This document shows positions 1-64,000 of a stretch of DNA of 64,000 nucleotides, one piece after another. Both the position numbers and the translations under genes were made by a program. A model generated the notes under the pieces. That model was not told the DNA's origin and did not search any database. It was given only the letters and a program-made list of their open reading frames with translations. Each line of letters opens with the position of its first letter. The stretch's first letter is position 1. Origin of the DNA: Microcella daejeonensis (lineage in GTDB: Bacteria; Actinomycetota; Actinomycetes; Actinomycetales; Microbacteriaceae); the NCBI RefSeq assembly GCF_026625045.1, contig NZ_CP113089.1:2542001-2606000 (forward strand). Direction: 5' to 3'.

Positions 1-1131
1 GGTCGCGCCCTCGCCGACGGCGTCGTGCGCCCGGTGCTGTTCATGTCGTACGCGGGCAAGGTGCGCTGGCGCACCACCACGGGCGACGAGATGGAGGCGA
101 GCCTCGGCCAGGGCGACACGCAGGAGGTCACCTCGCAGGCCTGGCGCACCGCCCTCGACCCCGAGGGGCAGTGGATGCCCGGGGTGCTGCGCGCGGCCGA
201 TCGACGACTCACGGAGGTGCGCCACGCCATCCCCGACGCGGGCGGCCTCGTCATCGCCACCGACCAGACCGCCGCCCGGGCCTACGCCCAGCTGCTGCGC
301 GCCATCACGGGCGAGATGCCGACGGTCGTGCTCTCGGACGAGCTCGGCGCGAGCGAGCGCATCCAGGAGTACGCCGACGGCGACAGCCGCTGGCTCGTGG
401 CCGTGCGGATGGTCTCCGAGGGCGTCGACGTTCCGCGGCTCGCCGTGGGCGTCTACGCCACCAGCTCCTCGACCCCGCTGTTCTTCGCGCAGGCGATCGG
501 CCGCTTCGTGCGGGCGCGGCGACGGGGCGAGACGGCCTCGATCTTCATCCCCAGCGTTCCGCCCATCCTGGGTCTCGCGAACGAGCTCGAGCGCGAGCGC
601 GATCACGCCCTCGACCGCGAGGGCGCCGGCGAGCTGCTGGCCGACGACCTGCTGCACGCCGCCGAGACCCCCGACAGCGCCAGCGACGCCCTCACCGAGA
701 CCTACACCTTCAAGGCGCTGGAATCGGAGGCGCAATTCGACAAGGTGCTCTACGAGGGCGTCGAGTTCGGCCAGCAGGCCGAGGTCGGCAGTCTCGAGGA
801 GCTCGACTTCCTCGGCCTGCCGGGCATCCTCGAGCCCGACCAGGTGCACGAGCTGCTGCGCTCGCGCTACCAGCGGCAGATGCGCCGGGTGGCCGAGCGT
901 CCGCCCTCGGACCAGCAGCCCGCCGTTCCGCTCTACCGCTCGCTCAAGGAGCAGCGGACTCTGCTCAACAGCCTCGTCGGCCTGCGGGCGAAGCTCACAG
1001 GGCAGCCGCACGGGCACGTCCACGCCGAGCTGCGCCGCCTCTGCGGCGGACCCGCCGTGGGCCACGCGAGCATCGCGCAGCTGCAGTCCCGCATCGACTT
1101 CCTGCGCAAGCAGATGGCGCAGGGCGGCTGA
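1..1131 (+). CDS. Superfamily II DEAD/DEAH-type helicase, C-terminal part (5' end outside window)
   Basis: The frame is already open at base 1 and gives 376 codons before TGA, so the lobe with the Walker A and DExx boxes lies outside the window. Visible is the second RecA-like lobe: a motif IV-like stretch LVIATDQTAA near base 250, motif V SEGVDVPRL at 415-441 and motif VI QAIGRFVRARRRG at about 490-528, whose arginines contact ATP. About 190 residues of charged, family-specific C-terminus follow. It should be an ATP-driven cytoplasmic nucleic-acid translocase; the substrate cannot be told from this half. RadD/XPB-like actinobacterial helicases have a similar motif V/VI. The next gene starts 50 bp downstream and appears to have its own promoter. 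Confidence 0.85.
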   Translation, partial: GRALADGVVRPVLFMSYAGKVRWRTTTGDEMEASLGQGDTQEVTSQAWRTALDPEGQWMPGVLRAADRRLTEVRHAIPDAGGLVIATDQTAARAYAQLLRAITGEMPTVVLSDELGASERIQEYADGDSRWLVAVRMVSEGVDVPRLAVGVYATSSSTPLFFAQAIGRFVRARRRGETASIFIPSVPPILGLANELERERDHALDREGAGELLADDLLHAAETPDSASDALTETYTFKALESEAQFDKVLYEGVEFGQQAEVGSLEELDFLGLPGILEPDQVHELLRSRYQRQMRRVAERPPSDQQPAVPLYRSLKEQRTLLNSLVGLRAKLTGQPHGHVHAELRRLCGGPAVGHASIAQLQSRIDFLRKQMAQGG

Positions 1132-1169
1132 CGCCGGCGCGAGGATCTCGCCGACCGCACCGGGCGCGG

Positions 1170-1175
1170 CAGGAT
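1170..1175 (+). promoter_or_regulatory. -10 hexamer, leaderless arrangement
   Basis: CAGGAT lies exactly six bases before the ATG at 1182, matching the [TC]AnnnT-N6-start pattern repeated across this window. The transcript probably begins at the start codon. Confidence 0.45.
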
Positions 1176-1181
1176 GGGCGC

Positions 1182-2234
1182 ATGCGCGACACCCCCTACC
1201 TCGTCGTCGACGTCGAGCTGCTCGAGCAGAACCTCACCGACATGGCCGCGCACGCGCGCCGGCTGGGCGTCGCCCTGCGCCCGCACGCGAAGACGCACAA
1301 ATCGCCCGAGATCGCCCGGCGTCAGCTCGCGCACGGCGCCGTCGGCCTCACCGTGGCCACCGTCGGCGAGGCCGAGGTCTTCGCCGCGCACGGCGTGGAC
1401 GACCTCTTCATCGCCTACCCGGTCTGGGCCGTCGGGCCCCGGGCCTCGCGTCTGCGCGCCCTCGCCGAGCGCGCGCGGGTGCGGGTCGGCGTCGACTCGG
1501 TCGAGGGCGTGCGCCTGCTCGCCGCGAGCGGGGCGGCCGTGACGGTCGCCATCGAGATCGACAGCGGGCACGCGCGCAGCGGGGTCGCTCCGGCCGAGGC
1601 GGCGGGGCTGGCGCGGGCGGCGCTCGACGCCGGGCTCGGCGTGGACGGGGTGTTCACGTTCCCCGGGCACTCCTACGCTCCCGACCGCAGGGCGGCCGCG
1701 GCCGCCGACGAGGAGCGGGCGCTGCGCACCGCGCGCGACGGGATGCTCGCGCAGGGCATCCCGTGCCCCGTCGTCAGCGGGGGCTCGACGCCGAGCGTCG
1801 AGCACGCGACGCCCGGCGTGCTCACCGAGCTGCGCCCGGGCGTCTACCCGCTGCTCGACGCCCAGCAGTGGGAGCTCGGCTCCGCCGAGCCGGGCCGCAT
1901 CGCCCTGACCGCCCGCGCCACGGTCGTGAGCGCGCGCGGCCACCGGGTCATCGTCGACGCGGGCAATAAGGTTCTCGGCGCCGACCGGCTCGCCTTCGCC
2001 ACCGGATTCGGGCGGCTGCCGGCCCACCCCGAGGCGCGCGTCGTCGCGCTATCGGAGCACCACGCGACGATCGAGTTCCCCGCCGGAACGGATCTGCCGG
2101 GCCTCGGCGACCGGCTCTCCCTCGCGCCGAACCACGTCTGCTCGGCCGTCAACCTCGCCGAGCTGCTCGTCGCCGTGCACTCGGAGGGGCGCGAGGAGGA
2201 GTGGCCGGTGGCGGCCCGCGGGGCGAACACCTAG
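1182..2234 (+). CDS. D-threonine aldolase / D-serine dehydratase-like PLP enzyme
   Basis: A 350-residue fold-type III PLP enzyme of the alanine-racemase-like DSD1/D-threonine aldolase family. The N-terminal TIM barrel begins TPYLVVDVELLEQN, and the PLP-binding lysine is Lys37 in RPHAKTHK. The C-terminal beta domain carries NHVCSAVN (His318, Cys320), the H-x-C metal site that in chicken D-serine dehydratase binds zinc next to PLP. It probably cleaves or dehydrates a D-beta-hydroxy amino acid; D-serine and D-threonine type substrates cannot be separated by reading. The ATG at 1182 is chosen because it begins the conserved N-terminus and sits six bases after a -10 hexamer. It stands alone, with a convergent DUF1206 gene downstream. 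Confidence 0.85.
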   Translation: MRDTPYLVVDVELLEQNLTDMAAHARRLGVALRPHAKTHKSPEIARRQLAHGAVGLTVATVGEAEVFAAHGVDDLFIAYPVWAVGPRASRLRALAERARVRVGVDSVEGVRLLAASGAAVTVAIEIDSGHARSGVAPAEAAGLARAALDAGLGVDGVFTFPGHSYAPDRRAAAAADEERALRTARDGMLAQGIPCPVVSGGSTPSVEHATPGVLTELRPGVYPLLDAQQWELGSAEPGRIALTARATVVSARGHRVIVDAGNKVLGADRLAFATGFGRLPAHPEARVVALSEHHATIEFPAGTDLPGLGDRLSLAPNHVCSAVNLAELLVAVHSEGREEEWPVAARGANT

Positions 2235-2269
2235 AAGCCGCGGGTCAGGCGCCGGTCGGCGCAGCCGGC

Positions 2270-3148
2270 CTATATACGCGAGAGGCGGGCGCGGGCGAAG
2301 CCGTAGAGCCCGTAGACGATGAGCCCGGCGCCGATGATCCCGAGGATGATCGGCCCGAGGAACACCTCGCGCACGGCCGAGAACGCCCCGTCGAGCCCGG
2401 TGAGACCGTCGGCGTCGGCCTGGAGCGTCTCGACGATGATGAGGCCGGCGAGCAGCAGGAAGGCGATCCCTCGGGCGACGTAGCCGATGAGGCCGGCGAT
2501 GCGCACGGCGCGGCCGCGACGGGGAGGCAGCGGGCGCAGCTCCCACGAGAACCGGCGCAGCAGGCCCTTGACGACGAAGTAGCCGCCCGCGACGGCGATG
2601 CCCGCGCCGACCAGCACGAGCACGACGGTGCCGGTCGCGGTACCGAGGAGGTCGGCGCTCAGACGGCGCGCCACGCCGCCCGACTGCAGCTCGCCGCCGA
2701 GCAGCAGGATGAGGGGGAGCGTCGCGATGCCGAGGTACATGAGGCCCTGAGCGGCGCTGGACACCGCCGAGGTGGGGCGGCGCATGGGGCCCTGGTTGAG
2801 CAGGGCGTCGGCGATCATCCAGACCCCCAGGCCCGCGAGCGAGATCGTGACCGCGGCGAGCAGCACTCCGCCGAGGGGTGGGGATGCGAGGGCGTCGAAG
2901 GCGCCCACCTCGTCGGCGCGGACATCCCGATTGCCCACCGCGAGGGCTATGGCGAGCCCGCCGATGAGGAGGTGGAGCAGCCCGGTGACGGCCCAGCCGG
3001 AGCGGGCAAGGATCGTGAAGACGCGGCTGGAGTGCGCGGCGCGCGCGGTGCCGGCGGATGTCTCGATGGCGGGGTCGAGCGGGGTGTCGGGTCCGAGCGC
3101 CTGCACCGCACGCGCCGCGGGGCGGAGCGGGTGCTCGGGAGCGGCCAT
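2270..3148 (-). CDS. DUF1206 integral membrane protein (copy 2 of tandem pair)
   Basis: A 292-residue membrane protein built of three repeats of a two-helix unit, the DUF1206 architecture. Repeats are marked by GWAVTGLLHLLIGGLAIAL, QGLMYLGIATLPLIL and GYVARGIAFLLLAGLI, each followed by a helix ending in a basic turn. The protein closes with YGLYGFARARLSRI, the usual C-terminal signature. A soluble N-terminus of about 45 residues precedes the first helix. No enzymatic motif is visible and the function of the family is unknown. It lies 58 bp downstream of a paralogue on the same strand, with a hairpin between them. ATG at 3148 is the only start before the repeats with a reasonable N-terminus. 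Confidence 0.85.
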   Translation of the reverse strand: MAAPEHPLRPAARAVQALGPDTPLDPAIETSAGTARAAHSSRVFTILARSGWAVTGLLHLLIGGLAIALAVGNRDVRADEVGAFDALASPPLGGVLLAAVTISLAGLGVWMIADALLNQGPMRRPTSAVSSAAQGLMYLGIATLPLILLLGGELQSGGVARRLSADLLGTATGTVVLVLVGAGIAVAGGYFVVKGLLRRFSWELRPLPPRRGRAVRIAGLIGYVARGIAFLLLAGLIIVETLQADADGLTGLDGAFSAVREVFLGPIILGIIGAGLIVYGLYGFARARLSRI

Positions 3149-3185
3149 CCGTTCAGGTTACTGCGGGCGGTTCGCGGGTCGGGCA

Positions 3186-3206
3186 TCGGCCGGGATCGCC
3201 GGCCGA
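3186..3206 (-). terminator. Hairpin after the upstream DUF1206 gene
   Basis: A perfect 8-bp inverted repeat (TCGGCCGG / CCGGCCGA, 5-base loop) begins directly after the stop codon of the gene at 3207-4052. It has no T-tract, as is common in high-GC actinobacteria. It may attenuate read-through into the second DUF1206 gene. Confidence 0.5.
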
Positions 3207-4052
3207 CTAGAGGGTCGCGAGGCGCGCGCGGGCGAAGCAGTAGATGCCGTAGGCGATGAGCCCGCCGCCGACGATCGCGAGCAGCACCTGACCGAACGGC
3301 AGCGCCGCGATGGCGCGCAGCGCGTCGTCGATGCCGCCGGCCTCGCTCGCGTCGGTGGAGATCGCCGCGGTGGCGAGCAGACCGCCCACCGCCGCGAGCG
3401 CGACGCCCTTGGCCGTGTAGCCGGCGATGCCGAGCGTGGTGACGGCCCGGTCGAGGGGCGATCGCGGCAGGCGGATGTCGTCGAGGAAGCGACGCCGCGC
3501 ACCCTTGACGACGAAGTACCCGCCGATGCCGAGCAGGGCGACGGCGCCGGCGATGAGCACGATGATGCCCCCGGGGGTCTGCAGCAGGAAGGTGCTGACC
3601 TCCTGCACGTCCTCGTCGGATTCGCTCGAGACGCCGAGCAGCACGGTGACGACGGGCACGCAGAGGGCGAGGTAGACGAGTCCTTTGGCGAGGGTGAGGG
3701 CGGTCTTGGCCCAGCGCTCATCCGGCTTCCGTCGTGGTCGGTTCTCGAGGAACGCCTCCAGGCACAGCCAGAGCCCGAGGGCGGCGAGCCCGATGAGCAG
3801 CACGACCAGCACGAGGATGCCGCCGGGGCTCTCGGCGATGCTGCGCAGCGCACCGCCCTGGTCGGCCTCGTCGCCGCCTCCACCGCCGACGATCGCGAGG
3901 GCGAGGGCCCCGATGAGGATGTGCAGGAGCCCGTTGACGGCGAAGCCGCCGCGGGCGGCGGCCCGGAACGCGGGATGCTCGTGCAGGTCCTTGACGGCGT
4001 CCTCCGCGCGGTCGCTCTTGCTCGCGCGGGATGCCCTGCCTCGGTCTGCCAT
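3207..4052 (-). CDS. DUF1206 integral membrane protein (copy 1 of tandem pair)
   Basis: A 281-residue paralogue of its downstream neighbour, with the same three two-helix repeats (GGFAVNGLLHILIGALALAI, KGLVYLALCVPVVTVLL, GYTAKGVALAAVGGLLA) and the ending YGIYCFARARLATL. The N-terminal soluble part is basic (DRGRASRASKSDRAEDAV) and differs from the paralogue, as do the loops, so this is an old duplication rather than a recent one. Function is unknown; localisation is the cytoplasmic membrane. The gene lies 39 bp downstream of dnaE2 on the same strand and could be read from it, although nothing in the sequence links it to DNA repair. Confidence 0.85.
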   Translation of the reverse strand: MADRGRASRASKSDRAEDAVKDLHEHPAFRAAARGGFAVNGLLHILIGALALAIVGGGGGDEADQGGALRSIAESPGGILVLVVLLIGLAALGLWLCLEAFLENRPRRKPDERWAKTALTLAKGLVYLALCVPVVTVLLGVSSESDEDVQEVSTFLLQTPGGIIVLIAGAVALLGIGGYFVVKGARRRFLDDIRLPRSPLDRAVTTLGIAGYTAKGVALAAVGGLLATAAISTDASEAGGIDDALRAIAALPFGQVLLAIVGGGLIAYGIYCFARARLATL

Positions 4053-4091
4053 GGGCTCACGGTACCGCGGAGCCGGCCTGCGGCAGCACGG

Positions 4092-7000
4092 TCATCGGAA
4101 GTCCCTGCTGGCGACCGTCGCGCTCAGCGGCAGCGCCTCGACCCGGTCGGCGACGATGTTGATGACGCCCTCGGGGGAGCGCTCGAGGGTTCCCCGCACG
4201 ATGAGGGCGCGCGCCTCGCGCACGACGCGGCGGTAGCGGCCCCAGAGGCCGACGCTGCAGATGACGTTGACGAGCCCCGTCTCGTCCTCGAGGTTGATGA
4301 AGGTCAGTCCGCTCGCGGTGGCGGGGCGCTGCCGGTGGGTGACCACCCCGGCCACCTCGACCCGGCGACCCGGCTCGGCGGAGCGCAGCTGGCGCGCGCT
4401 GAGCACCCCCCGGCGGCCGAGCGCGGGGCGGGCGTAGCGCACGGGGTGGTCGCCGGGGGCGATGCCCGTGGAGACGAGGTTCGCCACCATCGTCTCGCCG
4501 TCATCGAGGTCGGTGAACAGGGGCGGCTGCACCGCGACCACGCTGCCCGGCAGGTACTCGGGGCGCGCCTGCGCGGCGGCGCCCGCGGCCCAGAGGGCTT
4601 CGCGGCGGGTGAGCCCGAGCACGTCGAAGGCACCCGCGGTGGCGAGGGCCTCGACCTGGGCGGCGGTGAGGCCGGTGCGGTAGACGAGCTCGGTGAGGTC
4701 GCGGTACGGGCCGCCGCGGTCGCGCTCGGCGACGATGCGCTCGGCGGTGGGGCGGCCGATGCCGTTCACCGCTCCGAGGCCGAGCCGCACGGCCAGGTCG
4801 CCGTCGCGGCGGTGCGCGGCGCAGTCCTCGGCGGTGCCGCCGGGGCCCGCGACGTCGAACTCGGGCACGGGCGGCTGCCGACGGTGGAGGCACTGCTCGC
4901 GCCCGGTCGCAGCGGCGCGCCGGGCATCCACCGGGATGGGCGCCCACGCGTCGTCGACCACGAGGTCGACCCGCTCCATGCCGGCCTCGACGCCGGAGCG
5001 CAGGATGCACGGGGTGCGCACCTCGACGCCGTGCCGCTCGGCGTCGGCGGTGAGGCTCGCGGGGGAGTAGAAGCCCATGGGCTGCGCTCGCATCAGCGAG
5101 GCGAGGAAGATGCCGGGGTGGTGCAGCTTGATCCACGAGCTGGCGTAGACGAGCAGCCCGAAGCTGAGCGAGTGGCTCTCGGCGAAGCCGAAGTTGGCGA
5201 AGGCCTGGATGCGCCCGTAGATCTCGTCGGCGAGCTGCCCGGTGATGCCGTTGCCCGCCATGCCGGCGTAGAGGGTCTCTCGCAGCGACTCGATGCGCTC
5301 GAGACCGCGCTTGCTGCCCATGGCGCGGCGCAGCAGGTCGGCGTCGTCGCCCGTGCAGCCGCCGACGGCCATGGCGATCTGCATGAGCTGCTCCTGGAAC
5401 ACGGGCACCCCGAGTGTGCGCTCGAGCGGCTCGACGAGCTTCGGGTGGTCGTAGACGATCGGCTCCTCGCCGAGCTTGCGGCGCACGAAGGGGTGCACGG
5501 CGCCGCCCTGGATGGGCCCGGGGCGCACGAGGGCGATCTGCACGACGAGGTCGTAGAACTTGCGCGGCTGCAGCCGCGGCAGCAGGCCCATCTGCGCCCG
5601 GCTCTCGACCTGGAAGACGCCGATCGAGTCGGCGCGGCAGAGCATGTCGTAGACGGCCTGCTCCTCCTTCGGCAGGGTCGCGAGCTCCCAGTCCTCGTCG
5701 AGGTGCTCGCGCATGAGATCGAAGGCGTACTGCAGGGCGGCGAGCATGCCGAGCCCGAGCAGGTCGAACTTGACGAGGCCCATCCAGGCGCAGTCGTCCT
5801 TGTCCCACTGCAGCACCGTGCGGTTCTCCATGCGGGCGTGCTCGATGGGCACGATCTCGCCGACGGGGCGGTCGGTGAGCACCATGCCGCCCGAGTGGAT
5901 GCCGAGGTGCCGCGGGTAGGTGAGCACCTGCTGGGCGAGGGCGACGACGGGGGCGGGGATGTCGTGGTCGTCGCTCGAGAGCACGGCGCCCCAGCGCTCC
6001 ACCTGCTTCGACCAGGCGTCCTGCTGGCCGGGCGAGTGCCCGAGCGCGCGGGCCATGTCGCGCACGGCGTTCTTCGGCCGGTAGCTGATGACGTTGGCCA
6101 CCTGCGCGGCGTTGCGGCGCCCGTACTTTTCGAAGACGTACTGGATCACCTCCTCGCGCCGGTCGGAGTCGAAGTCGACGTCGATGTCGGGCTCCTCGTC
6201 GCGCAGCGCCGAGAGGAACCGCTCGAAGGGCAGCTTGTAGGCGATCGAGTCGACCGCGGTGATGTCGAGCAGGTAGCAGACGGCGGAGTTCGCGGCCGAG
6301 CCGCGGCCCTGGCAGAGGATGCCGCGGGAGCGCGCGAATTGCACGATGTCGTGCACGATGAGGAAGTAGCCGGGGAAATCCTTCTGCTCGATGACGTCGA
6401 GCTCGCGCCCGATGCGCGCCCGGTCGGCCTCGGTGGCCTCGGGGTAGCGCCGCGGCACCGCCTCCCACACGAGGTGGCGCAGCCAGCTCATGGGGGTGTG
6501 GCCCTCGGGCACCCGCTGACGGGGCAGCGCGGGCTTCGCCTGCCGCAGCGGGAACCCGAGCTGCTGCGCGAGCTCGACGCTGTACTCGACGGCCCCGGGG
6601 TAGCGCGCGAAGCGCTCGGCCATCTCGGCGCCGCTGCGCAGGTGCGCGGTGCCGGCGGGCGGCAGCCAGCCCTCCATCTCGTCGAGGCTGCGCCGGGCGC
6701 GCAGGGCGGCGAAGGCGCTCGCGAGCGGGTGCCGGGCGGGGGAGGCGTAGTGCACCGCGCCCGTCGCGACGATCGGCAGCCCGCGCTCGCGGGCGAGGGC
6801 GGCGAGCACGTCGTTGTGCACGGTGTCGAGGGGGCGGCCGTGGTCGATGAGCTCGACGACGACGGAGTCGGCTCCGAACCGGTCGACGAGGGCGTCGAGC
6901 GCCGCGCCCGCGGCATCGCGCGCCGCCCGCGTCGGCAGCGCGGCATCGCCGAGGGCGGCGCGCACGGCCCCCTTGCGGCATCCGGTGAGGATGACCCACT

Positions 7001-7568
7001 CGCCCCGCCCGCTGTCGGCCAGATCGTCGAGCCGGTACACCGGGCGCCCCTTCTCGCCGCCGGCGAGCTGCCCCTCGGTGAGGGCGGCCGCGAGCCGGTG
7101 GTAGCCCGACTGCCCCCGGGCCAGCACGAGCAGGTGCGTGCCCTCGGGGTCGGCGACGCCCTGCTGCGGGCCGGTGAGGTCGAGGCTCAGCTCGGCGCCG
7201 AAGACGGTCGTGAGCCCGTGCGCCTCGGCCGCCTCGGCGAGCCGCACGACGCCGTAGAGGCCGTCGTGGTCGGTGAGGGCGAGGCCGCTGAGGCCGAGCC
7301 GCGCGGCCTCCTCCAGCAGCTCCTCGGGGCTGGAGGCGCCGTCGAGGAACGAGAACGAGGAGTGCGCGTGCAGCTCGGCGTAGGGCACGAGCTGCTCGGT
7401 GTCGGGCCGCTCGATGGCCGCGGGCCGGTAGGGCGCGCGCTTGCTCGACCAGGCGGGGGAGTCTCCGCCGTCGGCGCCGGGCGGCGGGGCCGTGCCGGGG
7501 CGGGTGCCGTCGCGCAGGGCGCGCTCGAAGTCGCTCCAGGGGATGGGCGGGTTGTGCCAGCCGGCCAT
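4092..7568 (-). CDS. dnaE2: Error-prone DNA polymerase III alpha subunit DnaE2 (ImuC)
   Basis: A 1158-residue C-family polymerase, the catalytic member of the ImuA-ImuB-DnaE2 mutasome that performs damage-induced translesion synthesis. The N-terminal PHP domain starts near residue 63 with YAELHAHSSFSFLDG. The palm has GRGSAANSAVCYLLD and the catalytic acidic motif PDIDVDFDSDRREE near residue 460; the helix-hairpin-helix and OB domains are C-terminal (VEVAGVVTHRQRPATASG near 1075). The length suits DnaE2 rather than the replicative DnaE1, and like other DnaE2 it lacks a long C-terminal tau-binding tail. The start lies one base into the stop of a 31-codon mini-ORF that itself overlaps imuB, so its translation is probably coupled. 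ATG 7568 has only a weak Shine-Dalgarno sequence. Confidence 0.95.
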   Translation of the reverse strand: MAGWHNPPIPWSDFERALRDGTRPGTAPPPGADGGDSPAWSSKRAPYRPAAIERPDTEQLVPYAELHAHSSFSFLDGASSPEELLEEAARLGLSGLALTDHDGLYGVVRLAEAAEAHGLTTVFGAELSLDLTGPQQGVADPEGTHLLVLARGQSGYHRLAAALTEGQLAGGEKGRPVYRLDDLADSGRGEWVILTGCRKGAVRAALGDAALPTRAARDAAGAALDALVDRFGADSVVVELIDHGRPLDTVHNDVLAALARERGLPIVATGAVHYASPARHPLASAFAALRARRSLDEMEGWLPPAGTAHLRSGAEMAERFARYPGAVEYSVELAQQLGFPLRQAKPALPRQRVPEGHTPMSWLRHLVWEAVPRRYPEATEADRARIGRELDVIEQKDFPGYFLIVHDIVQFARSRGILCQGRGSAANSAVCYLLDITAVDSIAYKLPFERFLSALRDEEPDIDVDFDSDRREEVIQYVFEKYGRRNAAQVANVISYRPKNAVRDMARALGHSPGQQDAWSKQVERWGAVLSSDDHDIPAPVVALAQQVLTYPRHLGIHSGGMVLTDRPVGEIVPIEHARMENRTVLQWDKDDCAWMGLVKFDLLGLGMLAALQYAFDLMREHLDEDWELATLPKEEQAVYDMLCRADSIGVFQVESRAQMGLLPRLQPRKFYDLVVQIALVRPGPIQGGAVHPFVRRKLGEEPIVYDHPKLVEPLERTLGVPVFQEQLMQIAMAVGGCTGDDADLLRRAMGSKRGLERIESLRETLYAGMAGNGITGQLADEIYGRIQAFANFGFAESHSLSFGLLVYASSWIKLHHPGIFLASLMRAQPMGFYSPASLTADAERHGVEVRTPCILRSGVEAGMERVDLVVDDAWAPIPVDARRAAATGREQCLHRRQPPVPEFDVAGPGGTAEDCAAHRRDGDLAVRLGLGAVNGIGRPTAERIVAERDRGGPYRDLTELVYRTGLTAAQVEALATAGAFDVLGLTRREALWAAGAAAQARPEYLPGSVVAVQPPLFTDLDDGETMVANLVSTGIAPGDHPVRYARPALGRRGVLSARQLRSAEPGRRVEVAGVVTHRQRPATASGLTFINLEDETGLVNVICSVGLWGRYRRVVREARALIVRGTLERSPEGVINIVADRVEALPLSATVASRDFR

Positions 7569-7663
7569 CAGCGCACCGCCCCGCTGCGGGCGGGCCCGGT
7601 CGCACGCTCGCCGACGCGGCGACCCGTGCCGCTGAGCCCGACGGTGCCCGCGCGCTCAGTCAT
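7568..7663 (-). CDS. Possible 31-residue coupling ORF between imuB and dnaE2
   Basis: A small frame starts with ATG at 7663, overlapping the last codons of imuB by 8 bp (ATGACTGA), and stops at 7568 in the form TGATG, sharing one base with the dnaE2 start. It is preceded by a strong Shine-Dalgarno sequence, GGAGG six bases before the ATG, whereas dnaE2 has a poor one. The predicted peptide is basic and glycine-rich (10 Arg or Lys or more in 31) with no recognisable fold. It may work only as a translational bridge so that ribosomes leaving imuB reach dnaE2. It could also be coincidental. Confidence 0.45.
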   Translation of the reverse strand: MTERAGTVGLSGTGRRVGERATGPARSGAVR

Positions 7664-9266
7664 ACTTCGCCTCCGCCCACCAGCTCGTGCCCTCGAGCAC
7701 GAGCAGCCAGGCGATGCCGGCGGCGTCGACGACCTGCAGCCGGTGCGCGCGGCGGGCGCGCGCCGGATCCCACCAGCGCTCGTCGAGCGGCCAGGGCCCC
7801 GCCCAGGAGCCGATGGGGCGCACCGCCCCGCCGGCGCTGGGCGAGAAGCCCGCGGGCGGCGCGCTGAGCCGCAGGCGCTCGTCGACGGTGACGACCTCGC
7901 CCCGGGCATCCAGCACGGTGACGGGATGCCGCGAGGGGTAGACGGTCGCCGGGGCGGGCTGCGGCAGGGCTCCGGGCCACGGCCGGTCGACGGGGCGCGT
8001 GAGCACGGCGCGGTCGCCCCAGGGCACGAGCACCCGGCGCTCGGCGGGGGTGCGGCCGCCGGAGCGCTGCGGGGTGAGCACGGCCTCGTGCCCGAGCAGG
8101 CTCTGCACGCGCGAGAGGGCGTGGTGCACGCGCTCGTCGGGCCCCGAGCCCCAGAGCCCCGGCTCGTGGTGGGCGAGGGCGTCGAGGCTCTCGGGCACGA
8201 TGCGCACGCGGGTGATGGGGGCGCGCAGGTCGGGCAGGCCCGGGCCCATCGCCCCGGCCGCGCCGGCTCCCGCACCGCCGCTCGCGCCGCCCGGCCGCGC
8301 CCCGAGCACGCGCGTGGCGCCGCTGAGCTGCCAGCGCACGCGGTCGACGATCTCGCTCGGCCGGAACGAGCGCGGGTGCAGCCAGGCGCGCTCCTGCTCG
8401 CCGCCGAGCTCGTCGCGGAACCCGATGCGGATGGCCGTGGCGACGAGCCGGTGCCCGGCGAGGGTCTCGACGACCTCGTCGGCGAGCCGGCGCACGGCGA
8501 AGGCCACCTGGTCGACCCGGTCGAGGGGAGGCTCGAACTCGATGACCCGCTCGAGGTCGAGCGGCGGGATGCGCGGCACGAGCAGGCTCGTATCGTGCGC
8601 CGAGGCGAGCGCGTGCCGATGGGCTCCCCGCTCGCCGAAGCGCGCGCGCACGGCCTCGTCGGGCAGGGCGGCGAACTCGCCGAGGGTGCGGATGCCGAGC
8701 CGCCGCAGCAGGGTGGCGAGCTCGGGGTCGTCGAGCACGGTGACGGGGTGGGCGGCGAGGAACGCCGCCGAGGCGCCGGCCGGCACGATGCGCACGGGGG
8801 CGTCGGCGGGGGCATCCCGCGCGGCGAGATCGGCGGTGAAGGCGCCGTCGGCGATGCCGATGCGCGCGTCGGTCACGCCCTCCTCGATGAGGGCGGCCCG
8901 CAGGGCGAGAGCCGCGGCCCTCTCGCCGCCGTAGTAGCGGGCGGGGCCGCGCGCGCCGAGCACGACGAGGCCGGGCCGCACGACCTGCACCCCGGCGACG
9001 AGCCCTTCGAGGGCGTCGACGAGCGGGCCGAAGACCCGGTGGTCGCGGTCGTCGTCGTGCGGCACGACCGCGAGCGCCGGGGCGAGCGACTGGGCCTCGC
9101 GGCGCCGCATGCCCCGCCGCACGCCCTGCGCCCGGGCGGCGGCCGAGCAGGCGACGACGCGGTTGGCGCTCACGACGGCGAGCAGGGCGCCGGGCTTGGC
9201 CTGGCCGTCGCGCACGACGGCGAGCACCGGCCAGTCGGGCACCCAGAGGCACAGCGCGCGCAGCAT
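7656..9266 (-). CDS. imuB: ImuB, inactive Y-family polymerase-like mutasome hub
   Basis: A 536-residue DinB/UmuC-fold protein. The N-terminus LRALCLWVPDWPVLAV takes the place of the DxD-containing first motif of active Y-family polymerases and lacks the catalytic aspartates. This is the known state of ImuB, a scaffold that binds the beta clamp and recruits DnaE2 and ImuA. The palm/fingers-like region continues through ARYYGGERAAALALRAALIE and LLRRLGIRTLGEFAALP (helix-hairpin-helix, near residue 185), followed by the little-finger and C-terminal regions. ATG 9266 is chosen because it overlaps the imuA stop as ATGA; longer upstream frames are antisense to nothing conserved. Cytoplasmic. Confidence 0.92.
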   Translation of the reverse strand: MLRALCLWVPDWPVLAVVRDGQAKPGALLAVVSANRVVACSAAARAQGVRRGMRRREAQSLAPALAVVPHDDDRDHRVFGPLVDALEGLVAGVQVVRPGLVVLGARGPARYYGGERAAALALRAALIEEGVTDARIGIADGAFTADLAARDAPADAPVRIVPAGASAAFLAAHPVTVLDDPELATLLRRLGIRTLGEFAALPDEAVRARFGERGAHRHALASAHDTSLLVPRIPPLDLERVIEFEPPLDRVDQVAFAVRRLADEVVETLAGHRLVATAIRIGFRDELGGEQERAWLHPRSFRPSEIVDRVRWQLSGATRVLGARPGGASGGAGAGAAGAMGPGLPDLRAPITRVRIVPESLDALAHHEPGLWGSGPDERVHHALSRVQSLLGHEAVLTPQRSGGRTPAERRVLVPWGDRAVLTRPVDRPWPGALPQPAPATVYPSRHPVTVLDARGEVVTVDERLRLSAPPAGFSPSAGGAVRPIGSWAGPWPLDERWWDPARARRAHRLQVVDAAGIAWLLVLEGTSWWAEAKYD

Positions 9267-10114
9267 CAGCCGACCTCGCGCCAGCGCTGCTCGGCCCGGC
9301 GCACCGCGGGGCGGGTGCGCGCCGCCCCGAGCGGCGGGTCGAGCCGGCGGATGCCCTGCTCGGGGTCGGGCATGAGCAGCCGCCCGCTCACGGGCCGCCC
9401 CGAGCGCCTGCTCGTCACCGTGAGGGTCACCTCGCGACTGGTCAGGTAGCCGGATCCCTCTCCGAGCCCCGACCACCGGCTCTCGGTGAGGCTGATCATC
9501 GCCTCGGTCTGCGGCCAGGCGCCGAGCACGAGCAGGGTCGAGCCGCGCTCGCGCAGCCGGCTCGCGAGCTTCGCCACCGCGCCGTCGCTCGCCGCCCGCC
9601 CGGGTTTGACGACGATGACGCCGAGCGCATCCGCGATGGAGGCCGTGACGGTGAGCCACTGGTCGCCCGGGTGCGGCACGAGCACGAGCCGGTCGAGGTC
9701 GATGCCCATGGCCTCGGCGGCCTCGACGCCGAACTCGGGCATGCCGACGACGCCGCACCACGAGCCCGCGGCGGAGGGGCCGGCGAGCAGCGCCATGATG
9801 AGCGCGCTCGAGCCGCTCACCGAGTAGGCGGCGCCCTCCTTCAGCCCGCCGTCGGGCAGAAGGTCGGCGAGCGCCTCATGGGTGGGCTTCAGCCGGGTGT
9901 CGAGGGTCGTGCGCTGCAGCGAGTCGATGCGGGCCTGCAGCGCCTGCACCGTGTCGACCGTGCGCACCCGCGCACCGCCGTGCGCTGCGGCGAGCGCCGC
10001 CGACCCCGAGCCCGACCCGGAACCGGAGACCGCGCCCGCGCGCACCCCGGAGGCCGCGTCGACCGACGCGGTGGGGGAGAGGGCGAGAGCCGGCATGACT
10101 CCATGGTCGAACAT
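9266..10114 (-). CDS. imuA: ImuA-type RecA-like mutasome protein
   Basis: First gene of the imuA-imuB-dnaE2 operon, a RecA-like accessory protein (282 residues from the preferred start). The N-terminal region has a Gly-Ser tract, then the coiled VQALQARIDSLQ. The core shows EGAAYSVSGSSALIMALLAG in the place of a Walker A region (no clean GKT) and AWPQTEAMISLTESRW. The C-terminal tail is basic, as expected for the ImuB-interacting part of ImuA'. Three in-frame ATGs exist, at 10144, 10114 and 10096. The first lies inside the -35-like element. The second follows a CATATT -10 by seven bases and is preferred as a leaderless start. The third is possible. Confidence 0.85.
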   Translation of the reverse strand: MFDHGVMPALALSPTASVDAASGVRAGAVSGSGSGSGSAALAAAHGGARVRTVDTVQALQARIDSLQRTTLDTRLKPTHEALADLLPDGGLKEGAAYSVSGSSALIMALLAGPSAAGSWCGVVGMPEFGVEAAEAMGIDLDRLVLVPHPGDQWLTVTASIADALGVIVVKPGRAASDGAVAKLASRLRERGSTLLVLGAWPQTEAMISLTESRWSGLGEGSGYLTSREVTLTVTSRRSGRPVSGRLLMPDPEQGIRRLDPPLGAARTRPAVRRAEQRWREVG

Positions 10115-10144
10115 ACGTTCGAATATGGCAACCGCCACCGACAT
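10107..10144 (-). promoter_or_regulatory. imuA promoter: PafBC-type motif, -10 box and LexA (SOS) box
   Basis: Reading the minus strand: ATGTCGGTG at 10144-10136, eight bases, then the -10 hexamer CATATT at 10127-10122. This matches the RecA-independent damage motif used by PafBC in mycobacteria (tTGTCRgtg-N8-TAnnnT). It abuts the LexA palindrome TCGAACGTATGTTCGA at 10122-10107, whose 6-bp arms are perfect. The preferred imuA ATG (10114) lies inside the LexA box, so LexA would cover the transcription start. PafB and PafC are encoded at 20963-23000. Confidence 0.75.
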
Positions 10145-10228
10145 TCGACGGCGTGTCGGCCATCAGGGCGGGAACGACGGGGCGGGAGACCACGAGCGAC
10201 GAACCCTGCCATGCACGAGAATCGCGCA

Positions 10229-11008
10229 ATGACGTCCGAGCGCCCCCTGCTCATCGCCCACCTCAGCGACCTGCACCTGGACGGGGGAGCGGAGTCGTGG
10301 AGTCGGACCGCCGCCGTCATGGCGAGCATCGGAGGCAGCCGCACCCCGCTCGACTCCCTCGTCATCACCGGCGACATCACCGATGGGTCCTCCCCGGCGA
10401 TGGATGCCCAGCTCGAGCAGCTCCTGACGCTCCTGCCCACCGACGTACCGCTCGTGTGCTGCTCGGGCAACACCGATGATGCAGCGAGCATCCACCGCAT
10501 CAGACAGCACCCCGCAACCTCGCTGACCACGCCGGGGCTCAGCATCCTGCCGATCGATTGCGAGACGGGTGCGCCCGCCCGGCTGCGACCCCGATCCCTC
10601 GCGCAGGCACGGGCGCGACTCGCCGCGCTCACGACCGACGACCGCGCTCTCCTGGCGCTGCACCACCCTCCGGCGCCTCTCCACGGCACCGTCGGCGACC
10701 AGCTGCTGCTCCAGGCGGCGGATGACCTCGTCGAGCTCGCCGAGCATCCGGCCGTCATCGGCATCCTCGCCGGCCACACCCACTCCGCGACGGTCAGCGC
10801 CCGCGGCGCAGCACCGCTGCTCATCGCCCCAGGCGTGCGGTCGGAGGGCCGACTGCCCCATATCGAGGTCACCGACTACGAGGACGCTCTGGTCGATGAC
10901 CGCGCGAACCCCGCGTACCTCCTGCACCGCGTCGAGGGACGCACGATCACGAGCTACGCGAGGCAGGTACCGCTGACACCGACCGACTCATCGCCGCAAG
11001 CCCTCTAG
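10229..11008 (+). CDS. Calcineurin-like metallophosphoesterase with altered active-site motif
   Basis: A 259-residue class III phosphodiesterase-like protein resembling CpdA. It has the metal-binding blocks SDLHLDG, TGDITD, LHHPP and the terminal GHTHS. The third block, normally GNH(D/E), reads GNTD, so the histidine that acts as proton donor is replaced by threonine. Two-metal binding could persist, but activity on cyclic nucleotides is doubtful. ATG 10229 is chosen; an ATG at 10211 would add six residues. Codon use is a little less G+C-biased than in its neighbours. The gene converges with a small membrane protein gene, and the two stop codons interlock in one CTAG. Confidence 0.8.
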   Translation: MTSERPLLIAHLSDLHLDGGAESWSRTAAVMASIGGSRTPLDSLVITGDITDGSSPAMDAQLEQLLTLLPTDVPLVCCSGNTDDAASIHRIRQHPATSLTTPGLSILPIDCETGAPARLRPRSLAQARARLAALTTDDRALLALHHPPAPLHGTVGDQLLLQAADDLVELAEHPAVIGILAGHTHSATVSARGAAPLLIAPGVRSEGRLPHIEVTDYEDALVDDRANPAYLLHRVEGRTITSYARQVPLTPTDSSPQAL

Positions 11009-11259
11009 AGGAAGCGCGACCGCTCCCGCGAACCCAGAATCAACCCCACGGCGAGCAGCACCAGACCGACGACCGTCGCCACCATCGCCGCCATCATCAC
11101 GGCGGCATCGACGGGCAGCATCGAGCATCCCGCGGACGAGTCCTCGTACTCGCACGATCGCCACGGCTGGAAGAAGTAGACGACCGTGACGATCGCCCCG
11201 ATGAGGCTGAACACCCCGCCGACGACGACCAGCGGTCGTGTGATGCGTCGATCGCTCAC
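11005..11259 (-). CDS. Small two-helix membrane protein
   Basis: An 84-residue protein beginning at GTG 11259. That start overlaps the stop of the upstream HAD gene as GTGA, so the pair is translationally coupled. Two transmembrane segments are evident (PLVVVGGVFSLIGAIVTVVY and a later VMMAAMVATVVGLVLLAVGL), separated by an extracytoplasmic loop with two cysteines (SCEYEDSSAGCS) that could form a disulfide. The C-terminus is short and basic. I recognise no family, and its job beside the HAD hydrolase is unknown. Confidence 0.7.
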   Translation of the reverse strand: MSDRRITRPLVVVGGVFSLIGAIVTVVYFFQPWRSCEYEDSSAGCSMLPVDAAVMMAAMVATVVGLVLLAVGLILGSRERSRFL

Positions 11260-12158
11260 AGCCCGAGCTCCTCGACAACCATCCGCCGCAGGAACGCCGC
11301 CCCCGCATGGTCGTGCACGAGCTCGCCCTCGACGATCACCTCGTACTCGCGCTCGAGCACGCCGTCGGCCGGCCGCACGTCGACGTGCGCCACCGGGATG
11401 CCCCGCGCGTGCACGTGGTCGGCCATCAGGTAGTCCGAGCGCGAGTCGCCGACCGAGTACCAGCGGCGAGCGCCGACGCCGTGCGACGAGAACCACTGCA
11501 GGGCCCGGTCGGCCCCGCGATCCTTGTCGAGCCGCACCGACTCGATGTCGGTCGAGATGATGGTCGGATCGATGCGGAAGGGCGCATCACCCGAGGCGTC
11601 GGCCACGACTCGCGTGCCGTAGCGGATGCCCACCCCGAGCGAGCCGAGCAGGGCGAACGCCGCGGCCTGGAACGCCGTCTGCGCCGCGCGGTACACCTCG
11701 GCGGGGGCATCCACCCGCTGCTCGAGCGAGACCATGACGCGCTTGCCGTCGTCGACGAACATCGCGTGCCCGTAGTGCTCGCGCGCGAGCTCCTCGACGG
11801 CAGCGCGGGCGGGAGCGGGCAGCGCGACGCTCTCGTCGATCTCGAGCGCCCCGAGACCCGCGGGCGTGATGGGCGCCCAGACGCCGCCCTTCTCGAACAC
11901 GCCGAACACGAGGGCGGAGTCCCGCAGACCGGCGGCGACGAGCCGCGACACCACCTGCGAGCGCATGAACTCGTCACTGCGGCCCGTGATGAACGCGACC
12001 GGCACACCGGCGTGCGCCAGGGTCAGCAGATCGTCGACGATCGAGGGGATGGCGATGGTGCGCGACTCGGGGCTCGCGATGGGCCCGTCGACGTCGAGCA
12101 GCAGCCCCAGGGGAGCGATGATGGCCTCATGACCCGACTGAGCACTCTCACCCGTCAT
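11256..12158 (-). CDS. HAD-superfamily hydrolase
   Basis: A 300-residue protein with the HAD nucleophile motif LLLDVDGPIASP (DxDG, with Pro in place of the common Thr) near residue 20. Motif II is FITGRSDE, and the C-terminal motif is YSVGDSRSDYLMADHV, supplying the magnesium-binding acids. It probably hydrolyses a phosphate ester; the substrate is unknown. ATG 12158 has a strong Shine-Dalgarno sequence (GAGGAG with 5-6 bases spacing), so this start is well supported even though it lies 30 bp inside the divergent DUF2834 gene. The downstream small membrane protein overlaps its stop by four bases. Confidence 0.8.
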   Translation of the reverse strand: MTGESAQSGHEAIIAPLGLLLDVDGPIASPESRTIAIPSIVDDLLTLAHAGVPVAFITGRSDEFMRSQVVSRLVAAGLRDSALVFGVFEKGGVWAPITPAGLGALEIDESVALPAPARAAVEELAREHYGHAMFVDDGKRVMVSLEQRVDAPAEVYRAAQTAFQAAAFALLGSLGVGIRYGTRVVADASGDAPFRIDPTIISTDIESVRLDKDRGADRALQWFSSHGVGARRWYSVGDSRSDYLMADHVHARGIPVAHVDVRPADGVLEREYEVIVEGELVHDHAGAAFLRRMVVEELGL

Positions 12159-12500
12159 TGGACTCCTCGCGCCATCGTGTTCCTCGTTCTCGCGGTGATC
12201 GGCCTCGTCGGCACGTGGACGTACAACGTCATCGCCATCATCGAGCGCAACGACTTCCTGGGCGACTGGTTCAATAATGGCCCGGCGGTCGGATCCCTCA
12301 CGACCGACCTCCTCATCATGGCCGTCGCCGGCTGCGCCTTCATCGTCATCGAGGGCCGGCGACTCGGCATGAAGCACCTGTGGGCGTACATCGCCTTCTC
12401 GGGGCTCACCGCGATCGCCTTCACGTTCCCGCTGTTCCTGGCGAACCGCGAGCGGGCGCTGAAGCGGCAGGCCGAGAACATGGCACCCTCGGTGGAATGA
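12129..12500 (+). CDS. DUF2834 membrane protein
   Basis: A 123-residue protein with three predicted transmembrane helices. The DUF2834 landmarks are present: GTWTYNVIAIIE in the first helix region, NNGPAVGSLTTDLLIMAVAG in the second, EGRRLGMKHLWAYIAFSG, and FTFPLFLANRE at the end of the third. Function of the family is unknown; it is a cytoplasmic-membrane protein. ATG 12129 overlaps head-to-head with the start of the minus-strand HAD gene by 30 bp; a GTG at 12177 is a less likely alternative. It is coupled by ATGA to the following Pr6Pr gene. Confidence 0.8.
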   Translation: MTRLSTLTRHWTPRAIVFLVLAVIGLVGTWTYNVIAIIERNDFLGDWFNNGPAVGSLTTDLLIMAVAGCAFIVIEGRRLGMKHLWAYIAFSGLTAIAFTFPLFLANRERALKRQAENMAPSVE

Positions 12501-13273
12501 CGTACCGGTCTGACGCCGCCACCCGGGCGCGCCGTCGGACCTTCGGGGTGCTGCGCCTGCTCGCCGCCGTCACCGGCGTGATCGCCCTCGTCGCCCGCTT
12601 CGAGTACGGGCTCGGCTTCAGCGCCTTCGCCTCGGCGAACTTCTTCGCCTACCTCACCGTGCAGAGCAACATGGTGGCGGTGGTCGCGAACGTCGCCTGC
12701 GGCGTCGTGGCCCTGCGGCGGGCATCCGACCCCTGGTGGATGCCCGGACTGCGCGCCGCCGTCACGAGCTTCCTCCTCGTGGCCGGCATCGTCTTCGCCC
12801 TGCTCGCCTCGCAGGCCGCCGAGCGCGGCTACCGCCTCGACGTGCCCTGGAGCGACCAGATCCTGCACTACTGGCTGCCGGCCTACCTGCTGCTCGACTG
12901 GCTGTTCGCGCCGGGGGAGCGCCGGGTCAGCTGGCGCATCATGGCGGTCGTCGTCGGGTACCCGGTCGGCTGGGGTCTCGTCACCCTCGTGCGCGGGCCG
13001 CTCGTCGGCTGGTACCCCTACTTCTTCCTCGACCCGGCGCAGGTGAGCGGCTTCGGCGAGTTCGCGCTGTTCAGCCTCGCCGCGCTCGCCCTCTTCGCCC
13101 TCATCGCGGCGCTGCTCATCCTCGAGGGCCGGTTCCACCCGCTGCGGCGCCTGGAATCGGCGATCGGGATGCTGCGCCTCAGCCGCGCAGGAACGGCGCC
13201 AGGGACTCGACCACGACGTCGATGGCCTCGTCCTCGCCGAGCCCCGCGAACCGCCGGGCCTCCGCGCCGCTGA
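12497..13273 (+). CDS. Pr6Pr-family membrane protein
   Basis: A 258-residue six-helix membrane protein of the Pr6Pr (FAR-17a/AIG1-like) family, with an ATGA overlap with DUF2834. Typical features are YLTVQSNMVAVVANVACGV in helix 2, SDQILHYWLPAYLLLDWLF around helix 4, and YPYFFLDP with a final hydrophobic helix ending LILEGRFHPL. No catalytic role is established for bacterial members. The last 32 or so residues are a run of Arg, Pro and Ala that lies entirely inside the convergent amine oxidase gene (95 bp overlap), so the natural stop has probably been lost and the tail is likely non-functional. Confidence 0.8.
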   Translation: MTYRSDAATRARRRTFGVLRLLAAVTGVIALVARFEYGLGFSAFASANFFAYLTVQSNMVAVVANVACGVVALRRASDPWWMPGLRAAVTSFLLVAGIVFALLASQAAERGYRLDVPWSDQILHYWLPAYLLLDWLFAPGERRVSWRIMAVVVGYPVGWGLVTLVRGPLVGWYPYFFLDPAQVSGFGEFALFSLAALALFALIAALLILEGRFHPLRRLESAIGMLRLSRAGTAPGTRPRRRWPRPRRAPRTAGPPRR

Positions 13274-14576
13274 GCACCCCGACGAGCACGGGGTCGCCCG
13301 TCACGGCCTGGAGGTTGACCCAGGTGCGGATCAGCGCGCCGCCGTCGGTCGGCACGAGGCTCCAGGCCTCGGCGCTCTCCGTCCAGACCGGCTCGGAGTA
13401 GCGCACCCACACCGTCTCGAGGTACCCGACCGCGAGTGCGGCGATGCCCCGCCGGTTGGTGAGCGGCAGCTCGGGCTCGAAGGTGATGCCGCCCGACTTC
13501 AGCACCCCGAGCGGCACGGTGAGGACCGCGCGGTCGACGGTGAGCGACTCGCCCGTGCCGAGGCGCAGGCCCAGCGAGGCCTCCTCGCGCTGCACGGCGG
13601 TGACGGCGCTCGACTGCAGCACGTCGATCCCGTCGAGCAGCAGGTCGACGTACCGCTGCAGCCCGCCGACCGACAGCTTCCGGTCGCCGGTCGGCCGCTC
13701 GTCGAGGGAGTACCGCGCCGAGAGGCGCCGCGCCTCCGCTCCCGTGTCGATGCCGAGCGCGTCGGTGAGCAGGGCGGCCGCCTCGCGCGGCGAGGGACCC
13801 TCGCCGATCGGCGTCTCATCGAGGGGGGCGAGGCGGGCGAGAGCGCCGCTCACGGGCAGATCGAAGGCCACCTCGGCCGCCGCCGCGGCCACCGAGCCGG
13901 CGAGCATCTCGACGGCCTCGGCGGTCGTGCCGGCATCGAGCTCGCGATCCTCGGCCCGCACGGACGTGCGGGGCAGGAGCTCGGTCTCGACCCCCGCCTC
14001 CTCCAGGGCGGCGAGCAGCACGTCGTCGCGACCCTCGCGCAGCCACAGGGCGCCGAGCTCGTCGGGCTGCTGCCCCGCGCCGTCGACGGTGCGGATGCGC
14101 CCGCCGACGCGCTCGCGCGCCTCGATGACGTAGACCTCGAAGCCGGCGTCGCGGATGCGGCGCGCGGCGATCGCGCCCGCGAGGCCGGCGCCGACGACCG
14201 CGATGCGCTCGCCCTCCTCGGCCAGGGCGAGCAGCTCCTCGGCCGCCCGCTCGCCGCTCTCGCGGGCGCCCTCCAGGCTGCTGGGGGCCGTGCGGGAGGT
14301 CGCCTCGCCGGCGAAGAACAGCCGGTCGTCGACCGGCGCGGCCAGATCGTCGCGCCGGTCGGGCGTCTCGCCGACGGGGAGGAAGCTCGTGGCGCCCTGC
14401 GCGAAGCCGTCGCCCGTCCAGTCGCTGCGGCGGATGGAGACGGGCCGCAGGGGGTCGACGGGAGGCGTCGTGGTGGGGGCGGGGGTCGGCGTCGGGCGCT
14501 CCGGCGTGCACGCGGCGAGCGCCAGCACCGAGGCGCCGGTGGCCCCGGCGAGGAGGGTGCGTCGCGACACGGTCAT
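13179..14576 (-). CDS. Tat-exported lipoprotein flavin amine oxidase with circularly permuted domain order
   Basis: A 465-residue FAD amine-oxidase-like protein. The N-terminus has a twin-arginine signal (SRRTLLAG) and lipobox LAAC with Cys23, so it should be folded in the cytoplasm, exported and lipid-anchored. Residues 53-115 (DWTGDGFAQGATSF, LFFAGEATS, EGARESGERAA) are the segment that closes ordinary amine oxidases. Only after it comes the FAD-binding IAVVGAGLAGAIAARR (GxGxxG at 129-134) and ERVGGRIRT. The protein stops at VVVESLAPFLRG, just where that closing segment would normally follow. ATG 14576 is preferred over 14600 because it starts directly at the signal peptide. Substrate unknown. 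Confidence 0.85.
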   Translation of the reverse strand: MTVSRRTLLAGATGASVLALAACTPERPTPTPAPTTTPPVDPLRPVSIRRSDWTGDGFAQGATSFLPVGETPDRRDDLAAPVDDRLFFAGEATSRTAPSSLEGARESGERAAEELLALAEEGERIAVVGAGLAGAIAARRIRDAGFEVYVIEARERVGGRIRTVDGAGQQPDELGALWLREGRDDVLLAALEEAGVETELLPRTSVRAEDRELDAGTTAEAVEMLAGSVAAAAAEVAFDLPVSGALARLAPLDETPIGEGPSPREAAALLTDALGIDTGAEARRLSARYSLDERPTGDRKLSVGGLQRYVDLLLDGIDVLQSSAVTAVQREEASLGLRLGTGESLTVDRAVLTVPLGVLKSGGITFEPELPLTNRRGIAALAVGYLETVWVRYSEPVWTESAEAWSLVPTDGGALIRTWVNLQAVTGDPVLVGVLSGAEARRFAGLGEDEAIDVVVESLAPFLRG

Positions 14577-14634
14577 CGCGCGCAACCCTACCGGGAGCAT
14601 CCCGCCGCGGGATCGACCCGTCGCCGAACGACCG

Positions 14635-14668
14635 AACGGCCCCGGGAGCGGAGCTCACCGGGGCCGTT
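14635..14668 (-). terminator. GC-rich hairpin downstream of tRNA-Leu
   Basis: An 11-bp perfect inverted repeat (AACGGCCCCGG and its complement, 12-base loop) lies between the tRNA gene and the amine oxidase start on the minus strand. It has no T-tract. It probably ends the tRNA transcript. Confidence 0.5.
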
Positions 14669-14755
14669 CACCTGACGAATCAGGCCTGTCTCAACCAGGT
14701 CGAAACCTATGGTCGAACGACCGACGAGAACGGATTCTCATCGGCCGGACCAGCG

Positions 14756-14840
14756 TGCGCGAGGGGGGACTTGAACCCCCACGCCCTATACGGGCACTAG
14801 CACCTCAAGCTAGCGCGTCTGCCATTTCCGCCACCCGCGC
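14756..14840 (-). tRNA. tRNA-Leu (anticodon GAG)
   Basis: An 85-nt type II tRNA. The acceptor stem GCGCGGG pairs with CTCGCGC (one G-U), and the discriminator is A73. The anticodon stem CTAGC/GCTAG encloses loop TTGAGGT, giving anticodon GAG at 14806-14804, which reads CUC, a favoured leucine codon here. A long variable arm and the T-loop TTCAAGT are present. The 3' CCA is not encoded. Confidence 0.95.
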
Positions 14841-14929
14841 TGGTCCGGCTGCTCCGCACGAGGGCGGGGCAACCGAGAGACGACATTAGCACGTCCGCAG
14901 ACCCCCCTCGCACCGCGGCGAGCGCCGGG

Positions 14930-14935
14930 TAGCGT
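14930..14935 (+). promoter_or_regulatory. -10 hexamer, leaderless arrangement
   Basis: TAGCGT followed by seven bases and the ATG at 14943. It faces away from the tRNA gene. Confidence 0.5.
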
Positions 14936-14942
14936 GGAGGTC

Positions 14943-16268
14943 ATGGCAGGCGACGAGCTCCACGACACCGCCCGGATCGCGCGCGATCTCATCCGCTTCG
15001 ACACGAGCAACTACGGGGAGGGGCGAAGCAACGGCGAGACCGAGGCGGCCGAGTACGTGGGCGCGCTGCTCGAGGGGATGGGGCTCGAGCCCGAGTACAT
15101 CGACGCCACACCGGGCCGCACGAGCGTCATCGCGCGCGTCGAGGGCTCGTACGAGCATCCCGTCGACACCGCCCGCGGCGAGCGCCCCGCGCTCGTCGTG
15201 CACGGCCACCTCGACGTCGTCCCCGCCGACCCGGCCAACTGGTCGGTCGACCCCTTCGCAGGCGAGATCCGCGACGGCATGCTGTGGGGCCGCGGCGCCG
15301 TCGACATGAAGAACATGGACGCGATGATCCTCACCGCTCTCGGCGAGATCCTCGGCTCGGGCGCCCGGCCGAACCGCGACCTGATCGTCGGATTCTTCTC
15401 CGACGAGGAGAACGGCGGGGTCTACGGCTCGCACCACCTCGTGCACCACCGCCCCGAGCTCTTCGCCGGCGCGACGGAGGCCATCAGCGAGGTCGGCGGC
15501 TACTCGGTCGAGATCGGCGGGCATCGCGCGTACCTGCTGCAGACGGGGGAGAAGGCCCTGGTCTGGATCCGTCTGCGCACGCGCGGCACCGCCGCCCACG
15601 GCTCCCGCGTCATCCACGACAACGCCGTCACCAAGCTCGCCGAGGCCATCGCGCTCCTCGGCCGGCGCGAGTGGCCCCTGCACCTCACGGGCACCACCGA
15701 GCGCCTGCTCGCCGAGATCGCCCGCCTGCTCGGCGTCGACCCCGAGCGCACGGGGCCCGACGAGCTCATGCTGCGCTCCGGCACCGCGGCCGGGTTCCTC
15801 ACCGCGACCCTGCGTACGACGAGCAACCCGACGCTCCTGCAAGCCGGGTACAAGCACAACGTCATCCCCGACACCGCCGAGGCGCTCGTCGACATCCGCA
15901 CGCTGCCGGGCGAGGAGGACGCCGTTCTCGCCGAGGTGCGCGCCATGCTGCCCGACGACGTCGAGATCGAGGTGGTCGTGCGCGACGTCGGCCTCGAGAA
16001 CCCCTTCGAGGGGCCGCTCGTCGAGGCCATGGTGGCGACGCTGCAGCGGCACGATCCCGAGGCGCAGGTGCTGCCGTACCTGCTGAGCGGGGGCACCGAC
16101 AACAAAGCGCTCAGCGAGCTCGGCATCACCGGGTACGGCTTCGCCCCGCTCAAGCTGACGCCCGACCTCGACTTCCCGGCGATGTTCCACGGGGTCGACG
16201 AGCGCGTGCCGCTCTCGGCGCTCGAGTTCGGGCACGCCGCGCTCACCGACCTGCTGCGCCGCTACTAG
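14943..16268 (+). CDS. M20-family zinc metallopeptidase
   Basis: A 441-residue M20/ArgE-DapE-type amidohydrolase. Metal-site blocks are in order: VVHGHLDVVPAD (His and catalytic Asp), GRGAVDMKNM (bridging Asp), FFSDEENGGVYGS (Glu general base and Glu ligand), and near the end FHGVDERVPL (His ligand). The dimerisation lid lies between about residues 200 and 320 (GTAAHGSR). It should remove an acyl or amino-acid group from a small peptide or N-acyl amino acid in the cytoplasm; the exact substrate is not readable. ATG 14943 is chosen over an in-frame GTG at 14934, which falls in the -10 box. Confidence 0.9.
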   Translation: MAGDELHDTARIARDLIRFDTSNYGEGRSNGETEAAEYVGALLEGMGLEPEYIDATPGRTSVIARVEGSYEHPVDTARGERPALVVHGHLDVVPADPANWSVDPFAGEIRDGMLWGRGAVDMKNMDAMILTALGEILGSGARPNRDLIVGFFSDEENGGVYGSHHLVHHRPELFAGATEAISEVGGYSVEIGGHRAYLLQTGEKALVWIRLRTRGTAAHGSRVIHDNAVTKLAEAIALLGRREWPLHLTGTTERLLAEIARLLGVDPERTGPDELMLRSGTAAGFLTATLRTTSNPTLLQAGYKHNVIPDTAEALVDIRTLPGEEDAVLAEVRAMLPDDVEIEVVVRDVGLENPFEGPLVEAMVATLQRHDPEAQVLPYLLSGGTDNKALSELGITGYGFAPLKLTPDLDFPAMFHGVDERVPLSALEFGHAALTDLLRRY

Positions 16269-16271
16269 AGT
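16266..16271 (+). promoter_or_regulatory. -10 hexamer, leaderless arrangement
   Basis: TAGAGT starts at the stop codon of the M20 peptidase and lies six bases before the GTG of uppP, so uppP may have its own leaderless transcript as well as read-through. Confidence 0.5.
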
Positions 16272-16277
16272 CTGCGG

Positions 16278-17114
16278 GTGTCGTTCCTCGAAGCCCTCGT
16301 CCTCGGCCTCATCCAGGGCCTGACGGAGTTCCTCCCCATCTCCTCCAGCGCGCACCTCCGCATCGCGGGCGAGATCCTCCCCAGCGCCCAGGATCCCGGA
16401 GCGACCTTCACCGCCATCACGCAGATCGGCACCGAGCTGGCGGTGCTGCTCTACTTCTGGAAGGACATCACGCGCATCATCGGCGCGTGGTTCCGGCACG
16501 TGCTGCGGCGCGAGCTGCCGGCGAACCACCCCGATGTGCGCATGGGCTGGCTCATCATCATCGGCACGATCCCGATCGTGGTGGTCGGATTCCTGGCGCA
16601 GGAGTACATCCGCTCCGCGTTCCGCTCGCTCTGGCTCGTCGCCATCGTGCTCATCGTCTTCGGCATCATCCTGGGGCTCGCCGACCGTCTGGGCCGCCGC
16701 ACGCGCGAGCTCACCGAGCTGAGCTACCCGCACGGTCTCGCCTACGGGGCTGCGCAGATGCTCGCCCTCGTGCCCGGCGTCTCGCGCTCGGGCGCCACCA
16801 CGACCATGGGCCTCGCCCTCGGCTACACGCGGCCGGCGGCGGCGCGCTACGCCTTCCTGCTGGCCGTGCCCGCGGTCTTCGGCAGCGGGCTCTACGAGCT
16901 CGTCACCGCCATCCGCGAGCCGGGCGCGAGCCCCTTCTCGGCGCTCGAGATCACGGCCGCGACCGTCGTCGCCTTCGGCGTCGGCCTGGCCGTCATCGCG
17001 GGGCTCATGCGCTACATCTCGAAGCGCTCGTTCCTGCCCTTCGTGATCTACCGGGTCGTGCTCGGCAGCGTGCTGCTCGTGCTGCTCGCGACGGGCGTTC
17101 TCGACCCGCTGTAG
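16278..17114 (+). CDS. uppP: Undecaprenyl-diphosphatase UppP (BacA)
   Basis: A 278-residue polytopic membrane phosphatase that recycles undecaprenyl pyrophosphate to the monophosphate carrier for peptidoglycan synthesis, outside the cytoplasmic membrane. Both conserved active-site blocks are clear: GLTEFLPISSSAH near residue 15 (Glu-rich region) and PGVSRSGATTTMG near residue 166 (phosphate-binding Arg-Ser-Gly). Length and the roughly eight hydrophobic segments fit the family. GTG 16278 is six bases after a TAGAGT hexamer. It lies 9 bp after the M20 peptidase gene and converges with the PAC2 gene. Confidence 0.96.
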   Translation: MSFLEALVLGLIQGLTEFLPISSSAHLRIAGEILPSAQDPGATFTAITQIGTELAVLLYFWKDITRIIGAWFRHVLRRELPANHPDVRMGWLIIIGTIPIVVVGFLAQEYIRSAFRSLWLVAIVLIVFGIILGLADRLGRRTRELTELSYPHGLAYGAAQMLALVPGVSRSGATTTMGLALGYTRPAAARYAFLLAVPAVFGSGLYELVTAIREPGASPFSALEITAATVVAFGVGLAVIAGLMRYISKRSFLPFVIYRVVLGSVLLVLLATGVLDPL

Positions 17115-17126
17115 CGCCTCGGTCGG

Positions 17127-18080
17127 TCACGCCGGGGCGGGCGGCCCGTCCTCCGGCTCCGGCGTCGCCCCCGGCTCCTCGCCGGGCTCCTCGTCGTCCT
17201 CGTGGGTGCGCAGGTACCGCTCGAACTCCTGCGCGATCGCCTCGCCGCTGGCCTCGGGCGCCTCCACGGCATCCCGCGCCCGTTCGAGCGCAACGATGTA
17301 GGTCGACATCTCCTCGTCGTCCTCCGCGAGGGAGTCGATGCCCTCCTCCCACGCGCGGGCCTCGTCGACGAGGTCGCCGCGGGGGATGGTGACGTCGACG
17401 AACTCCTCGAGCTTGTCGAGCAGGGCGAGGATCGCCTTGGGGGAGGGCGCGTTGTGCACGTAGTGGGGCACCGAGGCCCACAGCGTGACCACCGGGATGC
17501 CCACCTCCTCCGCCGCTGCCGCGATGACGCTGAGGATGCCGACAGGGCCCTCGTAGGTCGAGCGCTCGATCCCGAGCTCCTCGCGCACCTGCGCGTTCTC
17601 ACTGGAGGCGTGCACCGCGATCGGCCGCGAGTGCGGCACGTCGGCGAGCAGCGCGCCGAGCATGATGATGCCCGTGATGTCGGCCGTGAGCGCCTGATCC
17701 ATCGTCTCGGTGGCGAAGGTGCGCCAGCCCCGGCTCGGCTCGGTGCCGACGAGCAGGTAGATGTTGTCGTGATTGGTGCCGCTGACGTTGAGCGGACCCT
17801 CGGGGGCGACCTCGCGGGGGAGTCCGTCGTCGTTCGCCGGGCCGAACATCGTCACCGCCGGCCAGCGCAGCACGCGACGGCCGTCATCGGTGGTCTCGAT
17901 CTGTGGGCGGTTCAGCTGGAAGTCGTAGTAGTCCTCCGGATCGATGTCGGCGATCTGCACGACGTCGAGCACCTCCTTGAGGGCCTTGACCGCGCCGCTC
18001 GCCGCTTCGCCGGCGTCGTTCCAGCCCTCGAAGGCCACGACGAGCAGTCGTCCGCTGCGGAACAGATCGGTGGAGGTCAC
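17127..18080 (-). CDS. PAC2-family protein
   Basis: A 317-residue protein of the PAC2 (proteasome-assembly-chaperone-like) family, widespread in actinobacteria. Family landmarks are VVAFEGWNDAGEAASGAV at the N-terminus, DYYDFQLNRP, LVGTEPSRGWRTF, MLGALLADVPHSRP and LWASVPHYVHNAPSPKA. The C-terminus is an acidic, Pro-Glu-rich tail of about 40 residues. The biochemical role of bacterial members is unknown. In several actinobacteria a PAC2 gene sits near the Pup-proteasome locus; here it neighbours the same flanking genes although that locus is missing. GTG 18080 is the start, with AAGGCGAG upstream as a possible ribosome site. Confidence 0.88.
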   Translation of the reverse strand: MTSTDLFRSGRLLVVAFEGWNDAGEAASGAVKALKEVLDVVQIADIDPEDYYDFQLNRPQIETTDDGRRVLRWPAVTMFGPANDDGLPREVAPEGPLNVSGTNHDNIYLLVGTEPSRGWRTFATETMDQALTADITGIIMLGALLADVPHSRPIAVHASSENAQVREELGIERSTYEGPVGILSVIAAAAEEVGIPVVTLWASVPHYVHNAPSPKAILALLDKLEEFVDVTIPRGDLVDEARAWEEGIDSLAEDDEEMSTYIVALERARDAVEAPEASGEAIAQEFERYLRTHEDDEEPGEEPGATPEPEDGPPAPA

Positions 18081-18150
18081 GCACTCGCCTTAGGGGTCGG
18101 GGGCCGCGCACGCGGGGCGGCGCGGGGGACTCCCCAGGATAGAACGCCTC

Positions 18151-18156
18151 TAGACT
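18151..18156 (+). promoter_or_regulatory. -10 hexamer for the HAD-trmI operon
   Basis: TAGACT followed by eight bases and the GTG at 18165. The region also separates this operon from the divergent PAC2 gene. Confidence 0.5.
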
Positions 18157-18164
18157 CGTCCGTC

Positions 18165-18860
18165 GTGACCACACCGCATCACGCCCTCGACCGGCCCGCC
18201 GCCGTGCTGTGGGACATGGACGGCACGATCGTCGACACCGAGCCGTACTGGATGTCGGCCGAGACCGCTCTCGTCGCCGAGCACGGGGGCACCTGGAGCC
18301 ACGACGACGCCATGCAACTCGTCGGCTCGGGCCTGGAGAACTCCGCCCGCATCCTGCAGGAGGCGGGCGTCGCGCTCTCCACCGACGAGATCATCGACCA
18401 CCTGACCGATCGGGTCATGGCGCAGATCGCCGAGAGCGTGCCCTGGCGCCCGGGAGCGCGCGAGCTGCTGGCGGCGCTGCGCGCGGAGGGCATCCCCGTC
18501 GCCCTCGTCACCATGTCGCTGCGGCGCATGGCCCTCGCAGTCGCCGAGGCGATCGGCGACGACGTCTTCGCCGAGGTCGTCGCGGGCGACGACGTCGAGC
18601 ACGCCAAGCCCCACCCCGAGCCGTACCTGCTCGCGGCCGAGCGCCTCGGCGTGCCCATCGAGAGTTGCGTCGCGATCGAGGACAGCGAGTTCGGTCTCGT
18701 CTCGGCCATCGCCTCGGGAGCCGCCACCGTCGGCGTGCCCTGCCACGTCGATCTGCACGAGGCCCCGACCCACGTGCTCTGGCCGACGCTCGACGGCCGC
18801 GGCGTCGACGACCTCGCCGCCGCCCTGCACCGCCACCACCACCCGGAAGGCACCTCATGA
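18165..18860 (+). CDS. HAD-superfamily hydrolase, beta-phosphoglucomutase-like
   Basis: A 231-residue HAD subfamily IA protein: nucleophile motif WDMDGTIVDTEPYW near residue 14, cap domain, motif II ALVTMSLRRM, motif III lysine in AKPHPEPYLLAAERL, and motif IV CVAIEDSEFGL. This resembles phosphatases and phosphomutases acting on sugar phosphates; the substrate is unknown. It overlaps trmI by ATGA, so the two are co-translated. GTG 18165 is chosen from the leaderless -10 spacing and from the conserved length. Confidence 0.9.
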   Translation: MTTPHHALDRPAAVLWDMDGTIVDTEPYWMSAETALVAEHGGTWSHDDAMQLVGSGLENSARILQEAGVALSTDEIIDHLTDRVMAQIAESVPWRPGARELLAALRAEGIPVALVTMSLRRMALAVAEAIGDDVFAEVVAGDDVEHAKPHPEPYLLAAERLGVPIESCVAIEDSEFGLVSAIASGAATVGVPCHVDLHEAPTHVLWPTLDGRGVDDLAAALHRHHHPEGTS

Positions 18861-19933
18861 CCCTGCGCCGCCAGTCCGGCCCCTTCGTCGAGGGCGATCA
18901 GGTGCAGCTCACCGACCCCAAGGGCCGCATGACGACCGTGACCCTCGAGCAGGGCAAGGCGCTGCACACGCACCGCGGCATCCTTCCCCACGAGCAGCTC
19001 ATCGGCCTCTCCGACGGCAGCGTCGTCGAGAACTCCGCCGGCGTCGTCTACCTCGCGCTGCGCCCGCTGCTCAACGACTTCGTCATGTCGATGCCCCGCG
19101 GCGCCGCGATCGTCTACCCGAAGGATGCGGGCCAGATCGTCTCGATCGCCGACGTGTTCCCCGGCGCCACGGTGGTCGAGGCCGGCGTCGGCTCCGGCGC
19201 GCTCTCCATGTCGTTGCTGCGCGCGATCGGTCCGAGCGGCCGCCTGCTGAGCTTCGAGCGCCGGGCCGAGTTCGCCGACATCGCCCGCGGCAACGCGGCC
19301 GCCTTCTTCGGCGAGGCCCCCGAGAACTGGACGATCACCCTCGGCGATCTGCAGGATGCCCTGCCCGCGACCGTCGCGCCGGCCACGGTCGACCGCGTCG
19401 TGCTCGACATGCTCGCGCCCTGGGAGTGCCTGCCCGCCGTGGCCGAGGCGCTCGCGCCCGGCGGCGTCGTGCTCTGCTACGTCGCGACCGCCACCCAGCT
19501 CTCCCGCACGGCCGAGGCCATCCGGGGCATGGAGCGCTTCACCGAGCCGCTCTCCAGCGAGACGATGGTGCGCGGCTGGAACGTCGACGGCCTCTCGGTG
19601 CGCCCCGACCACCGCATGGTGGCGCACACCGGCTTCCTCATCACCGCCCGCCTCCTCGCCCCGGGGGCGCCCCCGTTCACCAAGGCGCGCCGCGGCTCGA
19701 AGACCGAGCACAGCGAGGAGGACGTCGAGCTGTGGACGCCCGGGGCCCTCGGCGACCGGCAGGCGAGCGACAAGCGGCTGCGCAAGGCCGTGCGCGAGTC
19801 GCAGTCCCTCGCCGAGCGCTCGGCGCTGCGGAACTCCCCGCGGCAGACCGAGGGCACGGCGCCGCTCGAGAGCGCCGACGGCACGGCCGAGCAGCCGCCC
19901 GCCGCCCCCGACGAGCCCGGAGCCAGCCGGTAG
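18857..19933 (+). CDS. trmI: tRNA (adenine-N1)-methyltransferase TrmI
   Basis: A 358-residue class I SAM-dependent methyltransferase that makes m1A58 in the tRNA T-loop, normally as a homotetramer. The N-terminal beta domain (RILPHEQ-like GILPHEQLIG) precedes the SAM motif VVEAGVGSGALSMSLLRAIG at about residue 106, and motif IV is LDMLAPWECL. The last 80 residues are a hydrophilic extension rich in Glu, Ala and Pro, longer than in Mycobacterium TrmI (Rv2118c). It is coupled by ATGA to the HAD gene. In proteasome-bearing actinobacteria trmI borders the mpa-dop-pup genes; here an FKBP lipoprotein follows instead. Confidence 0.92.
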   Translation: MTLRRQSGPFVEGDQVQLTDPKGRMTTVTLEQGKALHTHRGILPHEQLIGLSDGSVVENSAGVVYLALRPLLNDFVMSMPRGAAIVYPKDAGQIVSIADVFPGATVVEAGVGSGALSMSLLRAIGPSGRLLSFERRAEFADIARGNAAAFFGEAPENWTITLGDLQDALPATVAPATVDRVVLDMLAPWECLPAVAEALAPGGVVLCYVATATQLSRTAEAIRGMERFTEPLSSETMVRGWNVDGLSVRPDHRMVAHTGFLITARLLAPGAPPFTKARRGSKTEHSEEDVELWTPGALGDRQASDKRLRKAVRESQSLAERSALRNSPRQTEGTAPLESADGTAEQPPAAPDEPGASR

Positions 19934-19963
19934 AGTGGCCAGGCCCACCCCCCACGCGACAAG

Positions 19964-19969
19964 AAGAGG
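19964..19969 (+). promoter_or_regulatory. Ribosome binding site that fixes the FKBP start
   Basis: AAGAGG lies four bases before GTG 19974, so this gene, unlike many in the window, has a leader. A TAGAGT hexamer at 19931-19936 overlapping the trmI stop may be its -10. Confidence 0.55.
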
Positions 19970-19973
19970 TTCC

Positions 19974-20954
19974 GTGCGCACTGAAGCTGCCGCGCTCATC
20001 CTGAGCGGCGTCCTGCTCGCCTCCCTGACGGCCTGCACCGCCGCGCCCGCGGTCTGCGAGCCCGTCATCGGCGCCGGTTCCGGCGCGGCGACGGTCGACG
20101 CCGCCGGCGAGGTGGGGGAGACCCCCGAGGTCACGTTCCCCACGCCGCTCTTCTCCGAGCGCCCCCAGAAGGCGGTGCTCGTGCCCGGCGACGGCGTGAT
20201 CGTGCCCACCGGCGGCATCGTCGATCTCGAGGTGAGCCTGTTCGACGCCTCGAGCGGCGAGCTCATCACCGCGACCGCCTACGACGAGGAGCAGGAGCCG
20301 CTGCGCACGACCGCCGGCGAGGCCGTCGAGGGGTCGACCACGCCGCTCTTCGCCGAGGCCGTGCAGTGCGCCGAGGTCGGCTCGCGCATCGCCGTGACCG
20401 GGTCGATCGCCGACGTCTTCGGCGCCGGCACGCTCGACCCCGGGCTCGGAATCGAGGACGACGCGCCCGTCATCGCCGTGATCGACGTCATGCAGAGCTA
20501 CCTCGGCCGCGCGACCGGCACGCCGCAGCTCGGCGCGCAGGGCGTGCCCGCCGTCGTCTCGAGCCCCGAGGGCGTCCCCGGCGTCACCATCCCCGACGAG
20601 GAGGCTCCTGACGAGCTGCGCACGCACGTGCTCGTGAGCGGCGACGGCGACACCGTCGAGGAGTCCGACCGCGTGGTGCTGCACTACACGGGCCTGCTCT
20701 GGGACGAGAAGACGGTCTTCGACTCCAGCTGGGAGCGCGGCGCCGCCGCGACCTTCCCCGCGGTGAGCTTCGAGGACGACCCGGAGGGCGTCGTGCCGGG
20801 GCTCGCCGAGGCGCTCGTCGGCAGCACCGTCGGATCCCAGCTGGTCGTCGTCATCCCGCCGGAGGACGGCTACCCCGAGGGCCAGGCGCCCGCCACGGTA
20901 CCCGCCGGCTCGACGATGGTCTTCGTCGTCGACGTCCTCGGCATCGAGGAGTAG
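19974..20954 (+). CDS. FKBP-type peptidyl-prolyl isomerase lipoprotein
   Basis: A 326-residue exported lipoprotein. The signal peptide ends in lipobox LTAC with Cys21. The middle region resembles a degenerate N-terminal domain with paired cysteines (CEP..., VQCAEV). The last 110 residues form an FKBP domain: DRVVLHYTGLLWDEKTVFDS, GVVPGLAEALVG and VIPPEDGYPEG, where the aromatic pocket residues are mostly kept. It should assist folding of proteins outside the membrane. GTG 19974 is supported by the Shine-Dalgarno site and the signal peptide. It occupies the place between trmI and pafB where other actinobacteria carry the Pup-proteasome genes. Confidence 0.88.
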   Translation: MRTEAAALILSGVLLASLTACTAAPAVCEPVIGAGSGAATVDAAGEVGETPEVTFPTPLFSERPQKAVLVPGDGVIVPTGGIVDLEVSLFDASSGELITATAYDEEQEPLRTTAGEAVEGSTTPLFAEAVQCAEVGSRIAVTGSIADVFGAGTLDPGLGIEDDAPVIAVIDVMQSYLGRATGTPQLGAQGVPAVVSSPEGVPGVTIPDEEAPDELRTHVLVSGDGDTVEESDRVVLHYTGLLWDEKTVFDSSWERGAAATFPAVSFEDDPEGVVPGLAEALVGSTVGSQLVVVIPPEDGYPEGQAPATVPAGSTMVFVVDVLGIEE

Positions 20955-20962
20955 CGGCCGCG

Positions 20963-22024
20963 ATGGCCGCCCGCCGCTCCGCCGACGCGACCGGAGCGCC
21001 CGGTGCCTCCGGCGCGTCCGGCGCCGTGCGCGCCCGCGTGCCCGTCGAGCGGCGCCAGTTCAACCTCGTGCTCGCGCTCGTGGCCACCACGCAGGGCCTC
21101 ACCAAGCACGAGCTGCTCTCGACCGTGCACGGCTACGCCGAGCGCTACGCCGTGGCCGCCGATCGCGACAACCTCGAGCGCCAGTTCGAGCGCGACAAGG
21201 ACGACCTGCGCGAGCTCGGCGTGCCGCTCGAGACCGTCGCGCCCCCCGGCGCCGAGGACGACACGAAGCAGCAGCGCTACCGCATCGCGAAGGAGCGCTA
21301 CCAGCTGCCGGAGGACGTCGAGTTCTCGGCCGAGGAGTACGCCCTGCTGACGCTCGCCGGCCAGGTATGGCGCGAGGGATCGCTCTCCGAGCACTCCCGG
21401 CGCGCGCTCGTGAAGCTGCGCTCCTTCGGTCTCTCGGTCGACGCGCAGGAGCTCGGCTTCGCCCCGTCCATCGGCACCCGCGATCCGGCCTACGACCCGC
21501 TCGCCGCCGCCATCGACCGCGGTCGGCAGGTGAGCTTCCCCTACCTCAAGGCCGGGCACGGCGAGCCCGAGCGCCGCCGCGTCTCGCCCCTCGCCCTCGT
21601 CAACCACGAGGGCCGCTGGCATCTGCAGGCCCACGACGAGCTCGCCGACGGCTCGCGCACCTTCCTGCTGCGCCGCATCGTGGGCGCGGTGCGCATCGAG
21701 GATGCCCCCGCCCGCCCCGCGGCGCCCGACGAGGCCGCCCGGGCCGCCGCCGAGCTGCAGCGCGTCTGGGAGCGCACGACCGCCCTCGTGCGCACGACGA
21801 GCGGGAGCGAGGCCGACGTCGTGCTGCGCAACCGCGCCGGCACCGAGGTCGAGCCGGTCGCGGGCGGCGAGGGGGCCGAGGCCCTGCGCATCCGCACCAC
21901 CGACCTCGACGTGCTCGCCGACGAGCTCGCCGCGTTCGGCGCGGGCGTGCGCGTGCTCGAGCCCGAGACCCTGCGCACCGCGGTGCTCGACCGCTGGCGC
22001 GCCGTGGCGGTGGCCCATGGCTGA
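20963..22024 (+). CDS. pafB: WYL-domain DNA-damage regulator PafB
   Basis: A 353-residue transcriptional regulator, one half of the PafBC activator that induces DNA-repair genes independently of RecA and LexA in mycobacteria. After a flexible Ala/Gly-rich N-terminus comes a winged-helix region (RQFNLVLALVATTQGLTKHE). The WYL domain lies near residues 170-250, here reading GRWHLQAHD at the signature position. A C-terminal WCX extension follows. It overlaps pafC by 8 bp. PafB and PafC work together and are thought to sense a damage-derived nucleic-acid ligand through the WYL domains. A candidate target promoter lies in front of imuA (10107-10144). Confidence 0.92.
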   Translation: MAARRSADATGAPGASGASGAVRARVPVERRQFNLVLALVATTQGLTKHELLSTVHGYAERYAVAADRDNLERQFERDKDDLRELGVPLETVAPPGAEDDTKQQRYRIAKERYQLPEDVEFSAEEYALLTLAGQVWREGSLSEHSRRALVKLRSFGLSVDAQELGFAPSIGTRDPAYDPLAAAIDRGRQVSFPYLKAGHGEPERRRVSPLALVNHEGRWHLQAHDELADGSRTFLLRRIVGAVRIEDAPARPAAPDEAARAAAELQRVWERTTALVRTTSGSEADVVLRNRAGTEVEPVAGGEGAEALRIRTTDLDVLADELAAFGAGVRVLEPETLRTAVLDRWRAVAVAHG

Positions 22025-23000
22025 GCGCCGCGCCCCTCAGAAGTCGGGCGAGAAGCTCGCGTTCCTGCTCGCCCTCGTGCCGTACCTCATCGACCAGGCC
22101 CGGGTGACGGTCGCCGAGGCGGCCGCGCACTTCGGCGTGACGCCGGCCCAGATGCGCGAGTACGTCACCTACCTCACCGCCACGGGGGATCCCGGGGCGG
22201 AGGGGCTCTACCAGCACGACGGGCTCTTCGACATCGACTGGGACGACTTCGACGAGCGCGACGTCATCCGGTTCCGCGCGGCGCCCCTGCAGCAGCGGCC
22301 ACGCTTCTCGGCGCGCGAGGCGGCGGCGCTGCTGGCCGGCCTGCAGTCGGTGGCGGCGCTGCCCGAGTTCGCCGAGCGGCCCGAGATCGGGCAGCTCATG
22401 GCGAAGCTCGCACGGGGCTCGGCCTCGACGGTGACGCCGCTCGCCGTGCATCCCACCGCCGTCGACCCGCTGCGCACGATCGTCGCCGCCGCCGTCGCCG
22501 GCCGGGAGCGCCTGCGCATCGACTACGTCACGAGCAAGGGCGAGCGCGAGCTGCGCGAGGTCGACCCGTTGCGGCTCGAGTCGATCGACGACGTCTGGTA
22601 CCTGCGCGGCTGGAGCCTCAGCCGCGATGCCGAGCGCACGTTCCGGCTCGACCGCATGGCGAGCGCCGAGCCGATCGGCCCCGCAGCCGCCCACCCGGCC
22701 TCGACCGCGCCGGGCGAGCTCTTCCGCGGCGACGCCGACGACCTGCGGGTGACGGTCGGGATGCCCGCCTCGGCCCTCGGCCTGCTGCACGACTTCCTCG
22801 GCCCCGAGGACGAGGTGGTCTACTCGGGCGACCAGGCCGTCGTGACGATCCCGCTCGCGCACGAGGGCATGATCGGCCGGCTGGCCGCGCGCCTCGCCGG
22901 GGTCGGCAGCATCACCGCCCCCGAGCACGCGCGCCGCACGGCCGCCGAGTGGGCCAGGGCGGCGCTGGCCGCCGCCGGCGAGACCCCCGCCCCCGCGTAG
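22017..23000 (+). CDS. pafC: WYL-domain DNA-damage regulator PafC
   Basis: A 327-residue partner of PafB, with a winged-helix N-terminus (LIDQARVTVAEAAAHFGVT), a WYL domain whose signature is intact in DDVWYLRGWSLSRDAERTF, and a WCX-like C-terminal domain ending near residue 320. ATG 22017 begins before the pafB stop (8-bp overlap), which suggests equal synthesis of both subunits. The pair is retained although pafA and the rest of the Pup-proteasome genes are absent from this locus. The sequence shows no separate promoter for pafC. Confidence 0.92.
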   Translation: MAERRAPQKSGEKLAFLLALVPYLIDQARVTVAEAAAHFGVTPAQMREYVTYLTATGDPGAEGLYQHDGLFDIDWDDFDERDVIRFRAAPLQQRPRFSAREAAALLAGLQSVAALPEFAERPEIGQLMAKLARGSASTVTPLAVHPTAVDPLRTIVAAAVAGRERLRIDYVTSKGERELREVDPLRLESIDDVWYLRGWSLSRDAERTFRLDRMASAEPIGPAAAHPASTAPGELFRGDADDLRVTVGMPASALGLLHDFLGPEDEVVYSGDQAVVTIPLAHEGMIGRLAARLAGVGSITAPEHARRTAAEWARAALAAAGETPAPA

Positions 23001-23010
23001 GGCGATCGCA

Positions 23011-23034
23011 CGGCGGGCTCCCGGGGAGCGCCGC
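23011..23034 (+). terminator. Imperfect hairpin after pafC
   Basis: GCTCC at 23017-23021 pairs with GGAGC at 23025-23029, extended by GGCG/CGCC with one bulge. There is no T-tract. It may end the pafBC transcript before the tatA promoter. Confidence 0.35.
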
Positions 23035-23057
23035 GGTCGAGCGCCCCTCGTCGCGGC

Positions 23058-23063
23058 TAGACT
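23058..23063 (+). promoter_or_regulatory. -10 hexamer of the tatA promoter
   Basis: TAGACT lies 41 bases before the tatA ATG, and AAGGA stands about 14 bases before that ATG. This operon seems to have a short leader. Confidence 0.45.
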
Positions 23064-23104
23064 GGAAGGGCACCGCTTCGACGATATGAAGGACGTGAGC
23101 AGTC

Positions 23105-23371
23105 ATGCCTCAACTCTCCGGGTGGACCGGCCTCATCCTGCTGCTGGTCATCCTGCTCCTCTTCGCCGCTCCGAAGCTGCCACAGCTCGCCAAGAGCCTC
23201 GGCCAGTCGGCGACGATCTTCAAGAAGGAGATCAAGGCGGGCAAGGAGGACGACGACGCGTCCGCGGAGGCGGGCACGACGACCGCCGCTCCGAGCACGT
23301 CGGCACCCGCCCCGCAGCAGTCCGCGGCTCCCAGCACGGGCGAGGGCCCCGACTCCACCGCCTCGAAGTAA
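23105..23371 (+). CDS. tatA: Twin-arginine translocase subunit TatA
   Basis: An 88-residue single-span protein that forms the translocation pore of the Tat system. The membrane helix (WTGLILLLVILLLFAAPKLP) is followed by the FAAPKLP hinge and an amphipathic helix (LAKSLGQSATIFKKEIKAG). The tail is Ala/Ser/Thr-rich and disordered. No TatB-like gene is visible here. It is followed at 3 bp by tatC. A Tat substrate is encoded nearby (the amine oxidase at 13179-14576). Confidence 0.93.
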   Translation: MPQLSGWTGLILLLVILLLFAAPKLPQLAKSLGQSATIFKKEIKAGKEDDDASAEAGTTTAAPSTSAPAPQQSAAPSTGEGPDSTASK

Positions 23372-23374
23372 CCG

Positions 23375-24184
23375 GTGGCCGGTCGCTCCCCGCGGCCCCG
23401 GAATCCCGAGGGCCGCATGACCCTCGGCGCGCACCTCGTCGAGCTGCGCAAGCGCATCACCATCGCGGGTCTGTCGATCGTCCTCGCGGCGATCCCCGCC
23501 TGGTGGGCGGTCGACCCGATCTGGGAGGCGCTCAGCGCGCCCGTGCTCGAGGTCGCCGAGGCGCAGAACCGCGCGGCGAGCCTCAACTACACGACCATCG
23601 GCGAGGCCTTCGACACCCGCCTGCTCATCATGATCGTCGTCGGCATCGTCGCCTCCTCGCCGATCTGGCTCTACCAGCTGTGGGCGTTCATCGTCCCGGC
23701 GCTGCACCGCGAGGAGAAGCGCTACGCGATCGGCTTCCTCGCCGCCTCCGCCCCGCTCTTCATCGGCGGCTGCCTCGCGGCCTGGTTCGTGTTCCCCAAC
23801 ATCGTCATCCTGCTCACCGGCTTCGGCTTCGCCGAGTCGGCCACGCTGCTGAGCGCTCGTACCTACCTCGACTTCTCGCTGAAGTTCATCCTGGCGATCG
23901 GCGCGGGCTTCATCTTCCCCGTCATCCTCGTGGCGCTGAACTTCGCCCGCGTCATCACCGGCGTCGGCATCCTGAAGGCCTGGCGCTGGGCCATCCTCGG
24001 CGTCACCACGTTCACCGCGCTCGCCACGCCGGCGGCCGACGTGCTCTCGATGGTGCTGCTCGCCATCCCCATGATCGGGCTCTACTTCGCCGCCGCCGCC
24101 ATCGCCGTGCTGCACGACAAGCGGGTCGCGAAGAAGGATGCGGCCTTCGCCGCCGAGTACGGCATCGACACGGCCGACGCATGA
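23375..24184 (+). CDS. tatC: Twin-arginine translocase subunit TatC
   Basis: A 269-residue six-helix membrane protein that recognises the twin-arginine signal. The conserved start is MTLGAHLVELRKRI, with the first cytoplasmic loop FALHREEKRYA-like region PALHREEKRYAIGF, helices through YLDFSLKFILAIGAGFIFP, and a hydrophilic C-terminus. GTG 23375 adds a short basic N-terminus before that motif; ATG 23417 is an alternative. The stop overlaps helY by ATGA. The order tatA-tatC-helY after pafBC is typical of actinobacteria. Confidence 0.95.
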   Translation: MAGRSPRPRNPEGRMTLGAHLVELRKRITIAGLSIVLAAIPAWWAVDPIWEALSAPVLEVAEAQNRAASLNYTTIGEAFDTRLLIMIVVGIVASSPIWLYQLWAFIVPALHREEKRYAIGFLAASAPLFIGGCLAAWFVFPNIVILLTGFGFAESATLLSARTYLDFSLKFILAIGAGFIFPVILVALNFARVITGVGILKAWRWAILGVTTFTALATPAADVLSMVLLAIPMIGLYFAAAAIAVLHDKRVAKKDAAFAAEYGIDTADA

Positions 24185-26607
24185 GCGACCCCAGCCCCGC
24201 GGAACGGTTCGCCGCCGCCGCGGCCCTGCGCCAGCATCCGCGCCTGAGGGCCTTCCGCGACCAGGCCGCCTTCGACCTCGACCCCTTCCAGCAGACCGCC
24301 TGCGCGGCGCTCGAGGAGGGCCGCAGCGTGCTCGTCGCCGCGCCCACGGGCGCCGGCAAGACGATCGTGGCCGAGTTCGGGGTGTTCCTGGCGATGTTCG
24401 ACCCGCGCGCGAAGATCTTCTACACCGCGCCGATGAAGGCGCTCAGCAACCAGAAGTACAACGAGTTCGTCGCGACCTACGGGGCGAGCGAGGTCGGCCT
24501 GCTGACGGGCGACACGAACATCAACGCCTCCGCGCGCATCGTCGTGATGACGACCGAGGTGCTGCGCAACATGCTCTACGCCGACTCCGACCTGCTGCGC
24601 GATCTGGCCTACGTCGTCATGGACGAGGTGCACTACCTCGCCGACCGGTTCCGCGGGGCGGTGTGGGAGGAGGTCATCATCCACCTGCCGCCCGAGGTGC
24701 GCATGATCTCGCTCAGCGCGACCGTGTCGAACGCCGAGGAGTTCGGCGACTGGCTGCAGGCCGTGCGCGGCGATACCGACGTCATCGTCAGCGAGACGCG
24801 GCCCGTGCCGCTCGAGCAGCACGTCGTCGTGCGCTCGAAGATGGTCGACCTCTTCGACTCGAGCGGGCAGGCGGCCACCAACCGCGTCAACCCCGAGCTC
24901 GTGCAGCTCGCGCGCGCGGGCGGGCACACCCCGCACCGCGGGCGGCAGCACCACCCGCGCCGGTGGGAGAAGCGGGCGGAGGGCGACGGGCGGGCATCCC
25001 GCGCCGACATCGTGGGGATGCTGCAGCAGCGCGATCTGCTGCCCGCCATCTTCTTCATCTTCAGCCGGGCCGGCTGCGACGGCGCCGTCACCCAGCTGCT
25101 GCGCACCGGCGTGCGGTTGACGGAGGCGCACGAGCGCGAGGAGATCCGCCAGATCGTCGAGGAGCGCTGCCGCACGCTGCGCGACGACGACCTCGCGGTG
25201 CTCGGCTACTGGGAGTGGCTCGACGGACTGCAGCGCGGCGTCGCGGCGCACCACGCCGGCATGCTGCCCGCCTTCAAGGAGGTGGTCGAGGAGCTGTTCC
25301 AGAAGAAGCTCGTCAAGGTCGTCTTCGCGACCGAGACCCTCGCCCTCGGCATCAACATGCCCGCCCGCACCGTGGTGCTGGAGAAGCTCGAGAAGTTCAA
25401 CGGCGAGGCGCGCGTGCCGATCACGCCGGGGGAGTACACCCAGCTCACCGGGCGTGCCGGACGCCGCGGCATCGACACGCAGGGGCACTCGGTCATCCAG
25501 TGGACGAACGGTCTCGACCCGCAGGCCGTCGCCTCGCTCGCCTCCCGCCGCACGTACCCGCTGAACTCGAGCTTCCGACCGACGTACAACATGGCCGTCA
25601 ACCTCATCGAGCAGTTCGGCCGCCAGCGCACCCGCGAGATCCTCGAGAGCTCGTTCGCGCAGTTCCAGGCCGACCGCGCGGTCGTCGATCTCGCCCGCAC
25701 GGTGCGCAAGCAGCAGGCCTCGCTCGAGGGCTACGCGCAGTCGATGCAGTGCCACCTGGGCGACTTCGGCGAGTACGCGGCGCTGCGCCGCGAGCTCAGC
25801 GACCTCGAGCGGCTGCGCGCCCAGAAGGGCGAGGCCGGGGGGCGGGCGGAGCGCGATCGCCGTCAGCGCCAGATCGAGGGCGTGCGCACCCGCATGCGCA
25901 AGCACCCGTGCCACGGCTGCGCCGACCGCGAGGCGCACTCCCGCTGGGCCGAGCGCTGGTGGCGGCTCAAGCGCGAGAGCGACAAGGTCAGCCGGCAGAT
26001 CCACGGCCGCACGGGCGCCGTCGCGCAGGTCTTCGACCGCGTCGTCGACGTGCTGCGCCGCCTCGACTACCTCGTCCCCGACGAGCACGGGCGCCTCGGC
26101 CTCTCGCACGACGGCCGAGCGCTGCGCCGCATCTACGGCGAGCGCGATCTGCTCGTGGCCGAGAGCCTGCGCACGGGTCTCTGGAACGACCTCGACGCCC
26201 CCTCCCTCGCGGCGATGGCCTGCGCGATCGTCTTCGAGGCCCGTCGCGACGACGGCCAGGCGCCCGAGTACGCTCTGCCCCGCGGCGCCTTCCGCCCGGC
26301 GCTCGAGCGCACCCAGCTGCTGTGGGCCGAGCTCGACGACCTCGAGCAGGAGCACAAGCTGCCCGGCACCATCCCGCTCGCCACGACGCTCTCGCTGCCC
26401 ATGTACCAGTGGGCGAACGGCGCTCCGCTCGAGAAGGTGCTGCGCGAGGCGGGCCTCGCGGCGGGCGACTTCGTGCGCTGGTGCAAGCAGACGATCGATC
26501 TGCTCGACCAGATCTCGATCGTCGCCGACGGGCAGGTCGGGCGCACCGCGCGCGCGGCCCTCGACGGGGTGCGGCGCGGCATCGTGGCCTACAGCTCGGT
26601 GGCGTGA
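24181..26607 (+). CDS. helY: HelY-type DEAD/DEAH RNA helicase (Ski2/Mtr4-like)
   Basis: An 808-residue Ski2-like superfamily II helicase. Walker A is APTGAGKT near residue 53, the Walker B variant is MDEVHYLADRF near 148, motif III is SLSATVSN, and motif VI is LTGRAGRRGIDTQG near 421. A CxxC pair (HPCHGCADREAH) lies near residue 575, followed by the DSHCT-type C-terminal domain. It is shorter than Mycobacterium HelY (about 900 residues). The family acts in RNA processing or decay with ATP hydrolysis. An Arg/His-rich insert (HTPHRGRQHHPRRW) lies near residue 245, where the Ski2 group varies. ATGA overlap with tatC. Confidence 0.92.
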   Translation: MSDPSPAERFAAAAALRQHPRLRAFRDQAAFDLDPFQQTACAALEEGRSVLVAAPTGAGKTIVAEFGVFLAMFDPRAKIFYTAPMKALSNQKYNEFVATYGASEVGLLTGDTNINASARIVVMTTEVLRNMLYADSDLLRDLAYVVMDEVHYLADRFRGAVWEEVIIHLPPEVRMISLSATVSNAEEFGDWLQAVRGDTDVIVSETRPVPLEQHVVVRSKMVDLFDSSGQAATNRVNPELVQLARAGGHTPHRGRQHHPRRWEKRAEGDGRASRADIVGMLQQRDLLPAIFFIFSRAGCDGAVTQLLRTGVRLTEAHEREEIRQIVEERCRTLRDDDLAVLGYWEWLDGLQRGVAAHHAGMLPAFKEVVEELFQKKLVKVVFATETLALGINMPARTVVLEKLEKFNGEARVPITPGEYTQLTGRAGRRGIDTQGHSVIQWTNGLDPQAVASLASRRTYPLNSSFRPTYNMAVNLIEQFGRQRTREILESSFAQFQADRAVVDLARTVRKQQASLEGYAQSMQCHLGDFGEYAALRRELSDLERLRAQKGEAGGRAERDRRQRQIEGVRTRMRKHPCHGCADREAHSRWAERWWRLKRESDKVSRQIHGRTGAVAQVFDRVVDVLRRLDYLVPDEHGRLGLSHDGRALRRIYGERDLLVAESLRTGLWNDLDAPSLAAMACAIVFEARRDDGQAPEYALPRGAFRPALERTQLLWAELDDLEQEHKLPGTIPLATTLSLPMYQWANGAPLEKVLREAGLAAGDFVRWCKQTIDLLDQISIVADGQVGRTARAALDGVRRGIVAYSSVA

Positions 26608-26626
26608 GCATCCATCGTCGCCCTTC

Positions 26627-26632
26627 TAGAAT
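26627..26632 (+). promoter_or_regulatory. -10 hexamer for lnt-ppm1
   Basis: TAGAAT followed by seven bases and GTG 26640. This spacing favours the GTG over the ATG three bases later. Confidence 0.5.
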
Positions 26633-26639
26633 CGGTCGG

Positions 26640-28304
26640 GTGATGGATGCCGCGCTCGCCCCGCGCGCCACCCCCACCCGTCTCGCTCCGCCGCCCGAAC
26701 CCGCGCATGCCGCCGCCGGCATGCCCATCGGGATCGCCCTGCTCGCCGCCGCGGCCGCCGGGCTGCTGCTCGACGCCGGGTTCCCCGACCGCGGCTGGTG
26801 GCCCTTGTCGATCGCGGGCACCGCGCTGCTCCTGCTGAGCCTGCGGGGTCGCAGCCTGCGCGGGGCGATGCTCGTCGGCGCGGTGGGCGGCTTCGTCTAC
26901 TACGGCGCGCTCATCGAGTGGCTCACCGTGTACCTGGGGCTCGTGCCGTGGCTCGCGCTGACCATCGCGCAGGTGCTCTGGGTGGCGCTCGGCGCCGTGC
27001 CGATCGCGCTCGCCTGGCGCTGGCTGCCCCGCGCCTTCCCCGGTGGACTCGGTCGGCTGGTGCTGCTGCCCGTCGTGCTCGCCGCGTTCTGGATGCTGCG
27101 CGAGAGCGTCGCGAACGTGTTCCCCTGGGGCGGCTTCGCCTGGGGCAGGCTCGCCGTCACGCAGGCCGAGGGCCCGCTCGCCGGCTGGGCCGGCTGGGTC
27201 GGGATGTCGGGCCTCACCTTCCTCGTCGCGCTCGTCGGGGCGCTGCTCGCGGTCGTCGCCGTCGAGCGCCGCACCCCGGCGCTCGCCCGCGCCGTGCTCG
27301 TCACGGGGCTCGCCGCCGTGCTGCTCGCGTGGCCGGCGTTCCCGACCGCGGTCTCGGGCACCGCCCGGGTCGCCGCCGTGCAGGGCGACTCCGAGGCGGG
27401 GCTCTTCGCCGCCCGCGAGCGGGGCGCCATCCTGCAGGACCACTACGACGCCACCCGGCCGCTCTTCGACGCGGGGGAGGAGCTCGACCTCGTGGTCTGG
27501 CCCGAGAACGCGAGCGACATCGACCCGCTGCGCGACGAGTACTCGGCCTCGGTGCTCGACGCCGTGACCCGCAACCTCGACGCGCCCCTCATCGTCGGCA
27601 CGATCACGCAGGAGGGGGAGGAGACCTTCAACTCCGCCCTGCTGTGGCGGTCCGGCGAGGGCAGCGTCGACCAGTACGACAAGATCCACCCGGTGCCCTT
27701 CGCCGAGTACCTGCCCGAGCGCGACTTCTTCTACCCGCTCGCCCCCGACCTGTTCGACCTCGTGCCGCGCGACTACTCCTTCGGCCAGCGCGACACCATC
27801 CTCGACGACGCCGAGCTCATCGCCCGCGGCATCGTCACCGGCATCGCCATCTGCTACGACATCGTCGACGACGACCTGCTCGCCCGCATGATCGACGAGG
27901 GCGCCACGCTCATCGCCGCCCCCACGAACAACGCCGACTTCGGCCGCAGCGACCAGAACGTGCAGCAGCTGGCCATCGCCCGCCTGCGGGCCATCGAGCA
28001 GGGCCGCAGCGTCGTGCAGGCCTCGACCGTCGGCGCGAGCGCCATCATCGGCCCTGACGGCCGCGACATCGACAGCCTGCCGCTCTACGAGGCCGGGTAC
28101 ATGGTCGCCGAGGTGCCGCTCAGCTCGAGCGTGACGCCCGCGCACGCGCTCGGCCGCACCCTCGAGTTCGGGCTCGGGATGCTCGCGCTCTCCTCGCTCG
28201 CCCTCGCGGCCCTGCACCTCGGGCGCGAGGGGCGGCGCGCGGTCGACCCGCGCCGATCCGGGCCCCTCGGCTGGAGCGCGGCGAACCCGGAGCAGCGACG
28301 GTGA
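26640..28304 (+). CDS. lnt: Apolipoprotein N-acyltransferase Lnt
   Basis: A 554-residue membrane enzyme that adds the third acyl chain to lipoproteins at their N-terminal cysteine. About six N-terminal helices are followed by an extracytoplasmic nitrilase-fold domain and a last membrane helix. The nitrilase-type triad is visible: Glu in VVWPENASD, Lys in YDKIHPVPFAEY and Cys in GIAICYDIVDD. Its substrates in this window include the lipobox proteins at 13179-14576, 19974-20954, 36703-37500 and 56699-57556. It overlaps ppm1 as GTGA. In Mycobacterium tuberculosis the equivalent Lnt and Ppm domains are one protein; here they are separate genes. Confidence 0.93.
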   Translation: MMDAALAPRATPTRLAPPPEPAHAAAGMPIGIALLAAAAAGLLLDAGFPDRGWWPLSIAGTALLLLSLRGRSLRGAMLVGAVGGFVYYGALIEWLTVYLGLVPWLALTIAQVLWVALGAVPIALAWRWLPRAFPGGLGRLVLLPVVLAAFWMLRESVANVFPWGGFAWGRLAVTQAEGPLAGWAGWVGMSGLTFLVALVGALLAVVAVERRTPALARAVLVTGLAAVLLAWPAFPTAVSGTARVAAVQGDSEAGLFAARERGAILQDHYDATRPLFDAGEELDLVVWPENASDIDPLRDEYSASVLDAVTRNLDAPLIVGTITQEGEETFNSALLWRSGEGSVDQYDKIHPVPFAEYLPERDFFYPLAPDLFDLVPRDYSFGQRDTILDDAELIARGIVTGIAICYDIVDDDLLARMIDEGATLIAAPTNNADFGRSDQNVQQLAIARLRAIEQGRSVVQASTVGASAIIGPDGRDIDSLPLYEAGYMVAEVPLSSSVTPAHALGRTLEFGLGMLALSSLALAALHLGREGRRAVDPRRSGPLGWSAANPEQRR

Positions 28305-29062
28305 CCCGCGAGCCCGCCTCCCGGGTGCTCGTGGTCCTGCCGACGTACAACGAGGCCGGGAGCATCCGCGCCATCATCGACCGCGTGCGCGCCGCCGTGC
28401 CCGAGGCCGACCTGCTCGTCGTCGACGACGCCTCGCCCGACGGCACCGGCGCGATCGTCGACGAGCTCGCCGCGATCGATCCGGCCGTCGGGGTGCTGCA
28501 CCGCTCGGGCAAGCAGGGTCTCGGCTCGGCCTACCTCGCCGGCTTCGCCCGCGCCCGCGCGGCCGGGTACCGCTACGTCGTCGAGATCGACGCCGACGGC
28601 TCGCACGACCCGGCCGAGCTGCCGACGATGATCGCGCTCGCCGAGGCGCAGTCCGCCGACCTGGTCATCGGCTCCCGCTGGGTGCCCGGGGGCAGCGTCG
28701 TCAACTGGCCGTGGCTGCGCCGCGCCATCTCCCGCTCGGGCAACCGGTACGCCGGGCGGCTGCTGCGCTCGGGCATCGCCGACATCACCGCGGGGTTCCG
28801 CGTCTACCGCGTCACCGCGCTCGAGGGCGTCGACGACGCGGTCGTCTCCTCGCACGGGTACTGCTTCCAGGTCGAGACGGCGTGGATGCTCGAGCGCGCG
28901 GGCAAGCGCATCCTCGAGCATCCCATCGCCTTCGTCGAACGCGCCTCGGGCCGCTCGAAGATGCACGCCGGCATCGTGGCCGAGGCGCTCTGGCGCGTCA
29001 CCGCCTGGGGCGTGCGCGACCGCCTGCGGGGCAGGGCGCCCGTCGGCGCGAGCCGGAGCTAG
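28301..29062 (+). CDS. ppm1: Polyprenol monophosphomannose synthase
   Basis: A 253-residue GT2-family glycosyltransferase that transfers mannose from GDP-mannose to polyprenyl phosphate on the inner face of the membrane, supplying donors for protein mannosylation and lipoglycans. Motifs are VLPTYNEAGSI near the start, DDASPDGTG, the metal-binding EIDADGSHDP, GSRWVPGG and the acceptor-side RSKMHAGIV. There are no membrane helices, as usual for the isolated catalytic domain. It is coupled to lnt (GTGA). Its TAG interlocks with the rbpA stop in a shared CTAG. Confidence 0.93.
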   Translation: MTREPASRVLVVLPTYNEAGSIRAIIDRVRAAVPEADLLVVDDASPDGTGAIVDELAAIDPAVGVLHRSGKQGLGSAYLAGFARARAAGYRYVVEIDADGSHDPAELPTMIALAEAQSADLVIGSRWVPGGSVVNWPWLRRAISRSGNRYAGRLLRSGIADITAGFRVYRVTALEGVDDAVVSSHGYCFQVETAWMLERAGKRILEHPIAFVERASGRSKMHAGIVAEALWRVTAWGVRDRLRGRAPVGASRS

Positions 29063-29433
29063 GCTCCGAGCTTCTCGCTCCCGGCCGTGCCGCGGCGCTC
29101 GCGCAGCAGCTGCAGGCGCTCCTCGAGCAGCTCCTCGAGCTCGGCGATGCTGCGGCGCTCGAGCAGCATGTCCCAGTGGGTGCGGGCGGCCTTGATCTCG
29201 CCCTGCACGATGTCGATCGGCGTGCCGTCGGGGGCGAGGAGGACGCCCTCGCGGCCGCTCTTGGGCGACTCCCACGTGTCGGGCAGTTCGGCGTCGGCCG
29301 AGAACACGACCTCGAAGAACTCGCCGTCGGTCGTGCGGTACTGAGCCCTCTGGCGCGAGGCGAACTCGACGCCCTCCTCGCTCTGCAGGCTCTGCGAGCC
29401 CAGCCGCATGCCGCGCAGTGTGCGATCAGCCAT
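29059..29433 (-). CDS. rbpA: RNA polymerase-binding protein RbpA
   Basis: A 124-residue actinobacterial activator that binds the sigma-A subunit and RNA polymerase and stabilises the open promoter complex. The N-terminal tail (MADRTLRGMRLGSQSLQSEE), core domain (YRTTDGEFFEVVFSADAELP, then TWESPKSGREG), basic linker and C-terminal sigma-interaction helices (THWDMLLERRSIAELEELL) are in order. The core has no cysteine at all: the positions that form a Zn site in Streptomyces RbpA hold Thr, Ser and other residues. It converges with ppm1. An AT-rich promoter lies upstream. Confidence 0.93.
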   Translation of the reverse strand: MADRTLRGMRLGSQSLQSEEGVEFASRQRAQYRTTDGEFFEVVFSADAELPDTWESPKSGREGVLLAPDGTPIDIVQGEIKAARTHWDMLLERRSIAELEELLEERLQLLRERRGTAGSEKLGA

Positions 29434-29469
29434 GGTCCACCCCCGTCTCGTGTCGCCGTTCCGTGCCCG

Positions 29470-29490
29470 AATCTATGTATAGGTATAGAC
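29470..29490 (-). promoter_or_regulatory. AT-rich promoter region of rbpA
   Basis: The minus strand shows overlapping TATACC and TATACA hexamers about 40 bases before the rbpA ATG, one of the few AT-rich patches in this part of the window. This suggests a strong promoter with a leader, unlike the leaderless genes. Confidence 0.45.
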
Positions 29491-29544
29491 CTGGAGTCCG
29501 AGTGCCCCCGGGGAGGGGGGTCCTTTCCCAGACCATTGCCAGTG

Positions 29545-30303
29545 TCATGCCAGCGAGCGCAGCACCTCCACGGCGAGGTCGGCGCGATCCGTCACGATGC
29601 CGTCGACGCCCCGTTCCAGCAGACGGCGCATGGTCGTCGGATCGTTGACCGTCCAGACGTGCACCTCGAGCCCGGCGCCCTGGAACGCCCGCAGCAGCGG
29701 GGGAGAGGTGGTCTCGATGCCGAGCGCGCGCTCGGGGATCTGCACGGCGTGGAGTCCGGCCAGTGCCGCTCGCGCGACGGGGTGCAGCCCGAGCCGCGCG
29801 GCGAGCAGCGCGGTCGCGAAGCGGGCGCACGAGGCGCTCGACGCCACTCCGGGGGCGAGCCGCACGGCCGCGGCGCGCCGTTTCTCGCTGAACGAGGTGA
29901 GCAGCACCCGATGCTCGGCGCGATGCCGGCGCACGGCCTCGGCGGTCGGCGCGATGGCGGCCGCGCTCTTCACATCGATGTTGAACCGCGCCTCGGGGAA
30001 CGCCTCGAGCGCCTCATCGAGCGAGGGCATGCCGTGGCCGCCGCCCAGGTCGAGCTGCCCGAGCGCGCGGGCGTCGAGGTCGGCGACCGCGCCCGGCCGG
30101 CCGGCGACCCGCTCGAGCTCGGAGTCGTGCGCGATGACGGCGACGCCGTCGCGACTGGCGTGCACGTCGGTCTCGAGGTGGGTCACCCCGACCGCGAGCG
30201 CGTGGGCGAAGGCGAGCAGCGTGTTCTCGGGCGCCTCCGTCGCCAGCCCCCGGTGCGCGAGCACGCGGGGGCCGACCGGGCTGAGGTACGGGTGGGCGGG
30301 CAC
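29545..30303 (-). CDS. Glycerophosphodiester phosphodiesterase
   Basis: A 252-residue GDPD-family TIM barrel that hydrolyses glycerophosphodiesters to sn-glycerol 3-phosphate and an alcohol. Catalytic blocks are present: AHRGLATEAPENT (His, Arg, Glu), ETDVHASRDG (Glu and Asp metal ligands), VIAHD (His), NIDVKS and WTVNDP. No signal peptide is seen, so it should be cytoplasmic. GTG 30303 follows the TAG of the SPFH gene without spacing, which makes it the last gene of an nfeD-SPFH-GDPD operon. Confidence 0.9.
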   Translation of the reverse strand: MPAHPYLSPVGPRVLAHRGLATEAPENTLLAFAHALAVGVTHLETDVHASRDGVAVIAHDSELERVAGRPGAVADLDARALGQLDLGGGHGMPSLDEALEAFPEARFNIDVKSAAAIAPTAEAVRRHRAEHRVLLTSFSEKRRAAAVRLAPGVASSASCARFATALLAARLGLHPVARAALAGLHAVQIPERALGIETTSPPLLRAFQGAGLEVHVWTVNDPTTMRRLLERGVDGIVTDRADLAVEVLRSLA

Positions 30304-31263
30304 CTAGCGGGCTGGTCCGGTGGCCGGGGGAGCGGCGCTCGGCGCGGTGGGGGCACCGGGAGCGCTCCCGCCGGGGAAGAAGCCGGCACCGATGCCCTTG
30401 AGCGCCTCGGTGAGCTCGCTCGGGATGATCCACATCTTGTTCGCGTCGCCGGCGGCGAGCTTGGGCAGCGTCTGCAGGTACTCGTAGGCGAGCAGCTGGC
30501 TGTCGGGATTGCCGGCGTGGATGGCGCCGAAGACGATCTTGATCGCCTCCGCCTCGGCCTCGGCGCGCAGCACCTGGGCCTTCGCGTCGCCCTCGGCCTT
30601 GAGGATGGCCGACTGGCGGGCGCCCTCCGCCTCGAGGATCTGCGACTGCTTGGAGCCCTCGGAGGTGAGGATGACGGCGCGACGGTCGCGCTCGGCGCGC
30701 ATCTGCTTCTCCATCGAGTCCTGGATGCTCGCGGGCGGGTCGATCGCCTTGAGCTCGACGCGGTTGACGCGCAGGCCCCACTTGCCGGTCGCCTCGTCGA
30801 GCACGACGCGCAGCTGCCCGTTGATGTTGTCGCGGCTGGTGAGCGCCTCCTCGAGGTTCAGCCCTCCCACCACGTTGCGCAGAGTCGTGACGGTGAGCTG
30901 CTCCACGCCGGCGAGGTAGTTGGCGATCTCGTACGTCGCGGCGCGCGCGTCGTTGACCTGGAAGTAGATGACCGTGTCGATCGAGACGACGAGGTTGTCC
31001 TCGGTGATGACCGGCTGCGGCGGGAACGACACCACCTGCTCGCGCATGTCGACGAGGGGCCGCATGCGGTCGATGAAGGGCACGAGGATGTTGAGCCCCG
31101 GCTGGAGGGTCTTGTGGTACCGGCCGAGACGCTCGACGACGCCGTTGTACGCCTGCGGCACGATGCGGATCGACCGGAGGAGGACGACCCCGACGAAGAT
31201 GCCGAGGACGACGAGCAGGGCGATGACGAACAACTGCCCGATGAACTCGGTGGGGCTGGTCAT
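30304..31263 (-). CDS. SPFH/band 7 (stomatin-like) membrane protein
   Basis: A 319-residue protein. An N-terminal membrane helix (FVIALLVVLGIFVGVVLL) is followed by a band 7 domain (GLNILVPFIDRMRPLVDMRE, LTVTTLRNVVGGL, VNRVELKAIDPP) and a long Glu/Ala-rich coiled region. The C-terminal tail is Pro/Ala-rich. Such proteins oligomerise into rings or cages on the membrane and organise microdomains. It is coupled by ATGA to an NfeD gene, its usual partner. ATG 31263 is fixed by that overlap. Confidence 0.92.
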   Translation of the reverse strand: MTSPTEFIGQLFVIALLVVLGIFVGVVLLRSIRIVPQAYNGVVERLGRYHKTLQPGLNILVPFIDRMRPLVDMREQVVSFPPQPVITEDNLVVSIDTVIYFQVNDARAATYEIANYLAGVEQLTVTTLRNVVGGLNLEEALTSRDNINGQLRVVLDEATGKWGLRVNRVELKAIDPPASIQDSMEKQMRAERDRRAVILTSEGSKQSQILEAEGARQSAILKAEGDAKAQVLRAEAEAEAIKIVFGAIHAGNPDSQLLAYEYLQTLPKLAAGDANKMWIIPSELTEALKGIGAGFFPGGSAPGAPTAPSAAPPATGPAR

Positions 31264-31748
31264 GCGGAGGCGTTCCTTTCCTCGGGGGCGACCTCCACGG
31301 TCGCTCCGTCGACGCGGACGACGATCACGCGGTCGCCCTCCGCGAGGGTGGTGGTCTCGTGAGCGGGATCGAGCCGGGCCGTCCAGGTCTCGCCGTTGGC
31401 GAGCTTCGCGTAGCCCTGGCCGTGCACGTCGAAGGGGGCGGTCACGCGCGCCCGCATCCCGGCGAGGGCGTCGACGTTCGTCCTCGACCCGCGCTCGTCG
31501 CCGCCGCGCCGCAGCGTCTTCAGCAGCAGGGGCCTGATGGTGAACAGCAGCAGCCCCGAGACGACGGCGGCCGCGCCGACCTGCAGGTACCACTCGCCGC
31601 CGAGGAGGTTGACGCCGAGGCCGCCGAGCAGGCTGCCGGCGCCGATCATGAGGAAGGTGAACTCGAGGGTGAGCAGCTCGATGATGACGCAGATCAGCAC
31701 GAACACGATCCAGACGATCCAGAGGTACTGGGTCAGATCCACGAGCAT
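31260..31748 (-). CDS. NfeD-family membrane protein
   Basis: A 162-residue short-type NfeD protein. Two or three transmembrane helices at the N-terminus (WIVWIVFVLICVIIELL, FLMIGAGSLLGGLGV, and one near 60-75) are followed by a C-terminal OB-fold (GMRARVTAPFDVHGQGYAKL, ARLDPAHETTTLAEGDRVIV). NfeD proteins pair with SPFH proteins in membrane quality control. It is the first gene of the operon and is divergent from the SDR gene at 31850. Confidence 0.9.
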   Translation of the reverse strand: MLVDLTQYLWIVWIVFVLICVIIELLTLEFTFLMIGAGSLLGGLGVNLLGGEWYLQVGAAAVVSGLLLFTIRPLLLKTLRRGGDERGSRTNVDALAGMRARVTAPFDVHGQGYAKLANGETWTARLDPAHETTTLAEGDRVIVVRVDGATVEVAPEERNASA

Positions 31749-31836
31749 CGGCGCCTCTTCCCGGGTCGAGTGGTGCCGACGCTATCACCGGCCCCCGACC
31801 AGCGCCCGGCTCCCTCACCGCTCTCCGGCGACGCGA

Positions 31837-31842
31837 TAGTCT
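31837..31842 (+). promoter_or_regulatory. -10 hexamer, leaderless arrangement
   Basis: TAGTCT followed by seven bases and GTG 31850. Confidence 0.5.
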
Positions 31843-31849
31843 CGGGGCC

Positions 31850-32620
31850 GTGAACAGCCCTCTCCCCGCCGGCGCGCTCGCCGGAAAGTCCGTCCTCGTC
31901 ACCGGATCCTCCCGCGGCATCGGCGCCGACACCGTGCGCCTGTTCGCCGAGGCCGGCGCGAACGTCGTCATCAACTACCGCTCGAAGGCGCCGCGCGCGC
32001 AGAAGCTGCTGACCGAGCTCGAGGCCGCCGGCACCGAGGGTCTCGCGATCGGCGCCGACCTCACCGACCCCGACTCGGTCGCGGCGATGATGGATGCCGT
32101 GCGCGAGCGCTTCGGCAGCCTCGACGTGCTCGTGCTCAACGCCTCCGGCGGCATGGAGGCGAACATGGGCGAGGACTACGCCCTGCGCCTCAACCGCGAC
32201 GCGCAGCTGAACGTGCTCGACGCCGCGCTGCCGCTGCTCGGTGCCGCGTCCCGCGTCGTCTTCGTGACGAGCCACCAGGCGCACTTCATCCGCACGGTGC
32301 CGACGATGCCCGAGTACGAGCCGGTGGCGCTGTCGAAGCGCGCGGGCGAGGACGCCCTGCGCGAGCGCATCCCGCACCTCGAGGCCGCCGGCATCGGATT
32401 CACCGTGGTCTCGGGCGACATGATCGAGGGCACCATCACGGCCACCCTGCTCGAGCGGGCCAACCCCGGCGCGATCGACGCCCGCAAGCAGGACGCGGGG
32501 CGGCTCTACAACGTGGCCGAGTTCGCCGCCGAGGTCGCCCAGGCCGCCGTCGACCCGGTCCCCGCCGACAACACGCGCCTCGTCGGCGACACCTCCTCCT
32601 TCACCGCCGCGGGGGAGTAG
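31850..32620 (+). CDS. Short-chain dehydrogenase/reductase-like protein lacking the catalytic Tyr
   Basis: A 256-residue Rossmann-fold SDR. The cofactor motif TGSSRGIGADT is intact near residue 19, followed by NASGG (for NAAG) and the active-site Ser region VFVTSHQAH. The YxxxK motif reads VALSK: the lysine is kept in ALSKRAGEDAL but the tyrosine four residues before it is valine. A Tyr seven residues before the Lys (EYEPVALSK) might substitute, or the protein may bind NAD(P)H without classical catalysis. It starts a run SDR-NUDIX-UPF0303 with tiny gaps, so it is probably an operon. Substrate unknown. Confidence 0.82.
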   Translation: MNSPLPAGALAGKSVLVTGSSRGIGADTVRLFAEAGANVVINYRSKAPRAQKLLTELEAAGTEGLAIGADLTDPDSVAAMMDAVRERFGSLDVLVLNASGGMEANMGEDYALRLNRDAQLNVLDAALPLLGAASRVVFVTSHQAHFIRTVPTMPEYEPVALSKRAGEDALRERIPHLEAAGIGFTVVSGDMIEGTITATLLERANPGAIDARKQDAGRLYNVAEFAAEVAQAAVDPVPADNTRLVGDTSSFTAAGE

Positions 32621-32624
32621 CCCC

Positions 32625-33092
32625 GTGGCGGCGACCCCCGGGCTGCGCCGCACCTCGCGCATCCTGCTGCTCGCGCCCGACGGCGCGGCTCTGCTCTTCA
32701 TGACGGCCGCGCCCGACTCCTCGCGGTTCTCCCGCTGGATCACCCCGGGCGGCGGCGTCGACCCGGGGGAGTCGCACGCCGATGCGGCCGTGCGCGAGCT
32801 CTTCGAGGAGACGGGGCTGCGCATCGACGCCGTCGACGAGCCCGTGCACTCCCTCGACTTCGACGTCGCCTGGGACGAGGCCGACCACGATCGCGGCCAC
32901 GCCGAGTACTACCTCGTGCGCGTGCCGGAGCGCTTCGAGCCGAGCTCCGATCACTGGACGGACGAGGAGCACGTCGACGTGACGGCCCATCGCTGGATGA
33001 CGGCCGAGGAGCTGGAGTCGGGCTCGGAGCCTTTCGAGCCCGCCGAGCTGCCCGCCCTGCTGCGCCGCTTCGCCCCGGACGCACCGGCATGA
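32625..33092 (+). CDS. NUDIX hydrolase
   Basis: A 155-residue NUDIX protein. The NUDIX box is complete in GGGVDPGESHADAAVREL plus FEETGL near residues 43-66, giving the helix with the metal-binding glutamates. It should hydrolyse a nucleoside-diphosphate-linked substrate. Single-domain proteins of this type often clean up oxidised nucleotides or nucleotide sugars; the target is not readable. GTG 32625 lies four bases after the SDR stop, and the stop overlaps the next gene by ATGA. Confidence 0.9.
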   Translation: MAATPGLRRTSRILLLAPDGAALLFMTAAPDSSRFSRWITPGGGVDPGESHADAAVRELFEETGLRIDAVDEPVHSLDFDVAWDEADHDRGHAEYYLVRVPERFEPSSDHWTDEEHVDVTAHRWMTAEELESGSEPFEPAELPALLRRFAPDAPA

Positions 33093-33571
33093 CCGTCGCG
33101 ATGGATGCCCGTGCCGAGCTGCTCGCCCTGCTCGAGCAGGTGCACGCCGACGAGCAGGAGTCGACCCTGCCGACCTTCGCGCACGCCGACGCCGTCGATC
33201 TCGGCACCCGAGCGCTCGCCCTCGCGCTCGAGCGCGGCCTGGCGGTCGCCATCCGGGTGATGCGCGGTGACCAGCTGGCCTTCCACGCGGCGACGGCCGG
33301 CACGAGCGCCGACAACGATGCGTGGATCGAGCGGAAGATCCGGCTCGTGCGTCGGCTCGAGATCAGCAGCCTGCAAGCCCGCGTGCGGCACGAGCTCGAC
33401 GGCGACGACCTGGGCTGGCTCGACCCGGTGCAGTACGCGCTGGCCGGCGGGTGCATCCCGCTGCGGATGGCCGGGGGAGCGCTCGTGGGCACCCTCACGG
33501 TCTCGGGTCTGCCCGACGTCGACGACCACGCCCTCGCCATGGAGGCCGTGCGCGCGCATCTTGCCGGGTGA
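33089..33571 (+). CDS. UPF0303/HbpS-like (DUF336-type) protein
   Basis: A 160-residue protein of the UPF0303 family, related to the haem-binding HbpS/GlcG (DUF336) fold. Conserved stretches are ADAVDLGTRALALALERG, FHAATAGTSADNDAWIERK, GGCIPLRMAGG and VGTLTVSGLPDVDDHALAMEA. Members are small oligomeric cytoplasmic proteins, some linked to haem or glycolate; the function here is unknown. It is coupled by ATGA to the NUDIX gene. Confidence 0.8.
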   Translation: MTVAMDARAELLALLEQVHADEQESTLPTFAHADAVDLGTRALALALERGLAVAIRVMRGDQLAFHAATAGTSADNDAWIERKIRLVRRLEISSLQARVRHELDGDDLGWLDPVQYALAGGCIPLRMAGGALVGTLTVSGLPDVDDHALAMEAVRAHLAG

Positions 33572-33602
33572 CGCTCCGAGCGGATCGTGGTTCACTGCAG
33601 CC

Positions 33603-33908
33603 ATGGTGTTCGCGGCGCATGCAGCAGGGGAGTCGGCCCTGCTCACGATGCGCGCGCTCGTCGACGTGATCCCCGGTACGCAGTACGACCGGGCCGCGAC
33701 CGTGGGGCCGTTCTTCTCGAGCTGGGTCTCGATCGTCATGATCCTGCTCGTGATCATGTGGGCCGCGGCCTTCGTCTCCATCGCCGCCCACCGCGACGGG
33801 ATGCCCCCGCGCGCGCTCATCGGATGGATCGTGGTCGTCATGGTCGGCGGTCCGGTCGGCGTGGCCCTCTGGTTCGGCCTCGGCGCTCGGCACCGCGCCG
33901 CCGACTAG
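33603..33908 (+). CDS. Small PLDc_N-like membrane protein, copy 1
   Basis: A 101-residue protein with two transmembrane helices (SSWVSIVMILLVIMWAAAFV and LIGWIVVVMVGGPVGVALWF) separated by a short basic turn (AAHRDGMPPRA). This is the arrangement of the phospholipase-D nuclease N-terminal (PLDc_N) module found as a stand-alone protein in Gram-positives. No catalytic HKD motif is present. A homologous gene follows at 33979. Confidence 0.65.
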   Translation: MVFAAHAAGESALLTMRALVDVIPGTQYDRAATVGPFFSSWVSIVMILLVIMWAAAFVSIAAHRDGMPPRALIGWIVVVMVGGPVGVALWFGLGARHRAAD

Positions 33909-33978
33909 GGAGCGGCACGCGGCCGCCCTCAGCGGAGGAATGCTCGCGCTCGCGCCCTCCAGGTGATTGACTGCCGAC

Positions 33979-34260
33979 ATGATCCCCGCACTGGCGACCC
34001 TCGACGGCGAGACCGCGAACCCGATGCTGCCTGCCGGCTACGACCTTCTGTTGACGCTCGTGCCGATCATGATGATCGCGCTCATCGCCGCGTCGCTCGT
34101 GTCGATCGCGCGCCACAGCGACGGATTGTCGCCGTTGGCGACGGCTGTCTGGTCGGCCGTCGTGCTGTTGGCGCCGCTTCTCGGCCCAGCCGCATGGGTT
34201 CTCATCGGGCGCGCGCAGGTGCGGCAGTCGCGACTCGACGTCACGACGAAATCGCGATGA
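33979..34260 (+). CDS. Small PLDc_N-like membrane protein, copy 2
   Basis: A 93-residue two-helix protein related to its upstream neighbour: LTLVPIMMIALIAASLVSIA, a short basic linker (RHSDGLSPLAT), and VWSAVVLLAPLLGPAAWVLI ending in a basic tail. The R-x-x-G-L/M-x-P linker is shared by both copies, which supports a local duplication. ATG 33979 is preferred over an in-frame TTG at 33967. Function unknown. Confidence 0.65.
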   Translation: MIPALATLDGETANPMLPAGYDLLLTLVPIMMIALIAASLVSIARHSDGLSPLATAVWSAVVLLAPLLGPAAWVLIGRAQVRQSRLDVTTKSR

Positions 34261-34539
34261 GAACGGCGGACTGACCCCGCTTCGGCGGATCGATCCGGAA
34301 TCCGATAATCATCATTATGTCAGCTCGGCGGGACGGGCGGCGGCCTCGCGGCCCGGCCCCGAGCCTCTCCTCGACGCAGCGATCGTTGCGAGGAACGATG
34401 CGCCCTCACGCCACTCCGCGTGGACCACGCACCGAGCAGGCGGATTCCTGCCTCGACTGGCAGAGTCGGATCTGCTCGCGCCGTGACCCGCGAGGATGAC
34501 TCGCCTCGGCGCGCATCCCCTCCGACACCAGGACAGCCC
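34261..34539. other. Gene-poor interval with an AT-rich palindrome
   Basis: A 279-bp gap without a convincing gene. At 34305-34318 an AT-rich inverted repeat, ATAAT-CATC-ATTAT, stands out against the GC-rich background and could be an operator or promoter for the acetyltransferase downstream. Base composition is less GC-biased here than in most of the window. Confidence 0.5.
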
Positions 34540-35133
34540 GTGACCATCGACTCCTCGTCATTCATCGACGTACCCGTCATCGACACCGAGCGGCTGCGCC
34601 TCGAGCCGCTCGGGCTCGACCACTTCACCGGGCTATGGGCCTCCCTCGCCGACGAGGAGAGCAGGCGACTCACGGGAACGACCGAGTCGTTCGAGGAGTC
34701 GCAGGTGACGACGTGGCTGTCAGGATTGGCCGAGAGGGATGACCGTGCCGACTGGGCGATGATCCTCCGCGAGACGGGAGAGTTCATCGGGGAGGTCGTA
34801 CTCAACGAGCTCGATGCCGAGGCGGAGGCCATGAACTTCCGCATCGCGCTGGCAGGCGCCGCGTTCCGAGGACGCGGCTTCGGCACGGAGGCGACGCGCG
34901 CCGTCGTCGATCACGCGTTCGACGTCATCGGCCTGCACCGCATCTCGCTCGACGTCTTCGACTTCAACCCGAGCGCTCGCAGAGCGTACGAGAAGGCCGG
35001 GTTCGTGTTCGAGGGTCTGCAACGAGACACTCAGTTCATCGACGGCGCGTGGCGGTCGTCGGTGATGATGGCGATCCTCGCCGACGATCCCCGGCCCTGG
35101 CGCTCGGAGCCGGTGAGCGCAGACGGCAGCTGA
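34540..35133 (+). CDS. GNAT-family N-acetyltransferase (RimJ/RimL-like)
   Basis: A 197-residue acetyltransferase: DTERLRLEPLGLDHF at the start, GEVVLNELDAEAEAMNFRIA in the core strands, and the acetyl-CoA-binding RGRGFGTEATRAVVDHAF near residues 108-125. ISLDVFDFNPSARRAYEKAG follows, a typical ending of RimJ/RimL-like enzymes that acetylate protein N-termini or small amines. GTG 34540 is chosen with AGGA seven bases upstream; a GTG at 34483 would add 19 unconserved residues. Codon use is less GC3-biased than in the neighbours, which may reflect transfer. Confidence 0.85.
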   Translation: MTIDSSSFIDVPVIDTERLRLEPLGLDHFTGLWASLADEESRRLTGTTESFEESQVTTWLSGLAERDDRADWAMILRETGEFIGEVVLNELDAEAEAMNFRIALAGAAFRGRGFGTEATRAVVDHAFDVIGLHRISLDVFDFNPSARRAYEKAGFVFEGLQRDTQFIDGAWRSSVMMAILADDPRPWRSEPVSADGS

Positions 35134-35261
35134 CCTGCTCGGGTTGAAGGGCGTGCACCGTCTCCGTGGCCGCCGAGCGCCCGCGCCGACCACCGCCTGG
35201 CCCCGAAGCGCCACGAGCCGCCGCGCCCAGGATGCGTACCGCCCGACTCGATCACGACAGC

Positions 35262-35750
35262 TCAGACGCGCGCATCCCCCGACACTCGCCCGGCCGCCGC
35301 ATCCATCACGGCCGTCGAACGCGCACCGGTCCACGTCCACGCCGACCGCAGGATGTAGGCCAGAATCAGGACCTCGACCCCGATCGTCAGGGCGTAGTAG
35401 AAGGCCCACTCCCCCGTCGCCCCGGCCGCGTTGAACACCATGATCGGGATGTACAGGGCGGCGATGACGAGGTTCGTGGCGCGGTTCGCTCGGGCGGGCA
35501 GCGCCATGGAGAGCATGACCATCAGGGCCGGGATCGCGATGATGACGAAGAAGACGGACATCAGGGCGCCGCTGATGGCGAAGTCGAAGATGACGCCGCT
35601 GCGGATGAGGTCGATCTCGCCGGGCTGGTACAGGTGGAAGTAGTCGATGTAGATGACGAGGAACATGAGGCTCGTCCAGGCGGCGGCGAGTTTCGCCTGC
35701 ACCGATATCGGCGGTTCCTGACGGGCAATGCTGGCGGATGCTCTGGTCAT
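35262..35750 (-). CDS. DUF6326 membrane protein
   Basis: A 162-residue four-helix membrane protein. Landmarks: SLMFLVIYIDYFHLYQPGEI in helix 1, FFVIIAIPALMVMLSMALP in helix 2, ARANRATNLVIAALYIPI in helix 3 and a final helix before AYILRSAWTW. The L-P-x-R-A-N-R motif suits DUF6326. ATG 35750 is supported by GGAG six bases upstream; an ATG at 35762 is possible. It is divergent from a TetR gene, with three tandem palindromes between them, so it is probably the regulated target. Function unknown; a transport or drug-response role would be inference. Confidence 0.75.
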   Translation of the reverse strand: MTRASASIARQEPPISVQAKLAAAWTSLMFLVIYIDYFHLYQPGEIDLIRSGVIFDFAISGALMSVFFVIIAIPALMVMLSMALPARANRATNLVIAALYIPIMVFNAAGATGEWAFYYALTIGVEVLILAYILRSAWTWTGARSTAVMDAAAGRVSGDARV

Positions 35751-35845
35751 GGTCTTCTCCATCGTTCGGTCGATCGGCGGGTCGGCAGGGCAGCGGTCGC
35801 TGATGCCGCGGAAGTGCCGCGCGCGTCGGTCCCACCCCCGGCATT

Positions 35846-35896
35846 TCGTACGGCGTACGACTCCCGTACGCCGTACGATATTCGTACGCTGTACGA
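35846..35896. promoter_or_regulatory. Three tandem 15-bp palindromic operators, 18-bp period
   Basis: Near-identical palindromes of the form nCGTACG-N-nGTACGA occupy 35846-35860, 35864-35878 and 35882-35896, each separated by exactly three bases. They sit between the divergent DUF6326 and TetR genes, 32 bp before the TetR start. They are the expected binding sites for that TetR protein, which would repress both directions. Confidence 0.8.
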
Positions 35897-35927
35897 TCGT
35901 CAAGACCGCGAGGGAACGGAGACCGCC

Positions 35928-36620
35928 ATGACGGCCGGAGCGACCGACGGCGACACCGCCAGTGCCAGCGCCAGCAGTGCCCCGCTCAGCAAGGAGCGGG
36001 TGCTGCGGACAGCCCTCGCCCTCGCTGACGCCGAGGGCATCACCGGGCTCACCATGCGCCGACTGGCGCGAGAGCTCGGCGCCGGGGCGATGTCGCTGTA
36101 CCACCACATCCGCAGCAAGGAGGAGTTGCTCGACGGCATGGTCGACCTCGTCTTCGCCGAGCTGACCCTGCCCGAGAGCGGCGGGGACTGGCGGGCGGCG
36201 ATGCGCGCGGAGGCCGTGTCGGCGCGGGAGGTGCTCGCCCGGCACCGCTGGGCGATCCCCCTCATGGAGTCGCGCACAACGCCCGGGCCGGCGAATCTCC
36301 GCCACCGCGAGGCGGTGACCGCGACGCTCCGCACCGCCGGATTCTCGGTGCGGATGGCCACCCACGCGAACTGGCTTCTCAACAGCTACGTCTACGGCCA
36401 CGCGCTGCAGGAGGCGGGCCTACCCTTCGCCGACGCGACCGAGCTCGGCGACATGATCCCCGAGGTGTACCTGCCGCAGCTGCCGGCCGAGCAGTACCCC
36501 TATCTGCACGAATCCGCCACCCAGCTCATGGCGGGCGACTACGACCCCGCGGACGAGTTCACCTACGGCCTGGACCTCGTGCTCGACGCCCTCGAGCGCG
36601 CTCGCATCGCCGACGAGTAG
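35928..36620 (+). CDS. TetR/AcrR-family repressor
   Basis: A 230-residue regulator. The N-terminal helix-turn-helix is clear in ALADAEGITGLTMRRLAREL then GAGAMSLYHHIRSKEEL near residues 28-65, followed by a ligand-binding domain of the TetR C-terminal class (ARHRWAIPLMESRTTPGPAN, YVYGHALQEAGLPF). The spelling MSLYHHIRSKEELLDGM is typical of regulators of drug or small-molecule efflux. ATG 35928 follows a GGAACGGAG ribosome-site-like stretch. Three palindromic operators upstream indicate autorepression and control of the divergent DUF6326 gene. The inducer is unknown. Confidence 0.9.
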   Translation: MTAGATDGDTASASASSAPLSKERVLRTALALADAEGITGLTMRRLARELGAGAMSLYHHIRSKEELLDGMVDLVFAELTLPESGGDWRAAMRAEAVSAREVLARHRWAIPLMESRTTPGPANLRHREAVTATLRTAGFSVRMATHANWLLNSYVYGHALQEAGLPFADATELGDMIPEVYLPQLPAEQYPYLHESATQLMAGDYDPADEFTYGLDLVLDALERARIADE

Positions 36621-36702
36621 TGACGCCGGGGCCGGAATATGCTTGTATTCCTCATATCCCCGAGCCGGCGTCGATGCGCGCTCGCTCCCGTCGAGGAAAC
36701 CG

Positions 36703-37500
36703 GTGCACCGCATGACCCGCTCCCCCGCTCGTCGAGACCGGGCCCGCGCGGCGGCCGTCACGGTCGCCCTCCTCGCCCTCACCGTGAGCGGGTGCACGGC
36801 GGGCACGTCGCCATCCGCCGGTCCGAGCCCGGCCGCGACGCCTGCGGCGGCAGACCCGCCCTCCGGGCAGATCAGCGCCGAGCCCGTCACCGGTACCGGG
36901 CCGAGCCCCTATCCCGGCACCGACTTCCCCCTCAATGCCGGAGCTCGATCCGTGATCATCGAGTTCGCCTGCGAGGGCGGCCATGAGTTCTCGGTGGAGC
37001 TCGGAGACTCGATGGCGCAGGGGCAGGCGCCCCTCAGCGGCACCTGCGACGGTGTCACCGACCTCGCCTGGCCGGTGACCGGTCAGGCGAGCACGCGACT
37101 GTCCGTCGTCATCCCCGAGGGCGTCGACTGGTCCGCCACACCCCTGTTCTCCGCCGAGGAGTTCTTCATCGATCCCGACCTCGAGGCCGAGTGCGAGCGC
37201 GCCATCGTCCCGCTCAGCGCGCTGTCCAACGCGGAGTCCGGCTTCACCGTCTACGCGGCCTTCGACGAGACGGAGTGGGCGAGCCGACTCGACGGCGCGG
37301 CCACCGAGCTCGCTGCCATGGGCGCGGAGTCGCGCACATCGCTCGCGGACTCCTTCACGCAGCTCGCCGCGATCGCGAGCGCCTCCGATCGCGTACCGGG
37401 CGAGCTCCTCGCCCGCACGCAGGAGGCGCATAACCGCGTCGCCGCCACCTGCGCCGAGAACCAGACCGCGATCTACACGATCGCCGAGTTCGGCGGCTGA
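36703..37500 (+). CDS. Hypothetical lipoprotein
   Basis: A 265-residue secreted lipoprotein: basic N-terminus, hydrophobic stretch AAAVTVALLALTV and lipobox VSGC (Cys31 from GTG 36703). A Ser/Ala/Pro-rich linker follows. The mature part has an IIEFACEGGHEFSVELGDSM block with cysteines (FACEG, GTCDG) suggesting a disulfide. The second half is helical with more cysteines (LEAECERA, ATCAEN). GTG 36703 is preferred because AGGA lies five bases upstream; ATG 36712 is the alternative. I recognise no family. Confidence 0.75.
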   Translation: MHRMTRSPARRDRARAAAVTVALLALTVSGCTAGTSPSAGPSPAATPAAADPPSGQISAEPVTGTGPSPYPGTDFPLNAGARSVIIEFACEGGHEFSVELGDSMAQGQAPLSGTCDGVTDLAWPVTGQASTRLSVVIPEGVDWSATPLFSAEEFFIDPDLEAECERAIVPLSALSNAESGFTVYAAFDETEWASRLDGAATELAAMGAESRTSLADSFTQLAAIASASDRVPGELLARTQEAHNRVAATCAENQTAIYTIAEFGG

Positions 37501-37526
37501 GACGCCCGAAACGGTTCATCGATCCG

Positions 37527-38138
37527 GTGCCCGACAACCCCTGGCCGCGAGGAATGTCGATCCGCGTCGACAGCGAGCCGCGTCTGCTGCTCGAGGCGCT
37601 GTGGGCCCGCAACGCTCTCGGCCTGAATCCCCCGGTGGATGCTCCGCCGCCCCTCCTCGACGCTCCCTCGCCCGCTCGTTCCTCCGCCGACGTGACCGAG
37701 CTCGAGACCGCGTGGGCCGAAGTCTGGTCGGCCGTCCTCGGCCACGCCGGAGCCTCCGTCGACCCCGTCGCGCTCCACGAGCGGCTGCTCGCCACGCCGG
37801 ACGGATCCCCCGAGCGCGCCACCCTCATGCGGGCCGCCCTCGGCTCCGGCTGGCGCGACCGCTTCGGCGACCTCGGGCTCGGTGCCGACTTCGACGCGTG
37901 GAGCCGGCGACGGTTCGAGGCCCGAACCCGGCGCGCATACCCTCCCCTGGATCAGACCCCCGAGCACCTCTCGCTCGATGCGCTCATCGCCGCGTGGCAG
38001 GCGGGGCTGACGACCATCATCACAATCCCCTGCCCCGGCGACTACACCCGCGCCCTCAGCCGCACGACGCTGCTCATGACCGAGGCGACCCGCGACGATC
38101 CGGCGCGCTACGCCGCCGCACTGGCCACCGTCCGCTGA
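37527..38138 (+). CDS. Hypothetical protein
   Basis: A 203-residue soluble protein of unknown family (176 or so residues if the ATG at 37554 is used). It has no signal or membrane segment. The N-terminal part (DSEPRLLLEALWARNALGL) and middle (ELETAWAEVWSAVLGHAGA) look helical. The C-terminal third contains SLDALIAAWQAGLTTIITIP and a Thr/Arg-rich helix. Third codon positions are strongly G+C, supporting a real gene. It follows the lipoprotein gene by 26 bp and may share its transcript. Confidence 0.6.
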   Translation: MPDNPWPRGMSIRVDSEPRLLLEALWARNALGLNPPVDAPPPLLDAPSPARSSADVTELETAWAEVWSAVLGHAGASVDPVALHERLLATPDGSPERATLMRAALGSGWRDRFGDLGLGADFDAWSRRRFEARTRRAYPPLDQTPEHLSLDALIAAWQAGLTTIITIPCPGDYTRALSRTTLLMTEATRDDPARYAAALATVR

Positions 38139-38208
38139 CCGGGGGTCGGCAGGGTCGTGTTCGCGGTGGGCATTACCGGGATGCCGCTGCCGGGCATCCC
38201 GTGATCGC

Positions 38209-38214
38209 TAGCCT
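38209..38214 (+). promoter_or_regulatory. -10 hexamer, leaderless arrangement
   Basis: TAGCCT followed by six bases and ATG 38221. Confidence 0.5.
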
Positions 38215-38220
38215 CGGCGC

Positions 38221-38634
38221 ATGACTCCCGACGACGCAGCACCACTCGACGACGCCGAGACCCGGATGCTCGACGCGATGCTCGCGAGCGACGTCGATGC
38301 GCTCGACGCGCTCATCGCCGAAGAGCTCGTGTTCACGCTGCCGGACGGCTCGTCCACCGGCAAGCAGGCCGACCTGGAGGCGCATCGGACCGGCGCCACC
38401 CGGTTCGAGCGGCTCGACGTGCAGGAGCGGAACTCCCACCGCGAGGGCGATTCCGGCACGACCGAGACGCGCGTGCAGGCCGTCGTGCTGTGGCAGGGCG
38501 CGCGCATCGAGTCGGCGCTCACCTACCGGCGCACGTGGCGCCTCATCGACGGCCGCTGGCAGGTGGTCGCCGGCAGTGCGATGCCGACCTCCGGCGCATC
38601 CGCGGCCGACGTCCGTCCTCCCGGTCGGGCGTGA
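38221..38634 (+). CDS. SnoaL/NTF2-like (DUF4440-type) protein
   Basis: A 137-residue cone-shaped alpha+beta barrel protein of the NTF2-like superfamily: an N-terminal helix pair (AETRMLDAMLASDVDALDAL), LIAEELVFTLPDGSSTGKQ, and the C-terminal strands YRRTWRLIDGRWQVVAGSAM. Members bind small hydrophobic ligands or act as isomerases or polyketide cyclases. No specific catalytic residues can be assigned. It stands alone and converges with the DUF7882 pair. Confidence 0.75.
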   Translation: MTPDDAAPLDDAETRMLDAMLASDVDALDALIAEELVFTLPDGSSTGKQADLEAHRTGATRFERLDVQERNSHREGDSGTTETRVQAVVLWQGARIESALTYRRTWRLIDGRWQVVAGSAMPTSGASAADVRPPGRA

Positions 38635-38642
38635 CGAGGCGG

Positions 38643-38969
38643 TCAGCGCCCCCCGGCCACCTCGGGCAGATCCGGAGGCTCCGGCACGACGCGCAGACCC
38701 GCGGGCGTGTTGCTCAGCCGCACGAGCTCCTCGACCCAGGCGCGGTTGAGTCGCGGCTCGCGGCTGCCGTCGAAGTCGAACTGCAGCGGGATGGTCGGGT
38801 TGATCCAGATCGAGCTGTGCCCGCTGCCGGAGGAGACCGAGTACTCCCACGAGAAGGTGAAGCTCTCGCCGCGCCGCACCTTCGACAGGATGACGATCTT
38901 CAGGTGGGCGAGCACGCGATCGTCGAAGTCGACGGTGATCGACGGCGTGCCGTAGATGAATCGCCCCAC
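38643..38969 (-). CDS. DUF7882 family protein
   Basis: A 108-residue protein beginning GRFIYGTPSITVDFDDRVLA, with LKIVILSKVRRGESFTFSWE, SGSGHSSIWINPTIPLQFDF and LNRAWVEELVRLSNTPAGL. This pattern is common in Microbacteriaceae and annotated as DUF7882. It looks like a compact all-beta domain with a C-terminal helix. Function unknown; soluble. GTG 38969 lies two bases after the stop of the upstream acidic protein gene, so the pair is an operon. Confidence 0.75.
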   Translation of the reverse strand: MGRFIYGTPSITVDFDDRVLAHLKIVILSKVRRGESFTFSWEYSVSSGSGHSSIWINPTIPLQFDFDGSREPRLNRAWVEELVRLSNTPAGLRVVPEPPDLPEVAGGR

Positions 38970-38971
38970 GG

Positions 38972-39328
38972 CTACTGCCCCAGCCCTTCGTCGATGTCGG
39001 CCATCATCGCGTCGATGTCGACCGCGGTGCGCTCGGCATGCGGGCCGGATTCGACCGTCGCCGCGAGGCCGATGCTCGGGAGCTCCGGCACGGGGAATCT
39101 CTCCGTCTCGTGATCGACGTGCAGGTCGTCCTCCGCCGACACCTCGATCTGCGTGTCGGCACCGACCACGAGGGTGCTGACCGAGGTCTGGCCGTCGTCG
39201 CCGAGCACCGGGATCTCGACCGGGACGCTGCCCTCGGTCGTCGACACCGAGGTGATGTACTCCACGAGCGCCGCCGCGACCGCGTCGCCGGTGACGACCG
39301 AGCCGCTGCTGAACCGGATGCGCTTCAT
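38972..39328 (-). CDS. Hypothetical acidic protein, partner of DUF7882
   Basis: A 118-residue acidic, soluble protein starting KRIRFSSGSVVTGDAVAAAL. It contains SVSTLVVGADTQIEVSAEDD and an acidic C-terminus (DIDAMMADIDEGLGQ). It has strand-rich spacing and no cysteines, membrane segments or known motif. It is directly followed by the DUF7882 gene (two-base gap), so the two products may interact. The start ATG 39328 lies 32 bp from the end of the upstream alpha/beta hydrolase gene. Confidence 0.65.
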   Translation of the reverse strand: MKRIRFSSGSVVTGDAVAAALVEYITSVSTTEGSVPVEIPVLGDDGQTSVSTLVVGADTQIEVSAEDDLHVDHETERFPVPELPSIGLAATVESGPHAERTAVDIDAMMADIDEGLGQ

Positions 39329-39360
39329 GGGCTGAGCGTAGCCCCGAGTGCGGGGCCCGC

Positions 39361-40182
39361 CTACCGGTCGGCGGCCGCGAGATGCTCCCGGAGGTGCTCG
39401 AGAACCGAGACGTGCCCGTCGCCGTCGTGGATCGCGAGCAGGGCATCCCGCAGCCTCTCGGCGAGCATCGCGGCGTGCGCGACCGGGATGATGCGATCGG
39501 CAGACCCGTGCGCGAGGGTGACGGGCGCGGCGACCGAGGAGAGCGCGAACCCCCAGTCGGTGACGAAGGCGACGTCGTCGTCGACGGCTCCCCCGTCCAT
39601 GAGCGCATCGGCGGCACCCGCGTCCTGGCCGAGCACGCCCCACTCCCCCTCCAGCGCCGTGTAGTCGCGGGCGGTGAACGAGCGCGGCTCCCAGACCTCG
39701 GGGTGGGCGCCGCGAGCATCGATGCCGCCCACCGCGGCGCGCAGGGCGCCGGGGTCGACCATGCCGGCGAACCACTCGTCGGCGCCCGCGTAGGGCGCCG
39801 GGCATCCCGCGACGACGACGGCACGGATGCGCGCCGGCTCGGCCGCGGCGAGGGCGAGCGCGTGCGGTCCGCCGCCCGAGTACCCGGCGACGAGCACGTC
39901 GCGCAGATCGTGCCGCCGCAGTGCAAGGGCCGCGTCGAGCGCGCCCTCGGCGACGCTCCTGCCGGGCCGTCGCGGCGCGCCGCCGTAGCCGGGGCGGGCG
40001 ACGCAGACGAGCTCGCGTCCGAGCGCGCGGGCGATCGCGAGAACAGGGTCGAGCAGCCGGCCGGTGTGCGGGGTGCCCGCCTGCCAGAGCAGCACCCGCG
40101 ATTCCGGGGTGAGCTCGGCGGAGGCGTGCACGATCGGGGCGGCGCTCGCCGCATCGGGGTCGGTGCCCTCGGTCGATGTCAT
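39361..40182 (-). CDS. Alpha/beta hydrolase
   Basis: A 273-residue serine hydrolase. The nucleophile elbow is GYSGGGPHALALA near residue 95, the acid lies in the region AHGSADRIIPVAHA, and the His is in GDGHVSVLEHL near the C-terminus. N-terminal strands contain LLWQAGTPHTGR and VCVARPGYGGAPR, the oxyanion side. It is cytoplasmic and the substrate is unknown. ATG 40182 is chosen; the frame is open for 28 further codons towards the divergent UvrA paralogue without conservation. Confidence 0.85.
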   Translation of the reverse strand: MTSTEGTDPDAASAAPIVHASAELTPESRVLLWQAGTPHTGRLLDPVLAIARALGRELVCVARPGYGGAPRRPGRSVAEGALDAALALRRHDLRDVLVAGYSGGGPHALALAAAEPARIRAVVVAGCPAPYAGADEWFAGMVDPGALRAAVGGIDARGAHPEVWEPRSFTARDYTALEGEWGVLGQDAGAADALMDGGAVDDDVAFVTDWGFALSSVAAPVTLAHGSADRIIPVAHAAMLAERLRDALLAIHDGDGHVSVLEHLREHLAAADR

Positions 40183-40252
40183 GCGCGCATCCTCCCGCAG
40201 ATCGGGCTCGGCGGCGGGCGGATCACCGACCCCGCGCGCCACCCCTCCCCCG

Positions 40253-40258
40253 TATCCT
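40253..40258 (+). promoter_or_regulatory. -10 hexamer, leaderless arrangement
   Basis: TATCCT followed by six bases and the ATG of the UvrA paralogue at 40265. Confidence 0.5.
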
Positions 40259-40264
40259 GACCGC

Positions 40265-42652
<2,388 letters not shown>

Positions 42653-42716
42653 CGCCGCGCAGGGCGGGCACCGTCCGCCCTCGGAGAAACCCGCGGTGAG
42701 CGGGGTCCGATTGCCC

Positions 42717-42722
42717 CAGAAT
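42717..42722 (+). promoter_or_regulatory. -10 hexamer, leaderless arrangement
   Basis: CAGAAT followed by six bases and ATG 42729. Confidence 0.45.
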
Positions 42723-42728
42723 CGGGGC

Positions 42729-43706
42729 ATGGCACGAATCCTCATCCTCGGCGGCACGGCGTGGCTCGGTCGGCTCATCGCGGCGAGCCTCGTCGCCCGC
42801 GGCGACGACGTCACGTGCCTCGCGCGCGGGGCATCCGGAACCGTCGCCCCGGGAGCGACCCTCATGGCTCGCGACCGACGCGAGCCCGGCGCCTACGACG
42901 AGGCGGGCAGCACGCGCTGGGACGCGGTGATCGAGCTCGCCTACGATCACGATCTCGTGACGGGCGCCCTCGAGGCCCTCGCCCCGAGGGCCGAGCACTG
43001 GACGATCGTCTCCTCCGTCTCCGTCTACGCGGCGAACGACGAACCGGGCGCCGACGAGACCGCGGCGCTCGTCGAGCCGACCGATCCGAGCGACTACGCG
43101 CACGCCAAGGTCGCCGCCGAGCAGGCGACGGCCGACCGGGTCGGCGATCGGCTGCTCATCGCGCGCCCCGGCCTCATCGTCGGGCCGGGCGACGGCAGCG
43201 ACCGCTTCGGCTACTGGGTCGGGCGGTTCGCGCTCGCCGGGGGCGGGCCCGTGCTCGTGCCGGGGCGGGCCCAGCAGTCCGCGCAGGCGATCGACGTGCG
43301 CGACCTGGCGGCGTGGGTCGCCGACGCCGCTCGCTCCCGCGTCACCGGCACGGTCAACGCCGTCGGCGATCCGACGCCTCTCGACGAGGTCCTCGCGCTC
43401 GCGGCCGAGGTCGCCGACTCCTCCGCCCGCCTGGTGCCGGCCGACGACGACCGTCTCATCGAGCACCGCGTCGCGCCCTGGGCCGGCCCTCGATCCCTGC
43501 CCCTGTGGCTGCCGGCGGAGTACGAGGGATTCGCACGACGCTCGAACGAGCACTACCGCGCCGCGGGAGGACGCCTGCGGCCGCTGCGCGACACGCTCGT
43601 CGACACCCTGGCCGACGAGCGCGAGCGCGGGCTCGATCGGCCGCGGCGCGCCGGGCTCACCCGGGAGGACGAGCTCGAGCTCATCGCCGCGTTCGACCAG
43701 GGCTGA
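42729..43706 (+). CDS. NAD-dependent epimerase/dehydratase-like protein
   Basis: A 325-residue extended SDR: cofactor motif ILGGTAWLGRLIA at the N-terminus, IELAYDHD, the active-site Ser region TIVSSVSVYA and YxxxK as YAHAKVAAEQ. DRFGYWVGRFALAGGGPVLV and QAIDVRDLAAWVADAA follow in the substrate domain. It resembles reductases acting on nucleotide sugars or isoflavone-like compounds; the substrate is unknown. Leaderless spacing fixes ATG 42729. It converges with the ECF partner gene. Confidence 0.85.
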   Translation: MARILILGGTAWLGRLIAASLVARGDDVTCLARGASGTVAPGATLMARDRREPGAYDEAGSTRWDAVIELAYDHDLVTGALEALAPRAEHWTIVSSVSVYAANDEPGADETAALVEPTDPSDYAHAKVAAEQATADRVGDRLLIARPGLIVGPGDGSDRFGYWVGRFALAGGGPVLVPGRAQQSAQAIDVRDLAAWVADAARSRVTGTVNAVGDPTPLDEVLALAAEVADSSARLVPADDDRLIEHRVAPWAGPRSLPLWLPAEYEGFARRSNEHYRAAGGRLRPLRDTLVDTLADERERGLDRPRRAGLTREDELELIAAFDQG

Positions 43707-43719
43707 GACCGCCGCGGGC

Positions 43720-44331
43720 TCAGCCGGCGAAGGCCTCCTCGTACAGCGCCCGCAGCTCGGGGCTCTCGGGCCCGGTCAGGCCGCACGAGGCGGCCGCGCC
43801 GCCCGTGATCGCGACGAGGTAGTCCTCTCCCTCGACGAACTCACCCGTCGAGTACTCGAGGTTCGGGTCGGTTCCCTGCGCCACGACGACCCGGTCGCCG
43901 ACGTCGCCGCGGAACCGCTCGGTGACCTGCAGCTCGACCTGGTCCCCCTCGATGCTCGTGACGGTCGCCGCGAAGGCGATCTCGTTCATCGCGAGACCCT
44001 CGGCGGTGAGGACGGCGCAGGAGGTGGCCGGGCCGACGGCCTCCGGAGCGATGAACCGGGTGGGTGACGCGCCGCTGCCCGTGCCGATCACGACGGCCGC
44101 GGCGGCGACGGCGGCCGCTCCGACGAGAGCGGCGGGAACGGCCCAGCGCGGCCGGCGGCGCACCGTGCGCGACGGCTCGGCGGCGAGGGCGGGGTCGGTG
44201 GTCGGGATGCTGCTGCTCATGATCGTCTCCATCATCTGCTCGAGCCGCCGGGCGGCGGCGGGGTCGACCTCGGCAGCCGGATCAGCACGACGCAGTAGGC
44301 GCCGCAGCACCTCGTCCTCGTCGCCCATCAC
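43720..44331 (-). CDS. Membrane protein partner of the ECF sigma factor
   Basis: A 203-residue single-span protein. The cytoplasmic N-terminus (EDEVLRRLLRRADPAAEVDP) is followed by a basic stop and the helix WAVPAALVGAAAVAAAAVVI near residue 65. The extracytoplasmic domain of about 115 residues has two cysteines (TSCAVL, ASCGL), strands rich in Val, Glu and Gly. It starts at GTG 44331 or ATG 44328, overlapping the sigma factor stop. Position and topology suit an anti-sigma factor or a sigma-regulated sensor, but no classic zinc-binding HxxxCxxC motif is present. Confidence 0.7.
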   Translation of the reverse strand: MMGDEDEVLRRLLRRADPAAEVDPAAARRLEQMMETIMSSSIPTTDPALAAEPSRTVRRRPRWAVPAALVGAAAVAAAAVVIGTGSGASPTRFIAPEAVGPATSCAVLTAEGLAMNEIAFAATVTSIEGDQVELQVTERFRGDVGDRVVVAQGTDPNLEYSTGEFVEGEDYLVAITGGAAASCGLTGPESPELRALYEEAFAG

Positions 44332-44915
44332 CGGCTCCCTCCGTCATCCCCGACATGTCCGGCATCCGGCCCGACCTTTCTCCGCTCATCCCGCAGCAGC
44401 TCCGCGCGCAGCGCCTTCTTGGCCCGGTGCAGCCGTATCGACACGGCGTTCGCGCTGATCTCGAGCACCACCGAGATCTGCGCGGGCGTCAGCTCCTCCC
44501 ACGCCCAGAGCCGCAGCACCTCGGCCTCGGCGGGGCGCAGACGGTCGAGCGCGGCGCGCACCTCGGCATCCGCGTCATCGACCCTGCCGCCCGCGCTGCC
44601 GTCGGCCGTGTCGGCGACCGAGGCCACCGGCTCCGGCGGGTCGACGACGCGGATGCGCTGCACGAGCCTCTCGCGGCGACGAGCGGCGCGGCGCGCGTTC
44701 GCCAGGCAGTTGCGCGCGACGACGAACACCCACGGCAGAGCATCCACCGGGATCTCATCGAGCCGCCGCCAGCACACCAGCAGCACCTCGCTCAGCACGT
44801 CGTCGGCGGTGTCGGCATCGGTGCGGCGGCGCAGGTAGCGCTGCACCGGCTCGCCGACCTCGGCGACGAGCGCCGCGAAGCGAGCACGGCGCTGCAGCTC
44901 GGTCGCGGTCGTCAC
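44328..44915 (-). CDS. ECF-type RNA polymerase sigma factor
   Basis: A 195-residue sigma-70 family protein with only regions 2 and 4. Region 2 holds YLRRRTDADTADDVLSEVLL and WRRLDEIPVDALPWVFVVAR (the -10-binding part), and region 4 is LDRLRPAEAEVLRLWAWEEL then TPAQISVVLEISANAVSIRL (helix-turn-helix for -35). It redirects RNA polymerase to a stress regulon, targets unknown. It is coupled to the downstream membrane protein gene. GTG 44915 is the start. Confidence 0.92.
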   Translation of the reverse strand: MTTATELQRRARFAALVAEVGEPVQRYLRRRTDADTADDVLSEVLLVCWRRLDEIPVDALPWVFVVARNCLANARRAARRRERLVQRIRVVDPPEPVASVADTADGSAGGRVDDADAEVRAALDRLRPAEAEVLRLWAWEELTPAQISVVLEISANAVSIRLHRAKKALRAELLRDERRKVGPDAGHVGDDGGSR

Positions 44916-44976
44916 ATCAGGGTCATGTCCGGCAGCGCGGCGATCTTTCGCCCCGCGGGTCGGGCCCCGGCTCCCC

Positions 44977-44982
44977 TAACCT
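44977..44982 (+). promoter_or_regulatory. -10 hexamer, leaderless arrangement
   Basis: TAACCT followed by six bases and ATG 44989. Confidence 0.5.
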
Positions 44983-44988
44983 GGGCGC

Positions 44989-45354
44989 ATGCGCTGCCCC
45001 TGCCTGAGCGGACTCCCCCTCGCCGAGTGCTGCGGCCCGCTGCACGAGGGCGCCCCCGCGCCGACGGCCGAACGCCTCATGCGCTCGCGCTTCTCGGCCT
45101 TCGCCCTCGGCGAGGCTGACTACCTGCTCGCCAGCTGGCACCGCTCGACGCGCCCCACCGCGCTCGAGCTCGACGCCGAGCTGCGCTGGTACCGGCTCGA
45201 CATCCTGCGCACCGAGCGCGGCGGCCCGCTCGACCGCGACGGACTCGTCGAGTTCGAGGCGTTCCACCGCTCCCCCGCCGGCGCCGGCTCCCAGCGCGAG
45301 TCGAGCCGCTTCGTGCGCGAGGGCGGGCACTGGTTCTACGTCGACGGCGTCTGA
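44989..45354 (+). CDS. YchJ-family (UPF0225) SEC-C-like protein
   Basis: A 121-residue protein starting with a cysteine-rich SEC-C-like motif, RCPCLSGLPLAECCGPLH, that can bind zinc, followed by the YchJ core: LMRSRFSAFALGEADYLLAS, WHRSTRP, LRWYRLDILRTERGG and SSRFVREGGHWFYVDG. It lacks the second SEC-C copy present at the C-terminus of some homologues. Function unknown. Leaderless start at ATG 44989. It converges with the PLP enzyme gene with a 6-bp gap. Confidence 0.85.
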   Translation: MRCPCLSGLPLAECCGPLHEGAPAPTAERLMRSRFSAFALGEADYLLASWHRSTRPTALELDAELRWYRLDILRTERGGPLDRDGLVEFEAFHRSPAGAGSQRESSRFVREGGHWFYVDGV

Positions 45355-45360
45355 CGCGCC

Positions 45361-46575
45361 TCAGCCCGCCGATGCGCCGGCGAGCTCCGTCGCCCGACCC
45401 GCCATGGCGGCCCCGAGCGCCCGCTCGAGATCGCGCCACAGATCCTCGCCGTCCTCCAGCCCGATCGACAGCCGAAGGATGCCGGCCCCGGGTCGAGCGT
45501 CGGGCGCGACCGGTCGGTGGGTCAGCGAGGCGGGATGCTGCACCAGCGAGTCCACGCCCCCGAGCGACACGGCGTGCGTGAACAGCCCGAGCGCGCCGAC
45601 GACGGCCTCGGCCGCGGGGTACCCGCCCCCCAGCTCGAGCGCGAGCATCGCTCCGGGCCCCCGCATCTGGCGCCCGACGAGACCCGTCGGATCGCTGCCG
45701 CCCTGCCCCGGGTAGTGCACGGCGGCGACGGCCTCGTGCGCGAGCAGGCGCTCGGCGAGCATCCCGGCGGTCGCCTGCTGCGCCCGCACCCGCAGGGCGA
45801 GCGTCGGCAGGCCGCGATGCAGCAGGTAGGCCCCGAGCGGGTGGAGCAGCGCTCCCGTGATGGCGCGCACCGGCCGCAGCGCCTCGGCCCACTCGGTCGA
45901 GCAGGCGATGACGCCCCCCATGGCGTCGCCGTGGCCGCCGAGGTACTTGGTGGCGCTGTGCAGCACGAGCGCAGCACCGAGCACGGCCGGGTTCTGCAGC
46001 ACGGGCGTGGCGAAGGTGTTGTCGACGAGCACGGGCACCGCGCCGGCCGCCGCGACGACGGCGGCGATGTCGACGAGCTCGAGCGTCGGGTTGGCCGGAG
46101 TCTCCAGCACCACGAGGCAGGTGTCGGGGCGCACCGCGGCCGCGACCCCGGCGGCGTCGACGAAGGTGGTCTCCACGCTGAGCAGGCCCGAGGCGAGCAG
46201 GTGGTCGGTGCCGCCGTACATCGGGCGCACGGCGACGATGTGGCGTCCGCTCCCCCGGCTCGCGGCGGCGAGCACCGCGGCCGTGAAGGCCGCCATGCCC
46301 GTCGAGAACGCGACGGCCTGCTCGGTGCGCTCGAGGGCGGCGAGGGCCTCCTCGAACCGGGCGACGGTCGGGTTCCAGAGTCGCGCGTACACCGCCCCGC
46401 CCTCGGTCGGACCGTGCCCGGTGGCCATCGACTCGTACGAGATGCCGCCCGTCTCGATCCCCGGCAGGGGGTTCGTCGTCGACAGGTCGATCGGCGGCGC
46501 GTGCACGCCCATCGCGGTGAGGTCCGCCCGTCCGGCGTGCACGGCAAGGGTCTCGAAAGCGACGTCATCGTCCAT
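45361..46575 (-). CDS. Cys/Met-metabolism PLP enzyme, methionine gamma-lyase-like
   Basis: A 404-residue fold-type I PLP enzyme of the cystathionine gamma-synthase/lyase family. Motifs: YARLWNPTVARFEEALAALE, FSTGMAAFTAAVLAA, VLVDNTFATPVLQNP and the PLP lysine in HSATKYLGGHGDAMGG near residue 205; the C-terminus has RLSIGLEDGEDLWRDL. Methionine gamma-lyase, cystathionine gamma-lyase and O-acetylhomoserine-type activities cannot be separated by eye. A divergent Lrp/AsnC regulator 95 bp away suggests amino-acid-responsive control, as for methionine gamma-lyase genes. ATG 46575 is six bases after CATCAT. Confidence 0.88.
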   Translation of the reverse strand: MDDDVAFETLAVHAGRADLTAMGVHAPPIDLSTTNPLPGIETGGISYESMATGHGPTEGGAVYARLWNPTVARFEEALAALERTEQAVAFSTGMAAFTAAVLAAASRGSGRHIVAVRPMYGGTDHLLASGLLSVETTFVDAAGVAAAVRPDTCLVVLETPANPTLELVDIAAVVAAAGAVPVLVDNTFATPVLQNPAVLGAALVLHSATKYLGGHGDAMGGVIACSTEWAEALRPVRAITGALLHPLGAYLLHRGLPTLALRVRAQQATAGMLAERLLAHEAVAAVHYPGQGGSDPTGLVGRQMRGPGAMLALELGGGYPAAEAVVGALGLFTHAVSLGGVDSLVQHPASLTHRPVAPDARPGAGILRLSIGLEDGEDLWRDLERALGAAMAGRATELAGASAG

Positions 46576-46670
46576 CCCGCGATGATGGCGCGCTCTGCGG
46601 CTCATCACAAGCATGGTCGAAGATCGCGCGATCCACAGCCAGAAGCACGCGCATCCTGCATCATGGGCTC
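46576..46670. promoter_or_regulatory. Divergent promoter between PLP lyase and Lrp-type regulator
   Basis: Both genes have the same -10 hexamer CATCAT exactly six bases from their ATG (46587-46582 on minus, 46659-46664 on plus). On the minus strand TTGTGA stands 17 bases before the -10, a good -35 match. The space between them is where the regulator would bind. Confidence 0.6.
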
Positions 46671-47180
46671 ATGATGGATGCCCCGCCGCCGCAGATCGCA
46701 CGCCCCGCCCCGCTCGATGCCATCGACCTGACGCTGCTCGCCGAGCTCGAGTCGAACGCCCGCCTCACGAACGCGGCGCTCGCCGCCCGCGCGGGCATCG
46801 CCGAGTCGACCTGCACCCAGCGCCTCCGGGCGCTCAAGGCCGGAGGTGCCATCCGGCGCTTCCGCACCGACGTCGACCCCGCGGCGCTCGGCCTCACCAT
46901 GCAGGCGGTCATCAAGGTGCGGCTCGCCAGCCACAGCCGCGATCAGGTGCACGCCTTCCGCGAGCTGCTGCCGCGCATCCCGAACGTGCTCACGATCTTC
47001 CACCTCGCGGGGGCCGACGACTACCTGCTGCACGTCGCGGTCGACTCGGCCATCGCGCTGCGCGACCTCGTGCTCGAGCACATCACGGTGCACCCCGGGG
47101 TGCGTCACACCGAGACCCAGCTGGTCTTCGAGGTGATCGACGGCGCCGGACTGCTCCCCGGGCCGCCCGTCGAGCGCTAG
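46671..47180 (+). CDS. Lrp/AsnC-family transcriptional regulator
   Basis: A 169-residue regulator with the N-terminal helix-turn-helix (LDAIDLTLLAELESNARLTN, then AALAARAGIAESTCTQRLRA) and the C-terminal RAM effector domain (MQAVIKVRLASHSRDQVHAF and NVLTIFHLAGADDYLLHVAV). It probably senses an amino acid and controls the divergent PLP lyase. Leaderless start at ATG 46671. Its stop TAG interlocks with the DUF2945 stop in a shared CTAG at 47177-47180. Confidence 0.92.
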   Translation: MMDAPPPQIARPAPLDAIDLTLLAELESNARLTNAALAARAGIAESTCTQRLRALKAGGAIRRFRTDVDPAALGLTMQAVIKVRLASHSRDQVHAFRELLPRIPNVLTIFHLAGADDYLLHVAVDSAIALRDLVLEHITVHPGVRHTETQLVFEVIDGAGLLPGPPVER

Positions 47181-47389
47181 GAGCGCCGGCGCAGGGCCTC
47201 CGGCTTGTGCACGGCCTCGCCGCCGCTCTTCTCGCTGCGCACGAGGTACTGCGGCTCGTCCTTCGAGGCGCGCACGGTGCGACCGCCGGCCTCGGTGTCG
47301 CTCGTGATCTTCCTCACCACCTCGCCGACGGCCTCGCCGCCGTGCGAATCCCACGCCACCTTGTCGCCCTTGCGGAAGCTCGTCGTCAT
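47177..47389 (-). CDS. DUF2945 (TUDOR-like) small protein
   Basis: A 70-residue basic protein matching the DUF2945 or hypervirulence-associated TUDOR-like domain: FRKGDKVAWDSHGGEAVGEV at the start, then VVRKITSDTEAGGRTVRASK and PQYLVRSEKSGGEAVHKPEA. It is a single small beta barrel. Function unknown. The DUF3140 gene 124 bp away on the other strand is a frequent neighbour of this family. ATG 47389. Confidence 0.85.
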   Translation of the reverse strand: MTTSFRKGDKVAWDSHGGEAVGEVVRKITSDTEAGGRTVRASKDEPQYLVRSEKSGGEAVHKPEALRRRS

Positions 47390-47512
47390 ACCTCGACGCT
47401 AACCCCCGGTCCCCGCCTCCGCGCGCGCCCTCACGGCGGGCGTCCAGGCCCCCGCTGGAGGCCGGCTGGGAGCGGGCTCGACCGCGTCGGGGTTCGGGAG
47501 CACGCTGGAGGC

Positions 47513-47839
47513 ATGACCGATGACGACCGCACCACCGAGTCCGATTTCCGAGAGCTGGTGACGATGGCGCCCGCCGAGCTCGAGCGCTGGCTCGAGACCG
47601 ACGAGTCCCGATCCGTCGGCCAGTCCGACGGCGGCGAGTCGGTCGGGCACCGCAGCGGCCGGCGCATCGTCGAGATCCTCCGCACCCGGAAGGCCGATCT
47701 GACCGACGCCGATCGTGCGCACATGCGGAAGGTCATCGGCTACATCCGCCGCCACAGCGCGCAGCGGCCGTCGGGCGACGTGCGCGAGACGCCGTGGCGC
47801 TACTCCCTCATGAATTGGGGGCACGACCCGCTGCACTGA
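47513..47839 (+). CDS. DUF3140 protein
   Basis: A 108-residue protein typical of DUF3140: the conserved FRELVTMAPAELERWLETDE near the N-terminus, SVGHRSGRRIVEILRTRKAD, the helix DADRAHMRKVIGYIRRHSAQ and the ending WRYSLMNWGHDPL. It looks helical and soluble, possibly nucleic-acid binding. Function unknown. GGAGG-like sequence close to ATG 47513 supports the start. Confidence 0.85.
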   Translation: MTDDDRTTESDFRELVTMAPAELERWLETDESRSVGQSDGGESVGHRSGRRIVEILRTRKADLTDADRAHMRKVIGYIRRHSAQRPSGDVRETPWRYSLMNWGHDPLH

Positions 47840-47866
47840 GCGCGTCGACAACCGGTCGCGGGATGC

Positions 47867-48922
47867 TCAGCGCTGCGTCGCCGCGGCCCACGCCGCGAGC
47901 TTCCCGGCCGCGGCGCCCGAGTCGATCGACTCGGCCGCGACGACCATCTGCTCGGCGAGACGCGAGACGAGCGGCCGTGAGATCTCCGCCGGATCCTGCG
48001 CGAGCCTCCACGACACCAGCCCCGCCGCGGCGTTGAGCAGCACGATGTCGCGCACGGCCCCGGTCTCGCCCGCGAGCACCCCGCGGGCGATGGCCGCATT
48101 GTGCTCCGGGCCCTCGCCGAGGATGTCGTCGATGCTGCTGTACTCGATGCCGAGGTCGCGCGGGTCGAGGTCGTGCTCGGTGACTGAGCCGCGCGAGACC
48201 TCCCACACGTGGCTGTGCCCCGTGGTGGTGAGCTTGTCGATGCCGTCGTCGCCCCGGTACACGAGCGCCGTCGCCCCCCGCGTGCGGAACACGCCCACGA
48301 GCAGCGGCACGCGCTCGAGGCTCGCGACGCCGACGGCGGAGGCCTCGGGCCGGGCTGGGTTCACCAGCGGGCCGAGCACGTTGAAGAGGGTCGAGATGCC
48401 GATCTCCCGCCGCGCGGCGCCCGCGTGCCGGAACCCGGGGTGCAGGACGGCGGCGTTGAGGTACGTGAGACCGACCTCGTCGAAGACGCGCCCCAGCTGA
48501 TCCGGCCCGAGATCGAGGGCGATCCCCAGGGCGCCCAGCACGTCGGAGGCGCCCGAGGCGCTGCTCGCCGCGCGGTTGCCGTGCTTGGCCACCGGCACGC
48601 CGGCGGCCGCCACGACGATCGAGGCCACCGAGGAGACGTTGACCACGGCGCCGTAGGGGTCGCCGCCGGTTCCGACGATGTCGAGCACCATGGCCGGGAT
48701 GCTCACCGGCAGCGCGTGCGCGAGAGCGGCATCCCGGAACCCGACGATCTCATCGATCGTCTCGCCCTTGGCCCGCAGCGCCACGAGGAACGCCGCCAAC
48801 TGGGCGGGCGTGGCCTCCCCCGCCATGACCTGCTCCATGGCCCAGGTGGACTCCGCGATCGACAGATCCTGCCGCTCCAGCAGACGGGTGAGCAGGGCGG
48901 GCCAGGTCGGGATGGCGGACAT
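47867..48922 (-). CDS. trpD: Anthranilate phosphoribosyltransferase TrpD
   Basis: A 351-residue enzyme transferring phosphoribose from PRPP to anthranilate in tryptophan synthesis. The PRPP site is [17 protein letters not shown] near residue 83, the anthranilate and metal side [33 protein letters not shown], and the acidic pair in [12 protein letters not shown]. It is separated from other trp genes. ATG 48922 lies six bases after TAGCCT. It is divergent from ctaE across a 78-bp shared promoter region. Confidence 0.96.
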
Positions 48923-49000
48923 GGGAGAAGGCTAGCCAATCGCCGCGAGAAGGCATGTCGCCCGGCAAGAACCTCCAGGAACATCGGTCATAATGAAGGG
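48923..49000. promoter_or_regulatory. Divergent promoter region trpD / ctaE
   Basis: On the minus strand TAGCCT (48934-48929) is six bases before the trpD ATG; on the plus strand CATAAT (48989-48994) is six bases before the ctaE GTG. Both transcripts are probably leaderless. Confidence 0.6.
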
Positions 49001-49630
49001 GTGACCAGCACCTCTCTCTCGAGCTCGCTCAGCGCGCCTACGATCAACCGCCCGAACACCGTCGCGGTCGGCACGATCGTGTGGCTGGGCAGCGAAGTCA
49101 TGTTCTTCGCCGGCCTCTTCGCGATCTACTTCACGCTGCGGTCGACCTCCCCCGAGCTGTGGGAGTCGGGCACCGAGCTCTTCAACATCCCCTTCGCCGC
49201 GGTCAACACCACGATCCTGGTCCTCTCGTCGGTGACCGCCCAGTTCGGCGTCTTCGCCGCCGAGCGCCTGCAGGCCAAGCGCACCGGCTGGAAGCCGACG
49301 CAGTGGGGCATGGTCGAGTGGTTCTTCCTGACCTACGTCATGGGCGCGATCTTCGTCGTCGGCCAGGTCTACGAGTACGCGATCCTCGTCAGCGAGTACG
49401 TCACGCTCACCTCCGACGCCTTCGGCTCGGCCTTCTACCTCACCACCGGCTTCCACGGCCTCCACGTCACCGGCGGACTCATCGCCTTCCTCCTCGTCAT
49501 CGGTCGCGCGTACGCGGTGAAGGTCTTCACCCACCGCGACGCGATGAGCGCGATCGTCGTGTCGTACTACTGGCACTTCGTCGACGTGGTCTGGATCGGC
49601 CTCTTCATCGTCATCTACGTCCTTCAGTAA
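49001..49630 (+). CDS. ctaE: Cytochrome c oxidase subunit III (aa3)
   Basis: A 209-residue five-helix subunit III of the aa3 oxidase: [20 protein letters not shown] in helix 1, [20 protein letters not shown], the conserved [20 protein letters not shown] and the ending [20 protein letters not shown]. It stabilises the core and guides protons and oxygen. It is the first gene of ctaE-qcrC-qcrA-qcrB, the standard actinobacterial order, which couples the oxidase to the bcc complex. GTG 49001 is fixed by the leaderless -10 spacing. Confidence 0.95.
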
Positions 49631-49655
49631 GCAACGGAAACGAGACGCACTCCCC

Positions 49656-50456
49656 ATGGCACCCTCCTCCTCCGCATCAGCACGACGCACCGGTCGCCGG
49701 CACCCGCTCGCCACGGCCGCCCTGCTCGTCGTCGGCCTGCTCGCCACCGGTGGCGCCTACGCGGTCGCGACGACGGCGGCGACCGCCGAGACGACGACGG
49801 CCAGCGCCGAGGTCGTCGACGAGGGCGGCAAGCTCTTCGCCGCCAACTGCGCCAGCTGCCACGGCCTGGAGGGCCAGGGCGCCGAGGCCGGTCCGAGCCT
49901 CGTCGGCGTCGGTGCGCTGGCGGTCGACTTCCAGGTCGGCACGGGCCGCATGCCCATGGCCGCCTCCGGCCCCCAGGCCGAGGTCAAGCCCGTGCAGTTC
50001 ACGCAGGAGCAGATCGACGCCATGGGTGCGTGGGTGGCCCAGCTGGGCCCCGGCCCCGCCATCCCCGCCGACGAGTACCTCGCCGGTGACGGCGATGCCG
50101 CCCTCGGCGCCGAGCTCTTCCGCATCAACTGCGCCATGTGCCACAACGTGGCCGGCGCGGGCGGCGCGCTCACCGAGGGCAAGTACGCCCCGAGCCTCGC
50201 CGGGGTCGACCCCGTTCACATCTACGGCGCCATGGTGACCGGTCCGCAGAACATGCCCGTGTTCAGCGACCTGAACCTCACGCCCGAGGAGAAGAACGAC
50301 ATCATCACCTACCTCACCTACCTCGAGGAGAACCCCTCGGTGGGCGGCATCGACCTCGGCGCCCTCGGCCCGGTGTCGGAGGGACTCTTCATCTGGATCT
50401 TCGGTCTCGGCGGCCTCATCGCCGTGACCATCTGGCTCACCGCGAAGTCGAACTGA
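49656..50456 (+). CDS. qcrC: Cytochrome bc1 complex dihaem cytochrome c subunit QcrC
   Basis: A 266-residue dihaem c-type cytochrome that carries electrons from the Rieske protein directly to the oxidase CuA site, replacing a soluble cytochrome c. An N-terminal membrane anchor (ATAALLVVGLLATGGAYAV) precedes two haem-binding motifs, CASCH near residue 66 and CAMCH near 160, with Met ligands later in each domain. A C-terminal membrane helix (LFIWIFGLGGLIAVTIWL) ends the protein. It lies between ctaE and qcrA on the extracytoplasmic side. Confidence 0.96.
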   Translation: MAPSSSASARRTGRRHPLATAALLVVGLLATGGAYAVATTAATAETTTASAEVVDEGGKLFAANCASCHGLEGQGAEAGPSLVGVGALAVDFQVGTGRMPMAASGPQAEVKPVQFTQEQIDAMGAWVAQLGPGPAIPADEYLAGDGDAALGAELFRINCAMCHNVAGAGGALTEGKYAPSLAGVDPVHIYGAMVTGPQNMPVFSDLNLTPEEKNDIITYLTYLEENPSVGGIDLGALGPVSEGLFIWIFGLGGLIAVTIWLTAKSN

Positions 50457-50488
50457 CCTCCCGTGGGTCGCACTAGGAAGGAACGATA

Positions 50489-51568
50489 ATGGCGGACTCC
50501 CACGACGGCGCTGCGACGAGCGGCGCCGCCGAGACGGCTGTCGAGCGGCGTGAGAACGCCGCCCCCTCGCCGGGCGTGGCCGTCGCGCGCACCGACCGCG
50601 TGCCCAACCCGGGCTTCCCGCCGGAGCGCCTGCGCGTCACCGACATGGACCCGGCGAAGGAGAAGCAGGCCGAGCGCACCGTCAGCGGTCTGTTCCTGCT
50701 CTCGGTCGTCGGCAGCGTGCTCGCCGTCGTCGCCTACATCGCCTTCCCCATCGACGAGGCCGACCCGAGCTCGATCCGCCTGAACAACCTGTTCCTGGGC
50801 CTCGGCATCACGCTCGGCCTCCTCGGCATCGGCATCGGCGCGGTGCACTGGTCCAAGGCGCTCATGCACGGCCACGAGCTGGTCGAGCAGCGCCACCCCA
50901 CCCGGGGCAGCGACGAGACGCGCGCCAAGGCGCTCGAGATCTTCTCCGAGAGCAACAAGGAGTCGGGCTTCACCCGCCGTAGCCTGGTGCGCAACACGCT
51001 CATCGGCGCCATCGTGGCGACGCCCATCCCGGCGGTGGTCCTGTTCCGCGACCTCGCTCCGGCGGAGGACCCGATCGGCCTGCTGCGCCACACCATGTGG
51101 GAGGCCGGGACGCGCCTGACGCGCGACCCCTCGGGCACGCCCATCCTCGCCTCCGAGGTCACCATCGGTTCGGCGTTCCACGTCATCCCCGACGGCCTCG
51201 CCCAGCTCGAGAGCCACAAGCTGGAGGAGAAGGCCAAGGCCGCCGTCCTCCTCATGCGGCTGCCGGTCGACCGCCTCAACGAGACCGAGGAGCGCCGCTC
51301 CTGGTCCTACGACGGCATCGTCGCCTACTCCAAGATCTGCACGCACGTCGGTTGCCCCGTCGCGCTGTACGAGCAGCAGACCCACCACCTGCTGTGCCCC
51401 TGCCACCAGTCCGAGTTCGACGTCGCGAACCACGCGGCCGTCATCTTCGGGCCGGCGGCGCGTCCTCTTCCCCAGCTCCCGATCAGCGTGGACGACGAGG
51501 GTTATCTCATCGCGACGAGCGATTTCACCGAACCTGTGGGTCCGAGCTTCTGGGAGCGTGAACTGTGA
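50489..51568 (+). CDS. qcrA: Cytochrome bc1 complex Rieske iron-sulfur subunit QcrA
   Basis: A 359-residue Rieske protein. Actinobacterial QcrA has three N-terminal helices, seen here as LFLLSVVGSVLAVVAYIAFP, LFLGLGITLGLLGIGIGAVH and a third before the peripheral domain. The 2Fe-2S ligands are Cys/His in CTHVGCPVAL and CPCHQSEFD near residues 290-310. It takes electrons from quinol at the Qo site to QcrC. GGAAGGA precedes ATG 50489. It overlaps qcrB as GTGA. Confidence 0.96.
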   Translation: MADSHDGAATSGAAETAVERRENAAPSPGVAVARTDRVPNPGFPPERLRVTDMDPAKEKQAERTVSGLFLLSVVGSVLAVVAYIAFPIDEADPSSIRLNNLFLGLGITLGLLGIGIGAVHWSKALMHGHELVEQRHPTRGSDETRAKALEIFSESNKESGFTRRSLVRNTLIGAIVATPIPAVVLFRDLAPAEDPIGLLRHTMWEAGTRLTRDPSGTPILASEVTIGSAFHVIPDGLAQLESHKLEEKAKAAVLLMRLPVDRLNETEERRSWSYDGIVAYSKICTHVGCPVALYEQQTHHLLCPCHQSEFDVANHAAVIFGPAARPLPQLPISVDDEGYLIATSDFTEPVGPSFWEREL

Positions 51569-53181
51569 GCACCATCACGGAACCCTCCACCTCCACCGCC
51601 CCCGCGCCCTCGCGCGGCATGCGGTTCACCGGGTGGGCGGCCAACTACATCGACGAGCGGACGAGCGCCTCCACGGCGGTCAAGTCGCTCGGGCGCAAGA
51701 TCTTCCCCGACCACTGGTCGTTCATGCTCGGCGAGGTGGCGCTCTACAGCTTCGTCGTCATCCTGCTGAGCGGCACGTTCCTGACCTTCTTCTTCGACCC
51801 GTCGATGACCGAGGTCGAGTACGAGGGCTCCTACCTGCCGCTGAACGGCATCCCGATGTCGGTGGCGTACCACTCGTCGCTCGACATCTCGTTCGAGATC
51901 CGCGGCGGCCTGCTCATGCGCCAGGTGCACCACTGGGCGGCTCTGCTGTTCGTGGCCTCCATCGGCCTGCACATGCTGCGCGTCTTCTTCACCGGCGCGT
52001 TCCGCAAGCCCCGCGAGCTCAACTGGGTCATCGGGTTCCTGCTCTTCGTGCTGGCCATGGCCCTCGGCTTCACCGGCTACTCGCTGCCCGACGACCTGCT
52101 CTCGGGCAACGGTCTGCGCATCATCGACGGCATGATCAAGGCCGTCCCGGTGGCCGGCGCCTGGATCTCGTACTTGCTCTTCGGTGACGAGTTCCCGGGA
52201 ACCGACATCATCCCCCGCCTCTACGTGCTGCACATCCTGCTGCTGCCGGCGATCCTGGTCGCTCTCATCGGTGCGCACATGGTGCTGCTCATCGTCAACA
52301 AGCACACCCAGTTCGCGGCGCCCGGTCGCACCAACGACAACGTCGTCGGCGCGCCGATCATGCCGGTGTTCGCCGCCAAGGCCGGTGGATTCTTCTTCCT
52401 CGTCTTCGGCGTCATCGTGCTCATCGCCTCGCTGTTCACGATCAACCCGATCTGGAACTACGGCCCCTACGACCCGTCCCCGGTGTCGGCGGGTACGCAG
52501 CCCGACTGGTACATCGGCTTCGCCGACGGCGCCCTCCGCCTCATCCCGCCGGGGCTCGAGTCGGTCATCTTCGGCTACACCTTCTCGTGGAACATCCTGA
52601 TCCCGCTCGTCGGGCTCCTGGTATTCCTCGCCGTGGTGGCCGTGTACCCGTTCCTCGAGGCCTGGGTCACGGGCGACCGTCGCGAGCACCACATCGCCGA
52701 CCGCCCGCGCAACGCGCCCACGCGCACCGCGATCGGTGCCGCCGGTGTGACCTTCTACGCGGGCCTCTGGGCGGCGGCGAGCTCCGACATCATCGCCACC
52801 CACTTCCGGCTCTCGATCGAGGGCGTCATCCACGGACTGCAGGCGGTGACCGTCCTCGGACCGATCGTGGCCTACTTCGTCACCAAGCGCGTCTGCCTGG
52901 CGCTCATGCGCAAGGACCGCGAGATCGCGCTCCACGGCTTCGAGTCCGGTCGCATCGTGCGCCTCCCCGGCGGCGAGTACATCGAGGTGCACGAGCAGCT
53001 CGACGACTACGAGCGCTGGAAGCTCGTCAGCTTCGAGGAGTACCAGCCGCTCGTCGTGCGCCCCGATGCACGGGGTCGCATCACCGCCCGCCAGCGCGTG
53101 CGCGCCGGTCTCTCGCGCTGGTTCTTCGAGGACCGCATCGCGCCGGTAACGCAGAACGAGATCGAGTCGCAGAAGCACTGA
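51565..53181 (+). CDS. qcrB: Cytochrome bc1 complex cytochrome b subunit QcrB
   Basis: A 538-residue cytochrome b that oxidises menaquinol and pumps charge. Haem-ligand histidines lie in VHHWAALLFVASIGLHMLRV and YVLHILLLPAILVALIGAHM; the Qo-site PEWY-type motif reads PDWYIGFADGALRL. After eight helices comes a cytoplasmic C-terminal extension of about 120 residues typical of actinobacterial QcrB (GEYIEVHEQLDDYERWKLVS). GTG 51565 overlaps the qcrA stop. A strong hairpin follows the gene. Confidence 0.96.
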   Translation: MSTITEPSTSTAPAPSRGMRFTGWAANYIDERTSASTAVKSLGRKIFPDHWSFMLGEVALYSFVVILLSGTFLTFFFDPSMTEVEYEGSYLPLNGIPMSVAYHSSLDISFEIRGGLLMRQVHHWAALLFVASIGLHMLRVFFTGAFRKPRELNWVIGFLLFVLAMALGFTGYSLPDDLLSGNGLRIIDGMIKAVPVAGAWISYLLFGDEFPGTDIIPRLYVLHILLLPAILVALIGAHMVLLIVNKHTQFAAPGRTNDNVVGAPIMPVFAAKAGGFFFLVFGVIVLIASLFTINPIWNYGPYDPSPVSAGTQPDWYIGFADGALRLIPPGLESVIFGYTFSWNILIPLVGLLVFLAVVAVYPFLEAWVTGDRREHHIADRPRNAPTRTAIGAAGVTFYAGLWAAASSDIIATHFRLSIEGVIHGLQAVTVLGPIVAYFVTKRVCLALMRKDREIALHGFESGRIVRLPGGEYIEVHEQLDDYERWKLVSFEEYQPLVVRPDARGRITARQRVRAGLSRWFFEDRIAPVTQNEIESQKH

Positions 53182-53194
53182 CCGACGAGTCCTC

Positions 53195-53231
53195 GACGGC
53201 CCCGCTCCTCCTCCGGGAGGGCGGGGCCGTC
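53195..53231 (+). terminator. Hairpin terminator after qcrB
   Basis: An 11-bp perfect GC-rich inverted repeat (GACGGCCCCGC and its complement, 15-base loop) starts 13 bases after the qcrB stop. No T-tract. It closes the ctaE-qcrCAB operon. Confidence 0.65.
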
Positions 53232-53293
53232 GTCGTTCCGCGCGACACGGCGGAATCCCCCTCGTCGGCGTGGTGAGTCCGCGCCGCACCGCG

Positions 53294-53299
53294 TAGCGT
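53294..53299 (+). promoter_or_regulatory. -10 hexamer, leaderless arrangement
   Basis: TAGCGT followed by six bases and ATG 53306. Confidence 0.5.
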
Positions 53300-53305
53300 G
53301 GGCGC

Positions 53306-53977
53306 ATGAGCCCGGCACCCGTGACCACCGTCCTCCTCGACGTCAACGAGACGCTCACCGACCTGCGCCCCCTCGATGACTGGATGCGCGAGAGCGGTCT
53401 GCCCGCCGGCTCGGCCTCGGCGTGGCTCGCCGCGGTACTGCGCGACGGCTTCGCCGCCTCGCTGGTCGGGCTGCCGGCAGCGTTCGGCCCGCTCGGCGCC
53501 TCCGCGCTGCAGGATCTCGCGCGCGAGCACCTCGATGCCCCCGCCGTCGAGTCGCTCCTGGAGCAGCTGCCCGCGGTCGTCGCGGGCCTGCCCGCCCACG
53601 ACGACGTCGAGCCGGGCATCCGCAGCATGATCGCCGCGGGTCTCGGGGTGTCGACGCTGACCAACGGGTCCCCCGCGATCGCGAGCGCGCTGCTCGAGCG
53701 GCTGGATCTCGCGGCATCCGGTGTCGGCGTACTCAGCGTCGACGGCACGCGCACGTGGAAGCCGCACGCCGAGGCCTACCTCGGAACGTGCGACCGCCTC
53801 GGCGTCCTGCCCGAGCAGACGGCCCTGGTGGCCTGCCACCCCTGGGACATCCTCGGAGCGCAGCGCGCCGGGCTGCAGGGCGTGTGGCTCCCCCGCGGTC
53901 GCTCATGGCCCGCGGGCTACCCGGAGCCTCACCGCACGATCGAGACGCTCGGCGCGTTCGTGACCAACGGCGACTGA
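53306..53977 (+). CDS. HAD-family hydrolase, haloacid dehalogenase type II-like
   Basis: A 223-residue HAD protein whose nucleophile motif is LLDVNETLTDLRPLDDW, with Asn at the second position as in L-2-haloacid dehalogenase-like enzymes rather than DxDGT. Motif II is STLTNGSPAIA, motif III lysine is in TWKPHAEAYL and the final motif is VACHPWDILGAQRAG. The substrate could be a haloacid or a phosphate; not decidable. It lies between the two convergent respiratory operons but has its own -10 box. Confidence 0.87.
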   Translation: MSPAPVTTVLLDVNETLTDLRPLDDWMRESGLPAGSASAWLAAVLRDGFAASLVGLPAAFGPLGASALQDLAREHLDAPAVESLLEQLPAVVAGLPAHDDVEPGIRSMIAAGLGVSTLTNGSPAIASALLERLDLAASGVGVLSVDGTRTWKPHAEAYLGTCDRLGVLPEQTALVACHPWDILGAQRAGLQGVWLPRGRSWPAGYPEPHRTIETLGAFVTNGD

Positions 53978-54105
53978 GCCGGATCCACGGGAGGGTCGTG
54001 ATCCCTCGGTACGCGCCGAGGACGGACCGTCACGATGCGCGCACCGGCAGCAGGCTCGCGGACGATCGACCGTGTACCGGTCGACGCAGGGCCAGCGAGG
54101 CGGCG

Positions 54106-54534
54106 TCAGAAGACGCGTCGCATGTACTCCGCGTTCTGACTGTAGCCGAGGCGGTCATAGAAGCCGCCGGCACGACGGCTCGCCACGGTGATCTGCCGAA
54201 CACCGCGCCGGCTGCACTCGGCCTCGACGGCGTGAACGAGCTCGGTGCCCAGATCCTGGCCGCGCGCGGCCGCATCGACGGCGATCTCCTGCAACTGGGC
54301 GGAGAGACCGTTCGTCGACAGCAGTCGGGCGACCGTAGTCAGCGCGTACCCGCGGACGACCCCTTCCGAGTCCTCGGCGACGAGGAGGAAGAGGTCGGCG
54401 TCATCCGGCGCCTCGACCGCGGAGCTGAAGCTCGCGTCGAACGCCCCGCGCACCGGCACGAACGCGGCGCCCAGCTGCTGCACGAGGGCGAAGACCGCGT
54501 CCGCGTCGGCGGCCCGCGCTGCGCGGACGACCAT
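54106..54534 (-). CDS. GNAT-family N-acetyltransferase
   Basis: A 142-residue acetyltransferase: RAARAADADAVFALVQQLGA at the start, LLVAEDSEGVVRGYALTTVA, the motif A region IAVDAAARGQDLGTELVHAV near residues 88-107, and GFYDRLGYSQNAEYMRRVF at the end. The acceptor is unknown. Its ATG overlaps the ctaF stop by one base (TGATG), so it is translated behind the cytochrome oxidase genes, although no link to respiration is evident. Confidence 0.85.
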   Translation of the reverse strand: MVVRAARAADADAVFALVQQLGAAFVPVRGAFDASFSSAVEAPDDADLFLLVAEDSEGVVRGYALTTVARLLSTNGLSAQLQEIAVDAAARGQDLGTELVHAVEAECSRRGVRQITVASRRAGGFYDRLGYSQNAEYMRRVF

Positions 54535-54950
54535 CAGCGGGCGAAGTTGCCGCGGTAGTACTCGTACGTCCAGCCCACGATCGCGATGAGCGCGAGCGGG
54601 ATGGCGTAGTACGCGATCCAGATGCCCGTGGCGAGTCCGAGGAACACCAGGGCGGCGCCACCGGCGAGGAACACAGGCCACCAGCTCCACGGGGAGAAGT
54701 AGCCGAGCTCGGCATCGCCATCGTCGATGTCCGCGTCGAGCCGGTCCTCCGGCAGCGTGCCGCCGATGGAGCGGTTCGCGAGCCGGAGGTAGAAGGCGAT
54801 GAAGAGGGACAGCACGGCGCTGAGGCCGATGCCGAGCGTTCCCACCCACTCCACCTCACCGGTGTCGATGAGGGACCAGGCGACGTAGACGCCGGTCAGC
54901 GCCACGAAGAATACGGCGAGGACCCAGAAGAGGTTGATGTTGGTCTTCAT
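54534..54950 (-). CDS. ctaF: Cytochrome c oxidase subunit IV (actinobacterial)
   Basis: A 138-residue four-helix subunit specific to actinobacterial aa3 oxidases: FWVLAVFFVALTGVYVAWSL, LGIGLSAVLSLFIAFYLRLA, ELGYFSPWSWWPVFLAGGAA and a last helix before WTYEYYRGNFAR. The central loop (PEDRLDADIDDGDAELGYFS) is acidic and conserved in the family. It lies 7 bp downstream of ctaD and is coupled to a GNAT gene. Confidence 0.94.
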   Translation of the reverse strand: MKTNINLFWVLAVFFVALTGVYVAWSLIDTGEVEWVGTLGIGLSAVLSLFIAFYLRLANRSIGGTLPEDRLDADIDDGDAELGYFSPWSWWPVFLAGGAALVFLGLATGIWIAYYAIPLALIAIVGWTYEYYRGNFAR

Positions 54951-54957
54951 CGGTGGA

Positions 54958-56691
54958 TCACTTCACCTTCTCGGCGCCGAGGTCGTACGTGGGGGCATCG
55001 GGGGCGTCCTTCGCCGGACCGATGCCGACGGGGATGCCGGCCTCGGGGTGGTTGAGGTCGAACGCCGGCGACTCCGAGCGGATGCGCGGGATCGAGGTGA
55101 AGTTGTGGCGCGGCGGCGGGCACGAGGTGGCCCACTCGAGCGAGCGGCCGTAGCCCCACGGGTCGTTGACCGTGACCTTGGGCGCCCGACGGGCCGTGAT
55201 GTACACGTTCAGCAGGAACGGGATCATCGAGGCGGCGAGCAGGAAGGATCCGAACGTCGACAGCTGGTTCATCCAGGTGAAGCCGTCCTCGACCGCGTAG
55301 GTCGCGTAGCGGCGGGGCATGCCCACGACACCGAGCCAATGCTGGATGAGGAAGGTCGTGTGGAAGCCCACGAACAGGGTCCAAAAGTGGATCTGGCCCA
55401 GACGCTCGTTGAGCATCTTGCCCGTCCACTTCGGCCACCAGAAGTAGAAGCCGGCGAACATCGCGAAGACGACGGTGCCGAAGACGACGTAGTGGAAGTG
55501 GGCGACGACGAAGTACGAGTCGGAGACGGCGAAGTCGAGCGGCGGCGAGGCGAGGATGACGCCCGTGAGACCGCCGAAGACGAAGGTGATGAGGAAGCCG
55601 ATCGTCCAGACCATCGGCGTCTCGAAGGTCACCGAGCCGCGCCACATCGTGCCGACCCAGTTGAAGATCTTCACGCCCGTGGGCACCGCGATGAGCATCG
55701 TCATGAGCGCGAAGAACGGCAGCAGCACCGAGCCGGTCACGTACATGTGGTGCGCCCAGACCGTCATCGACAGCGCGGCGATCGCGATCGTGGCGTAGAC
55801 GAGGGTCTTGTACCCGAAGATCGGCTTGCGGCTGAACACCGGCAGGATCTCGGAGACGATGCCGAAGAACGGCAGGGCGAGGATGTACACCTCGGGGTGC
55901 CCGAAGAACCAGAACAGGTGCTGCCAGAGGATCGCGCCGCCGTTGGCCGCGTCGAAGAAGTGCGAGCCGAACACGCGGTCGGAGCCGAGCGCGAAGAGCG
56001 CGGCCGCGAGCACCGGGAAGGCCATGAGCACGAGCAGCGAGGTGACGAGCGTGTTCCAGGTGAAGATCGGCATGCGCCACATCGTCATACCGGGCGCGCG
56101 CATCGTGATGATCGTCGTGATGAAGTTCACGGCACCGAGGATCGTGCCGAAACCGCTCATGGCGAGACCGAAGACCCAGAGGTTGCCGCCGATCCCCGGC
56201 GAGAACGTCTGACTGGACAGCGGCGCGTAGGCGAACCATCCGAACGAGGCCGCACCCTGCGGGGTGAAGAAGCCGGCGACGGCGATGAGCGAGCCGAAGG
56301 AGTAGAGCCAGTAGGCGAAGGCGTTGAGACGCGGGAACGCCACGTCGGGGGCGCCGATCTGGAGCGGCATGAGCACGTTGGCGAAGCCGGCGAAGAGCGG
56401 CGTCGCGAACATCAGCAGCATGATCGTGCCGTGCATCGTGAACAGCTGGTTGTACTGCTCCTTCGTGGCGACGATCTCGAGGCCCGGCGCGAACAGCTGC
56501 GCGCGGATGACGAGGGCCATCACGCCGCCGACGAGGAAGTAGATGAAGGACGTGATCAGGTACATGTACCCGATGGTCTTGTGGTCGGTGGAGGTGATCC
56601 AGCCGACGAAGACATTGCCCTTCTTCTCGACACCCGGACGGCTGTAGCCCGGCTCGGTGCCGACGGTAGGACGCGGTGCGGTCGTCGTCAT
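54958..56691 (-). CDS. ctaD: Cytochrome c oxidase subunit I (aa3)
   Basis: A 577-residue catalytic subunit with twelve helices, carrying haem a, haem a3 and CuB. The low-spin haem ligand region is [14 protein letters not shown] and the CuB-Tyr crosslink region is [20 protein letters not shown]. CuB histidines lie in WAHHMYVTG, and the last haem ligands in [17 protein letters not shown]. It reduces oxygen to water and pumps protons. It follows ctaC by 7 bp and precedes ctaF, forming the ctaC-ctaD-ctaF operon, convergent with ctaE-qcrCAB. Confidence 0.97.
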
Positions 56692-56698
56692 GTGCCGA

Positions 56699-57556
56699 CT
56701 ACTCCTCTTCGCTGGCGCCGGTGGTCCCCGGCAGGTTCTGGTTGGTGTTGAACTCCTCGCCGAGACGGCCCTCGTTGCCGGCGTCGCGCAGCGACTCGGT
56801 GTAGGCCTCGTACTCCTCGACGGAGACGACCTCGACGTTGAACAGCATGAGCGAGTGGTACTCGCCGCAGAGCTCGGCGCACTTGCCCTGGTACGAGCCC
56901 TCCTTGAGCGGCTCGAAGTACCAGTAGTTGGACCGGGCCGGGACCATGTCCTTCTTGTAGAGGAAGTCGACGATCCAGAAGGAGTGCAGCACGTCGCGCG
57001 ACTCGATCTTGATCTCGACGGTCTGACCGACCGGCAGGTACAGCGTCGGCAGGGTGTCGAAGGTGATGCCCTCCTCGCCCTCCTGCGCCTGGATGCCCTG
57101 GTAGTAGACGTCCTCGGTGATGTAGTTGAAGTCCCACGCCCAGCGCTTGCCGTAGACCTCGATCTGCACGTCGGGGTCGGCGATGGGCTCCTCGATCGCG
57201 GCCTGGTCGCGGGCGGTGAACGCGAAGAAACCGATGACGAGGATGAGCGGGATGACCGTGTAGAGGATCTCGATCGGCATGTTGTAGCGCAGCTGCACCG
57301 GCAGGCCCGTCTGGCCCTTGCGGCGGCGGTACACGATCGCGGCCCAGATGATGAGGCCCCACGTGATGGCGCCCACGACGAGGAGCACGATCCACGAGGT
57401 GGTCCAGAGGCCGATGACGCGGTCCACCTGGTTCGTCGTCCCGGGCTCCGTCGGCAGCCAGCCCAGCGTCTGCTGGGGGGTGCACGCGGCGAGAACGAGG
57501 GTGGTCACGACGGCGAGGGGGATCGCCGCCATGCGGAGTCGACGGTTGGAGCGCAC
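56699..57556 (-). CDS. ctaC: Cytochrome c oxidase subunit II (aa3), lipoprotein
   Basis: A 285-residue subunit II. A signal peptide ends in lipobox LAAC with Cys25, so it is a lipoprotein substrate for Lnt. Two membrane helices follow ([20 protein letters not shown] and [20 protein letters not shown]), then the cupredoxin domain with the CuA site [14 protein letters not shown] and its upstream His in [13 protein letters not shown]. It receives electrons from QcrC. The operon promoter should lie in the 233-bp gap before erpA. Confidence 0.96.
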
Positions 57557-57697
57557 CGGGGGCCTCTCGGAGGGAAGACGGATTGTGGAACGGGCTTCAG
57601 TCTACGTCACCCGCATCCCCCGGCTTTCCCGGCGACGCTCCGAAACAGGCGTGAGATTCGGCCTGCGAGAAGCCGGTTCCGGCCCGTTAACGGCGAC

Positions 57698-57733
57698 GGC
57701 GCGGGCATCCACCGATCGATGGATGCCCGCGCC
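57698..57733 (-). terminator. Strong hairpin terminator after erpA
   Basis: A perfect 14-bp inverted repeat (GGCGCGGGCATCCA and its complement, loop CCGATCGA) lies 57 bases after the erpA stop on the minus strand. It separates erpA from the ctaC promoter region (57557-57697, where I see no gene). Confidence 0.7.
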
Positions 57734-57789
57734 GGACGCACGGTTCGGGGGCGATTCGCAGGCGCTCAGCCCGCGGCGCGCCGCCCGCG

Positions 57790-58137
57790 CTAGTGGAAGC
57801 TGTCGCCGCAGGCGCAGGAGCCGCCGGCGTTGGGGTTGTCGATCGTGAAGCCCTGCTTCTGGATCGTGTCCTCGAAGTCGATCGAGGCGCCGTCAAGGTA
57901 GGGCACGCTCATCTTGTCGACGACGACCTCGACCCCGTCGAAGTCGCGCGCGATGTCGCCGTCGAGGAGGCGCTCGTCGAAGTAGAGCTGGTAGATCAGG
58001 CCCGAGCAGCCGCCGGGCTGGACGGCGAGGCGCAGGCGCAGGTCATCGCGGCCCTCCTGCTCGAGCAGGCTCTTGACCTTCGACGCGGCAGCTTCGGTCA
58101 GGGCGACGCCGTGGGTGGAGATGGCGGTGTCGGTCAT
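57790..58137 (-). CDS. erpA: A-type iron-sulfur cluster insertion protein
   Basis: A 115-residue HesB/IscA-type carrier that delivers Fe-S clusters to target proteins. The three conserved cysteines are present: Cys in QPGGCSGLIYQLYF and the C-terminal pair in GSCACGDSFH. Strands DLRLRLAVQPGG and GVEVVVDKMSVPYLDGASID match the family. It lies upstream of the oxidase operon, behind a terminator. ATG 58137. Confidence 0.93.
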   Translation of the reverse strand: MTDTAISTHGVALTEAAASKVKSLLEQEGRDDLRLRLAVQPGGCSGLIYQLYFDERLLDGDIARDFDGVEVVVDKMSVPYLDGASIDFEDTIQKQGFTIDNPNAGGSCACGDSFH

Positions 58138-58217
58138 GGGTTCGCTCCTCGGTGCGTAGGCGGTCGGCGCCAGTGTACGTCGGCACCCTGTCAGGGTGAA
58201 CAGGCGACGGGCGCGTT

Positions 58218-59666
58218 TTATTCTCCGTCGCGGGATGCCGCACCGAGCTCGACCGCCCCGCCGAGGCGGGCCAGCAGCACGGCCTCGGTGAGCACGGCCC
58301 GGTGCAGGACGCCGAGGTGCAGCGACTCGTTCGGGCTGTGCGCCCGGGTGTCGGGATCCTCCACCCCCGTGACGAGCACGTGCGCATCGGGGAAGGTGTC
58401 GTTGAGCTGCGCGATGAACGGGATCGACCCGCCGACGCCGACGAGCCGGGGCTCCTCGCCCCAGGCCTCGTGCATGGCCGTGAGCGCCTCGTCGACCGCC
58501 CAGCCGCTCGTGTCGACGAGGAACGGGTTGCCGCAGTCGACGTTCGAGAACGCGAGGTGGGCGCCGAAGGGCGCGTGGGCCTCGAGGTGCGCGCGGACGG
58601 CCTCGAAGGCCTCCCGGGCGTCCTGCCCCGGGGCGACGCGGGCGCTGATCTTGACGGAGACCTTCGGCAGCAGGGTGTTCGAGGCGTTCTGCACGCTCGG
58701 CGCGTCGATACCCGTGACCGTGATGGCCGGCTGCGCCCAGAGGCGGTGCAGGATCTCGCCGCGACCGATCGAGCGGACGCCGTCGAGCAGGGCGGCCTCC
58801 TCGCGCAGGCGCTCCTCGTCGAAGGCCGGGACGGACTGCTCGTGCGCGCGCATCCCCTCGACCGCGACGGCGCCGTCGTCGTCGTGCAGGGTCGCGAGCA
58901 GGCGCACGGCGGCGAGCATCGCGTCGGGTGCGGCGCCGCCGAACATGCCCGAGTGCGAGGCGTGGTCGAGGGTCGCGATCGTGAGGGTGAAGGCCGCGTT
59001 GCCGCGCAGGCCCACCGTGAGGGAGGGGGTCGTGACGTTCCAGTTGTCGGAGTCGGCGACGACGATGACGTCGGCGGCGAGCAGGTCGCGGTGCTTCGCG
59101 AGCAGCGCGCCGAAGGAGCGGGAGCCGAACTCCTCCTCCCCCTCGATGAAGACGGCGATGCCGAGCTCGGGATCACCGGTCGCCTCGACGAGCGCGCGGA
59201 TGGCCGCGACGTGCGCGATGACGCCGGCCTTGTCGTCGGCGGCGCCCCGCCCGTAGAGGCGGTCGCCGATCACGGTCGGCTCGAAGGGCGGCGTCTGCCA
59301 GTCGGCCTCATCGCCGGGGGGCTGCACGTCGTGGTGGGCGTAGAGCAGGATCGTCGGCTTGCCGCCCCGCGCGGCGCGGCGGGCGAAGACCGCGGGCTGC
59401 CCGAGCACGCCCTGCGCGCCGGGGATCTCGACCCGGTCGACGACCACCGTGTCGAAGACGTCGAGCTCGGTGAGCAGACGCGCGACCTCGGCGGCCGAGG
59501 CCTCGACGTGGGCGGGATCGAAGCCGTCCCACGAGACCGAGGGGATGCGGACGAGCGTCGAGAGGTCGGCGATCGCGGCCGGCAGGCCGTCGCGGACGGA
59601 GTCGCGGAGTCGGTCGAGCAGGTCGGCGGGGGTCGCGGGCCTCGTGGGCCGGTCGTCGAGCGTCAT
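58218..59666 (-). CDS. M20-family dipeptidase
   Basis: A 482-residue zinc peptidase of the M20 dipeptidase type (PepV/CNDP-like). Metal and catalytic blocks: LLYAHHDVQPPGDEADW, YGRGAADDKAGVIAHVAA, FIEGEEEFGSRSFG, and near the C-terminus the His in NESLHLGVLHRAVLTEA. The central lid domain spans about residues 210-370. It should hydrolyse dipeptides in the cytoplasm. It is divergent from the DUF3043 gene; its -10 TAGATT lies six bases before the ATG. Confidence 0.92.
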   Translation of the reverse strand: MTLDDRPTRPATPADLLDRLRDSVRDGLPAAIADLSTLVRIPSVSWDGFDPAHVEASAAEVARLLTELDVFDTVVVDRVEIPGAQGVLGQPAVFARRAARGGKPTILLYAHHDVQPPGDEADWQTPPFEPTVIGDRLYGRGAADDKAGVIAHVAAIRALVEATGDPELGIAVFIEGEEEFGSRSFGALLAKHRDLLAADVIVVADSDNWNVTTPSLTVGLRGNAAFTLTIATLDHASHSGMFGGAAPDAMLAAVRLLATLHDDDGAVAVEGMRAHEQSVPAFDEERLREEAALLDGVRSIGRGEILHRLWAQPAITVTGIDAPSVQNASNTLLPKVSVKISARVAPGQDAREAFEAVRAHLEAHAPFGAHLAFSNVDCGNPFLVDTSGWAVDEALTAMHEAWGEEPRLVGVGGSIPFIAQLNDTFPDAHVLVTGVEDPDTRAHSPNESLHLGVLHRAVLTEAVLLARLGGAVELGAASRDGE

Positions 59667-59709
59667 GGCGGTAATCTATAGCTCACGCCCACCGGAAGGA
59701 TGTGCCGCC
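59667..59709. promoter_or_regulatory. Short divergent promoter between M20 dipeptidase and DUF3043
   Basis: Only 43 bp separate the two starts. The minus-strand hexamer TAGATT (59678-59673) is six bases from its ATG and overlaps the plus-strand TATAGC/TAATCT elements. GGAAGGA at 59694-59700 is the ribosome site for the DUF3043 GTG. Confidence 0.5.
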
Positions 59710-60303
59710 GTGGCCGCCCGAGACAACGCCAAGTCCGCCCCCAGCGCCGCCGAGAAGGCGAGCGCCGACGCCGTCGCCCACGCCGAGGCGATCGCCGCCG
59801 GCAAGGGGCGCCCGACGCCCAGCCGCAAGGAGCGCGAGGCGGCCCGCAAGCGGCCCCTCGTGCCGAACGACCGCAAGGAGGCGGCGAAGGCGCACCGGGC
59901 GAAGATGAACGAGGCGCGCGAGCGCGCCCGCCTCGGCATGGCCGCCGGTGAGGAGCGCTACCTGCCCCAGCGCGACCGCGGTCCGCAGAAGAAGTTCGTG
60001 CGCGACTACGTCGACGCGCGCTGGAGCCTGGGCGAGTTCATGATCCCGGTGATGTTCGCCGTCATCGTGCTGAGCTTCGTGCCGACCCTCGACATCTACG
60101 CGATCCTCGCCCTCTGGGCGTTCTTCCTCGTCGCGATCATCGACTCGACCATCCTCGGCTGGCTCGTGACCCGCGCTCTCGCCCGCAAGTACGGCGCCGA
60201 TCGCGTCGAGAAGGTGCGCTGGTACGCGGCGATGCGCTCGCTGCAGCTGCGCGTGCTGCGCCTGCCGAAGCCGCAGGTGAAGCGCGGCGAGTTCCCCTCC
60301 TGA
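59710..60303 (+). CDS. DUF3043 membrane protein
   Basis: A 197-residue protein. The first 100 residues are basic and hydrophilic (GKGRPTPSRKEREAARKRP, NDRKEAAKAHRAKMNEARER, then YLPQRDRGPQKKFVRDYVDA). Two membrane helices follow (FMIPVMFAVIVLSFVPTLDI and ALWAFFLVAIIDSTILGWLV) with a basic C-terminus. This is the DUF3043 layout found throughout actinobacteria. Function unknown. It converges with pyrD. Confidence 0.88.
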   Translation: MAARDNAKSAPSAAEKASADAVAHAEAIAAGKGRPTPSRKEREAARKRPLVPNDRKEAAKAHRAKMNEARERARLGMAAGEERYLPQRDRGPQKKFVRDYVDARWSLGEFMIPVMFAVIVLSFVPTLDIYAILALWAFFLVAIIDSTILGWLVTRALARKYGADRVEKVRWYAAMRSLQLRVLRLPKPQVKRGEFPS

Positions 60304-60381
60304 TCCGCACGCTCCTCCGGGCGTCAGGCCCCGTCGACGGCACCCGATCGCGCGGCGGCGATGCGCGGGGAGCCGTCGGGT

Positions 60382-61428
60382 TCAGACGCGGGCGGCGGGC
60401 GCCGTCGCCGCGAGACCCCGGTTGATCGCGCGGGCCCAGCCCGGGCCCCGGTAGAGGAAGGCCGTGTAGCCCTGCACGAGCGTCGCTCCGGCGGCCAGCC
60501 GCTCGGCGACGTCCTCCGCGGTGTCCACTCCCCCGACCGAGATCACGCAGTAGTCCGCGGGCACCGCGGCCCGCACGATGCGCAGCACCTCGAGAGCGCG
60601 CGCGCGCAGCGGCGCACCGCTCAGCCCGCCGGCGCCGGCGGCATCCACCACCGCCCTCTCGGTGCGCAGACCCTCGCGCCCGATCGTCGTGTTGGTCGCG
60701 ATGACGCCGCTGAGGCCCTTGGCGACGGCGAGGCGCGCGACGCCCTCGACCGCCTCGTCGTCGAGGTCGGGCGCGATCTTGACGAGCACCGGCGTCGTGT
60801 CGGCCTCCTCGAGCACGGCGTCGAGCAGCGGGCCGAGCATCGCCTCGTCCTGCAGGCCGCGCAGCCCCGGCGTGTTCGGCGACGAGACGTTGACGGCGAG
60901 GTAGTCGGCGACGGGGGCCAGCAGCCGGGCGGACTCCCGGTAGTCGGCGATCGCATCCTCGACGGCGACCACGCGGCTCTTGCCGATGTTCGCGCCGATG
61001 ATCGCCCGCGGTCGGCGTGCGGCCTCGCGCCGCACCCGCTCGGCGGCCCGCGCCGCGCCGCGGTTGTTGAAGCCCATGCGGTTGATGACGGCGCGGTCCT
61101 CGATGAGACGGAAGAGCCGCGGGCGCGGGTTGCCCTCCTGGGGCACCGCGGTCACGGTGCCGATCTCGACGTGGCCGAAGCCCAGCGCCCACAGCCCGCG
61201 GATGCTCTCGGCGTTCTTATCGAAGCCGGCCGCGACGCCGAAGGGCGAATCGAAGTGCAGCCCGAGCGTCTCGACCGCGAGCGAGGGATCGGGACGGGTG
61301 GCGCGCCGCACGAGCGCGGCGAGGCCGAGACGCGGGATGGCGCGGATGACGGCGACCGCGAGGTGGTGGGCCCGCTCCGGATCCATCCGGGCGAAGACCT
61401 GCCGGAAGAGCACGTCGTAGGCACTCAC
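60382..61428 (-). CDS. pyrD: Quinone-dependent dihydroorotate dehydrogenase
   Basis: A 348-residue class 2 enzyme, membrane-associated through its N-terminal helices (FRQVFARMDPERAHHLAVAV). It oxidises dihydroorotate to orotate with FMN and passes electrons to the quinone pool. FMN-barrel landmarks are FGVAAGFDKNAESI, GFNNRGAARA, the catalytic Ser loop NVSSPNTPGLRGLQ, VLVKIAPDLDDE and ISVGGVDTAEDV. GTG 61428 begins five bases after the nrdR stop, so pyrimidine synthesis is linked in one transcript with the regulator of ribonucleotide reductase. Confidence 0.95.
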   Translation of the reverse strand: MSAYDVLFRQVFARMDPERAHHLAVAVIRAIPRLGLAALVRRATRPDPSLAVETLGLHFDSPFGVAAGFDKNAESIRGLWALGFGHVEIGTVTAVPQEGNPRPRLFRLIEDRAVINRMGFNNRGAARAAERVRREAARRPRAIIGANIGKSRVVAVEDAIADYRESARLLAPVADYLAVNVSSPNTPGLRGLQDEAMLGPLLDAVLEEADTTPVLVKIAPDLDDEAVEGVARLAVAKGLSGVIATNTTIGREGLRTERAVVDAAGAGGLSGAPLRARALEVLRIVRAAVPADYCVISVGGVDTAEDVAERLAAGATLVQGYTAFLYRGPGWARAINRGLAATAPAARV

Positions 61429-61433
61429 CCGGC

Positions 61434-61901
61434 TCAGCCCTTCTCGGGGCGCGCGGCGTCCTCGACGCGCAGCTGGGCGATCGCCGCCTCGAAGTCCTCG
61501 AGGTTCTCGAAGGCCTGGTAGACGCTCGCGAACCGGAGGAAGGCGACCTCGTCGAGCTCGCGCAGCTCGGGGAGGATCGCGAGACCGATGTCGTTCGCCT
61601 CGAGCTGCGAGGCGCCCGTCGAGCGCAGGGACTCCTCGACCTTCTGGGCGAGGATGGCAAGGTCGCCGTCGGTGACGGGCCGGCCCTGGCAGGCCTTGCG
61701 CACGCCGGCCACGATCTTCTCGCGCGAGAAGGGCACGACCGAGCCGTTGCGCTTGATGACGGAGAGGCTCGCGGTCTCGGTGGTCGAGAAGCGGCGCCCG
61801 CACTCGGGGCACTGACGACGACGGCGGATGCTCAGCCCGTCATCGCTCGTGCGCGAGTCGATGACGCGGCTGTCGGAGTACCGGCAGAAGGGGCAGTGCA
61901 T
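61434..61901 (-). CDS. nrdR: Ribonucleotide reductase repressor NrdR
   Basis: A 155-residue repressor that senses ATP/dATP and represses nrd genes. The N-terminal zinc ribbon is [15 protein letters not shown] with CPECGRRF, and the ATP-cone follows from [20 protein letters not shown] to about residue 140. The C-terminal tail is short. ATG 61901 lies eight bases after a TAGGCT hexamer. It is co-oriented with pyrD downstream and hisD upstream. Confidence 0.96.
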
Positions 61902-61909
61902 GGTCCCCG

Positions 61910-61915
61910 AGCCTA
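61910..61915 (-). promoter_or_regulatory. -10 hexamer for nrdR-pyrD
   Basis: TAGGCT on the minus strand, eight bases before the nrdR ATG. It overlaps the end of hisD. Confidence 0.45.
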
Positions 61916-63262
61916 GTCGTCGGCGAGGGATCCGGCGGCCGGGCCCGGCAGCGGATCCGACCCGAACCGCACCCGCACTGCCTCGCCGTGCGCGGGCAGC
62001 TGCTCGGCGGCGCTCAGGGCCCCGACCTGCTCGGCGACCACCGAGAGCGCGGCCCGGTCGTACTCGACGACCTGCTGCGGCCGGAGGAACGTGTAGGCGC
62101 CGAGCCCCGAGGAGTACCGGGCGGCGCCGCCGGTCGGCAGCACGTGGTTCGAGCCGGCGATGTAGTCGCCGAGGCTCACGGGAGTGTGATCGCCGACGAA
62201 GATCGCCCCGGCGTTCTCGAGCTCCGGCAGCAGGGCGTGCGGGTCGGCCACCTGCACCTCGAGGTGCTCGGGCGCGTAGGCGTTGCTGAAGGCGACGGCC
62301 TGCGCGAGGTCGTCGACGAGGACGATGGCCGACTGCGGCCCGGAGAAGCTCGTAGTGATGCGCTCGCGGTGGTGGGCCTCGGCGATCGCCGCCGGCAGCG
62401 CCTGCTCGACCGCACGGGCGAGAGCGGGATCGTCGGTGACGAGCACGCTGCCGGCGAGCTCGTCGTGCTCGGCCTGGCTGATGAGGTCGGCGACGACGTA
62501 GGCCGGGTTGGCCGCGCGGTCGGCGATGATGAGGATCTCGGTCGGGCCGGCCTCGGAGTCGATGCCGACGACTCCGGTGACGGCGCGCTTCGCCGTGGCC
62601 ACGAACAGGTTGCCGGGGCCGGTGATGACCTGCACGGGGTCGAGGCCGAGGTCGGGCACGCCGTAGGCGAGGGCGCCGATCGCGCCGGCCCCGCCCATCG
62701 CGTAGACCTCGTCGACGCCGAGCAGGTGCGCCGCGGCGAGGATGGTCGGGTGCACGGAGCCGCCGAAGGCCTCCTGCGCGGGGCTCGCGAGCGCGATCGA
62801 GCGCACCCCCGCGACCTGCGCGGCGACCACGTTCATCACGACGCTCGAGGGGTAGACGGCCTTGCCCCCGGGCACGTAGAGGCCCACGCGGGCGACCGGC
62901 ACCCAGCGCTGCACGATGCGCGCCCCCGGGGCGACCTCGGTCGTGACGGGCGGGGGCACCTGGCCCGCCGTGCCGCGTCGCACGCGGGTGATGGCCTCAT
63001 CGAGGGCATCCCGCACCGCCGGATCGAGCTGAGCGGCGGCCTCGGCCATCACCTCAGCGGGCACGCGGATGTGCGCGGGGCGCACGCGGTCGAAGCGCTC
63101 GGCCTGCTCCAGGAGCGCCGCGGAGCCGCGCCGGCGCACGTCGGCGATCAGGGAGTCCACGACGGCGGCGGCGGAGCCGACGTCGCTCGCGGATCGCGGG
63201 ACGAGAGCGAGGAGGTCGGTGGTCGAGAGGGTGCGACCGCGCAGGTCGAGGGTCTGGATCAT
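61913..63262 (-). CDS. hisD: Histidinol dehydrogenase
   Basis: A 449-residue zinc enzyme catalysing the last two oxidations of histidine synthesis (histidinol to histidine with NAD). Motifs are [70 protein letters not shown] and [12 protein letters not shown], with Zn ligands Gln, His and Asp in these blocks. No other his genes are in the window. ATG 63262; a TAGGCT hexamer lies nine bases upstream. Confidence 0.96.
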
Positions 63263-63319
63263 GGCGGGATCAGCCTAATCGCGGGCAGGCTCGGGAATAG
63301 CCGAGCGCCCGAGGTGTTG

Positions 63320-63325
63320 CATGCT
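63320..63325 (+). promoter_or_regulatory. -10 hexamer, leaderless arrangement
   Basis: CATGCT followed by six bases and ATG 63332. Confidence 0.4.
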
Positions 63326-63331
63326 TGCGTG

Positions 63332-63832
63332 ATGACCACGACAGCCGATGCCACCGGGTTCGACGCCTTCGCGCAGGCCTTCCGCCGCCACGCCGCGGGG
63401 GTCGCCGTCATCACCGCGCTGACGCCCAAGGGCCGCCCGGTCGGCTTCACGGCGACCTCGCTCGCCTCGCTGGCCGCGAAGCCCCCGCTGGCGACCTTCA
63501 ACATGGCGCGCATCGCCAGCAGCTGGCCCGCGATCGAGCAGACCGACCACGTCGTCATCCACATGCTCGGCGAGGCCGACCTCGACGTCGCGCGCATCAT
63601 GGCCGGGCCGAACGCCGAGCGCTTCGACGGCGACCACTGGGAACCGGGCCCGCACGGCCTGCCGGTGCTGAAGAACGTGACGGCCTGGATGCTCGGCCGC
63701 ATCGTCGCCCGCACGAACGTGGCCGAGAACGCCATGATCGCGGTGCAGATCGAGCAGGGCGCCCTGGGCGAGCCCGACGAGCCGCTGCTCTACCACGAGC
63801 GCGCGTACCGCGTGCTCGGCGCGCACCTCTAG
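63332..63832 (+). CDS. Flavin reductase family (FMN-binding split-barrel) protein
   Basis: A 166-residue flavin reductase domain: FAQAFRRHAAGVAVITALTP, GRPVGFTATSLASLAAKPPL (flavin phosphate binding), HVVIHMLGEADLDVARIMAG, AWMLGRIVARTNVAENAMIA and a final YHERAYRVLG. Such proteins supply reduced FMN or FAD to a monooxygenase, but none is seen nearby, so the partner is unknown. It is divergent from hisD. Confidence 0.9.
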   Translation: MTTTADATGFDAFAQAFRRHAAGVAVITALTPKGRPVGFTATSLASLAAKPPLATFNMARIASSWPAIEQTDHVVIHMLGEADLDVARIMAGPNAERFDGDHWEPGPHGLPVLKNVTAWMLGRIVARTNVAENAMIAVQIEQGALGEPDEPLLYHERAYRVLGAHL

Positions 63833-63897
63833 GCGCGCACCGCGGGCCGCGCGGCCGGGGCCCCGCTCCCCCGCTCGGGCGGGATCAGCCGGGCTGG

Positions 63898-64000
63898 CTA
63901 CTCGTTGCCGACCTTCTCGTCGATCGTCCCCTTGACGTCGTCGATCTGCTCGCTGAACCGGCCGCCGGTGAGCGAGTCGGCGAGGCCGGCGACGCCGTCG
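63898..64000 (-). CDS. C-terminal fragment of a small antitoxin-like protein (Rv0909-type)
   Basis: The last 34 codons of a minus-strand gene whose start lies outside the window: ASP-GVAGLADSLTGGRFSEQI followed by a charged helix with Asp-Lys-Gly and Glu-Lys and the ending VGNE. The GG(R/K)(F/Y)xEQID core and the GNE ending resemble the small Rv0909-family putative antitoxins, usually 60-75 residues. It is too short for a firm call, and no toxin can be seen here. Confidence 0.45.
   Translation of the reverse strand, partial: DGVAGLADSLTGGRFSEQIDDVKGTIDEKVGNE

Follow-up and report, generated by a model that had tools for sequence, protein, structure and literature searches.

A circularly permuted relative of the flavin amine oxidases with a predicted lipoprotein anchor in Microbacteriaceae

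A gene of Microcella daejeonensis encodes a relative of the flavin amine oxidases in which the chain begins with the segment by which the chains of ordinary members of the family end. We put the probability that this oxidase is a true circular permutant, inherited and conserved across many genera, at about 95%, and the joint claim, that it is a permutant of flavin amine oxidase and an exported flavoenzyme as well, is very likely. The gene was found in a window of 64,000 nucleotides, the whole stretch of DNA that was analysed (contig NZ_CP113089.1, positions 2,542,001 to 2,606,000), and nucleotide positions are given in the numbering of this window.

Few flavoenzymes have been studied as thoroughly as the flavin amine oxidases. 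In the literature searched, no paper was found that describes a circular permutant of them from nature, so that the permuted variant appears, as far as searched, to be undescribed. The permuted order in many genera, together with relatives of ordinary order in the same genus, offers a natural experiment on anchoring and chain order.

Order of the parts in the permuted chain

Read from its N-terminus, the protein consists of MTVSRRTLLAGATGASVLALAAC, a PT-rich linker, a segment from W53 to DGFAQG, LFFAGEATS, EGARESGERAAEE, VVGAGLAG and, at the end, VVVESLAPFLRG (Table 1). The motifs of the closing block, W..D...S, (F/L)AGEA(T) and GA..SG, are all present, but they are found at residues 45-118 instead of at the C-terminus. 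In this protein the block reads W..D.FA.G...LFFAGEATS...GA..SG..AA, motifs that are C-terminal in ordinary amine oxidases, and the chain stops, with SLAPFLRG, where in ordinary enzymes the closing block would come. A sequence-only reading of the window had placed the closing block at residues 53-115, GAGLAG at residues 129-134 and the end of the chain at VVVESLAPFLRG, and the translation confirms these positions. In an alignment of 40 permuted proteins, five of the six columns of GAGLAG are invariant, and the invariant residues include R5, R6, C23, G129, A130 and G131.

Table 1. Positions in the window of the permuted oxidase gene, its parts and its convergent neighbour.
Feature	Position	Strand	Basis
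Whole permuted oxidase gene	13179..14576	-	ORF reading (465 aa + stop), AlphaFold2 model
Putative Tat signal peptide, residues 1-22 (MTVSRRTLLAGATGASVLALAA)	14511..14576	-	R5 and R6 invariant in 40/40 aligned permuted proteins
Lipobox cysteine C23 (LALAAC)	14508..14510	-	Invariant in 40/40 aligned permuted proteins
Pro/Thr-rich linker, residues 24-44	14445..14507	-	Sequence; pLDDT block means 60-61 for residues 21-40
Displaced closing block, residues 45-118	14223..14444	-	Profile matches C-terminal part of LSD1/2, PAO, SMOX and MAO; rotation test
New junction, residues 119-122, old C-terminus joined to old N-terminus	14211..14222	-	Spacing of profile matches
FAD dinucleotide-binding motif GAGLAG, residues 129-134	14175..14192	-	Sequence, alignment
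Amine oxidase fold body, residues 123-463	13188..14210	-	Ends at the helix that normally precedes the closing block
T388, position of the usual flavin-site lysine	13413..13415	-	Aligned to lysine of LSD2 GIIEKIAL; K in 41/42 ordinary relatives
Pr6Pr family membrane protein gene, convergent partner	12497..13273	+	NF038065, E 3.9e-33

The protein matches Pfam family PF01593 with 166.6 bits, to be compared with a cut-off of 19.8 bits (E 1.5e-48), and in the best stretch its residues 132-462 are aligned with positions 1-364 of the 443 positions of the profile. Because it has T388 at the column of the flavin-site lysine, we class it by homology as a permuted PF01593 relative and do not regard amine oxidase activity as proven for it. 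The enzymes of this family (LSD1 and LSD2, the spermine and polyamine oxidases, and MAO) share with it the body, the FAD motif and the closing block, while the Microcella daejeonensis oxidase differs from them in having the block at the N-terminus, in being, as judged from its motifs, an exported lipoprotein, and in having a threonine in place of a lysine.

Rotation of the chain

The rotation test makes use of a profile of 418 positions, built from 38 relatives of ordinary order. Against this profile the native oxidase gives two domains in swapped order: profile positions 345-418 are matched by residues 43-116 with 76.8 bits, and profile positions 1-338 by residues 125-461 with 209.4 bits. When the chain is rotated at residue 118, there is instead one single domain of 295.3 bits, and the alignment runs continuously over all 418 profile positions. 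At six other points of rotation the match splits, and the best reported score of 20 shuffles is 0.5 bits; a chance match of motifs is ruled out by these shuffles together with the other rotations. The same behaviour is seen in the permuted group as a whole, where 76 of 76 representatives obtain a higher one-piece score after rotation, with a median gain of 85.65 bits and a smallest gain of 0.2 bits.

The solved structures give the same picture. In a search against them, LSD2 was aligned in three pieces and in rotated order, with query residues 120-161, 296-439 and 51-117. A profile of the displaced block matches LSD2 at residues 702-775 of 776, maize PAO at 386-458 of 472 and MAO-B at 380-454 of 520, and it also matches the C-terminal part of LSD1 and of spermine oxidase. 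Since the profile of the whole family matches maize PAO at residues 2-378, the ranges of block and family taken together account for almost the whole of this ordinary enzyme. No solved permuted chain was found among the matches listed (60 of 96 in the PDB), none of which has a best stretch that starts before profile position 115.

The AlphaFold2 model, calculated for the chain without FAD, is a confident single-chain fold (pLDDT 91.1, pTM 0.86), and the ten-residue pLDDT means are 93-98 for residues 61-150. In a fold comparison with VIA-align, residues 117-465 of the model, i.e., the body, were aligned to LSD1 and PAO, and the best matches in the PDB, by sequence as well as by fold, are LSD2 and LSD1, with the polyamine oxidases and MAO below them. 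In the fold of MAO, PAO and LSD-type enzymes the two old chain ends lie close together, and for this reason the joint between them can be short: the gap between the two profile matches is 3-6 residues in 101 of 101 permuted proteins from Microbacteriaceae. The true circular permutation that the sequence-only reading had proposed is in this way supported by the alignment of the rotated chain and by the confident model, and it is supported further by the conserved permuted orthologues.

Distribution of the permuted order

Among the nearest 60 genomes the permuted form occurs both in species of the same genus and in other genera. In the family Microbacteriaceae, 134 of 398 genomes have a permuted copy, 128 in a main clade and 6 assigned to a second clade, where the count rests on match coverage and not every copy was checked as an ORF; five of the second-clade genomes were read as loci (L052-L056), and one (G295) was assigned by score and genus code. 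A scan of contigs with the single oxidase protein as query found no relative, and a scan with an alignment as query found 511 relatives, from which the best 80 were kept. All of the best 80 of 511 loci hold a permuted ORF, with no other label among them, and this sample says nothing on how common the ordinary order is. Among its genera are Cryobacterium, Microcella, Agreia, Clavibacter, Microbacterium, Agromyces, Herbiconiux, Frigoribacterium, Nocardiopsis and Streptomyces, and unclassified Actinomycetota are also represented. At one locus (L149) the permuted ORF is split over two frames. In a sample of 396 genomes from the phylum 26 match at 1e-40, and in the class of genome G524 19 of 198 genomes match, with permuted and ordinary orders present in both samples. 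The genomes were sampled by search within Actinomycetota, and the permuted order is found in many Microbacteriaceae and in other Actinomycetota. The plasmid collection gave 8 records, none of which covers 80% of the oxidase query, and two plasmid loci (L195 and L196) have ordinary order.

An assembly error, or a gene fusion unique to the genome of Microcella daejeonensis, would have produced a permuted gene in this genome, but the same order recurs in many independent assemblies, and the source genome is one contig, 99.98% complete. An assembly artefact is rejected on the ground of this recurrence, and the probability of any such genome-specific explanation is negligible. Quite as improbable is a duplication, where the N-terminal block would be an extra copy and the closing block would still be found elsewhere in the chain. 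The 182 distinct ORFs divide into 128 permuted, 46 ordinary and 8 without a match to the closing block, and the number with a block on both sides is 0; moreover, the tail that follows the body has a median length of 5 residues and a maximum of 39 in 124 permuted proteins. For the proteins examined, duplication is refuted by these two observations. Rearrangement in the assembly and duplication were the two explanations that the sequence-only reading had set against its own proposal, and both of them fail, nothing having been found in favour of either.

In five genomes of the same genus in which no permuted copy was found (G017, G009, G007, G011 and G022) there are amine oxidases of ordinary order that, like the permuted oxidase, have a Tat lipobox signal (L014-L018). 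Their identity to it is 44-56% for the closing block and 29-31% for the body, and they differ from it in their ordinary order and in having kept the flavin-site lysine (e.g., VLNKVFLQF).

One permutation or several

Two trees were calculated: a quick one with 116 rows, from which L149 was left out, and a careful one with 65 rows out of 117 representatives. The smaller set, which was also used for the AU test and the lipoprotein test, lacks nine ordinary rows that were long or far, and likewise the noC rows and a large number from the main clade. Of 76 block references listed, 37 were taken into set A2, and of 65 references in a further list 60 were taken into set A3. The permuted rows are placed in a main clade of 60 rows, in a clade of 9 rows (five from Streptomyces and Nocardiopsis, four from Microbacteriaceae), in a pair (L205 and L206), and as the single rows L160, L173, L180 and L182. 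The deep branches are weakly supported.

A single ancient permutation, inherited and spread across Actinomycetota, could have given rise to all permuted members, and we consider the chance of this to be a little better than even. In those permuted proteins that were read, the cut point is common, after a helix ending in ..LR.xY or SLxPF and before a PxP..xW segment, and the junction linkers are similar; from the shared cut site follows a slight preference for one origin. The AU test is in accordance with such an origin, in that a single permuted clade is not rejected (p 0.387, with a lnL only 8.2 lower). At the same time, both trees scatter the permuted rows over several places, with 5 changes of order for 116 rows and 6 for 65 rows, and 0% of 200 bootstrap trees of the 65 rows put all permuted rows on one side of a branch. 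This scatter is what would be expected if the permutation had recurred at the same loop, e.g., by tandem duplication, fusion and trimming, the old ends being side by side, and the linkers do differ somewhat between groups. Yet the deep branches on which the scatter depends are weak, recurrence is not demanded by the AU test, and a fused duplicate with a block on both sides, which would be its intermediate, does not occur among the 182 distinct ORFs. Recurrence is accordingly a serious but less probable alternative, and a single origin appears slightly preferable.

The six permuted rows outside the two larger clades stand among lineages of ordinary order and have the same loop cut, which makes them possible cases of recurrent permutation or of re-rotation.

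The flavin-site lysine

Ordinary members of the family have a lysine near N5 of the flavin, which we take to be K661 in LSD1 and K300 in maize PAO. This lysine is present in 41 of 42 ordinary relatives and in 37 of 101 permuted proteins from Microbacteriaceae, while it is lost in 64 of these 101, and the Microcella daejeonensis protein has T388 in its place. It is kept in all members of two other well-supported permuted groups (11 of 11 and 6 of 6) and in 4 of the 6 permuted proteins of the small remaining groups. From its being kept in other permuted groups follows that permutation does not require loss of the lysine, and most of the loss is, as read from the aligned sequences, one that arose within Microbacteriaceae. 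On the tree, a residue is present at this position in 113 rows, ordinary rows and small groups included, and 10 changes between K and non-K are needed to account for them.

The replacement of lysine by threonine implies that the substrate or the chemistry probably differs from that of a classical amine oxidase. The loss in 64 of 101 proteins speaks against ordinary amine oxidation, and the Microcella daejeonensis oxidase may not be a classical amine oxidase. One could go further and regard it as a flavoprotein that has degenerated, perhaps to the loss of catalysis, and that serves for binding or sensing instead of oxidation, in line with the loss of the lysine and with its many changes on the tree. 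Such a degeneration is, however, unlikely when the permuted proteins show little or no variation in the motif for FAD binding and in AGEA, and when the lysine is kept not only in 37 of 101 Microbacteriaceae proteins but also in all 17 of the two other well-supported groups.

Export and the lipid anchor

A twin arginine and a lipobox motif are found in 99 of 101 permuted proteins from Microbacteriaceae, compared with 10 of 42 ordinary relatives. That the oxidase is an exported FAD enzyme is a prediction that we consider likely. When the association between lipoprotein signal and permutation is examined with account of phylogeny on the 65-row tree, there is only one usable pair on supported branches. 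Two permuted proteins from Nocardiopsis (L143 and L148) are without signal peptide, and the permuted order is therefore not strictly tied to anchoring.

The predicted course of events is as follows. The oxidase would fold in the cytoplasm with FAD and be exported in folded form by the Tat system, after which C23 would be lipidated and the linker would hold the oxidase at the outer face of the membrane. The first block, with the FAD-covering strand, the GEATS loop and the last helix, would cover the flavin and then join the Rossmann fold through a short linker. The new N-terminus would be located at the loop between the body, after its last helix, and the block, so that the anchor would have moved from where the old N-terminus was. 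With its FAD the oxidase would then oxidise a substrate at the surface of the membrane, our best guess being that Pr6Pr assists in this. That permutation could be a means of re-siting the lipid anchor, as the sequence-only reading had suggested, is a hypothesis. A search of the literature found no paper in which amine oxidase, Microbacteriaceae and lipoprotein occur together.

A parallel is TpMglB-2 (Tp0684), a circularly permuted, membrane-tethered glucose-binding lipoprotein whose topology may, as its authors suggest, have evolved in adaptation to the anchor (PMC4990184). It is like the oxidase in being a natural circular permutant tethered to the membrane, but differs in being a ligand-binding protein of an ABC transporter and not a flavoenzyme, with another fold and in other bacteria; beside it, the oxidase would be a second tethered permutant.

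The Pr6Pr gene and a possible two-gene module

The gene that converges on the oxidase gene, and overlaps it by 95 nt at its own 3' end, encodes a protein that scores 114.9 bits against NCBIfam NF038065 (cut-off 30). Since the two genes are convergent, they are not part of one transcript. They are adjacent in 123 of 398 Microbacteriaceae genomes, and when Pr6Pr presence is counted at an E-value cut-off set by us, and without correction for shared descent, 125 of the 398 genomes have both Pr6Pr and a main-clade oxidase, 3 have the oxidase only, 1 has Pr6Pr only and 269 have neither. The six genomes with a second-clade oxidase are without a Pr6Pr partner and are counted among the 269. In 11 genomes of the same genus that do not have the permuted oxidase, the best Pr6Pr matches reach only 31-36% identity. 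We favour the view that Pr6Pr is a functional partner of the permuted oxidase, with appreciable room for doubt, and the pairing is a first functional lead for two uncharacterised families.

The Pr6Pr protein has an invariant Thr and an invariant His. It weakly resembles the TMEM164, AIG1 and ADTRP membrane lipid acyltransferases and hydrolases, and a Foldseek search with it gave nothing below 1e-3. The weak resemblance to TMEM164 and AIG1 suggests that Pr6Pr is an intramembrane lipid enzyme, and perhaps a single membrane lipid, or a single amphiphilic amine, would be acted on both by it and by the oxidase. The literature searches found no paper on Pr6Pr, and none that joins TMEM164, AIG1 and acyltransferase.

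To bring these elements together, consider a module of two genes in Microbacteriaceae, on the outer face of the membrane, in which an anchored permuted oxidase works together with a six-helix Pr6Pr protein related to TMEM164 and AIG1. The anchor would sit at the loop on the substrate side, the substrate would be membrane-borne, released or made by the partner and within reach of the active site through this position of the anchor, and the loss of the lysine would mark the point at which amine oxidation gave way to an oxidation of another kind. We regard this module as improbable in its full form, and a lipid substrate for the permuted oxidase as similarly doubtful.

A survey of neighbours at 93 loci, not all of them from different genomes, gave a second apparently conserved cluster (27 label groups, 74 loci), which is not one gene family: the members that were read are in part overlapping frames from the region of Pr6Pr and in part ORFs of low complexity, and a small number are proteins of unrelated kinds. 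In the window, the gene of a DUF2834 membrane protein (12123-12500, + strand) is located just upstream of the Pr6Pr gene, and on the other side a tRNA-Leu (gag) gene (14755-14840, - strand) adjoins the oxidase gene.
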